A DNA stretch of 64,000 bases from Alternaria dauci (lineage: Eukaryota; Ascomycota; Dothideomycetes; Pleosporales; Pleosporaceae): the NCBI RefSeq assembly GCF_042100115.1, contig NC_091272.1, forward strand, positions 3,348,001 to 3,412,000, written 5' to 3'. The stretch's first letter is position 1, and each line of letters starts with the position of its first letter. Made by a program: the position numbers and the translations under genes. A model generated the notes under the pieces. It was not told where the DNA came from and searched no databases. It saw nothing but the letters and a program-made list of their open reading frames with translations. Below are positions 1 through 64,000 of the stretch, in pieces.

Positions 1-946
1 CCTCCGACAAGACTCATTATAGACCACGATTTGCTCTCGCTGGGCGTCGTGTGCATTTCGCCAACTGCGACCTGTCTCGCCAGGCCAACCTGGGGTGTGG
101 GGGGTACCGACCAGGTGCCGCGCTGCTTTTGGAGGTTGAAGTAGTCATCGTAGTCGCCGTCTCGTCTCGTCTCGTTGTGTGTCCCATCCATACCCCCAGC
201 GAGTTGGTAGCGGTCGTTCGCAAGCGGCGGCGGACTTCTGGTGTCGCTGGCGCGAGTGCTGTGCAGGACATGTTCTCCCCAGGGACCTCCTATCGCGGCT
301 TCGTGCGCCGTGGAGCCATACCGGGAGCGCTTACGGGTCTCGTGGACATTTGAATCAATCACCTGGTGGCCGGAGGTTTCATGTGCCGTGCCAAAAACGC
401 CCGCCTGAGACTTTGCGCGTGCATACGAGGGCGAGGGAGTATATGGCACGGGCATATCGTGGAAGTAGCGCGAGTTGGTAGCCATGCAGGGAGGTGGATA
501 CGGAGGCTGCTTTTGCTCAAGGCTGGTCCGGTACTGCGAACGAACAAATGATGTCAGGGTTGCTGCACGAAATACTGCTAACCGTCGGAAGCTTCCCTGG
601 CCCGCTACTCCTAATGGAAATACAAAGTGACTAAAGGGCCATGTTGGGTGATGCCTGTCGCGTGTTCGGGATGTGAGTGGGGAACTGCGGAGTGAGAGCC
701 ATTGTTTGTATTCAACCGTCGCTGGGGTAGCGCCATGGACGGACCATCATCGCCATTATCATCACAGCAGCAGCAACAAGTCATGGCAAAATGAAGGGTT
801 GATGCATATGATTTACCAAAGAGCAGCGAACCCATCTATCAACACAACAACGCCTCCCTTCCCAGGACTGGGGTATACCTTGCCCAAACGCCACCAAAAA
901 TGATCATAGTTCTCTATCAAACGCCAGCGCCATCAGCGCAGTCCCG
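1..946. other. Left-edge region without a supported gene
   Basis: About 0.95 kb at the window edge downstream of ADA2. Several short open frames exist on both strands, none over about 130 codons. None shows a recognisable domain, a plausible splice structure or consistent codon use. It probably holds the ADA2 3' UTR and terminator plus intergenic DNA. An exon of a gene lying outside the window cannot be excluded. Confidence 0.5.
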
Positions 947-2488
947 TTACGCCCTTGCTATCCAACCACTATGCACAAAGTATTCAAAAAGTTGCGATGA
1001 CTTGCTAGTGTCGATCTTGCAAATCTCTCTGGCCGTCTTTTTCTTCAGCGCGCCGCCATTGTTGAGTGCGGCCCGAAGGATGGTCTCCTTGAGCGCTAGA
1101 TATGGCTTGGGCATGATACGCAATGTGCTGCATATCTCCACCTCCTCTGGATTGAGCAGCTGGAGATCCGCTTTTGACTCTTTGCCAAACTTGAGAGGCA
1201 CGGTATTGGGGAGCGACTTGGGCACGAACTTTGTCTTGGAATGCTGTGGTGTCAAAACGCCATTTGCACCATTGGCGCCGTTCTGAGCGCGATCCGGAGG
1301 TGGCGTCGTGAGACCACTGTTCTGCTTGACGTGCAATGGCAGCTCCTGCGCGAGCAAGGCTGTGGCTGCAGACGGTTGTTCGAAAGGTGGTTGAGGCTTT
1401 GCCATCCTACTGGACGCCAGACGATCAAACTGCCCGACGGGAGGCGGCCGGGTTTGCCGTTGCTGCTTCTCCTGTTCGTATTTCTCCCCAGCTTTGAGAC
1501 TGGTGATCTGCATGTTCCTCCACTCCTGAAGCTGTGAGATGGCCTGCCTGAGATTGTGCTCGTATTCCAGGTCCTTGCAAAACTGCTCAAAGTCGGCATG
1601 CTGCATCATCCTGGCAAACGGCTTCGCCTTGTTCATCAGGTCTTTTTCTTCTTTGGTCCGCTTCTTGTCGGCCAGCTGATTCTTGCGGTACTCCAGTAGC
1701 TGATGCTCGAAGATGATCTTTTTGCGCTCAACTCGGGCGTCTAGGCGGTGGTTGTAGATTTCCATAATGGTCATCTTAAGCTCCATCTCTGGCTCCAGCT
1801 CGCCCGTTCTTGGATTCAAGCCATCACCAGGGTCGAACTGCATGTGCTGCACAGCCTCCTCGGCTTCGTTGAAGTATTCAGTCTCGAACTCCAGACGACC
1901 GGGCATATATCCTTGGACCTCGTGGCAAGCTGGGACACTGGCCGTGGGCTTCTGCTTGGGCGCATCGGGCTCGCGGCCTGCAGCTTCCTCTTTCTTCTTC
2001 TCTATCCTCCTCTTCTTCCTCGCCTGAAACTCGTGACGCGGTATGCGGGTGCTGAGCTCGGTGTCATCCTTGCTGCAGTGCTCGGGCAGGGGAAAGCACG
2101 GGCTTTCCAGGTAGGTACTGATGTAGTGGTCGCGGACCTCGTCCTTCTCGCGGTAGCCGCCTATGTGATCCGCAATGTCTGCCCATGAGCCCAGGCCGTA
2201 TGTTTCGGCGCCTTCCAAGAGGGCCAGCTCCTCGTCGGCGCCCCAGTCCTCGGTGTATATGGGTATGGAATGCTGCTCGATGACCTTGAACTTGTGCTTG
2301 GCAGGCTGGTGGTCGCGCGTAGCCTTGCCGTCGGAGAAGCATGGCACGCAGAGGTCGTATTCGCTGCACACGTCTTCGGCGCAGCGTATGCGGACTGTCG
2401 ACGTGATGTCGGAGGAGCACACATCGCAGACGTACTTGGTGCCGCCTTCGGTGCCCCGCGTACCCGTCTTCTTCTTGATGACCCCCAT
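947..2488 (-). CDS. ADA2: Transcriptional adaptor ADA2 (SAGA/ADA complex)
   Basis: Intronless 513-residue protein. Ada2 is the adaptor of the histone acetyltransferase module (Gcn5-Ada2-Ada3) of SAGA and acts in the nucleus. The N-terminus carries a ZZ zinc finger: paired CxxC (CDVC), a second Cys set ([10 protein letters not shown]) and closing His residues, about residues 20-65. A SANT/Myb-like domain follows at about 75-125 ([19 protein letters not shown]). The middle is charged and coiled ([28 protein letters not shown]). The C-terminal ~85 residues look like a SWIRM domain and contain [19 protein letters not shown]. Length and domain order fit fungal Ada2. The start is the first Met in frame directly before the ZZ finger. 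It is divergent from the YPK-type kinase, with 785 bp between the start codons. Domain calls are from recognition, not from a search. Confidence 0.95.
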
Positions 2489-3273
2489 GGCTGCTCCGCT
2501 GTTGACGTATGTGCAAGTGAAGGAGAGTCGGGGGGTGAGACAGAGGGCTGTGGCTGTGCACGCCGTTCACTGCAAGGGCGCGAGTCGGGGTCGGGGGGTG
2601 ATGACTAATGCAACGTAAGATAATGCCGCAGCTCGCGACGGTCAGCGAGGACGGGCGGCTGCGTGCGTCGAGATGGCGAGCGGACGTGGTGTTGGGCTCC
2701 AAGGTCAAGGTCGCGCGCGGTGTTGACGTACCCACGCCGGACGTTGTTGTTGGCGGCGGCGGAAGCTGCAGCCGAGGCTGGGATGGGGACAGGCAGGCAC
2801 GAATCACGATATCACTCGCAATGGCGCAGCATGGTCGCAAATGAAAATAGACACGCAGACTCTCACTCGGGCTGCGACACGCGAAACACTGCAAAGGAAG
2901 GGCAAAAGGATTGGCGCGTCAGTGCGTCGTCAGTCCGAAATGAAGGCTAGTTTCAGAGACCCAATGACCCAACTTCAAACGAGGACCCTATCTGGAGCAT
3001 CGCAGCATTGACGGAGTCCTGGGGCACTCGGACGTTGGACACATTGCCACCAGCCGCTCCCTATACCTAGGTCTTCTCTGCTCTCCCCTCTCCAGAGCCC
3101 TCTCCACCAGAGTCTCTGCAGCGCTCCCCCGTCTGCCAGCACCACGTCCGCTCTTTTGGTGTGCCCCTCGTCGCCTTCCCGCGTCCCGTAGTCTCCACCC
3201 TCTCGCTACCTAGCAGCACCCTGGGTGTCCGACTGTTCTTCCTGCATCTGTCCACCACTGAGCTGCCGCAACC
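2489..3273. promoter_or_regulatory. Shared intergenic promoter region, ADA2 and YPK-type kinase
   Basis: 785 bp between two divergent start codons. The right half (about 3060-3270) is strongly pyrimidine-rich on the plus strand (CTCTCC/CTCCCC runs), a common form of filamentous-fungal core promoter and 5' UTR upstream of the kinase start. No specific transcription-factor site is claimed. Confidence 0.5.
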
Positions 3274-5424
3274 ATGTCTTGGAAGCTCACAAAGAGTGCG
3301 TATCCCCCCCAAAAGCCCGCCTGCTGAGTGACGCCCCCTCCCCCCTAACACGTGTCGCAGAGCTCAAAGAGACGCATCTTGCTCCCCTCGCCAACACATT
3401 CAGTCGCTCGTCGTCGACGTCGACCATAGTCGGTGACCAGGCGACGCCCAAAGCCTCGAGTTCCGCCGCCAGCGCGACGACCCTCGGAGACTCAAAAGAC
3501 AATGGCATCGGTACTTTGGCTCCCCTGTCCCCACTCACCTCCTGCTGACCCAGTCCAGCCGCCTCAGAAGCCAACGCAGCCGCCCCGGCGCCGCCCCTTC
3601 GCCCCGGTATCCTAATTGTCACCCTCCATGAAGGCCAGAAGTTTTCGCTGCCCCCGGGCGCCGAGCAGCAGTTCAGCGGCGGGAGCCACCACCAGGGCTC
3701 CATGTCCCAGGGTGGCGGCCTCTCCGTGGCAGGCTCAATGCGACCGGGCTCGTCTTCGCGCAACGCAGTCGCCGGTTCCTACGCGAACCGACCGCAGTCT
3801 GCTGCTGGCAGCATCAATGCCGCGCCTACCATCCACGGCCGCTACTCGTCAAAACACCTGCCCTACGCTCTGGTCGATTTCGACAAGCAGCAGGTCTTCA
3901 TCAACGCAGTCTCCGGTACGCCAGAGAACCCGCTCTGGGCCGGCAGCAACACACAATACAAGTTCGATGTGTCCCGCGTCACCGACCTCACCGTCTCGCT
4001 CTACATCCGAAACCCATCTGCGTCGCCCAACGCCGGTCGCAACGAAGATATCTTCATCGGAACACTCAAGGTCCACCCGAAGTTCGAGGAGCAGAGGACG
4101 GACAGCAAATCTGGAAACGGCGACGGCGCAGGTGGCCAAGCCGGTGCTGATTGGATACCCGTGCAGTTTGGTAGCGGTCAGATGAAGGTCGGAGTCAACT
4201 TTGTCGAGAACCGCCAAGATCGTCTGGCGATTGACGATTTTGAACTTCTCAAAGTCGTCGGCAAGGGAAGTTTTGGAAAGGTCATGCAGGTGCAGTATGT
4301 GCTCATGCGCTCTCCTGCAGTATTCGATACTAACAACGTGCAGGAAAAAGGATACGCACCGAATTTACGCCCTCAAGACCATTCGTAAAGCACACATCAT
4401 CTCCCGGTCCGAAGTCGCACATACTCTCGCTGAGCGGTCTGTCCTGGCTCAAATCAACAACCCCTTCATCGTACCATTGAAGTTCTCGTTCCAGTCGCCA
4501 GAGAAGCTGTACCTTGTCTTGGCCTTTGTTAATGGCGGTGAGCTCTTCCACCATCTGCAGAAGGAACAACGATTCGACATCAACCGAGCTCGGTTCTATG
4601 CGGCCGAACTGCTATGCGCCCTTGAGTGCTTACACGGTTTCAACGTCATCTACCGCGATCTGAAGCCAGAGAACATTCTTCTCGATTACACTGGTCATAT
4701 TGCCCTGTGCGACTTTGGTCTCTGCAAACTCGACATGAAGGATGAGGACCGGACAAACAGTAAGTCATATCTGAGCATGGTTTGAATCGCAGAACTAACA
4801 CTCTCTTAGCATTCTGTGGAACACCAGAATACCTCGCTCCGGAACTCCTTACCGGCGCTGGCTACACCAAGTCCGTCGACTGGTGGACGCTTGGTGTTCT
4901 TCTATACGAGATGTTGACTGGGCTGCCTCCCTTCTACGATGAGAACACCAACGACATGTACCGCAAGATTCTCACCGAGCCTCTACACTTCCCCGGCCCC
5001 GAGATTGTCCCACCGGCCGCACGCGATCTCCTGACTCGTCTCCTAGACCGCAATGCAGAGAAGCGATTGGGAGCCAAGGGCGCTGCGGAGATCAAGGCAC
5101 ATTACTTCTTCCACAGCATCGACTGGCGAAAGCTGCTCGAGAGGAAGTACGAGCCCAGCTTCAAGCCCAATGTGGTACGTAAAACTGTTATTAATCAAAA
5201 GGCCACGACTAACATATACCTAGGTTGACGCAAAAGACACTGCCAACTTCGACCGCGAATTCACCTCCGAGGCTCCAACGGATTCGTACGTCGATGGCCC
5301 TATGCTTTCCCAGACTATGCAACAGCAATTCGCAGGATGGTCATACAACCGTCCTGTTGCGGGTCTTGGCGATGCTGGTGGTTCGGTAAAGGATCCATCA
5401 TTCGAGGGTGTAACGGAAAGATAG
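3274..5424 (+). CDS. ypkA: AGC-family serine/threonine kinase, YPK1/SGK type
   Basis: Six exons: 3274-3295, 3361-3510, 3559-4294, 4344-4759, 4810-5174 and 5224-5424, giving 629 residues. The tiny first exon encodes MSWKLTK and, after splicing, joins KLKETHLAPLANTFSRSSS, the N-terminus I associate with filamentous-fungal YpkA. A C2-like N-terminal segment follows (PGILIVTLHEGQKFSL...EDIFIGTLKVHPKF). The kinase domain has GKGSFGKV, the catalytic loop YRDLKPEN, CDFG and the T-loop TFCGTPEYLAPE, whose Thr is the Pkh/PDK1 target in this family. The C-terminal extension ends in a hydrophobic motif FAGWSY, the TORC2 site region in YPK kinases. All junctions keep frame; the intron at 4295-4343 uses GTATGT and has a visible ACTAAC branch. 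The family regulates sphingolipid, plasma-membrane and growth signalling downstream of TORC2. SCH9-type is the main alternative, but the N-terminus and hydrophobic motif favour YPK. Confidence 0.93.
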
Positions 5425-6005
5425 TGCATTCAGCATCTCAACACTTCGGCTCCGGAGAAAGGCCGTTGAGCACGAGTGTGGCTTGTCACGGCGATGGAGC
5501 CGACTGCACGCACAACACCCGCCGGCCTTGGATCCACAGATAGAAGACATGATGATTGGTGGGATCTCAGCGCTCTTTGATGCTTTTTTGGGTTCTGGAG
5601 CAATGGCACGGCGCTTGAGGCAGCATTTGTGTATGAGAAAGCCTGAATTCAGGCAAGCAAATCAAGACGATATCCCCATTGAGTTAGAGATGCACACGTC
5701 TTAGTGATCAGCTTTGTGGTGCTTTGGTAAGGCTGGCCAGGTGGAACCAACGGGATGGTCGGACAGTGAGCGCGTGGTAAAAGTGGTGCCCCTCCTTCCC
5801 TCAACGGAGCTCTGACGCAAGCGGGGCTGAGTCTCGGCCGCGCGACATTACTATTCTCCCATGACATCCGACAAAACATTCGTCTTCTCCTTACTCACAC
5901 CTTTTTCCATCACCTCGCACTTGCAATTGACCCTGCCTGTCTCCCATTGTCCAAGTTTGGACCCTCATACCCTCATACCCGCCTACTAATCCCGCAACAC
6001 ACAAC
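5425..6005. other. Intergenic: kinase 3' UTR and PGI promoter
   Basis: 581 bp holding no supported gene. The last ~150 bp are C/T-rich on the plus strand, ending in a CACAACATG-type context before the PGI start, as expected for a highly expressed fungal glycolytic promoter. Confidence 0.5.
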
Positions 6006-7802
<1,797 letters not shown>

Positions 7803-7987
7803 GCGTCGGATGATGTGTTACGCGAGGCTGTAATGGCTGAATGACTTGATGACTCGAGGCTAGATACTCAGCAAGCACCTGAAGGATGCATATATAGTAC
7901 TGATATCACGAAATACCAATGAACACATTGAAGTATAAGTTTTGCGTCTGAATAACCTAAAACACCAGTACATGGACTGCGTTGATT

Positions 7988-9129
7988 TCAATCGACTCTC
8001 TTGCCTCCACCTCCATATCCATAGCCGCCTAATCCGTAGCCACTGCCCATGCCACTTGCTCGACCGTTGGCTACAGGCAACCCATAGCCACTGCTTCCGT
8101 TGCCGAACCCTCTTCCACCGCCATTCATCCTATCTGTAGCATACCTCTTCAGCCGTCGGGGCAGCTCAACACCACGGAAGTAAACCACGCACACGGCCGC
8201 ACTCGCCACAGCGCTGAGGAAACAGTACACCAGGGTACTGGTATAGATGTGTCCGCCATACCCACTCCAGCCCGGAGGCAGCGTAGTGCTTGGATACCAC
8301 CGCACACTAAACGCCAAACTCAACGGATCCCCAATCGTAATCTTGGTATTCCTTGTGTGACTCGACACGGAATACGCAGTCGCAGCATCCACCGTTCCAG
8401 GCGCAACGCTCTTGGGGCCCGCATGAACCAGCAAGTTCAAATAGTTGCCCACGTGCAAGTGGCTCAGCTGCAGTGTCCCCGCCAATGCGATGATCAGCGG
8501 TGTGTACATTGTGCTCTGGGTTCCTAGCGCGCCTTCCTGTGTGCTGTCGTCGCTTACGCGGTACTCTGTTTCCATGACGGAGGGTGGCAAGGGTTTCGAG
8601 GGGATGCGGCACGATAGGGGCGCATCGTTGTGGATGTAGAATTCGAGGAGGTGGAAGAACTCGTCGGTTACAAAGTCTATGGTGCAGTTTACGTCTTTTT
8701 CGACGCCAAAGTTTAGGTGGAGGGGCTGGCCGGTTTCGTTGCAGGTTGGGAACGGGATGTACTGGAGGTGACCGGCTGCGTCTGTGATCTGGAAACACAT
8801 GGGTTAGCGGCTACGGGGCGGAGAGTGGAGTCGTGCTCGTTGGTTTGTTCCCAGTCGTGGTGGGTGGGTGAGAGTGGTAGACGTACATGCTCACCGGTTT
8901 CTCTATTGTCGAGGTTAGCAATTGCGCTCGCAGCTTCTTGTGTATATGTTGAGACGTACATGGTTCGGTTTAGACAGCTGACTGGAATAATCTCCCCAGG
9001 ATTATATCCTCGTGCCTCTTCGACGCTCTTCATGGGCTCCTGGCCGCTCAATGCTGTTGCAAGGGATGTCAAGAAAGAAAGTAACGCGACAGTAGGAAGC
9101 CATGACGATGGCTGTCGTCTCGAAATCAT
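7988..9129 (-). CDS. Conserved fungal secretory-pathway membrane protein, unknown function
   Basis: Two exons on the minus strand, 9129-8887 and 8788-7988, give about 347 residues. The intron (8789-8886) has a GTACGT donor, a GCTAAC branch and a CAG acceptor. The N-terminus looks like a signal peptide (SSWLPTVALLSFLTSLATAL). The lumenal part has paired Cys and N-glycosylation sequons (CLNRT, CNET, NCT). A hydrophobic stretch near the C-terminus (STLVYCFLSAVASAAVCVVY) is probably a membrane span, followed by a basic patch and a Gly/Tyr-rich cytosolic tail ending GYGGGGKRVD. An in-frame Met 88 codons upstream (9393) exists; 9129 is preferred because it places the signal peptide at the N-terminus. 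The function is unknown to me. Confidence 0.75.
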
Positions 9130-9530
9130 GACGAGGGTTCTGGGAAGAAAAGGCAATCGTTCACTCAGCGCATGTGAACTGGGTACTGCGCGTGGGGCCG
9201 CTGCGACGGTCGAGGTGCATGTGTCAACTTGGACAATGTTGAGCACGCGAATCCGAGATGCCTGGCCTGTGCCCGTCCGCGGCAAGAGACTCCCGGTCCA
9301 GCTCCGCAGTCTGAGCTTCACCTGCACGACCAGAATAGACGCAATAATAAATGTTTCCGTGCCAAGGCGATTGTATGCTGTTGAGATGGTCATGATATCT
9401 CAATTGCTATCAGTTCTGTAAGCACCCAGTGCTTGTTACGCAAATGCAATTATAGTACAATATACACATTGGATTCTGACATGGTTAATATCCCCACCAT
9501 TCCCAAGTATGGAATCCGCGTCATGTATGT

Positions 9531-10265
9531 TTACCATCCCTTCTTCGTCAGTTCTGTCACCCGGTCAGTCACCTGGCGGAATCCCTTCTTGAATCTCGCC
9601 CTCCACCTCTCGGACGCCAGTCGCTTCCTCTTCAGCCCGCCTCTCTCGTGGAACCTTTGTTTGTTGAAGTCGCTCTTGACCTTGTTCCTTGCCATCAAAC
9701 TTCCCAGCATGCCAATGCCCCTTACGATATCACGTCCGCGGCTAGGATCCAACTCTACAGTGCGTCCGTATGTGGGTTTCAAGCGTGGGTATTGAGCAAA
9801 TGTCTCTTCTTGTTGTACAGCGAGCGAGGCTGCACCGGAAGGCTTGTTGGCAAGACTTGGGTTGGTTATATCGTCGGTCAATGCCATGTCGTCGAAATTT
9901 AGGCCTGGCCTCTGGGCAGGCCGCCTGCTCTTGGTACCCGCGAAGGCTTCCCCGAAGACGCGGTTGACTGGTGAGGTAGGCACTGCGCCCCGTGGTAGAT
10001 ACGGTGCCGACCTCGTGGTCGTACCGCCGAGCATGGAGTCGATTGCCCGCGATGTCTCACTCTGAGAGGGTTGTGGATTCGCGGCTGCTTGTTCAGGAAC
10101 ATAGGCTTGGTCTGCTTCCTTCCTCTGTGGCTGCGCAGGTTGTCTTGGCGAATTCGATATGGCTCGTTGGCATGTCCAGGACGGTGTTGTCCGTCTCGAG
10201 GACTGCGGCATGCGTGTGAAGGTCGACGGACGGAGCAGTCGCTCGCCCAGCGATCGTGATGCCAT
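9531..10265 (-). CDS. MRP21: Mitochondrial small-subunit ribosomal protein bS21m (MRP21-like)
   Basis: Intronless, 244 residues. The C-terminal ~60 residues match the S21 family: a basic helix with RNKVKSDFNKQRFHERGGLK followed by RKRLASERWRARFKKGFRQV. The first ~45 residues are rich in Arg/Ser/Thr without acids (MASRSLGERLLRPSTF), as expected of a mitochondrial presequence. The central ~130 residues are a low-complexity, fungal-type N-terminal extension. bS21 binds near the 3' end of the small-subunit rRNA. It is divergent from the RBM25-like gene, whose start lies 285 bp away. The family call rests on the C-terminal domain only. Confidence 0.85.
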   Translation of the reverse strand: MASRSLGERLLRPSTFTRMPQSSRRTTPSWTCQRAISNSPRQPAQPQRKEADQAYVPEQAAANPQPSQSETSRAIDSMLGGTTTRSAPYLPRGAVPTSPVNRVFGEAFAGTKSRRPAQRPGLNFDDMALTDDITNPSLANKPSGAASLAVQQEETFAQYPRLKPTYGRTVELDPSRGRDIVRGIGMLGSLMARNKVKSDFNKQRFHERGGLKRKRLASERWRARFKKGFRQVTDRVTELTKKGW

Positions 10266-10550
10266 TTTCAGATGTTTTTGCTACGATCCTGGCATTGATA
10301 GGAGTGATTGGATGTGCTCGCGGTGCGCAATTGCGGGTTGGCTGCGGTGGATGGTGGAGGTCATGCACGCCGCGGTTCCCAAATTTGTCGGCGCTGTACG
10401 GTAGCTGATGGTCCGTGCGTTCCCTGAAGCTCCAAATCTCAACTGCGACTTCTGCCTCTCACTACCACACGCGACGGACATCTAGGCAGTCCGATCTATT
10501 AATCCCCCAAAACAATCCTTTCGAGCCCCGCGACTGTATATTCATCCGAG

Positions 10551-12915
10551 ATGTACGGCTATCCTGGTACGTTGGGCGATTCTTTGCGACGCGAACTGTG
10601 CTAACATCTATAGGTGCTCCGGGCTACAACCGCCCTCCGGGCTTCGCAGGCACTCCCCCAGGCATGGCTGGCATGCCGCCCCCTGGAATGGGTAAGCAGT
10701 CGCATTTACTGATGATGATAGTGGAGCTAACAAAAGCGCAGCTCCGCCAGGCGCCACACTTCCTCCTGGTGTAGCGGCGCCCCCCGGTGTCGCGAACGTC
10801 CAGGTACCACCAGCAATGAATGCACCACGCGCTCTACCGTCCGGATGGCAAACGCCCCAGAACATGCCCAACTTCAACCTCAATGCGCCCGTCATCCGTC
10901 TGGGAACGCAGGGAGGACGAAGTGGTGCTGTCGACAGCCCTGTAGGCGGCCGAAGAGACAATGCAGCACCACCCGGTCGTCGTGGGCTTGGCATGGATAG
11001 GGACGGCGATCGCAGAGACGGAGTCCAGCCCGTCAATCCCCCATCGCGCGAAGACATTGCGCGGACCATCTTCGTTGGTAACATTCCTGATGGCGTCGGA
11101 GGCGACGAGGGCATGGAGCGCATTCTGGAGACGGCAGGAAAGCTCGTGCGCTGGACGAGGGCTACCGATGCCAACAACAAGCCTCAGACGTTTGGCTTTG
11201 CTGAGTTTGGAGACGCCCAGAGTCTGGAGACGGCCGCTGAGATATTCAAAGATGTGCGTGTGCCTACAAAGCGACAAAAGCCCGGCAAGCCGAAAACCGA
11301 AGGCGAAGGCGACGGGCAGGACGAGGTGGAGACAACAAAACTGCACGTCATGGTTGATGACGCCTCGATCAAGTACGCAGAGGAATGGAGCAAGACCCGA
11401 AACGAGGACGAAGCCACCGTTCAATTCAGACTGGACAGCGCAAAGGAAGCCCTATCGTCGGTTCTCGCCAGCTTCTTCCATCCGCCTAGCGCACCCAACG
11501 TCGACTACGCAGGAGACACAACCATGCAAGATGCACAGGCACAGGACGGCGAAGACGTGGAAGTTGCATTTGTGAACCTTGCCAACGGCGAGGATGAGCT
11601 TGCAGATATTCCAGCCGAAATGCGTGACATTGTCGCCGCAGAGATTGCAGCTTTCCGCGACCGATCCACCCAACGCGACCGAGAACGGCTCCTAAAGGAA
11701 GAGGAGCTGGAGGCCGAAGAGCGCAAGCGGAGTGGTAGGCGTGCATCGCCACCACCTTCTGCCCCTACTGGACCTGGAGGTGCTAATGGTGTACCACTTG
11801 GTCCCAGAGCAGAGAGGGGTGTTCAAGGTGCTCCCAGTGGGCCCAAGGGCTCTCAGTTCCCTCGCGACTATCAAGGTGGAGTCAACTTTGTTAATGGTGG
11901 TGCTATAAACAACGGCGTATACATTAACCGAGAGGACGATGATGACTCGGCTAGCGATTCAGAATTAGAGCGCCATCGCAAGAAGAAGCGAGCCGAAGAT
12001 GCTGACGAGGCATACAAGAAGCAGCTCCAACGCTGGCTCCAAACCGAGCGTCGTACCTTTGCCTCTGTCGAACGTACGAACGACTACTTTAAGAACATGG
12101 ACGCGGAGCGCGAGAAAGCCCGTGCTGCACAGGCGAAGCAACTCCGGGAATTCGACGATGACCAGGAGGCAGCTTCAAGGCGCGATCTCTACTACCGTGA
12201 TCACAGCGATTGGATCCGCGACCGCGAGCAAGTCCGCGGCCAGGAGGCCAAGGAAGACGCCATCGATCGGGAGCAAGAGCGACGTGAGCAGGCGGCACAG
12301 AGGAAGCAGAAGGATCATGCCCGCGGACAGGCCGATGCCTTCTTGGAAGAACATGGAGAAGAGCTCATGCGCAGGGAGGAGCAGCGCGAGCCGGCACACT
12401 TCAAGATCTCCCTTGGCGCTGCAGCCAAGAAGCTTGAGAAAACTGCCGCTCCTCGCCGAACCGCAGCGGATGTTGAAAACTTGCTCGAGGACGAAGACCT
12501 CACCGACCAAACCGGCTCTAAGAAGCGAACTCTCGTACCCATTAACTTCGATGCCGCTGTACGTGCCAACCTTACACAAGAAGAAATTGAAGAAGCACAA
12601 CGACAGTTGGCACGCGACATCCCCAACGACAAGGACGGTCTCTGGAAATGGCCCGTTGCTTGGGAGCATTTGCCTCAGAAAAACATCGACAAAGACATCA
12701 AGCAGTGGGCTGCAAACAAGGTTCTTGAGCTTACAGGTGTTCAAGAAGAGATGCTTGTCGACGCTATCGTGGACCATTTGAAGAGCAAGGGCGCACCGCA
12801 ACCACTAGTGGAGAACTTGGAAGTGGCTCTCGATGACGAAGCAGAGTCTCTTGTGAAGAAGCTCTGGCGTATGGTCATCTACTACAGTGAGACGGAGAAG
12901 AGGGGTATAAAGTGA
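10551..12915 (+). CDS. RRM/PWI splicing factor, RBM25/Snu71 type
   Basis: Three exons, 10551-10566, 10614-10691 and 10742-12915, encode 755 residues. A Pro/Gly/Met-rich N-terminus (about 1-70) precedes one RRM at about 138-206, with RNP2 TIFVGNI and RNP1-like TFGFAEF. A long central stretch of alternating charge (RE, KE, RD repeats, for example KKKRAEDADEAYKKQLQRW) is predicted helical or coiled. The last ~100 residues form a PWI domain (LWKWPVAWEHLPQKNIDKDI...KLWRMVIYYSETEKRG). This RRM-charged-PWI order is that of RBM25, a U1-snRNP-associated regulator of splice-site choice; the yeast relative is Snu71. The two introns are 47 and 50 bp. The N-terminal exons repeat PG(M/A)-type residues typical of U1-associated proteins. 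Confidence is high for domains and moderate for orthology. Confidence 0.88.
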
Positions 12916-14001
12916 GCGTCTCGCCTCCCGGTCATGCAGAAGAAGAGTCGGTCTTCGACATTATCTCCCACGTTACCACCAATGTGGTTTTCGCAATCCT
13001 CAGGCATCGGGCGAGTGAGTATTTGGGGTTTTTCGTGCTGGGTAGCTATTGACGCGTTGTAGGGTCCTCGGATCTTGCATCACGAACGAAGTGTAGATAA
13101 TGGGTGTATGGATGGATGAAGAGTCATACCAGGTCCGTCTTTTACTTTCAATTGTCACATCACTAATTCACAGGCCTGCTGTCTTCTTACCATTGTTCCA
13201 AGCTGGATGATAGTTGAGTTCGTGGTTACGTGCGGCTCTCGTATGGCGTGTGCTCAACGATGACCGACTTGGAGCGTCAACATCGATACTCATGCTCCTC
13301 GGGCTGGACTACTTTGAATCCACTCATGCCTCCCCGCGGCCGGTAAGTCCTTATTGCCGCGGTATTTGATGACGCTCCACGATAGTACACGAATTGTAAG
13401 AGTAAGTAGAGGACGGGCTTCATGTTGACACACCTGCCCTGGTCGTCACGGCCGCTTTTCACTTAATTTCTCCTTTGCACCTCACGCCTGGTCATGCGTC
13501 GTCGAGCCCAAGCTTCTCGCCTAGGGGCGAAGCACCTGGAGCCGCCTGGCAAAGCAAGGGTCCCCTATAGTTCGTGGGGTGTAGCACTGTAAACACTCAC
13601 GTGTGAGGTAAATAATATGCCGGCAATCATGGGCAACGTTGCCAAATGCCCCGGTTTTCGCAGCCCCAGACAAGTGGCGCGACGAGTTCTTCCACGAATG
13701 ACGAGGGGCAGGTGGGGTTAGACTCACGATGGCGCGGGCTGTGGGCGGTTGGCACTACTTGGTGTGGAGGTGCGTGGAGGTTTGCGCCGGATGCCTTGCC
13801 AGTTAAATAGACCGTCTAGATCCGATGTGCCAATAAGTATTTCGCTCAATCAACTTCAGTCTTGACTTGTGTGTCCTCCTCCCACTTCTCATCTTCAAGG
13901 CTTTGCTTCGAAACTATCACGACTTCTGATAGCTTTGCGGGGTATTTCACGCTACGTTCCGATATTCCGAACGTTGACAACAACGCAACGAGCACATCAC
14001 A
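12916..14001. other. Intergenic region upstream of galactonate dehydratase
   Basis: 1,086 bp with no supported gene. Short open frames at 13277-13462 and 13521-13727 (minus) lack any recognisable feature. I looked by eye for the GaaR-type element TCCNCCAAT described for Aspergillus galacturonate genes and found no perfect copy. Confidence 0.4.
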
Positions 14002-15646
14002 ATGGTTATTACAATCACAGGCGCCGAGACGAGGGATGTGCGGTTTCCGGTACGTTTTAATGATCGATCATACTTTGAAGAGAGTGCTGACATCGTTCGA
14101 CTAGACATCCCTTGATAAGACTGGTTCCGATGCTATGAACGCAGCTGGAGATTACTCCTCGGCTTACTGCATCTTACACACAGATTCTGAATTCAAGGGT
14201 CATGGTATGGTAAGTTTAGATTCCATCTGACATCATAAAACAAGTGAAAACGATAGACTATGAGGCGATGAGAACCTTGTTACATTGCTTTCTTATCATA
14301 CCTCCATCTCAACGCTTTGGGCGAAGCATTCTGTTCATGACGGATTACCTCAAATTCTATTTCAATTCGGTTTTCATTCGCTTACACATTCTAGACCTTC
14401 ACAATTGGTCGTGGTAACGAGATCGTGTGCACTGCCATCGCCTATCTCGCGGACCGCATCAAGGGCCACACACTCGACTCCCTTGTTGCCAACTGGGGAA
14501 AGACATGGCGTCACCTAGTCAATGACTCTCAACTCCGCTGGATCGGACCAGAGAAGGGTGTCATCCATCTCGCTCTTGGTGCCGTTGTAAACGCTATCTG
14601 GGATCTGTGGGCAAAGTCGCTTGGCAAGCCTGTATGGCGTATCGTAGCAGATATGACACCACAGCAGATTGTCGATTTGATTGACTTCCGTTACATAACC
14701 GATGCCATCACTCCCGAGGAGGCGCTGGAGATTCTTACCAAATCCGAAGCTGGTAAGAAGGAGCGACTCCAAGAAGCCCTTGACAGCCAAGCCGTGCCCG
14801 CATACACCACCTCTGCGGGTTGGTTAGGCTACGGAGAAGACAAGATGCGTGGCCTCCTCAAGGAGACACTGGCGAAGGGATACAAGCACTTCAAGCTCAA
14901 GGTTGGAAGCGACATTGCGCAAGATAAGCAGCGTCTTAGCATCGCCAGAGAGATTATCGGTTTCGACAAGGGCAATGTGCTCATGGTCGATGCGAACCAA
15001 GTGTGGAGTGTACCAGAGGCAATTGAGTACATGAAGGCGTTGAAAGAGTTCAAGCCGTGGTTCATCGAGGAGCCCACCAGCCCTGACGACGGTATGTATT
15101 TTCCATCTTTCTCACTAGTGTTACATCGAATATTGACTGACTCCTCCAGTCCTTGGCCACAAGGCCATAAGAGAAGCCCTCAAGCCCTACAACATCGGTG
15201 TCGCAACCGGAGAAATGTGCCAAAACCGCGTCATGTTCAAGCAATTCCTCGCCTCAGGAGCCATCGACATTTGCCAGATCGACGCCTGCCGTCTCGGTGG
15301 TGTCAACGAAGTCATTGCCGTCCTCCTCATGGCTGCCAAATTCAACGTCCCCATTGTACCGCACTCCGGTGGCGTCGGTCTGCCAGAGTACACGCAACAT
15401 CTTTCTACCATTGACTACGTTGTTGTTTCAGGGAAGAAGTCGGTACTCGAGTACGTTGACCACTTGCACGAGCACTTTTTCCACCCGTCGAGAATCGAGA
15501 ACGGATACTATGTTACACCCATGGATCCTGGTTACTCGGTCGAGATGAAGCCCGAGAGTATGGACAAGTTTAGCTTCCCTGGAGGCAAGGATGGGTGGTG
15601 GCAGAGTGAGGAGGCGAAGCCAATCTTGGAGGGCATCAGGATCTAA
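14002..15646 (+). CDS. gaaB: L-galactonate dehydratase (enolase superfamily, D-galacturonate catabolism)
   Basis: Four exons, 14002-14049, 14105-14209, 14395-15091 and 15150-15646, give 448 residues. Mandelate-racemase-type residues are all present: the Lys motif FKLKVG, metal ligands in MVDANQVW, FIEEPTSPDD and ATGEMCQNR, and the general-base His in PHSGGVGL. The reconstructed N-terminus (ETRDVRFPTSLDKTGSDAMN) is characteristic of the L-fuconate/L-galactonate dehydratase group. In fungi the close family member is LGD1/GaaB, which dehydrates L-galactonate to 2-keto-3-deoxy-L-galactonate. The GaaC-type aldolase follows 938 bp downstream on the same strand, supporting this pathway over L-fuconate. 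The second intron (14210-14394, 185 bp) is unusually long for this window. Exact substrate specificity is inferred. Confidence 0.85.
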
Positions 15647-16584
15647 GCGTGGGTTTGGTTGATGAAGTTTGATTAAGAGCAATTTTAATGGAGTAGACTA
15701 TTATGCGTGTTTGAATATGCATGATTTCTCGCCTGGATGCAACAAAAAATGATTGATGTCCGGAACTGCAGCTCGCAAGCCAGCTCTGGTTGCATTTCCT
15801 GGAGAGTCCGAACTATTTTAATCTGCTCTCCATCATCATCATTATCATCATTATCACCTTTGAGTCCAATCTAAACTTGTGAGGCAACCTTACGCTGCCA
15901 GGCCAACTGTTTTGGAAGATGATCCAATATTCAAAATCTTCCGTAGTGGGGGCTCAACGGAGGAATCTGCATTTTGGTAGTGTAGCCACTTCAGGTTCTG
16001 GAAGTTGGCGCTACTCTTAGTTGTTACTGCTTTTCCGGGCCTTTCGGGTAATTTATCCTACACACTCGTGGTAGTTCAAGGATGGCGGGAGCTGTCCAGT
16101 TTCCGCAAATAGCAGCGGGGTTCGAGGAATGTGAGGGGCAGGCCAGTCGATCTTGAATGAACCTCACAATACATGCTGAAATTAACATATTCAAGCACCA
16201 TAAAAGAGAATGGCACTGAGATCCATGATCATTAGATTGGTGAATTATGCTAAGAACATACCTAGGTAGGCTCGATGCAAGAAATGAAGTTGCGTTAATC
16301 GGACGGTCGGACCGTTCCGTCCAGGCGGCTATTCAAGGCTCACGGCATACCTCCCGATACTGCATGAACACCTGCGTCTTCTCAACTCATTTGTGTTGTA
16401 TATAATTTCACTCATACACTGCTGCATTTGACAAGTCAAATTGCTCCAAACCCTGGAAAGAAGCTGTCTGGATATCATCATTAAATCTACGGCCCCGTCT
16501 ACACCCACTACCCCGCCTAGATCACCGGAGCCTGTCCAGGAAGCATATAATATCCAAAGGCCAGTTCCCACGATTAGTAACATA
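15647..16584. other. Intergenic region between gaaB-like and gaaC-like genes
   Basis: 938 bp without a gene. It includes a short (TCA/TTA)n-type microsatellite at about 15831-15857 and AT-rich DNA toward the right. The sequence AGATTGGTGAAT near 16235 is one base away from the reverse of a GaaR-type TCCNCCAAT element. That is suggestive only. Confidence 0.35.
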
Positions 16585-17532
16585 ATGGCTCCTCCCCCAA
16601 CTCCAGGAGTCTGGTGCCCCGCAGTAACCTTCTACACCCCGGAAAGCGACACCGCAACCTTGGACCTCGCAGCACAAAAGCAGTACTTCACATACCTCTC
16701 CAAATCAGGTCTTACTGGCCTAGTCATTCTTGGCTCGAACGCTGAAGCATTTCAGCTCACTCGCGATGAGAAGATAGCGTTAATAAAATGCGCCCGAGAA
16801 GCTGTTGGCCCTAACTACCCCCTGATGGTGGGAATCTCGAGCTTCTCCGTACCACAGGTGATGGAGAATATCAGCGACGCTATCGAAGCTGGAGCGAACT
16901 ACGGGCTGTTGCTACCGGCCGCATACTATGGACCTGCGACATCGAAGGAGGTTGTCATGGCCTTCTACAATGAGGTAGCGCAGAAGTCTGAGTTGCCCAT
17001 TGTTATATACAACTTTCCAGGCATCTGCAACGGGGTAGATCTCGACTCTGTCACAATCGCTGCACTTGCCAAACAAAACCCAGGGAAGATCGTCGGTGTA
17101 AAGTTGACATGTGGTAGCGTAGCGAAAATCACAAGGCTTTGCGCAGAGTTGCCAAGCGATACCTTTTCTACGTATGCTGGACAGGCGGATTGGCTCGTGG
17201 CCGGGCTGGCAGTCGGAAGCGCTGGTTGCGTCTCAGCATTCAGTAACGTCTTCCCAAAGGTGTGCTCGAAGGTCTACGAGTTGTACACTAGCGGCAAGAC
17301 GCAAGAAGCATTGGAGCTACATCGGAAGGCGGCGCTTGCAGAAAGCCCTATCAAGGCTGGTATTGCTCCCACGAAGCACGCCGTCAGCCAGTACAGTGCG
17401 AAAGCAGCTGGTATTGAAGGTGCGGAAGAGAGGCTTAACCCAAGGCGACCATACATGCCTGTTGGTGAGGCGCTGAAGACGAGTGTAAAGAGTGCTATGG
17501 CAGAACTCGCCGCGATAGAAAACAGCTTGTAG
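16585..17532 (+). CDS. gaaC: DapA-family 2-keto-3-deoxy-L-galactonate aldolase, GaaC/LGA1 type
   Basis: Intronless, 315 residues. It has a class I (Schiff-base) aldolase fold of the DHDPS/NAL superfamily: the substrate-loop region LGSNAEAFQL (GxxxE-type motif with Ala/Glu), the catalytic Tyr in VIYNFPG and the Schiff-base Lys in IVGVKLTCG. The fungal family members include the L-threo-3-deoxy-hexulosonate aldolase that splits the GaaB product into pyruvate and L-glyceraldehyde. The start is the ATG giving MAPPPTPGVWCPAVTFY; the frame is open further upstream but has no earlier ATG. The closeness to the gaaB-like gene is the main argument for this function. Other DapA-type aldolases (for example 4-hydroxy-2-oxoglutarate or trans-hydroxyproline pathways) remain possible. 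Confidence 0.78.
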   Translation: MAPPPTPGVWCPAVTFYTPESDTATLDLAAQKQYFTYLSKSGLTGLVILGSNAEAFQLTRDEKIALIKCAREAVGPNYPLMVGISSFSVPQVMENISDAIEAGANYGLLLPAAYYGPATSKEVVMAFYNEVAQKSELPIVIYNFPGICNGVDLDSVTIAALAKQNPGKIVGVKLTCGSVAKITRLCAELPSDTFSTYAGQADWLVAGLAVGSAGCVSAFSNVFPKVCSKVYELYTSGKTQEALELHRKAALAESPIKAGIAPTKHAVSQYSAKAAGIEGAEERLNPRRPYMPVGEALKTSVKSAMAELAAIENSL

Positions 17533-17849
17533 ATCAGGTCTATGTATCGTCCTTCCAAGTTAGTTTGAGTGAAGATACTTGCACCTAATGCAAGAACAAT
17601 TCTTCCATGATCTACACGCGGCAAATCAATGTTACGTGTGCATGTTTTCCTCCCTCAAAATTTTGAATACGTGATAGGCAAGGGCCGATAGGCGATGATG
17701 TTCGCATTGGTGTTGTAAGGACATTCATGAGCCAAGAGAAACCTCAGGATTGGGGAAAGGGCGGACCCTGAATTTAGCGGCGCACGTGCCTTATCGATAA
17801 CAATCATTCACGTCTCGAACTTTTTCCAACTCTACTTAGCACAACAAAG
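17533..17849. other. Intergenic spacer, aldolase 3' end to RSA3
   Basis: 317 bp. No gene or repeat was recognised; it should contain the aldolase terminator and the RSA3 promoter. Confidence 0.4.
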
Positions 17850-18453
17850 ATGGCGGCGCAAAGAGGAGCAAACGTTGTCGAAAAGAAGAAGAGGTCGAAG
17901 AAGAGAAGAACGAGGACCGAAGGTGCGACACGTGTATCGACTAGATGGCGAAGCATGCGCTAACGATTGAGCAGTCTCATCATCGAGCGAAAGTGACAGC
18001 GATGTCTCGAGCCCAAGGAGCCAAAAAGTGGCTGCGGTAGAAGAAGAGGCCAAGGTACCATAGTCGCGTCGAAAAGAGTTCGTCTGAGCTGACTTGAAAA
18101 AGGAGACTTCACCAGCACCAACACCCGCCAAGAAAGAGAAGAAGAAGAGGAAGTCTCAGGCTGGTAGTGCACCGGAGGCGCAGCCAGATGAGGATGTTGC
18201 AATGACAGATGCGCCAGCTCCTGCGCCACAACCAAAAGCAGCGTCAAAAGCCAGCAAGCAGGCCCAAGAGGACTTTAGCGCTATCTACCTGCGCAAAGTC
18301 GCAGCCGAGTTCGCCGATGATCTCGACAAAGTGCGTGAAGCGCAAGATTTCAAGGCGAGTAGCGTGCCGATGCTTATCCATGCGCTCAAGCAAGGCGAAA
18401 GTCTGTTCAGTGTAGAAGAGCGAAGAAGGGTCGCTGGAGCTGCAAACGCGTAG
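17850..18453 (+). CDS. RSA3: Ribosome assembly protein 3 (Rsa3 domain)
   Basis: Three exons, 17850-17922, 17975-18054 and 18103-18453, encode 167 residues. The N-terminus is very basic (VEKKKRSKKRRTRTE), followed by Ser/Asp and Pro/Ala stretches with KKEKKKRKS, typical of nucleolar assembly factors. The C-terminal ~60 residues form the Rsa3 domain (AIYLRKVAAEFADDLDKVRE, then SSVPMLIHALKQG). Yeast Rsa3 acts in 60S pre-ribosome maturation. The last intron has a weak acceptor (AAAAAG) but keeps the frame. The next gene, the inverted 5' half of SKI3, converges on it with only 156 bp between stops. Confidence 0.85.
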
Positions 18454-18609
18454 AGAACGAGGCAAGCATGGGCGGCGTTTGGTGTTTAAGTTTTGGTATT
18501 GATTCTTAAGATTATCTTAATGGAAATATGTGTAACCATGCAGAGGCACCTAGGTCCGGTCCCGTTCATGCACCAAAACGCCTTGCTATGCCGAATCTCG
18601 TGAAGACAC

Positions 18610-19522
18610 CTAGTACGCCTCAACTTCCATGCCGCTCCGCCATTCCAACTCGATTGTCCAAGCCAGTAGATTCGGATGCTTGATAACAACCATATCGTGT
18701 GCCAGCTTCATGACCTTCTCTCTCTTGGCTGCTTTCTCTCCTGATGGCAACACCATCAAGGTATCGTACGCCCTAGCCAGCAGCTTCTCCTCGTATTCGC
18801 GCCTCAGCTCATCGTCTCTTGTCCAGTTGATGATTTCCTCGTAGATTTCCTCTAGCGGGCTAGCAGCATATATCTCGTTCTTCACAGAGGAGGTGGTGCC
18901 TTCCAGTGTCGCGCCGATGCGGAGTCGCCTCTCTTCTATGAGCCGCTTGATTGCTGCAGCTTCTTGTGTCTCGTGGATCTCGGCGATGCGCGTGTAGGTT
19001 TTGGACGGGTCCGGCAGGCGGCCTTCAAGGTACGAGTAGACGGGTGAGGATGGTAGTTGTGTACTAAGCGCACGTGCATACTGAGTCTTGGTGCCATGTG
19101 CGCGGGCATGGTCTACGAGCTTATCAATGGCGGATTGAGACTTGTACGCATCGTCGCTAACCTGGTTAGTATTTCATCTTTATCTGCAGTGTCTGTAGCG
19201 CATACAGGTTCATGTAGATTTGCGCCAGCTCCAGGCCAACGTCAATGTTCTCATCAACCTTCGCGCCCTTGAGGCCCTCGTACATGCCCCTCAGCCCTAG
19301 CCATGCCTGCGGATCGTCGGGCTTGATCTTGGTCGCATTGTAATAGGCCTTCGCTGCTTCATCAAACTTGCTCAAGCCATCGTTGGCGCGTCCAAGGAAC
19401 AGATACGCAAAGTAGTTCTGGGCATCTTTCTCTAGTACAGCCTCCGCCTGGTTCTTTGCTTCCTCCCAATCCTTTGCGCCAATAGCAGCCTTTGCGGCCC
19501 TGAGAGCGGTCTTCGTAGACAT
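18610..19522 (-). CDS. SKI3: SKI3 amino-terminal part, separated and inverted
   Basis: Two minus-strand exons, 19522-19206 and 19156-18610, give 287 residues. The intron (19157-19205) has a GTATGC donor, a TACTAAC branch and a GGTTAG acceptor. The N-terminus MSTKTALRAAKAAIGAKDWE, followed by TPR helices (NYFAYLFLGRANDGLSKFDE, AWLGLRGMYEG), is the start of fungal Ski3. The body matches the Ski3 region with YLEGRLPDPSKTYTRIAEI, INWTRDDELRREYEEKLL and VVIKHPNLLAWTIELEW. There it stops, seven residues after ELEW, although in fungal Ski3 the chain continues for more than 1,000 residues. The continuation is found head to head at 19860-23291 on the other strand. Ski3 is the TPR scaffold of the cytosolic Ski2-Ski3-Ski8 complex that feeds mRNA to the exosome. 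Either a genuinely split gene or a local assembly inversion would give this picture. Confidence 0.85.
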
Positions 19523-19859
19523 GGCGATGGTTCAAGTAACGATGGTAGGAATCAGGCCGTCCGTACGGCGTTGTTCGTGCTATGAAAGAGCCATGAGGAG
19601 TGCATTGAACTGTGGAAGCTTTGGTGGGGCTTGCAGCGTCCAAAGACCAAGCAATGACGCACGGCATGCTAGCGCCGATCCTGGGGTCCAGCCTTACCAA
19701 AAGACAAACAACAACCTCGACCTTCTGCAACTCACCTGCCACGATTTTTCGCCGCTTACTCTTCCGGACGCTCTTAGTAGTTCATTCCAGTTCCTTTCTT
19801 TGCAGCATCTATCGGCGTTCTACGTTCCATTGGCTGGGTAAAATATTCGGGTTGTTGTC
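19523..19859. promoter_or_regulatory. Head-to-head spacer between the two SKI3 halves
   Basis: 337 bp between the start codons of the minus-strand N-terminal half and the plus-strand C-terminal half. If a single inversion produced the arrangement, most of this is the original SKI3 promoter and 5' UTR, now serving both directions. The right part (about 19735-19830) is pyrimidine-rich on the plus strand, as in core promoters elsewhere in the window. No specific site is assigned. Confidence 0.45.
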
Positions 19860-22800
19860 ATGGCGTCACACGCGGACAGTGCGCACGACCTGCTGGATCT
19901 CGACATATCGACATTGCGGCAATTCCTTGAGCTATTCCCCAATGAAGGCCTATCAAAAGTTATCACTGGCTGGCTGAGCAGTGGCATATCAAAATACCCG
20001 CTTACGGAAGAGGGCGACTCAAGAGAAGGACCTGACCTTAGTGAAGGAGGGGTAGCTCTTACCCAAGATGTGCCCGTATCACAAGAGGACTGCTTGGTGT
20101 TGATGACGGAAGGGCTTGGGGAGGCTGCGAGGTCACCACTGGCGCATTGCTTGCTCGGAGACTACTACCTGTTCTTGGAAGAGTACGAAAGCGCAGTCGA
20201 AACGACAAGAAAAGGCCTCAAGTACGCGGTTGCCGAGGCGAAGAAAACCGACTTGTCCTTCCAAAAGACGCGCGATGCTTTGAGCAGCACACTTGCTACT
20301 GCCCTGGTCTATTACCAGGCTCCAAGAAACCATCTGGAGGCCAAAGGCATCTTCGAATCCATCTTGAAGCGCAAGCCACAGTTCACTTCTGCCCTCATCG
20401 GCATCGGACTGGTCTTGGAAGAAGAAGAGGAATACGAGCAAGCTTTCCAATTCCTTGAAAAGGCGCTGCAGCAAGATCCCTCAAACGGCCGCATAGGTGC
20501 AGAATCAGCCTGGTGTCAAGCACTTGCAGGCGACTACAAGACTGGATTAGAAAGACTCCAAGGATATCTCGACTATCCGCAGCTCGATGCCTCCAAGCAA
20601 AGAGGCCGTGAGCTCCGCGCGCAGACACTTTATAGGATAGGTGTCTGTTTATGGGAGCTCGACCCATCAAAGGCTGCGAGGAAGGACCGCCAAAGAACGT
20701 ACGCGAAGCTACTTGCGGCGATCAAAGCAAACTCAAATTATGCTCCAGCGTACACTCTGCTCGGCATTTTCTACGAAGACTACAACAAGGACCGCAAAAG
20801 AGCACGACAGTGCTTTCAGAAGGCTTTTGAGTTATCGCCCTCTGAGGTTGTTGCAGCAGAGCGCTTAGCACGCCTTTTCGCCAATCAAGGCGAGTGGGAC
20901 ATCGTTGAGGTTGTCTCCCAGCGAGTAGTGGACTCTGGTAAAGCGCGCCAGACGCCAGGCTCAAAAAGAAAAGGCGTTAGCTGGCCTTTCTCCGCACTGG
21001 GTGTCGTGCAGATGAACAAGCAAGAGTACCAAAAGAGCATCGTGTCGTTCTTATCCGCGCTACGCATCAGCCCGGATGACTACTACTCCTATGTCGGCCT
21101 CGGTGAGAGCTATCATAACTCCGGACGATACAACTCAGCATCACGCGCGTTCAATTACGCAGAAAACCCCACAGATGGTGTTGTGTTGAAGAGGTCAGAT
21201 GAAGAGGGATGGTTTACAAAGTACATGCTTGCCAATGTCAATCGCGAGTTGAGTGAGTTCGACGAAGCCCTCGCGGGGTACGAAGCAGTACTAGCCTCTC
21301 GACCGAAAGAAGTCGGCGTCTCAATAGCACTCCTACAGACGCTTGTAGAGAAGGGTTGGCATTGCGTTGAGACGGGCTTTTTCGGAGAGGCTGCCAACAG
21401 CGCCACCCGGGGTATCGAGGTTGCGCTGACGATAACCGAGTACAAACCGGATGCTTTCAACCTTTGGAAAGCTGTCGGTGATGCATGCAGTTTGTTCACC
21501 TGGGTCCAGGAAAAGCTCAAGCAATTCCCTGTGGAGTTGGTCGAGAAGGTGCTGCGCAGCAAGTCGGACATGAAGATCGATTTTGACGAGCACAAGGACA
21601 TCGATGGGCTCGGTCAGGATGCTTTAGCTGCACTTTCCACAGACGAACACACTATCCTCGCAAAGGTGCTCAAAGCCGCGATACTTGCACAAAAGCGAGC
21701 AATATCTAGTTGTGCGCATGACATACACGCACAAGCTGTGGCGTGGTACAACCTAGGATGGACTGAGTACAGAGCGCACGTCTGCTTAGAGCAGGAAGGC
21801 ATTGAAGGTTTCAAATTAACGACATACCTCCGAGCAGCTATGAGATGTTTCAAACGCGCTATCGAACTCGAGGCCGGCAATTCTGAGTTCTGGAACTCGC
21901 TTGGTGTCATTACAACGACATTGAACCCTAAGGTCGCGCAACATGCTTTTGTTCGCTCCTTGCATCTGAACGAACGCAGTGTGCACACTTGGACGAACCT
22001 TGGAGCGCTTTACCTGCTACAAAATGATCACGAGCTTGCGCACACCGCCTTTTCACGAGCGCAATCACAAGATCCCGACTATTCGTTGGCCTGGGTGGGC
22101 GAAGGTATCATTGCATTGCTTACCGGAGACTCCAACGAGGCGCTTTCCCATTTCACCCACGCATTCGAGCTCTCAGAGTCATCATTGCTCTTGACCAAGC
22201 GCCAATATGCCGTCTCGGCTTTCGACTTCCTTGTTTCTTCGCCTTCGTCATCTAGCAACATCACGAACCTCATACAACCTCTGTTCGCGCTCCAACAGCT
22301 CAATATACAGGTACCTTACGACATTTCGCACAAGCACCTCGCGGCACTATTCCTAGAGCGGGTCGGCGACTACGATGCAGCAGTAACTGCTCTTCAAGCC
22401 GTAAACGAGACCGTCGAGCAAGAATACGAGAAGTCAGAGTCGCTGACATCACTGGCCCGTGTTGCACAAGCCAAGACAGACCTGTCTCGAAATCTCCTCG
22501 CCATCGGATCTTATGGTTCAGCTGTGGAAGAAGCTGAGACGGCATTGGATCTGCTCTCGGAGGTAGAAAGCGATGCAGACCAGTCTGTGTTGTCCAAGGA
22601 TCATATCATAAAGAGTAAGCTATCAGCTCGTCTTACAGCTGGTCTAGCACACTACTTCAGCGGCTCCTTTGATGCCGCCATACCCTATTTCCGAACGTCG
22701 CTCGAGGCAACCGGAGCCAACCCAGACATCATTTGCATCCTCGCCGAAGTGCTCTGGGCCAAGGGTGGAGAGACCGAGAAGCAAGTGGCCCGCGACCAAC

Positions 22801-23291
22801 TCTTTGCCGCTATAGAGAAGCACGAAGGCCATGTCGGCTTGTTGACACTCATCGGTGCCATGACAGTGCTTGATGATGACTTGGAAACCATGGAAGCCAT
22901 CAAAGACGATCTGGACCGACTTCGCACGAACAAGGAGCTCAGTGACGAGCAGCTTGCACGGGTGGAGAAGGTTGTTGAAGCCATCTCAGTTAGTTTGGGT
23001 GGCGAGGAACAAGAACTGGACGAGGCTCGACGCAGTGTCATGCTTGCGCCTTGGAAGCACACTGGTTGGAGTGAGCTTGCTGACGCTGCTGGAGGTGACG
23101 TTTTTGCCAGTACACTTGCAAAGGAAACTGCGATGCGCAACGCACCGCCGAACGGTACTTTGAGTGCTGTTGGCTTGGCGGGTGCTATGGGAAGTACTGG
23201 CGATGTACGAGATGCTCAGAGGGCAATTATGCTAGCACCCTGGTGCACAGATGGCTGGAGTGCCTTGGCCGAGTGTGTTCAAAGTGCTTGA
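19860..23291 (+). CDS. SKI3: SKI3 carboxy-terminal part (TPR scaffold of the Ski complex)
   Basis: Intronless, 1,143 residues, built of tetratricopeptide repeats (for example ALIGIGLVLEEEEEYEQAFQ, SYVGLGESYHNSGRYNSASR and NLGALYLLQNDHELAHTAF). After a short non-conserved leader (MASHADSAHDLLD) it enters the Ski3 family sequence in mid-protein at LDISTLRQFLELFPNEGLSK. This is the segment that should directly follow the end of the minus-strand gene at 18610. The C-terminus (LAPWKHTGWSEL, LAPWCTDGWSALAE) is that of Ski3. Together the two halves add up to about 1,430 residues, the size of an intact fungal Ski3. No frameshift or internal stop is present, so the half is under coding constraint or was split recently. 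The start codon is the first Met after the presumed breakpoint. Confidence 0.88.
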   Translation: MASHADSAHDLLDLDISTLRQFLELFPNEGLSKVITGWLSSGISKYPLTEEGDSREGPDLSEGGVALTQDVPVSQEDCLVLMTEGLGEAARSPLAHCLLGDYYLFLEEYESAVETTRKGLKYAVAEAKKTDLSFQKTRDALSSTLATALVYYQAPRNHLEAKGIFESILKRKPQFTSALIGIGLVLEEEEEYEQAFQFLEKALQQDPSNGRIGAESAWCQALAGDYKTGLERLQGYLDYPQLDASKQRGRELRAQTLYRIGVCLWELDPSKAARKDRQRTYAKLLAAIKANSNYAPAYTLLGIFYEDYNKDRKRARQCFQKAFELSPSEVVAAERLARLFANQGEWDIVEVVSQRVVDSGKARQTPGSKRKGVSWPFSALGVVQMNKQEYQKSIVSFLSALRISPDDYYSYVGLGESYHNSGRYNSASRAFNYAENPTDGVVLKRSDEEGWFTKYMLANVNRELSEFDEALAGYEAVLASRPKEVGVSIALLQTLVEKGWHCVETGFFGEAANSATRGIEVALTITEYKPDAFNLWKAVGDACSLFTWVQEKLKQFPVELVEKVLRSKSDMKIDFDEHKDIDGLGQDALAALSTDEHTILAKVLKAAILAQKRAISSCAHDIHAQAVAWYNLGWTEYRAHVCLEQEGIEGFKLTTYLRAAMRCFKRAIELEAGNSEFWNSLGVITTTLNPKVAQHAFVRSLHLNERSVHTWTNLGALYLLQNDHELAHTAFSRAQSQDPDYSLAWVGEGIIALLTGDSNEALSHFTHAFELSESSLLLTKRQYAVSAFDFLVSSPSSSSNITNLIQPLFALQQLNIQVPYDISHKHLAALFLERVGDYDAAVTALQAVNETVEQEYEKSESLTSLARVAQAKTDLSRNLLAIGSYGSAVEEAETALDLLSEVESDADQSVLSKDHIIKSKLSARLTAGLAHYFSGSFDAAIPYFRTSLEATGANPDIICILAEVLWAKGGETEKQVARDQLFAAIEKHEGHVGLLTLIGAMTVLDDDLETMEAIKDDLDRLRTNKELSDEQLARVEKVVEAISVSLGGEEQELDEARRSVMLAPWKHTGWSELADAAGGDVFASTLAKETAMRNAPPNGTLSAVGLAGAMGSTGDVRDAQRAIMLAPWCTDGWSALAECVQSA

Positions 23292-23724
23292 GCATGAACA
23301 AGGCTATCTCGCAGACATACGATATGAACAGCTATAGAGCTCTCATAGTTTCGAATAATTTATTTGCATCAACGAAACTACTGAAAGCACGTTGTGTTTG
23401 TTGTATACGCATAGCGTATTGACGTTGACATTCGACGTTAAGCTGGCGTTGCTGCGAAAAAGTTCATTCTCTTAATTGTAGGGGATGCCAAAGCGCAGCC
23501 TGAGGCTAGAAGCTATCTTGTGTTCTGTTGGCATCTTAGTTTGAACCACAGCAATTACAGCCAGTGGCTCTTCAGAGCGAACAGCGTCCAATTCCATAGT
23601 GTGATGCATGTGGTGGTAACGGGCTGTTGCAAATACAATGGAGCGTGAAATCGGTCATAGGCACGTTCTGATTCCAGTCGTTTCATGTCATTACCTTGTG
23701 TCTGCTGCTGAGCAGTCGAGAGTC
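23292..23724. other. Intergenic, convergent 3' ends of SKI3 C-half and clpP
   Basis: 433 bp between two converging stop codons. No gene, RNA or repeat recognised. Confidence 0.4.
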
Positions 23725-24531
23725 CTACTTCTTCTCATCGTCCTTGGACGGCGCCTCCCTCTTCTCGAGTATCTTGTCTACAATACCAAAATCCACCGCC
23801 TCCTGCGCGTCCATGTAGTAATCACGCTCCATGTACTTCTCAATCTCTTCCAATGTCCTCTTCTTTGTGACATGGGACTGGTATATCCTGTTCAGTTTAT
23901 CCCGAATCCTCAAGATCTCCTTGGCATGGTCGGCAATGTCGCTTGCCTTGCCGCGGTATCCGCCACTCGGCTGGTGTATCATGACTCGTGCATGTGGTAG
24001 TATGTATCGCTGGCCTTCGGCGCCGCCTGCGAGTAGCAAGGACCCCATGGAGGCTGCAATGCCCATGCATATGGTGCTGACCGGACAGCGAATGTAGTTC
24101 ATGGTATCGTAGATGGCAAGACCGGCGCTCACACTGCCACCAGGCGAGTTGATGTACATGGATATTGGCTTCTCGGGGTTATCGGCTTCGAGGAAGAGGA
24201 GCTGTGCGACGGCGTTGGCGGACATGTAGTCGTCGACCTCGCCGTTCAGACAGATGATTCGCTCTTGGAGCAGACGGGAGAAGATGTCGGAAGTTTTCCA
24301 GCCTCCACCCTACGAAGTCAGATGGGAAGCAAATAGCAGCGTTGCTGGGCTTACAGTGGTCTCCGTCACGTAGGGTATTGGCAGCGAGATTGCTCGTGGT
24401 GTCTGTTGGTCTTGTTGCTGTGGGCTCCATTGCGGTTGGAAGCCGAATTGGCTCGACATGGATCGCGTGCCATGTCTGTAAAAGCCTTGCAGTGTTGATG
24501 GCCTTGTAGCCCGCCGTAGAAGAGAAGCCAT
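23725..24531 (-). CDS. CLPP: Mitochondrial ATP-dependent Clp protease proteolytic subunit
   Basis: Two exons, 24531-24355 and 24309-23725, encode 253 residues. The intron is 45 bp. The first ~50 residues are basic and Gln-rich without acids ([20 protein letters not shown]), a mitochondrial presequence. The mature part begins near [11 protein letters not shown] and contains the full ClpP core: the oxyanion strip [11 protein letters not shown], catalytic Ser (~146) in AASMGS, catalytic His (~171) in [10 protein letters not shown] and Asp in MERDYYMDA. ClpP is the tetradecameric serine peptidase that works with ClpX in the matrix. The enzyme is absent from budding yeast but occurs in filamentous fungi. 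It is divergent from the gene starting at about 24681. Confidence 0.96.
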
Positions 24532-24680
24532 GATGTGTGATGTTGTGGTAGCTCCTTGCTCCCCGCGTGAACGAAGCTATGGCGCGCCAAGCCGGAGGTC
24601 CGACGGGGTGGTTTGGAATCTTTCGCAGGACCGTCTCGTTACCTCATACGAGTCACACAGTCATCCGTCTATCTTGCCTG

Positions 24681-25897
24681 ATGCCAGGCAGATGGACTTG
24701 TCGCCCGAAACCATGCTTGAGCCCCATTAGACTATCCCCGCGGGCTCAATGCCGCCAGTCTTCTGCTCACGTCTCCGGTCGTATCTTGAGGGGCCGCGAC
24801 CTCGGCCCTACCCGCGAAGATGCCCACCAGACGTTCCGCCTTCGTAGGGACGAAACAGCCAAAGAACTCCCACTATCGCCATTACTCGATCCGATAGTCG
24901 TGGACAAAAGATCGCGCTTCGAGCAAACGAAGGAGCGCCCGAAATTCGCACAATTTACGCCTTTCCAGAAAAAGCTATGGATGAATCCATTCGGTATGCA
25001 TATTCCTGTATTCAGCAAACACACGTATCTGATGGTTCAGCCCACGCGTTGGCGTCACCTGTTCGCCATTGTCGCGCGACAGTCGTCGTGCTCCCCGCCG
25101 CTTTCCTGGTATCCCTCCACGCCCGCCCCCACCCCACGACGAAAGACCCGTGGCTCCTACCTGTCTCGCTTACCACGGATAACAAGCACCTTGGTCCTCC
25201 ATTTCGCTTCCTTGGGAGGCATCTGGTCGCCGAACACATGGGCAAGAAGAAGGTATGGGAGAGAGCTCTATACTCACGCATGACCGAAAAGTTTGGTGGT
25301 CATAACTTGAAGAAGATGGTCTGGAGGGAGGACATGCCAAATTTCGTATTGGAAATTATGCGCAAGAGAGCAGAAAGCAAGCTCAAGTGGAATTTTGGAT
25401 TCAGAGGCCGCTTGATTCCTGTCGCAAGTCCCCGCACTGAGGACATTGAGGGCGTAGAAGACGTTTCCTGTGTGCTCATATTTCGATCGCTTCGTACTCG
25501 CGCCGATGAGCTGCAAGACCAGGCAGATCGGATCACGACTGAAGTGGAAAAATGGTCAAACTACTTTACCAAAAGCTTCGAGGCGAGGCTCGACCCTCAT
25601 GCTGCTCTAGAGGTTACCCATCCCTCGCCGCACTGGTACACTGGTCCTGTAATCTCTCGTCTACAATCCCGTATGCAGTTTCCAGAGCTTGAGTTTCATA
25701 CCACCGTCTGGCGAGGGAAGAAGGTTGCAGTCTACAGCTTAACAGATTTGCTTGGAGAAGACAAGGCGCAAGAATTGATACAAGGCAGCCAGTACGCTGA
25801 CGAGAGGTGTGTTGTAATCAAGGCAGCAAGACACAACGTACCGGTTGAGATGCTACTCATGCAGCTTCAGGCGTACATCGCTCAGCCGGGGCCTTGA
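24681..25897 (+). CDS. Conserved fungal protein, probably mitochondrial, unknown function
   Basis: Two exons, 24681-24993 and 25041-25897, give about 389 residues. The 47-bp intron (GTATGC...CAG) keeps frame and rebuilds FAHALASPVRHCRATVVVLP. The frame stays open upstream to an ATG at 24579, but that lies only 47 bp from the clpP start. The ATG at 24681 instead gives an Arg-rich, acid-free presequence-like N-terminus (MPGRWTCRPKPCLSPIRLSP). Conserved-looking segments include RPHPTTKDPWLLPVSL, WREDMPNFVLEIMRKR and VSCVLIFRSL. I recognise no catalytic motif. The likely mitochondrial location is inferred from the N-terminus alone. Confidence 0.7.
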
Positions 25898-25961
25898 ACA
25901 TTCATACATCCAATCTATAGATTTTTCCCGGTCTGCTCTTGGTGGTGCAGATTCTGACTTT

Positions 25962-26585
25962 CTAGGTCTTGATCCTTTCATTCATCCTTCTCTCCCAGTT
26001 GGATTTTGTCATGCCAAACATGTGCTCATCCCTGACCTCGCCATTTTTCACGATATGATCCTTCAGTACACCCTCGAGCGCATATCCATTCTTTTCAAAG
26101 CATCGCATGCTCGCCACGTTCTCAGAAAACACGCCGGAGTAAAGCTTCGTCAATCGCTGTCCGTTGTTCTCGTAGCTCTCAAACGACCATGTTGTGAAGG
26201 CTTCCAGCGCTTCTGTCGTGTACCCTCTTCCCCAAAATGGCTTTCCAATCCAGAAACCAACTTCGGCGGTATGCGCGTACACATCCATGCCTAGTTTCAA
26301 GCCGATGCCCCCAATGGCGATTTCTGGAGACGACCGCTCACAGAGGACGAAATGATGTTGATATGGGAGTACGAGGTTCATGTTGATCCATTGCTCGGCA
26401 CTGGAAAGTGTGTATGGGTTGGGGAAGGTGTTCCTCATATATTTGGCGATCAGGGGGTCGTTTGCATAGAGAGCTGTGTTTGGGGCATCATTAAGACGCA
26501 TAGGGCGGATTATCAGACGCGAGGTTGTTACTATGGGTGATGGAACTGATGCGCTCGTCTGTGTTGGTGTCGGTTGTCCGGCCAT
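25962..26585 (-). CDS. GNAT-family N-acetyltransferase, RimJ/RimL type
   Basis: Intronless, 207 residues from the chosen Met (MAGQPTPTQTSASV); an in-frame Met 23 codons upstream is less likely. Typical RimJ-like N-acetyltransferase features are present: TSRLIIRPMRLNDAP at the start, the strand AEVGFWIGKPFWGRGYTTEA containing the acetyl-CoA loop (GRGYTTEA; Q/RxxGxG/A-like), and ENVASMRCFEKNGYALEG followed by a C-terminal reading HMFGMTK. Such proteins acetylate small molecules or peptide N-termini; the substrate is unknown. It converges on the gene ending at 25897, with 64 bp between stops. Confidence 0.85.
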   Translation of the reverse strand: MAGQPTPTQTSASVPSPIVTTSRLIIRPMRLNDAPNTALYANDPLIAKYMRNTFPNPYTLSSAEQWINMNLVLPYQHHFVLCERSSPEIAIGGIGLKLGMDVYAHTAEVGFWIGKPFWGRGYTTEALEAFTTWSFESYENNGQRLTKLYSGVFSENVASMRCFEKNGYALEGVLKDHIVKNGEVRDEHMFGMTKSNWERRMNERIKT

Positions 26586-27118
26586 GTTGGTTGAGTTGCA
26601 GTGCGCCAATGGATAGTGCCAAAGAGGAAGGATGCAATGAAGCCAAGATGGCAACGAGAGTTAAATTTGTCTGCAGTTTTAGCAGTTCGACTTCTTCACA
26701 GCCGTTGACTCATGGTTGTGATACGAGACGCAGGATCAGGCTAAACAACACGAAGCAGACGCACCTTCCCGGTTAGGAGGTGGTGACTGGTGACTGGCGG
26801 CCTGAGATAGCTGCACTCACTGATGACCATCCGATATGACCAAAGTATAGCCACTGCCATCAGACAATGAAAGACTTAGTAGTTGGGACCTACACCCTAG
26901 ACCACAGTGTCACAAGATTATGTTCGGGACATGTCACGAGAAGAGGGGTAGAAGCCGATACTAGCGAACCCCGCAGAGAGAGGAGGGATTTATAATCCTC
27001 TGCAGATTTTTATACTCTAGTTAATGTTCACTAATTGCTGTAACAGCGAGCATTACAAATTATGCGCTTGGACTAGAATGTAGAACGTGCACAAGCGTGA
27101 CTTGCGTATAGATTTCTT
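26586..27118. other. Intergenic, border of AT-rich accessory island
   Basis: 533 bp with falling GC content toward the right and no supported gene. It marks the left edge of the accessory segment that runs to about 32.3 kb. Confidence 0.4.
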
Positions 27119-28099
27119 ATGTATAAACATTTCGAGTAAGCCAACACAAAATATAACATCAAGATATCGCAATATCTTCTTCTATTCCTTCGAGCTCTAA
27201 CTCTCCAAAAACGGCTGTCATCCTCCTCGACGTCTACAATGAATTCCTCCATTCTGATGGTAAAATCAACCATCTCCTCAGTGAATCGTTGGCAACAACA
27301 AACTCTATATTCCACTTGAAGGAACTCGTCAGTGCGGCCCGCAAGGCCCATATCCCCATCTACTACTCATTACACCAGACGTGGAGGGAGGGAAACTATG
27401 AAGGGTGGCTACACATGAACGCTACGACATCAGGGTTTGCCGGATCCAAGGCTCTTGAAGAAGGAAGCTGGGGTGCGGAGATTTTTGAGGGCCTCGAGCC
27501 AGATGTGTTAGGAAATAAGGACGTGGTAGTTGGCAAGCATTGGAACAGTAGGTGAGTTCTAATGAATTTATTTGCGAAAGAGTATGACGATGAACGGAAG
27601 GAAGAAAGAAAGCGCCTGATTCTTGACGCGAAATGGTAAGGTTGTTCTTGCTAACACGAGGGACTTGGTGGCTAGTGGATTTGCCAACACCGACTTGGAT
27701 TATCAGCTACACCAGCGCGAGATTACCCATCTAGTAATAGCAGGAATGACTGCAAACACGTGTGTTGAGTCCACAGCAAGATATGCGAGGGAACTGTGAG
27801 TGTTTCCATCTTCTGTAAATATCCACTTCGATAAGGCAAGTGCTGACGGTGTATGATACCTGCGCTAGTGGATATCACGTAACATTGCTGTAAGTACATC
27901 AGCTGCCCTGTTCTTGCCTTTCAACATATTAACTGTATGGTCTTATGACAGGAATGACGCAACGGCCGGCTTTTCAGACGCGCACAAGGATGCCGCAACA
28001 AAACTCATCTGGCCAGTTATAGTAGACGGAGTGAAGACGGTCAGTGAATGGACCCTGACGATTCAGGAAGACAAGCGTGGGCCTAACCAGCACTTGTAA
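27119..28099 (+). CDS. Isochorismatase-like cysteine hydrolase
   Basis: Five exons: 27119-27135, 27195-27551, 27676-27795, 27869-27889 (a 21-bp microexon) and 27952-28099, giving 220 residues. The family triad is visible: Asp in AVILLDVYNEF, Lys in VVVGKHWNSSGFANT and the nucleophilic Cys in AGMTANTCVESTARYA. The microexon restores GYHVTLLNDATAGFS, exactly the family motif after the Cys helix. The first exon encodes only MYKHF and was chosen because the frame upstream of SNSPKTAV hits a stop without an ATG. Splicing from its GTAAGC donor to a TTCGAG acceptor restores an ATG in frame. Members hydrolyse amides or vinyl ethers of small metabolites; the substrate is unknown. It lies tail to tail with the old-yellow-enzyme gene. 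Confidence 0.78.
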
Positions 28100-28834
28100 T
28101 CTGATGAGAGGGAATTATCTACGGCCTGTATTATTGGTATGAGTACTCTGTTGAGAATCACGTCACATGTACCACATCATTAGAGTCGAGATTATCTCTA
28201 CCTTAAGAATGTTCATCTTTTTTACGGAGCGCATCCTGATCCCTTATATCTACAGCCTCATCTTCAGCTCTTGAGTCTTGCCGACGGTCAATCCGACATC
28301 CTCGGTCTCACTGACTGTCTAGGTTTCGATCTTTTCTAGTCCGATACCACTGTATTTTCTAGACCTGCCAACAGAATCGGGGATATATGCGCGCGAGAAG
28401 TTGGTATATTGAGAAGAATCGAGGTTAGAGAGTTGAGAGGTTGTGGCGTCGTACCGTTTGATATTGCTCTATGGCATATTGAGGTTGGTAGTGGGATACA
28501 TACGTTGATTCGCAGTATGTAGTGTGCAGTATGTGGTGTGCGAAAATGCTTAGGCGAAGATTCTATTGCTCCAGAGTACTTCGCAATTCAATATTCTTAA
28601 TATTGAAGAATTCTCACATCGAAGAATCAATATGGAGGAAATTAATGTACTTAATATGTGTTGAGAAATTGTCCAGAGTTCTTTGATACAAAATACACCA
28701 CTGACTGAATATTCAATACTGAATACTTAGTATGAACTTCGTCATTGTTAAATCTTTCTAATACAGGGTCATATTGAGTGTTGAATTTTGAATGCAACAC
28801 CGACCCAAGCAGGAAACTAATTGACAGTGACCTT
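28100..28834. other. AT-rich intergenic segment
   Basis: 735 bp between converging genes. The right half (about 28560-28790) is dominated by AATATT/GAATAC-type short palindromic runs, and at about 28515-28545 AGTATGTAGTGTGC is imperfectly repeated. No coding potential. The composition may reflect repeat-induced mutation of an old element, but no parent element was recognised. Confidence 0.4.
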
Positions 28835-30375
28835 TCATTTCGCTGCCTGCTCTTCCTCCACTTCTCCGAAAGGATAATCCGTATACCCCTCACTCTGAAC
28901 CTCAACATGGGGTGCATAAACCGTCGCCATATTCCACTTCGTCAACCTCTTTCCCAGCCTAATCTTCTCCACCAGATCCGGGTTACTGATGAACCATCTC
29001 CCAAACATGATCGCATCCACCTCACCCTTTTCCACCTCCTCGAAGCAATTTTCGCCATCATAGTTCCCGTTCGCCAGTATCGGTGTCGTCTTCAGTACCT
29101 CTATGAAGTGCCTGAGATGGAGATCTTCGACTGTAGCAGCTACTTTCCCTTCCTTGATAGCGGTGTATATATTTTCCCACTTGGTCTTCTCTTCGAGCAG
29201 GAGATCGGCCCGCGGATGAGTGAGGCATACGTACGCAATTCCTCGCTTCTCGACTTCGCTCAGCACATACCGGTAGTTCGCTATCGGGTCCGAGTCTAAT
29301 GGCACCCAGACCGTTCCCCATGGACTCATTCGGATTGACACCCTGGATGCCCCAACAGCGGCGATTACCGCATCGAGGATTTCGAGCGTGAGCCGAGCTC
29401 GGTTCTCTTTATTGCCTCCGTAGGCATCGGTGCGGAGGTTGACGTTGCTGTTGAGGAACTGGTCGAGCAGATATCCGTTGCCTGACGCCTTCGTCTGATC
29501 AGCTTCCAGTCTTATTTTCGAAGAGGATGTTGTTACCTACAATCTCGACACAATCGAACCCGGCCTCGATAGCGCATCTCGCAGCATGCACATGGTCATC
29601 AACTGTGTCCTTGATATCCTGCAATGTCATCGGCTTGGCCGTCTCACTAGGCACTTTGACGCCTCCACGCGTGTTCCTGTTGACATAGCCCATGTTCGTT
29701 GCGGAAGAGCTCAATGGCTGGCGGCCGCCAAGCGAGACCGAGACTGCACAACGTCCGACCTGACAAATTCTCAGATCAACATCCTGAAGTTTGAGACACT
29801 CAAGAGAGGAGGAACTCACATGCCACAATTGACACGCCATGAACGCACCCTTGGCATGCACAGCATCTGTCACCTTCTTCCACTATAGCATATTTAGCAC
29901 TGATCCTCTGTAAACATTCAAGAGCTAAAGTAGATCCCGGGAGTTCCATCAAAAGACATTTCTCATGATTAAAAAGTCCCGGGAAAAAGAGGAGAAGGCT
30001 GGAGATTTGCACATACACCTCTCACATGCTCAGGCGCAAACATGCCTGGTGCGTCGTAGTAACTCCCACCCTGGGCTACTGTCAGCCTTCGTACTTCCCG
30101 ATCTATCACAAAAGAATGATTCTCATATGTATTGTGCGTTCGGAATGGTGGGAGTGACAAACCATAAAACTCGGATGCATGCCCTCAGTAATAAGCAGCC
30201 CTCCCTTCGTCGCTCTCTGAGTATAATACTCCGTGACGACCGGACTGGGTACACTACCAGGGCAGCGCAGGCGCGTCATCGGCGACATGATGACTCGATG
30301 TTCGAGATTCATAGTTCCGAGACGGAGAGGCGAGAAGAGCTTGCTGCTCTCACGAGGTGGTGAGGTGGAACCCAT
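28835..30375 (-). CDS. NADH:flavin oxidoreductase, old yellow enzyme family
   Basis: Five exons on the minus strand: 30375-30163, 30070-30026, 29882-29820, 29759-29537 and 29481-28835, giving about 396 residues. Family features are FSPLRLGTMNLEHRVIMSPM (FMN and start of the barrel), LLITEGMHPS, MACQLWHVGRCA, NGYLLDQFLNSNVNLRTDAYGGNKENRA, SIRMSPWG and ANGNYDGENC...VDAIMFGRWFI (FMN phosphate). The enzyme binds FMN and reduces activated C=C bonds with NAD(P)H. At the intron between exons 4 and 5 the residues before NGYLLDQF read VGG (or ASG with another splice choice). Either way, the His that pairs with Asn in OYE substrate binding is missing. The frame is also open for 40 codons upstream of the chosen Met. 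The physiological substrate is unknown; some relatives act in secondary metabolism. Confidence 0.82.
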
Positions 30376-31020
30376 GGTGCTGGATGAAGTCTGTTGTGCG
30401 ATTTGCCGGAGGCGGGTTACTGCTGTGTTGTGAATCTCAAGATTTGTAGAAGTAGGAGAAGATGATGTTGTATCTGCTCTGTATCGTGAGTTCATGGTGA
30501 GAGGAATTTAGCGATTTAATACTACACAAAGCTCAGACTATCGCAGTCCTAGACGATCTGTTGAGAACTCGTCACTCCCCTTTATGTAGTGGTCCCCCAC
30601 AATTCAAGGTCTCGACTCGCAACCCACCCTTCAATTAGGTAGGTTAAGAATTGCAATTCCAACTCCCGACTCGCAACACAACCTTCAATAGGTTAAGAGT
30701 TGCAGATGCATCTCAAACTAACTTTTGACATAACCTAGTCCGTTTAACCTTTGTTCTGGGCGGACGCCGGTTAAACTCCATGCAAGCATCGGATAAGACC
30801 TTGGGAGCAAGGGAAAGCCCGCACCTACGTCCGCATCTCCACCTTTCGGCACGCTGCGAAGATTTAGTGTTGGTAGAGCGGCTTTATTCGGTCGCGTGAC
30901 GCAATCTTCTCTCCATAATAGTCCCAAAAAACACGATTAGTGATCTCGAAGTCATAGAGTACCGAGGTTTACCACAACGATCGGGACAGCATACCTAGGT
31001 AGCTACCAACCTACTGTCTA
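30376..31020. other. Intergenic, OYE promoter and direct duplication
   Basis: About 645 bp. It includes a degenerate two-copy direct repeat at about 30613-30715: units begin ACTCGCAAC and share CCTTCAAT...AGGTTAAGA.TTGCA. No gene supported. Confidence 0.4.
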
Positions 31021-31038
31021 GTCATATTTGTAATGACT

Positions 31039-31126
31039 CCTGTTCTGATTCGAAATCACACCTGTCCTGATTTGAAATCACATCTATTCTAATTCAAAAT
31101 CACACCTGTTCTGATTTGAAATTAGG
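31039..31126. repeat. 22-bp tandem repeat, four copies
   Basis: Four head-to-tail 22-bp units of the form CCTGTTCTGATTTGAAATCA plus CA, starting at 31039, 31061, 31083 and 31105. The differences between units are mostly C/T or G/A transitions. It sits just left of the LTR-like segments. Confidence 0.8.
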
Positions 31127-31130
31127 ACAG

Positions 31131-31630
31131 TGTTACACGGGGGTGGGCTATACTTCTCTAAGCTCGGTCCGTACTAAGTGTTACACGGGGGTGAGCTATA
31201 CTTCTCTAGTCTCGGTCCGTACTAAGGCGAGATAGGTTTGGGCGATAGTCCGTGAGGTAGCGTATAGAATAATTAGGTGGAAAAGAGTTATCGTTGTAAC
31301 CGAAGGATAAACAATACTAATTCCATAAACGATAGAATAACTAGTTAACAATCTGTGTGAGAGATAAACTATTTAAGTTAACTACAATGAGTGTAATAAT
31401 AAGATCTAACACATTCTTATACTTATTGCCTTAGGTCCTGCTATCCTATCTATCCCGTCTACCGTGGATGGTTGTGATGGCCCTGCCATCCTAAGGCACT
31501 CTACTATCCCGGATGTTAGACCTTAGCGTGATAGCATATCACGTGACTTAGTGCGCCCCGCACTTAGCCTTCTTTCCTTTATCTGTGGCTTTCCTTGCAT
31601 AAGGAGGATTCAACTTTGTTACTTGTAACA
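31131..31630. mobile_element. LTR-like element with duplicated 48-bp 5' end
   Basis: The segment 31179-31630 starts TGTTACACGGGGG and ends TTACTTGTAACA, the short inverted TGTTAC...GTAACA ends expected of an LTR (about 452 bp). Its first 48 bp are directly duplicated immediately upstream (31131-31178), differing by a few substitutions. No reverse transcriptase, integrase or primer-binding region is recognisable nearby, so this is a solo LTR or remnant. Superfamily (copia or gypsy) cannot be told from the sequence in hand. Confidence 0.65.
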
Positions 31631-32040
31631 CTAAGGCGAGGTAGACTAAAGCGGTAGTCCGTAAGGTAGCGTATAGAATAATCAGGTGGAAAAGAGTTAT
31701 CATTGTAACTAAAGAATAACAATACTAATTCTATAAACAATAGAATAACTAGTTAACAATCTGTATAAGAGATAAACTATTTAAGTTAACCACAATAAGT
31801 GTAATAATAAAAACTGTCTATCCTTTATACCTATTATGTTTAATGCCTATCCTCCCTAGCCTCCCTTCAGGGAGGGAGGTTTAGGAGGACTATAGCCTCC
31901 TAGCCCTTGCTGGCCTCCCTAAGGCCTTGCCTTAGCGGGATGCTAATCACGTAACTTAGTGTGCCCCGCACCTAAGCCTTATTTCCTTTATTATGACCCT
32001 CCCTTACATAAGGAGGATTCACCCTTTGTTACCTGTAATA
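31631..32040. mobile_element. Second, diverged LTR-like copy lacking its 5' end
   Basis: It directly follows the first copy. From CTAAGGCGAG it aligns with the first LTR from about 31222 onward: shared blocks GTAGCGTATAGAATAAT, GGTGGAAAAGAGTTAT, AACAATCTGT, TAAACTATTTAAGTTAAC, GCCCCGCAC and ATAAGGAGGATTCA. The middle parts differ in sequence, and the end reads GTAATA instead of GTAACA. The C-to-T/G-to-A bias of many differences fits repeat-induced point mutation or plain decay. Confidence 0.6.
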
Positions 32041-32111
32041 GATAGCTTTTTTTAGAAGGCCCTAAACACTGTTTAGAAGACCCTAAAAGATTAGATAAAA
32101 GCTATCTAATA
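32036..32111. mobile_element. Short MITE-like hairpin, 15-bp inverted ends
   Basis: TAATAGATAGCTTTT at the left is matched, with one mismatch, by the reverse complement of AAAAGCTATCTAATA at the right, enclosing about 46 bp. In the centre, TTTAGAAG(G/A)CCCTAAA is repeated. Too small to code. It could be a MITE, a stem-loop formed by LTR debris, or a transcription terminator. Confidence 0.4.
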
Positions 32112-32379
32112 CCTAGATTCTCTAGAGATTACTTAATAGAAAAGATAGAAGTAGTTTACTCTTTGATACTATCTAATTAGGTAATAATATTTAAGAACAT
32201 TTCTAAAAAAAAATAGAGTAAAAATTAAAAGATTTGAAGTGATATTAGGATGTTCTTTTTTTATTAAGTGACTGTAATTGTTAAACGCACAGACACGGTG
32301 GCGCATCGCGCTAAAACGCGTTTGTCGCGTGGGCTGTCCAGCGCACGGGATTCCTGCCTCACATCGCGACAGCGCTCTC

Positions 32380-33662
32380 ATGTCGTCCTTTGGAGCAAAG
32401 TAAGTCAGAATATTGAGGAATTTTTACACGTCTAACACGGGTGCAGGAAGGTTGTGAGAACCTACTCGCGACAAACAAAGCGCCAACTCTACGATGAGGA
32501 ACCGCCCACCAAACGAAGACGCGTCGAGACCACTATAGAATGCACCAAATCCACAGAATCGACATCGCTCGATGCTGCTCCCGCAGTCATCGCATCGTCC
32601 ATTGAACGCGGAAGCTCCACTCCACCTCCATCCAGCCCAAAGGACTCGCCCGCAGTCTTCCCAGACGAACCGCCTCAGTCTAGTCCACCGTCGTCCCCAG
32701 TCCCACGCAGCTCCCCGCCGCCCGTTCAGAAACGGCGACCGGTCTTCTCGATATTCAAAAAGCAACTCAAGCCTAGGGCGCCCACCAAAGAACCCCTGGT
32801 AGAACAGGATCACAATGTGCAAAGCTCACCGAAGCCAGCGCCTAAGAAAAAGCAGATGGTGCAGATGCAGTTAGACTTGGCCTCGGAGACGCGGAAAACG
32901 TGCAAGACATGCGGGATGCAGTACATACCGTCGCATGCCGAGGACGCGGCGCTACACAAGAAATTCCATGCGATGAACGTTGGTGGAGTGGACTTCACCA
33001 AGTCAGTCGTTGAGCGTTTCAGGAAGAACCAGATATGGAGTGGTGATGGGAGTTTTATCGCCGTGGTCGGACGGAAAGATACACTGGCGCTGCGCAACCG
33101 GGCGAGCGACGTGCTGAAGGTCGTGAATACTGAGCTTGCGGCTGTTCCAATATCAGACGACGAGCTTTGGGGACAGACCAGCCGGGCGGCATGTGCAGAC
33201 GCGACTGAAAGAGGAACTGCGAGTTCGAAACAGCAGTCCTCGGTGAAAAGTGAAGCAAGCGTGCCCCTTGTCGACCGATTCAAGATATATCTATACATTC
33301 GAGGCAACAAGTGCGTAGGGGCATGCCTGGCGGAGCGGATTTGGGAAGCCCACAAAGTCTTGAATTCCACCGGTTTACCCGAACAGGAAGATGGCGATGC
33401 TGTCGTATCGCAGAGCTCTTCTATTTCTATCAGCACCGACTCGGATTCAGCCACTCTGGGTATATCGCGTATATGGACTTCGAATCAGCACAGAAAGAAC
33501 GGCATTGCAACCAGACTGTTGGATTCCGCAAGATCCGACTTCCTGTACGGGCTAAATGTCGAGAAGGCCAAAGTCGCTTTCAGTCAACCAACAGAGAGTG
33601 GGGGTAACTTGGCGCGAAAGTGGTTTGGCTGTCAGGCTGGGTGGCATGTGTATATCGACTAG
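32380..33662 (+). CDS. ECO1: Cohesin acetyltransferase ECO1/CTF7
   Basis: Two exons, 32380-32399 and 32447-33662, encode 411 residues. The first exon supplies MSSFGAK and the 47-bp intron joins it to KVVRTYSRQTKRQLYD, an Eco1-type basic start. A long Ser/Pro-rich disordered part (to about 140) precedes the C2H2-type zinc finger (CKTCGMQYIP...HKKFH, about 158-180). The acetyltransferase domain follows: a central GNAT core and the C-terminal block SRIWTSNQHRKNGIATRLLD (acetyl-CoA loop), then KVAFSQPTESG and the end WFGCQAGWHVYID. Eco1 acetylates Smc3 in S phase to establish sister-chromatid cohesion. Length and domain order are normal. Confidence 0.95.
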
Positions 33663-34083
33663 CGTACCATAGCGATAGAGATGGGGATAGACGTAGATAG
33701 CTTTGGTCGCTGCAAAGATGACTCCACGTTACCGGCGATCCACGATCTCAGCCGACTGTGCCAACGTCAGTTCTCACGAAGAGCCTATTTTTTGAACCGA
33801 GTCAGTTATCACACCAGGATCGTCTGTGAAACATCGATATCGCTGGCGAGATTGTGACGGATGCATATCCGAATCTTCATTGGTAGGCAACAGCGCTGTA
33901 CGAGGTACGATGGTGGGGTCTGTTCGTTGTCCCGCGCCGGATCGCCAGCACCTGCATATCGGCGATGATCAAGTCGCAGAGCCGACCATCAGCAAGGCAG
34001 CATTTCTTGCGCTGCACCATCTCACCGCTTCGCCCGAGCTTCTTCCATGTACATAGAATAATGCATTGTTTTTGACGCCCGCC
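33663..34083. other. Intergenic spacer
   Basis: 421 bp downstream of ECO1 and upstream of the next start codon. No gene or repeat recognised. Confidence 0.4.
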
Positions 34084-36083
34084 ATGTCGTCCGGGAACCC
34101 TTTCCGCCTTTCTCAAGCGCCTCGTCAGCCAGCGGCCGTCCCGCAGACTTCCTTCATCAACACGGATATCAGCGTGTCTGAGGCGCGTAGGGAGGACAGC
34201 GACCATGGTATTCCCTCGCCTTGCCCTTCTGCGTCTACTGGCATTCAAGGAGTAATTGTCTTACAGTGCTCGAAGATGCCGCCCCGCCGCCGATCAAGAC
34301 AAAGAAGTCTGTCCGCATACTCTCTCCCACCACGACCATCCCACCCTACCCGTTTGACGACAAGCATGTGACTCTGAACGAGCTCAGGGCCCGGCGATCG
34401 AGCCAAGGTCCTCCTGCGAGCCCGCCGCCGCCCGTGACGCCCGCTGGCTATGCCAACAGCTCAGTCACCGCGGGCGAAGCGAATGCCCAAGTTATCGGGA
34501 AAGATGCCCTGGCAGTAGCAGACGTACCCCCGAGTCCAAGTCCATACTTGAACCACACTCACGCGACCCTCTCTCCGAGCAATGTCCCGGCGAATCCGTT
34601 TTCGAGAACACTGGCGTCACTAGAACCACAAGAAAGAGAGAGCGACGAGGAGCGGACGAATCCGGGAAGACCAACGTTGGGCAGCAACAGGGCGTCTTTG
34701 GACGTGGAAAGCTTCAAGAACCTACTCATGACCGGAAAGCCAACTCCGCGACCATCCGGTCCGCCTGCGCAGCCTACGAGCGCATCGCAACCAGGTGCCG
34801 GCGCGCAATTCGAGACTAGCAGTAGTACAGATACCTCGTCAATCTCGCGGCAGTCGCTCTTCGAGCACCCACAAGAGACACACGCGGAATCTCCGCGTAC
34901 ATCTGTCGATCTGGCTGGGTCTGACGAGGATGACAGCATGGGGCTGGTGTCCGAAGTGCAGAAGGGCAAGAAGAAGCCCCCGCCTGCACCCAAGCATCGG
35001 CACGGGAAGCTGGTCACGCAGAGACAGCCACAGACAGTGTCGTTTGAAAGCTTTGCCGCTACAGAACCAGCACAAGCAACTTCTCCACCTACCAGACGAA
35101 CTGACAGTTCAGATATACAGAAACCACTACCGCCCACCCCGGTCGCTGTGCCTCAGTCCCTTCATATCAGCACACAGGATACAACACCACTACAGTCCCC
35201 ACCAACACGACCGACACCAAGTCAGCCATCAACGCCCTCCGAGGGTCCAATTCGACAAAAGAAGACGCCTCCGCCCGTGCCATTAGCTCGGAGACAAAGT
35301 CAGCTCAAGACTACGACTACAGGCAACAGATCGCGAAGCAGCTCAAATCTCACCATATCCTCTCAACATTCAGTCGATGCACCACAGAGCCCAGGTCCAA
35401 ACACCCTTGACCCATTGTTCGGAGCAAAATCTCCACCCCCTCCTCCACCCTCACGGCATGGCGCACGGCTTGCGAACCTAGGCAACTCAAGCGCGAACTC
35501 TTCGAGCACCGAGCTGCCACAGCGGTCGAGCTCGGGTCGAATGCCGAGGTCTGTTCCCGAGCCTCCATCATCTCGTCGGAGTACTCTAGAGTCGCAACCT
35601 TCTTCGCCTGCACCTAGTGTGCACCGCACCTCATCTATATCATCCACTCGCAACACGTATCGAAACTTCTCCGGAGAAAGCACAGGAAGCAACATGCCGC
35701 CACCTCCGCCACCACCAAGACGTGGACATTCAAACCGCTCGAGCCTTGATCAGCAAAGACCCCACATGTCCTATTCCTCTCCCACGGAAAGTCGAAGAAC
35801 GAGCATAGAATACCGTCGCACAAGTACAGAGCAGAGGCGATCGAGTGTGGCTAGCGAGAGCTCGCTGAGGAGAACATATGCACCTGTGGATGAGAAGAGC
35901 GAAAACGAACACGCCTTGTACTCGCCCATCGAGGAGAGCGAAGCAAGGCTGGGTCTCGATGAGAATGTGAGCAGTGGAAAGGAGGGCGAAGGGAGGAGTG
36001 ATTCGAGTAATATCCTGGACGACATGGAAAAGTTCCAGCGGGAGATTGATGAGCTGAGGACGAGATACAAACAAGCGGGATAG
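34084..36083 (+). CDS. Long proline/serine-rich disordered protein, unknown function
   Basis: Two exons, 34084-34207 and 34267-36083, give 646 residues. The 59-bp intron joins SDH to VLEDAAPPPIKTKKSVR in frame. Most of the chain is disordered, with polyproline and SH3-ligand-like motifs (KKKPPPAPKHRHG, KKTPPPVPLARR, PPPPPSRHG, MPPPPPPPRRG) and Ser/Thr/Arg-rich stretches. The last ~30 residues are helical and charged (ILDDMEKFQREIDELRTRYK), probably a short coiled coil. Such architecture suggests a cortical-actin or endocytic adaptor with SH3 partners, but this is inference; I do not recognise the family. A coding-specific base pattern and a clean splice support it as a real gene. Confidence 0.7.
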
Positions 36084-36515
36084 TGCGTCGCTTGAGCATT
36101 CACTGGATGGAGGATACGGAGAGTGTGTATATTGGCATCAACAATGGATTCCCCGCGCGATAGACTTTGAGCATCTTTCAAAGATAATTCAATCCATACT
36201 CCTGCATCGTTCAACCTATTGCAGAGCTTGCCAAGGTGGAAACTTGGTACCTTTGAGTATATCGCGCGTAGTGCTGGAGATGGGAGTATAGATGACCTGG
36301 AAACAACTAGCCTGGACGTAGTTATTCACAGAGCTCGTGGGCCATTAGCAACTTCACAGATGGTGTAAAGTGCATTCCTCTTGTATCATAGACCATGCCA
36401 CTTTTGTATTAGACTTGTGAAAAGCTACAAACATGCTATATCACGCGGCAGCTAACTAGTTTGACGAAGGATGATGCCCCGTTCCCATAAAGACGACCAA
36501 TGCATGTCAAATGGC
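36084..36515. other. Intergenic, convergent 3' ends
   Basis: 432 bp between converging stops; nothing recognised. Confidence 0.35.
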
Positions 36516-37060
36516 TCAAGCCATGACAACCAACGCTGCGGCGCCCATGGCGACGAGCGAGCCCATACCAACCGCAGGCGTTGCAAGAGCGGCGCCAGCA
36601 GTCTCGGGGGGAGGAGATGTGCTGCTTGCCTCGGGCTCACCAGGGCGACCTGAGGATGACGCAACCACCTTCGTTGTAGTAATCGACGCAGTTGAAGAGG
36701 CGGAAGCACCAGAGGACTTGCTTGAAACTACGGGCGTGGAAGACGCAGGAGGAGCCTCGGAAGTGGGGATTGGCTGACCGGGGGGAGGCAGGATAACACT
36801 GGTAGTAGTGGGAACCAGTCCACTGCTCAGAACAGAGGAGAGGACCGACTCAGCAGGAGGTGGCGCATGCGATGGCTCGCCAGGCTGCGGAACGCACTCG
36901 GTGACGGTGACGGTAGCAGTCACAGTGGCAGCGGGCGCGCAGACAGCTGGAAAACTTGTTAACTTGTGTGCTGTACAATGTGTAGACCAGGGTACTCACG
37001 GTCCGTAGCGACGACAGCAAAGACCAGTGCAGCAACAGCGAGGAGCTTGTAGCCGAACAT
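36516..37060 (-). CDS. Small Ser/Thr-rich GPI-anchored surface protein
   Basis: Two exons, 37060-37000 and 36946-36516, encode 163 residues. The signal peptide is MFGYKLLAVAALVFAVVA. The first mature residues contain CAPAATVTATVTVTECVPQP, a Thr/Val strand with two Cys that recurs in fungal wall proteins. The middle is rich in Ser, Thr and Pro (O-mannosylation expected). The C-terminus has a small-residue omega region followed by a hydrophobic tail (ATPAVGMGSLVAMGAAALVV), the pattern of a GPI-attachment signal. The intron is 53 bp and splices in frame. It probably resides in the plasma membrane or cell wall; the function is unknown. Confidence 0.75.
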
Positions 37061-40000
37061 GTTGATAGCGGTAATTGGATTGCGGGTGGAGATGGAGCTG
37101 ATTAGAGCTGGGTTGAAGTATATTTGACTTGAAGTGATGCAGCTGCAGAGATGATGGAGCGTTTGGTGGTTATCGTGAAGAAAAGAAGACGCGGGTCTTG
37201 AGAAGAGTTTTTTATATGACGTGCTGGCAGCGTTTGCAGTCACGGCGGAGATTAGCTCCGTGGCAGGCAGGAGCGAAAGTGAAGGTGAAGGCGCGTTTGT
37301 GAGTGGGCGAGAGCGTGTCTTTTCGGGCTTAGTGGTTGTGATCACCCACGATGTTGAGATTGCAGGAACGAAGGAGCTTGTTTATGACTAGGTGTACCTC
37401 GACTGTTGGATACGACTTCTTCTTAGGATCCGTTTGCTCTTTCCACTTTCGTCTGACACTGTCCCTCTCCAAAACAGAACCTGGAGTAGTCCCATTGCTC
37501 TTGTAGAAGTTGCGAATAGAAAGATTGAGTTCATGCGCATTGAGATTCGAGAAGCATAGGCAGATTGAGATTAGAAACCTACCGATATCCGGTCTTCCAT
37601 GGTACACGTGGGTATCAGTATACTGCTCTATCGAGAACAAGCACTAGAGAAGATGAGGGAAGACGAGACGCGCGAATAATCACACAAACACTTTGAGTGG
37701 CTGTTTACTTGTATACTTGACAGATTGCCAGAATTTCATCGCAATATCCCTTGACCTGGTTGGCATATGGCAAACATCGCGAAGAAGTAGGCTGGCTTGC
37801 TGTTCCATGCCACTGAACATCCAAGCGAGATCCGACTTTCTGCAGGCTGCATCTCACCTCCATCACGAGAGTTGGCGGACATGGTAGCGAAAGCTACCTT
37901 CTGACTTGGCTCGCCTTCGATAGCTGTACAGCACTCCTGTGGTGTCGAAAAGGCCTTGCTGCGGGTCAATTGAGCCCTCCCTCTTTATCTGATTTATATC
38001 CTGCTCTTTTGATATCTGGGTATGTGCGTGCTAGGTCAAGCAATCTGAAAAGTCCTGAGAGTAGGAGCCCGTGGCGTTATGTGCGAGTAAGCAGCCAGCT
38101 GACCGCGTAGGACAGCGCAGGAGACAGGACGTGTCGAGACCCGGTCTCTGTCGCCATTCACCGCGCAGGAGTAACGTCTGACACCCTAAAGATCCTGTGT
38201 TGTATTTGAGGGCCGCTGCACGTTTATCGCCATGCTGTAGGTTAGCCTGGAGCTTCACAGGCGATGCTAGCTACACAGCAGGTTTCTTCCGCCTCGATAC
38301 GATGCGATAACGCTAACGTGGCTGCTAATCGCGTGGCTCTGCTTTGACACTTACCCATCGTCTCGGGTACTCCAAACACCTTGCAGTTTCTTCGTTCCGC
38401 GGCTGTCAAAAGGCGAAAAAGTAAGCTGCTGCTGCGTTGTCCCTACTAACCGGATGTCGGGAGATGAGCTTGCTGCACGACCCCGACACGAGCTGTACGC
38501 GCTGCCTGCTTGCTTATCCCGTACAGCGAATATGCTCGTGACGGCGATTGGCCATGCAAAGGGCCAAGACGGTGGCCTGAACACGGCGGTGTCGTAGCGT
38601 GGCTGGTGGGTGCTGTAAGCTATAAGGCCCAGGATTCTTACAGGCGCCTGTATGTGCGGCATTGTTCAGAGAAAGAAAGAAGCAACGTCCCGCGGGGCCC
38701 TTTCCGGCCCTCCAAGATTAACCACCCGCACATCTGGAGCGGTCTGCTTACTTGCATAAGTAATTCATGCATTGCTACAGAGTCGCTGGTAACAGTGTGC
38801 GATGATGTGCGACATTAGAGCCTCTTGACAAACAACTAGTAAAGGAACGCATGGAAATGACTTTCGCAACCAGAGAGCGACCGAGGACAACGTAAAACGT
38901 GGCCTGAGCTAGATTAAGTGTACGGCATCGAGATTTTCTCACCGCATGTGTTGTTTCGCTAAGGAGTGCTTACACACAACGCATGGTACAGACCGCCTGT
39001 ACAAGGTTGATCGCTCTTGGAACTCTCGGGGATAATTCACCCTTTGCGGGAGGTACAGAATTCTGAAAACGGACAGCAGGGCTGTGCTGCCGATCGATCT
39101 ACGGATGAACAGTGGCGAGCTCCACCGAACGCATCTCGTAGGATTGCAGGTTGCATACCCAGTCATGATTGGCAATTCAAGCACGCCGCCGTATAGAAAA
39201 ACGGTTGAGAATACCGATGGACGGACTGTTGGTGGGAGTTCTCTCCGATGTGCTATCGGCCGGTTATCTCTAAGGGGCTGGCTGGCTGCAAGCTAGCCCA
39301 TCGTACATATGGCAAGCTAATGCCGCAGATTAAGGCGCATCCACGTCAACTTGAGCTTTTACGGAATCCCGAGAGCGCATACGGTACGAAAAGGAAAGAA
39401 CGATAATCTCGAAGAGGGGTTTCTGAGGGGAATAGGTTGTTTGATTGGAGAGGAGAGTGTCGCCGATAGGTGCATGCAAGCGAGTTCTAACCGGCGACCG
39501 TGCGTTAGGGTCCGCGGAATGTCATCGCACTGAATCCCGATACTCTGGCATTGTGTAATTTGGAGGTCATGGTTTGAGACATTTAGACCTTCCAGATTGA
39601 GGAAGAAAGACTGTACCACCCACCAATATTCGGCGGCTTTGCAGACCGCAGCAAATTGAATTGCGCATCACGGCGCCTGGCTGCTTCCCGTACGATTGAG
39701 ATAACCGAAGGATTGTCCATTGGGACTTGTGGAAAAGCCATGTCCCAAGGCTGAGTTTGAAGAGTGTTCCGCCGTCACGCAATGGTGGTAAGTAACATGA
39801 GAAGTGTAACGGCGGAGTAGCGAAGAAATTAAAGGGTACTCGGATGTTGCGGCGTGGCGTAGTCGCTCCACTTGCCGCATTGGTACAAGTTGCTCATTGT
39901 CTCGACATGGAACTATACAATCAGATGGTGTTGCAGCTTGCTTCATTCCCAAGAGTGTTCATCACACATGGTTTAAAGGCTGGAGAGGGTTCGGAAGCCC

Positions 40001-42936
40001 CAGCAGTTGAGTGGCTGCTCAAGGTGCAGGAGCACAAAGCCGCCCTGGAACGAAGTGTGTTCAAGATGCCGCAAAGGTCATCGTAACCGCCTGGATGCAA
40101 GATCATGCAGCTTAACGTATTTTGGGCTAGAATCAGGTGCGTCGGCTCCAGAATCCTTGCCGTGTGGGCACAAGATGGCGCCAAGCCAATCCTACGCGAC
40201 GTCACTTTAACCTCAGGCTGATGCGGAGCGTTGTGTACCGGTTGTTATAGCGGCGTGGAACCTGCGCCGCTTGACGGCAATCTGAAAGCCTGAGATTAGT
40301 CCTAGGGAAATGGGTGTGGGAAGTTTGGTTGAAAAAGGAGTCGGTCGACCATACGTGTCGGCGAGCAGAGGCTCCCAGAACCATGGTCGCTCACAGCCCT
40401 GCAGTAGACGAAAGCAATTCTGTGTGTTTGATAGCTGGCAAGCCCAAGGCCGGCTCGTTGCACTGAATGCAGGGAGCCAAGTTGAGGGTAAGGCGACGTT
40501 GAGCATCTAGAAGCCATGGTTGAATACGCTCGGGCAAGATTCCTGCTCACTTGGTCCACGAAGATCCGATGGGATGCACGACGGGCGGAGATATTCCATC
40601 TGAGATGAGATCTGAAGCCTAGTGAAAACACAGGGATGATTGAATATGACTGGCTAAAACAATGACAGGCCGGAGCTAGCACCCCGGCGATCTCACCGTG
40701 GGCACTCACGGCGGGGCAGAAACGATGGGAGAAATGAGCCATGCCGTGTGACGTCAGCGGCGGGCCGGGTGCTGGATAAATGCCATGGTGACAAATAGTC
40801 GAATTCAGACGGACAGACTCAATTTCCCATGTTGCCAATAGCCCGGAGGACGTCAGAGTGGCACTGATCATGGTGTTGACAGAGCGCCGTCCCTTGTTCT
40901 GGCACATGGTGTGTACTGGGTACAGAGAGGGTAGTAGGCAGCGAGGGCAGCAGTGTTTATTGTTGTGGACCAGGGAGTCGGCGACATGTTTTTATCAGGC
41001 GATCGGCGCGCACGTCCTGAGGGGGGCAGTGGACAGCAAACTTCTCAGGGCGCATCAGGGCTCCGAAGCTGCGTGGGAAGTTGGATCGGATCGACGCTAT
41101 TCCCGATACGACGGTCGCGTATCTCAAGTTTTGCTGCTTGGATCAGGGAGCCCCCTTGTTCCTCAACCCAGGCGCTGGGCTGTCATGAGATTTGTGCAGT
41201 GCGGTGAAACAAGCCGTTTTGGCCATCTCACACGGGTTGCAAGTGAGGGTGATCCAAAGCTCGGTATTGCTTGGGGGCGGGTGGCATGACGAGGTACGAC
41301 GTGATGGCGCAGGATTAGAGTCGGTATAGCATCAGCCGCTGGGTGGAAGCCCACGCAGGCGGGAATGAGACAACGGCAACCCGACGGCTGCGTCTCCATG
41401 GCGCGGGCCAGCTGTGGGTGCTCGAGCGTGTGCGTTCGCGTTTGGTTGAGCAGTTTGCGGAAGCCACTGCGCATGTGCAATGGCAATTGCGGCGGCCACA
41501 ACAGCCGGCGCACGTTTGTGTGGGTGCGCGTGGTGGACCAGATGGGAAATTCATGGTTACTATGGTAGCTGGAGGTGGTCAGGGACGCTGTAAACGTCGC
41601 ATCGCATCGCAGCAGGTGGGAAATGGCGCCGAGCCAGAGCGAGCCATGTTAGTCAGCCTCGGAGACGGGAGCTGCTCGACCCCGCCTACGCCCGCAAGCA
41701 AGATGCGATGGCCATGGAACAAGACATGGCAGCAGCACCAGCACACCCAGGAACCAGCGCTGATATGATCTTGACGCGTCTCGTTAATCGGCGGGAAGTG
41801 CCACATAGATGCTAGCGTGCTCGATCGCCAGTGCTGACCAAGCCACGGGCGTGGTGTTGTCCTGTCGCTGGCGTGCGGGCGCCCAGAGGAATATGCAGCT
41901 ATTGAGCCTGGCACAGAGCTAGCCGCGAACCTTTCTTCCCCCACTCCACACGCGTCGCCGACTGGCCTCGACACCACGCCGGCCATTCTGCCGCTGCCTG
42001 TGACTGGCGCCATTGGCTGCTGGCCGTATCCCCCCAGGCGCTGCGGGGACTGGCTGGGAACTGCAGGCTTCCGGCACACTGCCCTGCTGCCCTGCCGCTG
42101 CTTGGGATGAATAGGGCGGTCAAATTCCAGAAGACTGCAATTGCTTCTTCGCACTGTTTTGCTATAACATGGGCTAGACAAGCCCTCGACGTAACGCCCC
42201 TCGTACTGCTTGTTGCTTGCTGCTTGCTGCTTCACCACCCACCGACCCGCCAGCCACCCCCTGGCAGCAGCCAGTCAGTCCCCCTCCCCTCCGAGTATCG
42301 ATCTGCTCTGCAAGCGTCCATGCGCAAACTGTTTACTGCCATCGAAATACCCAGTCTCTGCACGCTAGACTCCGCCACCTGGTAATCCTGGTTAACCCTC
42401 CCCCGGCCCGCAACAGAGATTTGTGCCCATCGGAGCCACTCACACGCCCCTCCCACCTCGATCGCTGACGTCCCAGCGCCTGTTCCCACTTTTGCACCAA
42501 TCTTCTGCCTCTTCGGGTCCCGCGGCCAACTTTGGCCGTTGCTGCTGTGCGTCGCATCACTCGTCGCGTATCTGTATCGAGCTGCGTTGTGCCCGAACCC
42601 TGTCGCTGCGGTACGTGAGCTTCTCTCTGGCTCCATTGTTTTTTCGGCCCATCTTTAGGCCTGCTCCGCCCAGCCCAGCACATCCGCACCCGCGTGGACA
42701 GTCGCCACTTTTCCCCTCTCCATTTACATACTTTGCCCGCCCGCTCCTCGCAGTTTTCCCTTCTTTCATCATTCCTCACAGTCGAAGTCGTTGCTAGACG
42801 TACCCCTCGAACTGTTTCAATCAACCACCTGTTGTTGCGCTGACATAGCCCCATCTGTCAGCTACCCCGCCGCCGCCACACACACACACATCTGCCACTC
42901 CACACCACGCTTTCATCCGTTGTCTGAACAACCATC
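37061..42936. other. Gene-poor 5.9-kb stretch
   Basis: No convincing protein gene on either strand. All open frames are short (the longest just over 200 codons), overlap in several frames and lack domains or splice structure. GC is similar to the flanks, so this is not an AT-rich repeat graveyard. The last ~500 bp (42430-42936) are CT-rich with a (CA)n run at about 42878-42892, and probably serve as promoter and long 5' UTR of the next gene. Non-coding transcripts, or genes with many tiny exons, could be missed by eye. Confidence 0.45.
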
Positions 42937-44372
42937 ATGCCTGCCGAACGTCGAACTTTTACTTCGACCAGACCGGTCAAGACTGAGCGTACTCATGAAG
43001 AGAACCAGGAGCGGTTAGTCGTCTCGACTCATTCCACTCGCAACCAATGCTGATGCCCGTTAGTGCTTACATTGCTGCCTCGCGCCGCAGTGACCGTAGT
43101 CTAGAGGCTCGCATTGAGTCGGCACGCAGAGCTTCTGAGATTCACAAGAAGCGTACCGGCCGTGCTTTGCGTGTGACTGAGCAGGATGTCATCAATGAAG
43201 AGATGTACGAAGAGGAGGATGATGATCTGCCTACCCAGTACCAGCGCCTGAACGCGCACCTGCACACTACCTCCGTCATGTTTAACAAGAAGCTCCATGA
43301 TTACATCGCGACACAGCACGGTGTCAGAAACATGTTCATGTCGCAGTACCAAAACCAAGGCCCGGCGTTCCCACAGTTTGCTCAGCAATATCCAAACAAC
43401 GGCGCTTCGATTCCTCAGGCGACCAACTGGCTGAATCCTTCCATGCTACCACCTCAGCAATTTACTCCGGCTTCGCCTCAGGGGTTCCAGCAAGCGCAGC
43501 CATTTAGTCCGACTTCCACTCAGCCACAACAGGGCTACCGCCAGTCGCCGTACCACATTCCCCAGCGGACCCAGTCTCACCAGCGCGCTCTTTCGATTCA
43601 ACTGCCTCAGGGCACATCGCACTTTGATCCGTCAGCTCAACCGGCAAGTGCCGGTACCACAACGCCGCAGACCGAGCTCAACCGGAGACTGTCTCTACCG
43701 CCGCAAGCTTTCCAGCAGTCAAACCAGACAGCAGAACGACCAATGCGCCCTTCGCTATCGCGTTCGCCTACTGCAAACTCACTCCAGCATCGCCAGTCAT
43801 CTTCACCACAGACTGCCTCGCCAAATGCGGCTTCAGTTCATGATGCGGCACCTGCGCAGAGCGACCCTAATACGCCTACTTCTTATTCTTACAGCCCAAC
43901 CAACTATCCATACAGTTCGCAGGCACTCAACTCCAACCCTTTGACCTTGTCTATGCCGCCTGAGTCACAGCAGTTCTTGGGCTCAGTTCTTGACCAAAAT
44001 GATCCACGCACTGCTATCTTCATGGCTGGGAGCGACAATCTTCCTCAGCCATTTGCTCCTACCTACACTTACAACCCCAACAAGGTTGCGCGGACACCAA
44101 GCAGCACAACCATGTCGGAGAATGCTACTGGTTCCGCTCAGACTTTGTCCTCAGGTCTTAATTTGAAGACCGAGCCTGTATCTGACATCACATCGCCGTC
44201 GATGCCAAGTGCTATATCCGATGGCTTTTACTCCAACGATTCTTTCTTGACACCTGGTAACGCTGATTACAGCGCCTTCTTCGACTTCCAAGGCGGTGAT
44301 TTCTCACAGTCCTTTGATGACCAGTCGACGAATGATCAAGACAACGGCAACAGCCTAGTCAATTGGGATTAG
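42937..44372 (+). CDS. Gln/Pro-rich putative transcriptional regulator, conserved N-terminus
   Basis: Two exons, 42937-43013 and 43064-44372, encode 461 residues. The N-terminal ~115 residues are charged and helical (MPAERRTFTSTRPVKTERTH, AYIAASRRSDRSLEARIESA, KKRTGRALRVTEQDVINEEM) and look like the conserved part of an uncharacterised fungal family. The remainder is rich in Gln, Pro, Ser, Tyr and Asn. It ends in an acidic, aromatic tail (DYSAFFDFQGGDFSQSFDDQ), resembling a transcription-activation region. No zinc cluster, bZIP or homeodomain is visible, so a DNA-binding role is not shown; a co-regulator is possible. The long CT-rich leader and large upstream gene-free region are typical of regulated developmental genes. 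Confidence 0.75.
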
Positions 44373-46657
44373 ACGTCCTTTTCTTCTTGTGTTTACTTCT
44401 TTTTCTTAGGCCAAAAGCCCCTTTGTATTATCCTCTTTGGACTTTGTGCGTTGATTGCCTTGTTACTTTGTGAAACTTTCGAGTAACGGTTGTGGTTTCA
44501 CACACCCATGATACCTTTTGTATAGTGTCATTCACGAGGTCACGACTGGAGGCGTTGTATGGAGTTTTTCATATGGACTTAGAAAAGGGTTCATGTGTTC
44601 AGCATACAAGCGTATCCTCCTGAGGCGCTCCGAGGTTGCGGTCGCCTGTATAGCGATCTCCTCTCTCGGTAACACTTCATCTCGAAGTGCTTACTTGTAA
44701 TACATAATTGTAACGGTTATCAGCCGTATGCGATTGATCGTGCATTTCTATCGTGTGTATGAGTTTTTGGTGATACATCATGAACAGTTTCGGTTCGCAG
44801 CTGTATGTTGTCTCTGGTTTTGTCGAGACTATACCTCCACACAAAATGATTGTCAACAGGGGTTTGAGGATCAACAAGCTCAAAAAAGAGGGATTATGCA
44901 GAGGCTCAAAGGATGAATGAGGACTGGCTCTTCGGCCTGTGGTTCCGCGACGGGTAACAACCTCGAAGCGGCCCGTCAAGGTATGTGCAACATCCACCAG
45001 TTCTGGAACCCAGTTACGCATCATGTTCTGCTACGTGACGAATCACACACTTGTCACTCATGCCTTCTGCATAGGTGTGCCCATGCGTACGTTGGTTTCG
45101 TCCAAGTAACGCTGGAACAGATAAGCCGGCTCACGTGATGACGCTAATGGTGGGCTAGCATCGTGGACAGCACCTTCGTACCGTGGACCATGCTTTCAGC
45201 AGATTTGATTCACTGCAACAACAAACCCAACCTCTGCGATCCGCAGCGAATTCTATATCAGCACGTTCGTTTTTCTTTCGCTGTCAGACTACATTACGAT
45301 GCCTCAAGCCGTCGGAAGGACCCGCGGCTCGCGGCGCTAACCGTCCCGAGGTCTTGTCCTACCGCGAGGTTTTCTGTGAGATGCAGAACCCTGAGCCCGA
45401 CTTTGGTTCCTGCATCTGTGCATCGAGCTAGTCATGGCAGATTCCACCCGAAAATACACAAGCCGTTTAGTGCGGTCCCTGAACTCGAGTCGTCCGTGGT
45501 CCTTGTGCTGCACTCCTCTAGCAAGCTCTTGTATCGTACCAGTGGTACTTGCTCTAGGGAGTCTAAAAATTGCACAGCCTCCAGTATCAAACAGTGTCGA
45601 TCAGGAGGCAAAACTGCCGATATCGCGATCAATCTGGTGGAAGCAAATACAGGATGCATACTGATTCTGCAACGAACCCTGTCATGCGGCTCAAGTACAG
45701 ATTGGCCAAGTGTACTTTTTTTTGGCCACAATGCCTTTTCTCATACGAAAGTCCATGCTACGGGAAAAGAAGTACCGAAAGGCGTCTGTCAGGCGGTACT
45801 CGAGCCAACTTTACCTTGTTGCGTCACTTGTGTAATGCCTCTAAAATACCAGCATGGTCGAGCGTAACGGCTTTGGGTGCAGTCTCCAACCTCGAGTTAC
45901 GCCGAGTCATTGGCTCGCAACAACACCATGCCCAGAGAAGTGGCTGTATCAACCAGTTCAATCTCAACAACGGTAGGACGGATAACTTCGTCATCAATTG
46001 ACTCCTTCCTTCAAGTCTTTCCCATCTTCGCCTCCTTCTGCACCACCGGTGGCGGCTGCTGCGCTGCAGTGTTACGTTGACCTCCGTCCGCCGTCCGCTG
46101 TCCCGTAATTGCTGTTTCGAGTTAGATCCAGAATGATCAGGTTTTTGTCACACTATCAGTCTATACGAGTACACCAGACACCTTGTCTACGGATCGCTGC
46201 GAAGCATCCTCAGTCATTACAGTCTATCGGTGTGATGCAACTCCACTCTAGAGACGGCCGCTATTCCAAGACCTCACAAAGTCAAAAGCTGGAGCCCCAC
46301 ATGTCGACTGGAATAACGTAGGCATCATACACTGTACGCCGGCTGCCGTCAAGTTAGGAATTCCGATGACTTGGGGGGCGGATACCGTCAATGGAAGCAT
46401 AATGCCGTGCTGCATGCCTGTTTTGGTGCTAACCGGTTGTTCCGTTACTGCAGCACAGCTATGGTAGGATCACACCATTATACCATAGCGGTGAAACGTA
46501 CCTCATCACATATAAGATCGTTATCTTCGCTCACCCAGAGCACAAGCCCTTCAGCTCTAGTTATCTGCTAGACACAGCCTCTCGTTTCGTTCTCCATCAC
46601 CACTCGTTCCCTGCTTTACCTCCTAGAATACTTGTCTTCTGTGACCTACGAAGAATC
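44373..46657. other. Intergenic, 2.3 kb without a supported gene
   Basis: Contains one open frame of 234 codons (45163-45867, plus) with no recognisable motif, overlapping alternatives in the other frames and irregular composition. I do not call it a gene. The final ~150 bp show a C/T-rich leader before the wall-protein start. Confidence 0.4.
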
Positions 46658-48837
46658 ATGAAGCTCAGTACCTGCATGCCGTTCGCGGCCTTCCTGACGC
46701 TCGTTGCTGCTGAGCGGGCGCTCCGTAAGTTTCAGACTCACCACTACTGCTGGGAGCATTTACTCTCTCAGTCGTCATACTGAGATTCTAGTTTCTTTTT
46801 GTCTTCTGATCTTGGCTGATAGCTTTCTCTAGTAAACTTTCCACAGCACATGCGACCCCGGCAGTACGCACCACCGCCGCCTTACTCTCCTCCTTATCCT
46901 ACTTCGATAAGCAGTAGTACTAGTATCTCACTGTCTACTGGGTTTCCTCCAGTTCCAACTTCCTCGTCATCAGCAAACTATACGGCACCGGGACCCTCCA
47001 CCATTGTCTACACCAGTGTTGTGGTCATCACATCGGTAGTTGTTCCACCGACATCGTGAGTACAATCAGTTCTAGTAGCTCAATTCTCGTTCAACTAATT
47101 TGTTGATACAGCCACACCTCGTCTGGAAACTCTACATCTACCGAGGCTACAGCAAGTAGCTGGGGTAGCAGCTCTTCATTCGTGAGCGTCTCTCTCTCGA
47201 CTGGACCTCATTCTTCCGGATCCGAGTACCACTCATCTTTACCACCGTACGAGACCGCACCTTATGGTAACAGTACCACCATAGCTTCGTCTACCTGGGG
47301 CACAGGTACCGCGCCAGGGTCTACGACACCGTCTTCGACCTCCACGGCGATCACCAACTCCACAAGTTCACATAGCCCCTATGTTCCGAAACCGACGACG
47401 ACAGAAGGGCCAAGCACTAATGTCACTGTCATTACCTCTGTCATCGCTTCCACTACCATCATCACCATTTCCCCTCCATACCCTTCCAATGGAACGGTGA
47501 CCGAAACAAACACTGAGCCTACAGCGACATCCAGTGGTAGCGAGACTACTTCTGGGATTGCTACATCCTCTGGCTACTACGTTCCACCTGGCAATGTCAG
47601 CATCAGTAGTACAACTGAAACTGAGACCGTCTACTCATCTACCATCGATGTCTCAACCATCTCCTGGATTACTTTTACTTCAGTAGAGTCATACACTACG
47701 ATTGAGACACCAACGTCAACCACCGATGATTCAGTATCATCGTCGACTTCAGATTCATCTAGAAAGTCAGGAACCACGCGGAGTCGCACCTCCACACGCG
47801 ATTGGTCTCGAACTCATACCCTATCCCGGCATTCCACAACTCATTCTGCATCATCCACGCCTACCTCTTCTGAAGAGTCGTCGACGGCATCATACACTCC
47901 GAGTTCTTCCGAAGAAGTCCCCAGCCCGTCTAGTGCAGAGTCCTATACACCATCCTACACAGCATCTTCTACAGATGATACCAGCAGCGGACCTAGTGCA
48001 TCTGAGACCGACTCTGCTTCATCTACGTTGTCGCAATCATATAGCTACTCATTCAGCTCCATCGTCACAGACACGTTCACGCTCACGCCGTCGGATACCA
48101 CAACGTACCCGGAGCCAACGCCGACAACGGAAAGCTTCTCATACTGGTCGTCATCAAGCCAATCATCTGGTGAATCCGAGACTCCTTCGTACACAGAAAC
48201 GATCAGTTCAAGCACTAGCAGCTTCGTGTACCCTTCTGAGACGTCATCAGAAGTGTTGAGCAGTGAAACTGGTACCATCGAGACGCCTCCTGCCACGCCA
48301 ACACCTTCTAGTAGCTCCTCCGCGTCTGACTCAGTCGTCACATCTAGCAGCTTGACCAGCTCAGAGACGCCTGAGGAATCGAGCACGTACACATTTACCG
48401 AAACGGAGTACACTTCCTTCACCTCTTCCCCACCCTCGACCTCTTCTAGTAGCGAGTCCAGTTCCGAGATCTACGAGACCTCTAGCAGTATCGATAGCTC
48501 CTCCAGCTCAACTTCCATCCTAGTCAGCTCTACCAGTACTGATGCCACTGCTACCTCTTTCCCCGTCGAGTCTTCTACCTCTACTTCCTCGGGCTATCCT
48601 TACTGGAGCTTACCGCCTATTAGCTCGGCTACCAACACCGATGCTACTGCTACTTCCTTCCCCGTGGACTCGAGCACCGAAGTCACGAGCGCGACTGGCA
48701 GTCTCACGCACACGACTTTTGAGACGAGCGTGAGTTCGACCAAGAGTGGGTATGCGCTGCCGCCTGTAGAGACGTACGAAGTGCAGAGTGACAAGGTGAA
48801 AAGGGGCATGGTGAGACTCTCTACTGCTACTGCTTGA
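46658..48837 (+). CDS. Mucin-like Ser/Thr-rich secreted or cell-wall protein
   Basis: Three exons, 46658-46724, 46833-47055 and 47112-48837, give about 671 residues. The signal peptide is MKLSTCMPFAAFLTLVAAERA. A short Pro/Tyr-rich part (QYAPPPPYSPPYPTS) is followed by about 550 residues dominated by Ser, Thr, Glu and Pro. Repeated STIVYTSVVVITSVV- and TVITSVIASTTIITI-type strands occur, as in fungal wall adhesin-like proteins. Near the C-terminus NTDATATSFPV(E/D)SST is imperfectly repeated (about residues 590-650). No hydrophobic GPI tail is present in this reading. An alternative last intron (donor GTGAGA at 48811, acceptor TTTCTGCAG near 48871) would replace the final residues with a short MGMWFM end. 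Heavy O-glycosylation and a surface location are inferred. Confidence 0.75.
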
Positions 48838-49692
48838 TACATAAACGAACGAGAGCTAATTATTTCTGCAGATGGGTATGTGGTTCATGTGAGAGTGACA
48901 CATTGGATTGGGAAGTCATGGTACCCTTTCGGATGAACGACCAGATGAAGCATGATGAAACGGCACTGCATCTTACGCAGACAACAAACCCACAGTACTC
49001 TCTCGATTTTTCTCGATTGGTGTAGACATTCCTTCCATTTTCCTTGTCGAGTTCTCTTCTTTTCGCTCTCTTCTCTTCTCCCCCACCCGCTCTGCCAATG
49101 GTCCCTGGGATGGAGTGTTTAATAAATGATGACTGCAAGATGTTGGGTCATAGTCCGATGAAAGAAAAAAAAACACTTGTTTCTTTAGAAATACAAGCTA
49201 CTGCTTGGATATGTTGACATGTGAAGCCATGGGTAGTGACGCCTTGACGAATACTAGAGGAGAATGTGTAGAGCTTCACAAAGACATTGACATTGGCCTC
49301 TACCATCACATACTCAATCACTTGCTAGCCTGACTTGCCAGAAATCTATTTTTCGGCTCCGCGCGAGTAGATACCGAGAACCTTCTCCGCTCTTCGCCGA
49401 TCAGAAAAAGCAATATTCTCAACCTGTATTTCCAGACTTGCTGTGAGGTCATGTAGGACATAGATTGGTACTACATCGTAGCAGGTAGCGTGTGGACCGA
49501 ACCAAAGTCGGACAGTGTCAACCAAACACTCATCTAGTTTCACCTTCCGACAAAGACCACAATATTGTCGTTGAAACATTATTTCATTCATTCCGTCGTG
49601 ACAATTTAGCTTCACCTTCCTGAGGCAGCTATGCCAACGAAGCATGTCTCGCCCATGTCATTAAGTATCTTTCCCCATACATGTCGACTTCT
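48838..49692. other. Intergenic, convergent 3' regions
   Basis: About 855 bp. A minus-strand open frame of 99 codons (49346-49645) contains a short internal duplication (LRKVKL / CRKVKL) but no signal peptide or domain; it is not called. A run of A at about 49166-49174 may mark a polyadenylation region. Confidence 0.35.
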
Positions 49693-50164
49693 TTACATCT
49701 TACTCTTGGCCTCGCCCTTGAGCTCCTGTGCCTTGCCCTTGGCCTGACCAGTGAGCTCGTTGGCCTTGCCCTTGGCCTCGCCAGCCATCTCGTTTGCCTG
49801 GCCCTTAGCCTGGCCGGTGGTCTCGGGGACGGCCTCCTTGACGGCGCCAGCGACTTCCTCTGTTCGTATATCGTTAGCCTTTGTCCTTGTATACTACTAG
49901 GGGTGTTTGAAGCTTGCGCACTGTACGATGTCGTCATATTCTCGGCTATGTGAGACAAGAAAACATCAGGTGGTGCAATGTAGATGGGACACATGAGGGA
50001 TGGAAAGTGTACGTACCGCCCTTCTCGATGCCCTTTACAGCGGCGCCAGAGATTGTCCTGTCGACGGCTTTGGCAGCATCCTTGATCGTCTCTACGGGGC
50101 TCTTGCGCGCGACGGGTGTGGTGCTGAAGAGGCGGGCCTGGCGGGCAATCTGTTGACGGAACAT
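49693..50164 (-). CDS. LEA-like mitochondrial stress protein
   Basis: Two exons, 50164-50017 and 49859-49693, encode 104 residues. The N-terminus (MFRQQIARQARLFSTTPVAR) is a classic mitochondrial presequence with an RxF/S-type cleavage region. The C-terminal half is a string of 11-residue-like repeats rich in Ala, Lys, Gly, Gln and Glu (GQAKGQANEMAGEAKGKANE, LTGQAKGKAQELKGEAKSK). This is the composition of group-3 LEA and CsbD-like stress proteins, which are disordered until dried and then form amphipathic helices. The 157-bp intron separates presequence plus linker from the repeats. The role is presumably membrane or protein protection in desiccation or conidia; that is inference. Confidence 0.75.
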
Positions 50165-50521
50165 GTTGACGGTGTGATGTGTAGTGTTGGCGTTGAAATA
50201 TGTGGAGATTGAAAGAGGCGAGAAAGGTGACAATTGATTTATTGGATGGTTTGTTAGATGAGGTTCTTGTGGGTGTGCGGCAGACGACAGCTTTAAAGCA
50301 TGTGGACGTGGACTGAGCTGCTGTACTATGACGTAGCTATGATCAACCAATCGCGGATGTGGGCCCTAGCTGCCATGCATGGCGGAGGAGCATCGCGATT
50401 GCAGAATTAGCATGCCTAGGCCTCACAAAATTTTGCACGTGCATGTCTGCTATCATGAATCCTATTAATTCATTCCGATCATTCAAGGCCTTTCACCTGG
50501 CGATATCGCATCTTCTCACGC
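50165..50521. promoter_or_regulatory. Promoter region of LEA-like gene; esterase 3' flank
   Basis: 357 bp. It contains the LEA-like 5' UTR (C/A-rich on the minus strand) and the 3' flank of the carboxylesterase. Nothing more specific is visible. Confidence 0.35.
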
Positions 50522-52334
50522 TTAGAACAGCGACTTCTGCCACCATGCGCACCGGGCGTTCGCGTTGCTGTCGCGCACATCCTCAATGCCCGTGACGTTA
50601 AGCTCCAGAACGGTGGCGTCCGGACCGTACATGTTGAATTGCTTTACGCCCTCGGCGTCTGGTACACCATTCTCGGCAAAGCTGGTAATGAATTGTTGAA
50701 GAGCAATGGCAATGGTCGTGTTGGTAACGCCAGTCGGCAAAAGAGAAGCAGCGCCTCCATCGTAGTACGAATATGCGATATCCTGGCCATGTATAGCCGG
50801 AGGAATCGCAAAGAGATAAGAGTAAGTCTTGTTTCCGTAGGCTCTGGAGAGGTAGTTGGTGTTGCATGTGAAGATACCCTCGCTCACAATGAGGCTGCCG
50901 CGCTCAAAGTTGTTGGTGTAGCCCAGAGAGCCATCAAACACGGCAGGGTAGAGGGTATCAACGATGTAGTCCAGAGACGATTTTGGCATATTGGCGAATG
51001 AGCCTGCGAGCCGGTCTTCCAGTGCATCCTCGTTTGGAAGATAGAAAGGAGTAAAAAGTGCTCCTTCGTTAGCGTTATGGCCAACCATTACGCGTACGTC
51101 CTTGTCGAACCGGCCTTGTGCTAAGAGTTGGGCGGGCAGCAGAGGAGCGAAGAGACCATCTACCACTGGTCCGTAGGTGTAACCGCCATACGGAGAATCG
51201 TAGATGATCTGCTGGGCATTCGCACGTATAATCTCTTCGGATGGAAGAGCACGCAGCTCCGCGAGAGAAGTCGTGTTGGTAAGCTTAAGGAACTTCTGGT
51301 AGACATCCTCTTGCGTAACAACGGAGTTTACAGGCTGCCATCCAGGACTCTGCGGAACAGCTTGTTGGAAGGGAGCTGATCCGTTAGTGCCACCATATGC
51401 AGTGATTTGATGCATAATCGATCCACCTCCAGCACTTTCTCCAAAGACAGTGACCTTAAAAAGAAGTCAGTTTGGGTCACAAATGCAGATTCCAGCTCCG
51501 CTTACTCGGTTCTTATCACCTCCAAAGAGGTGAATGTTTTCCTGAATCCACTCAAGCGCAAATCGCTGATCGTATAAACCTAGGTTTGAAACACCGCCTT
51601 CCGCTTGGTACGAAGGACCACCCATCCAGCCCGTAGCGCCAAGACGGTAGTTCATAGCAACATAAATGACGTCGCCATTAGTTGAGTTACCGGACGCAGC
51701 TAGTAGCCCTGCTGGGTTGTTGTTTTTCTCGCCTCCCGTATAGCCGCCTCCGTAGATCCACACCAGAACGGGAGCATTGTAGCCTTGCCCAGCTTTGCTC
51801 AGCACGTCCTCGGGAACGAAGACATCGAGAAATAAGCAATCTTCAGACTCGCGGGGATCCGGGACGGGGACTGGGCTGCTAGCGTTTGCACCCGCCGTCG
51901 AGTACGATATGTTGGCAACAGGGCGACCGAGCAGATAGTTGGTCAAAGACTGGCCCGCAAGTGCATTCCAGGCAGGGCTAGCCTGGGGGCATATTCTGTG
52001 TACGTCAGTCTGGTCATCCAAGCACTATGGCCTCACAGCACTTACCTCGATACACTACCATTATTGACAGTTGATCTGTCTTCTGCTGGAGCCTGAGGCG
52101 GCGCAAACCTCAAGTTGCCAACAGGCGGAGCGGCATATCGTATGTTGGAGAAGTTGTAGAAGTTGCCGGTATCCTGGGTCAGTTAGTAGAGCGACGCCAA
52201 AACTGGGAAGAAGATTGACTTGCATTAAAACCCGAAGCTTGGTAAATCTCGTAGCCAAGGTCGACAGTAGGCAACGAAGAGCTCTGTGCATACGCAGCAC
52301 CTACCAAGGCTGCAGCTGCGGCGAGTTGCAGCAT
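50522..52334 (-). CDS. Secreted type-B carboxylesterase/lipase
   Basis: Four exons, 52334-52224, 52173-52046, 51995-51506 and 51454-50522, give 553 residues. The signal peptide is MLQLAAAAALVGAAYAQ. The alpha/beta-hydrolase type-B features are present: oxyanion YGGGYTGG, SEDCLFLDVFVP, NYRLGATGW, the nucleophile FGESAGGGS (rebuilt across an intron), acid HNANEGALF and the likely His in AIHGQDIAYSYYDGG. Several N-glycosylation sequons fit secretion. The first intron (52174-52223) appears to use a GC donor (AAT followed by GCAAGT) with a CTAACTGACCCAG end. A GT donor in frame was not found there. Substrates may be plant or fungal esters; specificity is not deducible. Confidence 0.92.
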
Positions 52335-54430
52335 ATTGGATATTTGGATGAGATGTAAACAGTGCAGTAGTAACGAGGTTGCCAGCGTCTATATCTCAAA
52401 TACCGGGACTTGCAAAAAAGGTAAGTCTACTTTTTGGGCAAGGGCAGCCTCTTAATCAGGTAGAGGTCGAGCATCAATATATACTCCTATATTCTTGCCT
52501 AACCCAATGAGCAACATGTAATGCTGCTGCAGTCACGCATAAGCCGTAGGTAGGTTCCGCCTCGCTCTAACGCAGTTGCCTCCACCACAGTAGCTGTCAA
52601 CGGAATCAACCTTGATTCCCGCGCCGGTGGCTTTCCAAAGCAGTACACACGTGCGTCATCGCGGCGGAAGCTTCGGCGACTAGCGCTGGGATTGATTCGG
52701 TCGATGAGGACCAGTGCGAATACGATCAATACGTGGCCAGCTGTGCATGACCGTTCAGATACCTGAAGTTGGAGAACATCTTTCAAATTTTATACGTTCT
52801 CAGCTGTAAATTCACTTTGACGTTTGACGGGTAGAGTTAAACCTTCTAGCTGTTGTTCGGCGTTCCGGTGAGATGGGACGGGATGTCATCTCGGTTCTGA
52901 TGCAAGACGATCTGACGAGGATGTTCCCCGCAGAAAGGATCCAATGCTGTCAGGGCATTCTACCGAGGCATGTCACCTGGCCACGGAACAGCTTCCCTCC
53001 AACGGCCTGGTATATTACCACCTGTCGATCGTTGAGCGCGTGATAGAAGTTGGTCCCGACCGCGTGGGCGAAACTTCGGCCGTCGTATTTCGCAATGGTC
53101 GATCATTTAGACGCAAAAATATGCATACACGATACGAATGTCGCATATAATCAGCGTGTGTAGTCCTAGGCGTAGTTTGCAGCATCTATACGCACTTGAC
53201 AGATTGTATGCGTTTTCTACTTTAATTGGCCTGTCTGATGGTGGGCAAGTATCGTGAGCTATCGAAATGCGGGCTAGGCTCTATTTGCGAAGGGTTCCGA
53301 CGATGACGTTTGTCGCGTTGACCATCTCGACGGCAATCTCCATACAATTAGCTGCTCATCCTCAGCTGCGCAGCATTTCAAGGATTTCACAAACTATCTC
53401 TTGACAGCTTACTACGGCGCACATGTGCTGTGCATCACATTCGAAAAGACATTACTGCTCGATCCTGCCCATCGAAAGAGGGAAACGAAAGGGAAGTTAA
53501 TCCCTCCGAACAATATCCACTATCGTAGGAAGCTGTGAGAGGTCGAAATATTTGAAGAAAAAGGGGAAACCCACGACACGACGTAAATGTGTTGTTATTT
53601 GTGCTAGTATATCTAATTTAGAGCATGTGGCTGAGAACTCTTTCACTTTTACTCTTAGGCTACCCTTACAACACCATTGAACCCGTGTCACTAGAATGGG
53701 AGCGAGATCTTGCGTCGTGGGAAACACTAGAATACTCTCGAGACCTCCATCTCATGACATATGCGATAAGCCATGGTATTTTACTCGTTCTTTGATTACA
53801 ACATGTTAAGGAAAGTATTCAAGTATGAAGGGCGAACGACAGTGAACTGTCTTTTAGAGATTACTTACTACAACCACCCATGCGCATCGCTGTTCGTTCT
53901 CCATTTGAATACCGTCAAGTCTCCCACAATTGCCGATGCTCCCAATCTTTCTTAGTAATAGAATCAGTGCATAGAGGTCTTTTGCGCATTCTTTAAATAG
54001 GGTTTGGTGTACGCGTGGTCCATTGCTATGCTGACATTCCCAAGGCCAGCTACAGATCCTTACAGGACATGAAGCCGGAGCCATTTCTTAACTTTGCCAA
54101 CCTATATTGCTAGTGAATTTCTCAAATTGACAGGAGTCTATCCATTAAGAACGAATAAGCTGCCGAAGGCAATGCAACCTGCCCAGAACTATTATCCTCA
54201 CTCAGCCTGTCACTTCCGCGATCTGTAGTAGTGCATCTTCTCCAACGCCCACGCTTATGATGCACAATTCTTCCAAAGTCCGAACGCTTCGAATGCATTA
54301 CCTGCTTTACTACGCTGACCAGTCGTTGAGATGGTGTGGAGTATTGAAGCGCGCTGACAGTCTATCCTGATATCAAATTACACCACTGGAAGATGCAGGT
54401 GCTGTATAAGATCAATCCTTGTCCTACAGC
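52335..54430. other. Intergenic, 2.1 kb without a supported gene
   Basis: Upstream of the carboxylesterase. Only short open frames occur, the longest about 95 codons (52499-52786, minus), without motifs or plausible splices. GC falls toward the right. Confidence 0.4.
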
Positions 54431-54591
54431 AGAAGACACAACGTTGGAAGTCAAGTACCGGCTTGAAAGGAATCGAGCACTATATTCAACAAGATGGATG
54501 AAGGACATACACGGACGCCGGAAGCCACAAGTGAAGGAAAGTCTTCGACTTGAGTGCCAAAGAAGGAAAACAAAGATGACGTGTTAGTTAA

Positions 54592-54917
54592 AAGACAGAA
54601 TACAAGTCATTGATCCCAGCTGTCAATGATGGTGACCGCATTGAAAAAGCCGACAACGACGAGTATAAGAATGTCCCGAAGCAGCCAACCACCCTCGGTG
54701 ACCGGACTAAAGCTGAAGCTGTTGCTATCATGCCTGATCTGAAGCGCAGGTCAGCCACAGAGGATGAAATGGGGGAACGAAGAATATGAAGATATATGAG
54801 GAGGGGTGTGTCTTTGCCAGCAAGAAGAAACAAAAGAGAGCTCCAGCTACGCGGGCAGAGAAGAAGACTCCTGCCACGATCAAGCTGAAGCTTGTTCAGA
54901 CCGAGAAGAAGTTCTGA
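54592..54917 (+). pseudogene. Decayed Lys-rich coding remnant
   Basis: On the plus strand one frame reads openly as KTEYKSLIPAVNDGDRIEKA and on to RRSATEDEMGERRI before a stop. A second frame, starting at the overlapping ATG near 54787, continues the same biased composition (ASKKKQKRAPATRAEKKTPA, then TIKLKLVQTEKKF) to a stop at 54917. The shared Lys/Glu/Ala-rich composition across a frame change suggests one former basic, probably nuclear, protein broken by a frameshift. No parent family was recognised. It could also be chance. Confidence 0.3.
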
Positions 54918-55181
54918 GTGGCACATTCGTGTGTGCTTAATAACAAAGAAATATCCAGTGAGGATATGACAGATGCGAGTGCATTGACAGCGCCGTCAGT
55001 CCAATTAAGAGGCGAGCGTGTAGGTGTTTGGACGTCACGACAACCAGTATTCCGTACATTCTCAAAACCCGAAGAGGTTCGCGAAGCGACTCATTGCGTC
55101 TCTCCATTCCCCAAGTCTAATTGCTGCTTTTCCATCACCAGCACATACCATCGCCATCGAAAGCCTTCTTTCTGAACTCCC

Positions 55182-55709
55182 TCATAACTTCACCTTTGCC
55201 TCTTTCGCACCGAAGCGATAGACAATGTCTTCAAACCCATCAGCAGCAAACACATACAGCCACACCAAATCCTCCTTTCCTGTGTTATAAATCCCATGTT
55301 CCGCATCACCCGGTATAAAAACGACTGAGCCCTTGTTGACCTCATACTCTTGCCGATCGATACAAACAGTCCCGCTCCCAGATATGACATGATACATCTC
55401 CGCGTGGGAATGCCGATGTAGCTCCAGGTACCCTGCATCACCCAGTGATTCCGGATGGGACAGAGACGGCATCGCCGACCTGGACTCGGAAGAAGCGGAA
55501 GCAGCGCAAGCCACCGACTTTCCTGGCGGACAAGTAGCAATACCCGCTGTAAACGTATCCGTTGCAGATTTGTCCTTGGATATGAGAGTTTTCCACGTCA
55601 CGTTGCCTCCTGTACTAGGATCGGGGAAGCTTTCGGGTGGCATGCTGGCTATCTGCGCGGCATGCAGGACCAAGGGTTTGACGGGTCGCTTCGAGGCGGT
55701 GGAACGCAT
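55182..55709 (-). CDS. Single-domain cupin protein
   Basis: Intronless, 175 residues. Cupin motif 1 is seen in LHRHSHAEMYHVISGSG (H-x-H with the downstream Glu and closing Gly). Motif 2 lies in VVFIPGDAEHGIYNTG (P-G-D-x-x-H-x-x-x-N). A metal-binding beta-barrel is therefore expected. The N-terminal ~55 residues (PVKPLVLHAAQIASMPPESF) and a Ser/Ala-rich insert (about 68-85) precede the barrel. Single cupins act as dioxygenases, isomerases or decarboxylases on small molecules; no specific reaction can be assigned. The start MRSTASKRPVK is the only reasonable Met. Confidence 0.82.
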   Translation of the reverse strand: MRSTASKRPVKPLVLHAAQIASMPPESFPDPSTGGNVTWKTLISKDKSATDTFTAGIATCPPGKSVACAASASSESRSAMPSLSHPESLGDAGYLELHRHSHAEMYHVISGSGTVCIDRQEYEVNKGSVVFIPGDAEHGIYNTGKEDLVWLYVFAADGFEDIVYRFGAKEAKVKL

Positions 55710-57307
55710 TGTTGGTTATGCTGTGTGACTTTTGACGAAGTGGCTTATCTGGGGAGAGCGGGAGAGCGGGAGAGCGGGAGGGCAGATGTGCATGTGCATG
55801 AAAGGTACGTTTAGACGGGGACACGACTTCGCGGAGGAGCGGGTGTAGGGGTATACATATGCATAGGTGCCTGGCTGTTTTCTTGAGGCTTGTGATGTTA
55901 CGAGTATCTCGGGATTGCTACGTCTTGTTGACATATGTATGTGGGGTCTGGAGGGGTAGCTTGGTAGACGCACTCGGGATGGAAGCTCTGAGTTCTGACT
56001 AGTTCGAAGCGTCAGTGGTCACAACAAAAACAGTACAATGCTACCATACTCCAAGGCAAAAGTAATGCCCGTTGCGCTGCAAACTTTAAGCCTTCAGTAG
56101 ACTCAAAGGCACATCTCTATTCTCGTGGAAGTATCAACAGCGTGCTGGGAGTTAGGTTCCTTCCTGCTCGCTTCGGCCCGTCGTAGAGGCGCTGCGATGA
56201 CGCGATGGCTTGGTGTTGTGCTACTGACTCTGCTGCTGTCAGGCCACATGGCAGTTGTCGTAGCGATCACGGCTGAGGTTCAACCTCCCGCACGTGCACA
56301 CAGAGCATACAAGGATATATGCAGGTTCTGTCTTGCCTGCCTAACAGGTTGTGATGAAATTGGCTCCATCTTGTCGATTCATTGTTGATCGATTCAACTC
56401 CGCAATCTGTCATGTCCCGCGAGATAACAGATGTTCGACGGTGAGAGACGCTGTATGGAACAGCTGGACGCTAACCACAGCGGGTAATCCGGATAATGAT
56501 GTAAACCTTCCAGAGCTTGATTGTACCTGACAGGGGCAGCATAGAATAACGTTCACGTAGATTGGGCTGCCACGTGGTAGACGACAAAGACGCCGCTAGC
56601 ATACATGACAGAATTAGGCACAAGGATCGCATGAGACGCCTCTGTGTCAATACGTCAACATGGCAGGGCTGGCCCGGTGGTTGACGGATGCTGTGCACGG
56701 TTACTGCTAATATTGTACGTGCAGTCTGTCGCAGATGCACACTCGGCATGCTGCACTCCTCTGCAGACTATCTGCCCTTGGTGGCATGCACAGCAGCATC
56801 TCGACTCTATCAATCGCGCAGAGGTTGCACAATCGGATCGCGAATACACAATGATATTCTGTGATCCGTATCGACAAGTCAAGCGACGGTCAGCACGGCT
56901 AGCGCGGCGAGGCGCCTTGTTCAAAAGCAACAACGTCCAACTGGCCTATTCTTAGGCGATCCCGTAAATCCACCGAGTTTCAGAGTGCATCCCTTATGGC
57001 CATGTGGCGTACATCGGGCCTGGTATAATGCCCTGTCGTGTTTACCAATGGCCGAACGCTGGGATTAAGCTAAGGCCAATCTGTTCTGCATCTCATCATG
57101 CGCATGTGCGTCCAATCTCACTCCTGACATCTCCGCCCACCTACTCGACGATGTCTCTCCCACCCCTACGCTTTCTTGTGCGACCAAAGGATGCTGTAGA
57201 CTTTATTGCGATAATGAAGTTTCTGACGTGGACGAGAAGCAACGAAATCGCGCGCTGAGCGCTGCCGCTTTCACAAGGCTGCGTTTAGCCTGGATTGGCC
57301 GATTACA
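55710..57307. other. Intergenic, 1.6 kb
   Basis: No firmly supported gene. A short GGGAGAGC-type tandem (three copies) lies at about 55754-55785. A possible small secreted-protein frame at 56197-56388 is listed separately. Confidence 0.4.
56197..56388 (+). CDS. Possible small secreted Cys-containing protein
   Basis: A 63-codon frame with a strong signal-peptide-like start (MTRWLGVVLLTLLLSGHMAV). The short mature part carries four Cys (ICRFCLACLTGC) plus a terminal one (SIHC). This resembles the size and pattern of small secreted effector candidates in plant-associated fungi. There is no intron, no conserved family and no transcription evidence, so it may be a chance frame. Confidence 0.22.
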   Translation: MTRWLGVVLLTLLLSGHMAVVVAITAEVQPPARAHRAYKDICRFCLACLTGCDEIGSILSIHC

Positions 57308-58623
57308 ATGGCCATGGAGAAGTTTCAGCGAGGGCACCCAGCGCCCGAGCGGACGAGAAACCGATCTGGGACCATGACGGGGGACAAGGCCATTGCGAAG
57401 AAGAGATCGAGCTTGGGCAAGGCGGCTGGTGGCTTTCAGAGTAGATTCCTTGCGTCGATAAGGAGCAAGAGGAAGAACGGTGTAGATGGAGAATTAGCGC
57501 CAAACCCCTCGAGGTACGTACTGTGCTCCCTTGGACCTTGAGATGCCGCTGATCATCGCAACACAGCCCGTTTCTGGATGCACTATTTCGATTACCAGAC
57601 GAGCTCCACATCTACATGCTGCGCGAGTTGTGTGTCGCAGATCTGCTTGCTTTGAGAAGAGTGTCGCGTGTGCTCAACATGCTCGTCACAGAGAACGCAC
57701 CTGCACTCGTGCGCTATTGGGTAAAGCATCGGCTCGGCAGTCTACATTTGCAACTGTACCCGGCTCCAAGACCAGACGCCATCGACTTTCCGTTTTTACT
57801 TACTATGAGACGGCGGCACATTGCGTCTATCAGGCTAACACGACAGCTTGCAAATTACCTTGTGGGTGAGCCACAGGAACACAAGCAGCTGTGGACGTCG
57901 GTGTATGAGAGAATGCTGCCACTAGTCTTTGGGGTTGGATATTTCTTAGATGAACATCGACGACTACTCTTGGAAAGAGATCTTGGCCATATCCGGCCAC
58001 GCTCTCGTATTGGCTACCATGTCCGTACAACGGGCGGTATCACACCCCAGGAAAGGAACATACTGAAGAATCTGGACGCACCCCTGCGGCTACAGTACTT
58101 CTACATGTACTGCTTCATTGTGCAGGTGCTGCTCCGGAAGCTACGACCATCAAGTCGTGCGGGAGCGGTGGAAAAATTCCTACGAGGGTGGTCCAACCAG
58201 CCGGCTTGTTCAGAGGACGTAGCCTTCTTGCTGATATTGGGCGGGACTGGCCAGATAGCCAAACTCCTCGCTTGCCCAATGTATAGCGATCGACGAAGAT
58301 ATCTCCTTGCGTATAGGACGCACATGTCGCCTCATACGAGCAAATGCTGGAGAAGACATTGGAAGGATGCGGGCGTGGTATCACCCGCACTACTGGATGA
58401 CATTCCGTGTACGCAGATTGGCATAACACAGCTCGATCAGATCTGGGTGCCACTCATGGCTCATATGATGGAGGCGGGGTCAAGGGACTTTACTGAACAG
58501 GAAAGGATACGCTACGAGGAACTGAAGACGACGAAGAAATTTGTCAACGAGGTGATGGGCTATGATATTCTGCGAGGCCGCGCAGCTGACGGGGGCGAAT
58601 CGGACGATGAACTAGAGGCATGA
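57308..58623 (+). CDS. F-box-like protein, unknown substrate
   Basis: Two exons, 57308-57513 and 57567-58623, give 420 residues. The 53-bp intron joins NPS to PFLDALFRLPDELHIYMLRE in frame. The segment FRLPDELHIYMLRELCVADL followed by LALRRVSRVLNMLV is an F-box-like motif (about residues 73-112), which would bind Skp1 in an SCF ubiquitin ligase. The N-terminal ~65 residues are basic and disordered. The C-terminal ~300 residues are helical, with no recognised repeat (no WD40, LRR or Kelch), and end in acidic ESDDELEA. The target is unknown. Two ATGs are close together at the start (57308 and 57314). Confidence 0.72.
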
Positions 58624-60598
58624 GAAACGAGTTAGCATAGTACCAAGACCAGACACTTTGTAGCGGCCAAACTCTGCACCTTCCTCCGCGGGATTCGACA
58701 CATGTCGGTTGCCGTTCAATTTCCGCTTTTTGTCGGTTGTTGAGGCTTGCACCTGCTGGCTTGGCTTAGTTTCTGCTTCACGATGCCACCAGTCCATAGC
58801 AGCCCACAGCTATTACGTACTGGTCCGGTCGGGTAGCGCGCTATGAAGGTTAGGTGACGATGAAGGCCGACGGCAGCTATGGACCCTGCGTCTGTCAACT
58901 AGAAAAAACGTGTCGCATGCGGCCAGTTTCTGTTTGTGTCTAGCAGAATGCTTGACCTAGCAATGTGCCGTGCTTGACCTCGACGGGAAGGCATATTGGC
59001 GCCTACCCACTCTACTCTGAACTTGTCAACCCAAACCTCGGTCTTTTTTTGCATTCTACCAAATAGACGAGAATTTATTGGAGGGAGAAAGGCTTCTCAT
59101 TCGCACATGTGTATATTGCATTCCCCGGACTTTTTTCTTTTGCAATTTTCCAGCGGCCGGGTAAGTGGCGGGTAAGAGGACCAGATGCAGACGAGGCGGG
59201 CTCACAGAGCGACCAGACCCTGGAGTGGTTGCCGCCCAGAGGCCGAGCAGGCAAGTCGTCGTTGGAGAGGGCCCACTTGGTAGCTTCCATGGGCGCCCGT
59301 GCGCGTCTTCTGGAAAGCGTCTTCAGTAGTGTGAGGTGGAGCACGTTTGAAAGACTTGGAAGACTTGGAAGACTTGGAAGAATTGGGCCGATGTGACGCG
59401 AGGGCAGAGCCAATGAGGTACTCGACGGACTTTGCCGCAGCGTCAATGAGAATGCGGGCAATTACTGGCGAAGGATTCGCTCCACCGCCATAGCACAATC
59501 GAGCATGGCGTAGTCGACGCTTGCGAAGCGTGCAGCTGTGGGATGAAGAGTCTGAAGGCGGCATGACAGCGAGGTACAGTAGTGGTTTCAGGCGGGTGAA
59601 AGTGGAAGGCGGAAAAGAGAGCGGACGTGAGAGTGGCATGGAATTGTTCCGTGGCAGATTAGGAATGACGGGCAACGGACGGACAGGTGCAAAAGCAACC
59701 CGCAACAGTTGAGGGCGCTGATCGGTGGTGGAAGAGGCAGTCGCATCCCATCTCGATCGGGAAGTGGCGCATGGTGAGGGTGCAGTAGCGACCGGAGGGC
59801 CATGGAGAATGCATGGGGCCAGGGCGGCCGGCTGCGTCATTGGCTGCGCCTGCTGCTCGACAGACAGACAGATGCCATCCGCCGTCACATGTCGTACCGT
59901 CCACGGCACGCAGGCGGCACACATCCCGCGTCACATCCTGTCAGCATCTCTGCATACGTACATGCGCACACGGCAAGTGTGTGTTGTATTGTGCGGCGTT
60001 GCGTGGTGTTGCAAAAGACGTGTTGTGGCTGGGCGGCCAATGGCGGGCTGCTGATACTGACCGCAACAACAGCCCGCATTCACCCTGGTCGCAGTAGCGT
60101 CGGCTCTTGCACAGATGCTGGTCCGCGTCCTTCCACCCCCCGTAATTGCTCCCAGCAATCGTCGCAACCATGGGAGCTAAATTCGCCTGGTGCTCGGCGC
60201 CATGCGTGCAGCGTGCCTCCATCGTCTCCATGGCAGTTCCATGCCGTGCAGAAAGCCAGTCGAGTCCTAGCGCTGTGCGGTCAGCGCGTTCCATATAACC
60301 CTTTGCTTTGAGCCCCGGCCCAACGTTTGCGACCAAGAACCACCGTTTCCCCATCCGAGTGCCGCTCGACACCTCCAGCCACAAACACCACGCGACCTTG
60401 CCACCCTCTGTGTCCTGAGACGTCTCCATTCACCACTCACAGCCCAACGAGCACCACACCTAGAGAACCCCAGGCCTGAGCAGCGCGGCAACTACTCCCT
60501 TCTGGGCTACCCACTGTCAGCTGAGCCGCCCTCTCCGACCCACCACGACACACCGCGAACACCATGAGACGGTAGAGATAAGACAGAGAGCAGGAACC
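58624..60598. other. Intergenic, about 2 kb, GC-rich toward the right
   Basis: No firmly supported gene. It contains a 9-bp repeat run at about 59349-59382 (GGAAGACTT-like units). The last 300 bp are C-rich on the plus strand and probably form the LST7 promoter and leader. One possible small frame on the minus strand is listed separately. Confidence 0.4.
59202..59564 (-). CDS. Possible small basic protein with SSK repeats
   Basis: A 120-codon frame from a Met at 59564 (MPPSDSSSHSCTLRKRRLRH). It contains a helical-looking middle (VIARILIDAAAKSVEYLIGS) and an RPNSSKSSKSSKSFKRAP run encoded by the 9-bp DNA repeat. The frame continues open upstream. No family recognised; a real short gene and a chance frame are about equally plausible. 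Confidence 0.25.
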   Translation of the reverse strand: MPPSDSSSHSCTLRKRRLRHARLCYGGGANPSPVIARILIDAAAKSVEYLIGSALASHRPNSSKSSKSSKSFKRAPPHTTEDAFQKTRTGAHGSYQVGPLQRRLACSASGRQPLQGLVAL

Positions 60599-61958
60599 AT
60601 GGACTTTACGGTAAGTACCCGCGCGCTTGCACCCATCCACCCTGCCCACCTGACGCCGCCCTCAGATCTCCCTCGCGCACTTTTGCGAGACCCACGGTCC
60701 GACGTCCATCATCTGCACCCAGGCCTCGACCTCCCCCTGCGGCTCCTGCAACCCGTGTGTGACGCCGCCTTCCGAAGAGCCGCACGCCGCCTACTCGTAC
60801 AACGGCCTGTACGATCAGCCCACGACGCTCAAGCTGAACCCGCGCCTGCCACAGCTCACCTCGCCCTTTGACTCCCCGCCCAACAGCCCGCGCTCCCCCA
60901 CGCACAACCCCTACTTCCCAAGCCTGCCCTCTTCGTCCGCCGGCAGCTTTGGCGGAAGGAGGGCCAGCAGCACCATCGACTCCGACTCGGATGCGTGCGA
61001 GAACTGCCAGATGGTAGTGCCCCAGAAGTACAGCGACAAGATCCCCAATGGCGCCCCTGGCAGTCCCACCAAAGACGGGCGCGGAAGAAACGGTAGTCCT
61101 GTGCTGCGCAGCTCTCAGAACTACCCAGTGCGCCGGCCCACCTCTTGCGATGATGTCAGTAGCACTGATTCCTCCGATGTCTCAGACACAGAGCAGTCGA
61201 CGTCTTTCCAGAGTGGCGCATCCAGCTCCTTCCCAGACTCTATACCTCCCTCGCCCATGCGCGTGTCGAGGGGCATACACACCCACACACTGAACTACAT
61301 CTCCACCAGTCAGCCGCAGTCGCCCAGCACCTACTCGCTCCTGCGCCGCACCTGCATTCGCACCTTGTCCACCGAGGTCCTTCCTCTCAGCAAGCCTTCG
61401 GGGCCCATTATGTTTGGAGATTCAGTCGCTGGCTACACCATTGCCTACGTCTTCCGCCTGCAGGATCCGCGGTCGCGAGGGGCTAAGCGCACCTACGCCT
61501 TTATTGCCATGGCTGGTCGCGACTACCGGAGAGCCACCAAGACCATGGTCAAGATCATCGAAGCATTCGAGGGTATCGCCAACCGCATCATCTCCTTGGC
61601 CGATAGAGTCCTTGAGCGCGAGAGCGCAGCGTCGCAGAGTCTTTCACGTCCAGCCACAGCAATTTCCGGCAGCACGCCTCCTCTTGGAAGTTCCGCCTCT
61701 TCCATGCCTCCGACCTTTGCCTCGGGACACAAGGAACGCACCTTTTCCACGGCGAGCACACCCAACTTCCGCAACATCACACCCGTCTCCTCTTTCCTGT
61801 CCGCGAAGAAGGTTGACCCGGATGGCTTCCCTCGTGTGTCCCGCGACGTGATGAAGGCAAAGAGCCTCGTCGAGATTGTTGGTCAGGAGAATTTCTTTGT
61901 GGATCTTCACGGCCTCTTCTGCCATCTTCTGCACTCCCTTATCAAGCAGTTTGGATGA
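60599..61958 (+). CDS. LST7: Folliculin/Lst7 homologue, longin-domain TORC1 regulator
   Basis: Two exons, 60599-60610 and 60666-61958, encode 434 residues. The first exon is only MDFT; splicing yields ISLAHFCETHGPTSIICTQA, the folliculin N-terminal signature (cf. CHFCELHGP in animals). The conserved block CENCQMVVPQ, then YSLLRRTCIRTLSTEVLPLS, GPIMFGDSVAGYTIAYVFRL and a long helix (RRATKTMVKIIEAFEGIANR) completes the longin domain. A low-complexity Ser-rich insert (about 310-380) precedes the final conserved ENFFVDLHGLFCHLLHSLIK. In yeast Lst4-Lst7 acts as a GAP for the Rag GTPase Gtr2 at the vacuole, tying amino-acid supply to TORC1. The DENN part of animal folliculin is absent, as in other fungal Lst7 proteins. 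Confidence 0.88.
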
Positions 61959-63500
61959 TGACTTTTTCTTCCGTTACTTTGCTTCGTTCATACGTCTTCT
62001 TCTTTACATGTTTTATTCATCAACTTTTGTCGTGCGTTGTAGCGTCTTCGTTGTCTGTTACTTGGTGCGTTGAGCACAGGCGTTGGGTCAGGTGCGATTA
62101 CTTCAAAGACATTCTTGTCCAGCTTCGCAGCGTAGAGTCGTCGGAGCCGAAGTAGCTTTTATACCCTTTTCGAGATACCCAGGCTTCTCTTACGCATTAG
62201 AGACGTGGACTCATCGTTACACTGGCGTTTTGGGGTGAGGAACCGGGAATGAGGGTGAGGATATTAGTGATGATGGCGTCATGGCCACGATGAATTAGGT
62301 GATGGTGGTCTAGCTTGTTTGTAGCACGAAGGCGTACAGTGCCGTTTACATGTTGGCTTAACGTGTTTGCGTGTTTGCTCGAGGTACTGTTCCAATTCAT
62401 GAATTCAGTATGTGAATTTGTATCAACATCGTGGCGCTATCGAGTAAAGGTAAAGGTGCTCTCTAATCTAAAATCCGAGCGGTTGAGGTTTGAGAGAGCG
62501 ATGTCGATTCATCACAGACAGCTCTCACAAGGCAGATGCGTTACGAAACAGACAAGGCAGACGAGTGAACGCGGTGCGTGCTCTTCCTGGTTAGCGCAGG
62601 CATGTGCGAGGCTGAGGTTCAGACGGAAGCTTCGAGTAACAGCACCCCCAAATGCACGCACTCTACAGCTCGGTGGAACAGGCACACGACCTCACGATAA
62701 TGATACACCGAGCTCCACGGCTTACTTGCCATGGCAAAATCCTTTCAACATATTCGCTTATGCCTGCTCGCTCCACCACCGTCTCCGCATCATGCACGAC
62801 ACGCAAAACTGACCCACGTCTCTCGTTCCGCTTTTCGCTCCAAGTTTGGATGACCATCCATCGAGACGCATCGAGATTTGCAGACCGAGCTCCTGTATGC
62901 TGCGTCATACCGGGTAAAGTCTCCATCAATAGAGTGGCGTGATGTCATAAGCATCCGAGATCGTCCACAGCGCTCGAATCACACGCTTCCACGGCCAGTG
63001 ATGGAATATCCCGACAAAGCATGTTTCCGTCTTGTTTGATAGGAGCGATTTCTCATATTCGATTGATAAAGGTTGTTATACCCGCAGCCCACGCGGCAGC
63101 AGTGCCAAAGCCAAGTTTAAGTGCCCGAAAGCCAAGTTTTGAAGATTGGCAAAGGATTCGAGATACAGAATCGTACGATTGGAGATACATAAGGCTGATG
63201 ACGGGGCAATTACACAAAGCTGATGTGGCTGGTGATTCACCATGACGCTTTCCAGAATCCTGTCACGCTGCTTCCATGTGAAGCCAGAGGGCCATATAAG
63301 CAACTTGATGACCCCGTGGCGCCACCTTTACACTTCAGTTAACGCTACAATAATTACTACACCACTTAGCCACACTAGAATTACGTTGCGATCCGGACAG
63401 TCCGACTTGTAAGACTCGAACCCTGGATCGTACGAATCACCCGCTAACACTCGTCATCCAACCTCGTAGCTTTCCACACTCATCAAACGCATAAGACAAG
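61959..63500. other. Intergenic, 1.5 kb
   Basis: No supported gene. Near 63407-63430 the minus strand contains GGGTTCGAGTC, similar to a tRNA T-loop, but no acceptor or anticodon stem could be built around it. Confidence 0.4.
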
Positions 63501-63816
63501 ATGAATTCTATCACAGGAAATGCCTCGCAAGGATCCACCAACAACAACACATCAACGAAGGGTGGTCAGCAGAACCAAGCGCAGCGGGAAGACTACCTCG
63601 ACAAGGGTCTCGACGCCGCGGAAAAGAAGTACGGCGGCGCCGCGGGTCAGAATACTGAAAAGAATCGGGGCGTTAATGAAAAGATTGTACGTCTTGATCT
63701 CGGCAACTTCCAAGCTGCATAACGTTCGAGTACTAACACTGCTGCAGACCGATGGCGCTCGGAACATGTTCGAAAAAGCAACCGGCAAGGACGTCCCCGA
63801 CAAAGTCTCCAACTAA
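63501..63816 (+). CDS. Small conserved hydrophilic fungal protein
   Basis: Two exons, 63501-63686 and 63748-63816, give 84 residues. The Asn/Gln/Thr-rich start (MNSITGNASQGSTNNNTSTK) is followed by REDYLDKGLDAAEKKYGG, and after the 61-bp intron by ITDGARNMFEKATGKDVPDK. The second exon restores a motif I associate with small stress-linked hypothetical proteins widespread in filamentous fungi. No signal peptide, Cys or membrane segment is present. The function is unknown. The intron has a GTACGT donor, a TACTAAC branch and a CTGCAG acceptor. Confidence 0.75.
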
Positions 63817-63841
63817 GGACCATTTGACGTTCAGAGAACGC

Positions 63842-64000
63842 ATGCACAAGCTGGATGAAAAGTGGAACAAGTGCCGACCTTACCTTGAGAGGATCAATGG
63901 TGTGGCTGTCCCGCTACCAGTAAGGCAGAGCTTTGATGAGCAGGACGCTGGTCGCCGGGAGTTGCAGCAACAGAAAGTGCAACGACAACAACAGCAGCAG
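63842..64000 (+). CDS. Possible 5' end of a gene cut by the window edge
   Basis: An open frame from an ATG at 63842 (MHKLDEKWNKCRPYLERING) runs to the window edge through Gln-rich sequence ending in a (CAG/CAA)n run. The frame is also open back to about 63815, so the true start may be earlier or this may be an internal exon. Only 26 bp separate it from the preceding stop codon, which is short for a separate gene. No family can be assigned. Confidence 0.3.
   Translation, partial: MHKLDEKWNKCRPYLERINGVAVPLPVRQSFDEQDAGRRELQQQKVQRQQQQQ

What the first reader, a model, noticed from the sequence alone, without database searches (positions are those of the whole stretch)
18454..23291. SKI3 split into two divergent genes by a small internal inversion
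Seen in sequence: the minus-strand gene at 18610-19522 is the first ~287 residues of a fungal Ski3, ending just after the conserved AWTIELEW. The plus-strand gene at 19860-23291 begins with a 13-residue leader and then LDISTLRQFLELFPNEG, the piece that should follow directly. The two lengths add to a normal Ski3 (~1,430 residues). The simplest history is one ~1.3-kb inversion carrying the promoter and 5' end of SKI3, with breakpoints between 18454-18610 (just after the RSA3 stop) and about 19840-19900. Neither half has a stop or frameshift, and both now start with a usable ATG and end with a stop. If real, the Ski complex scaffold would be made of two separately encoded chains that must associate in trans, an arrangement I am not aware of for Ski3.
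Basis: partly seen in the sequence, partly recalled or inferred. Interest (0 to 1): 0.93.

Follow-up and report, generated by a model that had tools for sequence, protein, structure and literature searches.

The report
Fungal SKI3 gene split by inversion
In this fungal genome assembly the single gene for Ski3, the scaffold of an RNA-decay machine, is cut into two neighbouring genes that point away from each other, most simply by a small DNA inversion; whether the two pieces work together is not yet known.

Summary
Minus-strand 19522-18610 encodes, with one predicted 49-nt intron, 287 residues that align to yeast Ski3 9-297. Plus-strand 19860-23291 encodes 1,143 residues that align to yeast Ski3 407-1435 strongly and 299-346 weakly but in order. 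Read together they tile Ski3. The 34.9-Mb, 10-contig genome showed no second copy of either half; TPR_22, found in the N-half, matched once. A Ski2 gene is present. The simplest history is one inversion of about 1.28 kb (roughly 18616-19898) carrying the 5' end and upstream region of SKI3. It leaves 337 bp between two divergent start codons, a possible shared promoter. The cut falls in a predicted loop between helices and, by rough mapping, in or near the N-terminal arm that is flexible in human SKI3. I think the C-half keeps the scaffold and the N-half may dock in trans. Expression, association and age are untested. No reads or related fungi could be searched, so an assembly error or a recent, damaging inversion is not excluded. 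Gene fission into complementary chains is known elsewhere; the few literature searches that were answered showed no report for Ski3.

The parts
18094..18453 (+).
   Evidence: ORF list and sequence; the RSA3 name was not tested here
18613..18640 (.). left breakpoint interval; 18615/18616 if no residue was lost
   Evidence: end of Ski3 homology in the N-half; W + 8 residues equals the yeast spacing W295 to M304
18610..19156 (-). SKI3 N-half, exon 2 (stop codon 18610-18612)
   Evidence: holds TPR_22
19157..19205 (-). 49-nt intron, GTATGC...TACTAACCAGGTTAG
   Evidence: predicted from sequence, no RNA data
19206..19522 (-). SKI3 N-half, exon 1, start ATG at 19522
19523..19859 (.). 337-bp region between the two start codons; proposed shared bidirectional promoter
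   Evidence: sequence; the previous plus-strand ATG starts 194 nt before the C-half ATG; no TATAA box on either strand; promoter function is inferred only
19880..19899 (.). right breakpoint interval; 19898/19899 if no residue was lost
   Evidence: start of Ski3 homology in the C-half
19860..23291 (+). SKI3 C-half, single 1143-aa ORF with a leader of 8-13 residues that may not be Ski3
18616..19898 (.). inferred inverted segment, about 1283 bp
   Evidence: deduced from the two breakpoints; single copy in the genome

Best explanation
An inversion of about 1.28 kb, with one break in an interhelical loop of the SKI3 coding sequence and the other just beyond the stop of the upstream gene, turned the SKI3 5' end and its upstream region around. 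Each part kept or gained a start and a stop. The old upstream region now lies between the two start codons and could drive both, so one event could make two co-expressed genes. The C-chain (equivalent of yeast 299-1435) is inferred to bind Ski2 and Ski8 as the scaffold. The N-chain (N-terminal TPR arm) is inferred to dock on the exposed end of the C-chain solenoid or to work loosely with it. Shown: two complementary, open halves, each found once in the assembly, and a Ski2 gene. Inferred: the inversion history, shared promoter, expression and association in trans.
For: The halves abut on yeast Ski3, 9-297 and then 299 onward, the first 48 residues of the second weakly. Neither half has a second place in the genome. 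Both frames are open over 287 and 1143 codons, with positive codon-use scores of 0.39, 0.27 and 0.16 bits per codon for N exon 1, N exon 2 and C (six window ORFs as training, no noncoding control scored). In single-sequence models of low confidence (mean pLDDT 45.6 and 45.2) the last N-half helix ends near residue 280, and in the C-half a short helix at 8-11 is followed by the helix 16-25, so the cut is between helices. A gene with Ski2_N is present. In human SKI3 the N-arm, TPR 1-8, had no ordered density, while TPR 9-40 wrap SKI2N and, with two SKI8, form the gatekeeping module (PMC8860381, passages); the SKI7 and 40S contacts are at TPR 29-30 and 39-40 (PMC11540850, passages). Inversions are frequent in Dothideomycetes (PMC3516569, passages), if this is one.
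Against: No reads, RNA or relatives. In simulations an in-frame ATG within 13 codons arises in 12%, a stop within 2 codons in 7%, and no ATG over the stretch before the C-half start in 9%, so the new ends are no strong sign of selection. Simple repeats are over-represented within 500 bp of recent inversion breakpoints in PMC3516569; Tandem Repeats Finder gave 0 rows here, and the longest exact inverted match near the breaks is 7 nt. [quoted passage not shown] Yeast ski3 deletion mutants grow with subtle defects (PMC10089162, passages), so a broken SKI3 could be carried. Ski8 was not securely found (E 4.3e-4, 4 stops inside).
Confidence: 0.5

Rival explanations
1. The inversion is real but recent or strain-specific and has damaged SKI3: the C-half alone is made, or neither, and the N-half is a pseudogene not yet decayed.
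For: No age estimate exists. Yeast ski3 deletion mutants grow with subtle defects (PMC10089162, passages). The new start and stop could be chance. The N-arm is disordered in the human complex (PMC8860381, passages).
Against: Neither half has a stop or frameshift, the predicted intron keeps GT-AG ends and a branch-like CTAAC, and TPR_22 scores far over its cut-off. None of this excludes a young event.
Confidence: 0.28
2. Assembly artefact: a local inversion made by the assembler or by chimeric reads.
For: No reads could be examined, and the whole claim rests on one assembly. Imperfect inverted repeats exist in the neighbourhood: 20 nt at 80% (18479-18498 with 19695-19714), 14 nt at 86% (18708-18721 with 20022-20035), 11 nt at 91% (18681-18691 with 19850-19860).
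Against: The region is single copy with no leftover duplicate. None of those inverted repeats lies at both breaks; they are about 40 to 200 nt off, short and imperfect, and within 18451-18700 against 19821-19960 the longest exact match is 7 nt. Both new ends give usable starts and stops. The contig is 7.05 Mb.
Confidence: 0.15
3. The two pre-mRNAs are joined by trans-splicing into one full-length Ski3 message.
For: Of 104 donor-acceptor pairs scanned around the break, 2 give a full open product; one keeps the conserved end of the N-half, the other deletes it.
Against: The donor (GTACTA) and the acceptor (GCGGACAG, no pyrimidine tract) look weak, and 2 of 104 needs no special cause. Trans-splicing of opposite-strand nuclear transcripts is rare (recalled: mod(mdg4) of Drosophila).
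Confidence: 0.02

Closest known systems
Ski3 / TTC37 (yeast 4buj, human 7qdr)
   Same: Homology along the protein when the two halves are read in order; single copy; a gene with Ski2_N in the genome
   Different: One continuous chain there, two divergent genes here
Split mitochondrial cox2 (cox2a/cox2b) of Campsomeris; similar splits in chlorophycean algae and alveolates (PMC5374615, abstract and outline)
   Same: One ancestral gene became two genes for complementary polypeptides that apparently pair; found in the wasp while sequencing segmental inversions
   Different: Mitochondrial, the parts separated by a 3-kb cluster of ORFs; by its abstract and section headings both parts are transcribed and translated there, which is not shown here
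Gene fission in fungal genomes (PMC2557144, passages)
   Same: Inversion is named as a way to split genes; the paper notes that one product must come under a new promoter
   Different: Here the upstream region itself would lie between both parts after the inversion, which could meet that need in one step (inference)
Mesosynteny inversions of Dothideomycetes (PMC3516569, passages)
   Same: Intra-chromosomal inversion
   Different: This one is about 1.3 kb, cuts a gene, and Tandem Repeats Finder shows no repeat array in 17900-20500; whether the source is a Dothideomycete was not tested

Membership tests
Ski3/TTC37 | Sequence homology to Ski3 along the length, N to C | tested here: met
   N-half to yeast 9-297, C-half to 407-1435 strongly and 299-346 weakly; met by the two genes together, by neither alone
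Ski3/TTC37 | TPR_22 domain (PF18833) in the N-terminal part | tested here: met
   101.5 bits against cut-off 27.2; one place in the genome. That TPR_22 marks Ski3 is recalled, not from a call
Ski3/TTC37 | One continuous polypeptide | tested here: not met
   Opposite strands, own start and stop each
Ski3/TTC37 | Partner Ski2 with its N-terminal Ski2_N region in the genome | tested here: met
   PF17911 140.5 bits at C1:221947-222381, in a 957-aa ORF followed by a 223-aa ORF; the full gene structure was not worked out
Ski3/TTC37 | Ski8 partner in the genome | tested here: inconclusive
Ski3/TTC37 | Assembly with Ski2 and two Ski8 | not testable with these tools
   Needs protein work
Gene fission into complementary subunits (cox2a/cox2b kind) | Two single-copy genes whose products tile one ancestral protein | tested here: met
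Gene fission into complementary subunits (cox2a/cox2b kind) | Both products expressed and associated | not testable with these tools
   No RNA or protein data
Assembly-error inversion | Good inverted repeats or duplicated remnants at both breaks | tested here: not met
   reads not available

The most novel reading that the evidence does not exclude
One inversion created an obligate two-chain Ski3. Because it carried the old upstream region to a place between both parts, it gave them a shared bidirectional promoter at once and so overcame the usual promoter barrier to gene fission. The arm and the scaffold of Ski3 are now separately made chains that join in trans, fixed in a lineage.
Probability: 0.38. 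Interest if true: 0.8.

Novelty: new variant of a known kind. Interest (0 to 1): 0.6.

Why it matters
If real and fixed, it would be a nuclear example of an inversion turning one scaffold gene into two complementary genes in one step, and a natural test of whether the N-terminal arm of Ski3 must be covalently joined to the rest. In the human structures of PMC8860381 that arm is disordered, so its role is open.

Tried and rejected
Viral contigs, C-half only: 18 stretches matched a pattern, 0 relatives. Prokaryote genome contigs, C-half only: 22 stretches, 0 relatives. So there is no comparison with any fungus beyond yeast.

Organism: the one 5.8S match reported (39 of 1043 candidates scored) lies in a TA-rich stretch that I judge by eye to be a mutated relic; its RIP index was not computed because the file was absent. 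An exact 19-base 5.8S pattern found 0 places. An AltA1 family search gave 2 matches, the one compared being nearer to PevD1 than to Alt a 1. The organism stays unidentified.

Structure: single-sequence models of N-half exon 2 and of the first 400 residues of the C-half have mean pLDDT 45.6 and 45.2; used for helix limits only, no fold search made. Trans-splicing: 2 of 104 pairs open; kept only as a 2% rival. Duplication from staggered breaks: no inverted repeat at both breaks. Ski8: weak match only.

Papers: searches failed except, which is no paper call and lies outside these. Answered searches: Ski3, 2021-2024; 20 of 96 listed; Ski3 with Alternaria; 0 papers; gene-fission terms; 15 of 31 listed. 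Two look-ups, for papers I take to be on yeast Ski structure, were answered as not held.

Full report
What is there. The window shows two open genes on opposite strands with 337 bp between their start codons. The minus-strand gene runs from ATG at 19522 to stop at 18610. A scan for splice pairs left one that keeps the frame open, a 49-nt intron with GTATGC donor, TACTAAC branch-like box and TTAG end; the product has 287 residues. The plus-strand gene is one ORF of 1143 codons, 19860-23291.

Identity. The 287-residue product matches yeast Ski3 from 9 to 297 (E 1.4e-20) and human SKI3 at the N terminus (E 2e-11), and has the TPR_22 domain. The 1143-residue product matches yeast Ski3 from 407 to 1435 (E 4e-103 for the whole), with a weak but collinear stretch 299-346 at its start; its residues 57-70 and yeast 347-406 are not aligned. 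In yeast, eight residues lie between W295 and M304; in the N-half, eight residues lie between the same W and its last residue, Y, and the C-half has LDIST where MDAPL should follow. If nothing was lost, the breaks are at 18615/18616 and 19898/19899, and the N-half runs one codon beyond the break before its stop. An alternative reading, in which the C-half residues HDLLD are native, as the alignments suggest, moves the right break to about 19883 and the left one to about 18633.

Copy number. In the genome held (34,901,638 bases, 10 contigs; the window is at C1:3348001-3412000) the C-half has 1 match, the N-half its two exons only, TPR_22 one place and the break region one place. No intact SKI3 was found. 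A Ski2_N domain is at C1:221947, in a 957-aa ORF followed at a distance by a 223-aa ORF. A yeast Ski8 query gave one weak match.

History. One inversion explains the opposite strands, the complementary ends, the single copy and the position of the break just past the upstream gene. Short imperfect inverted repeats occur in the neighbourhood (20 nt at 80%, 14 nt at 86%, 11 nt at 91%), but none sits at both breaks; the longest exact inverted match near the breaks is 7 nt. Tandem Repeats Finder gave 0 rows in 17900-20500. Breaks without good repeats do not favour an assembler mistake, but they also lack the simple repeats reported near recent Dothideomycete inversion breakpoints (PMC3516569, passages).

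Were the new ends selected? In 20,000 simulations each, from the dinucleotide make-up of the spacer, an in-frame ATG within 13 codons before any stop occurs in 12%, a stop within two codons in 7%, and no ATG over the stretch before the C-half start in 9%. These tests were chosen after seeing the sequence. Together they lean towards a shaped locus but prove nothing. Codon-use scores are positive in both halves (without a noncoding control); a young break would look the same.

How it would work. Human SKI3 has a flexible N-terminal arm, TPR 1-8, without ordered density, and TPR 9-40 that wrap SKI2N and, with two SKI8, form the gatekeeping module (PMC8860381, passages). SKI7 binds at TPR 29-30 and the 40S at TPR 39-40 in human; the SKI7 site is not conserved in budding yeast and most of the last turn is an extension over yeast (PMC11540850 and PMC8860381, passages). 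The cut here is in or near the end of the N-arm by rough mapping (inference; I did not align the cut to the human chain). Models of low confidence put it between helices. So the C-half probably keeps the scaffold, and the N-half could stack on it or work apart. The note that fission is harder than fusion because one product needs a new promoter (PMC2557144, passages) makes the geometry interesting: the inversion leaves the old upstream region between both starts. That it drives both genes is my inference; the spacer has no TATAA box on either strand.

What is not known. Reads, RNA and relatives were out of reach. The assembly error (0.15) and the recent damaging inversion (0.28) stay open; yeast without SKI3 grows with subtle defects (PMC10089162, passages). 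The closest known kind is the split cox2 (PMC5374615, abstract and outline), where both parts are transcribed and translated by its section headings. I saw no report of a split Ski3, which listed 20 of 96, 0 and 15 of 31 papers.

Noticed in passing
L009 (G000:C7:2723602-2726755): The one 5.8S rRNA match reported (39 of 1043 candidates scored) lies in a very TA-rich stretch that looks like a heavily mutated rDNA relic; an exact 19-base 5.8S pattern finds no place in the assembly.
   Followed up: partly
L012 (G000:C4:936318-936671) and L013 (G000:C2:1603405-1603761): Two AltA1-family matches; the first is nearer to PevD1 than to Alt a 1 in the PDB, the second has 2 TAA codons inside the six-frame match, perhaps an intron.
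   Followed up: partly
18454-18609: Only 156 bp separate the stop of the upstream plus-strand gene from the stop of the N-half, so their 3' ends may overlap as antisense.
   Followed up: no
19515-19526 and 19854-19865: A 12-base direct repeat (83% identity) covers both start-codon regions (D17); probably chance.
   Followed up: no
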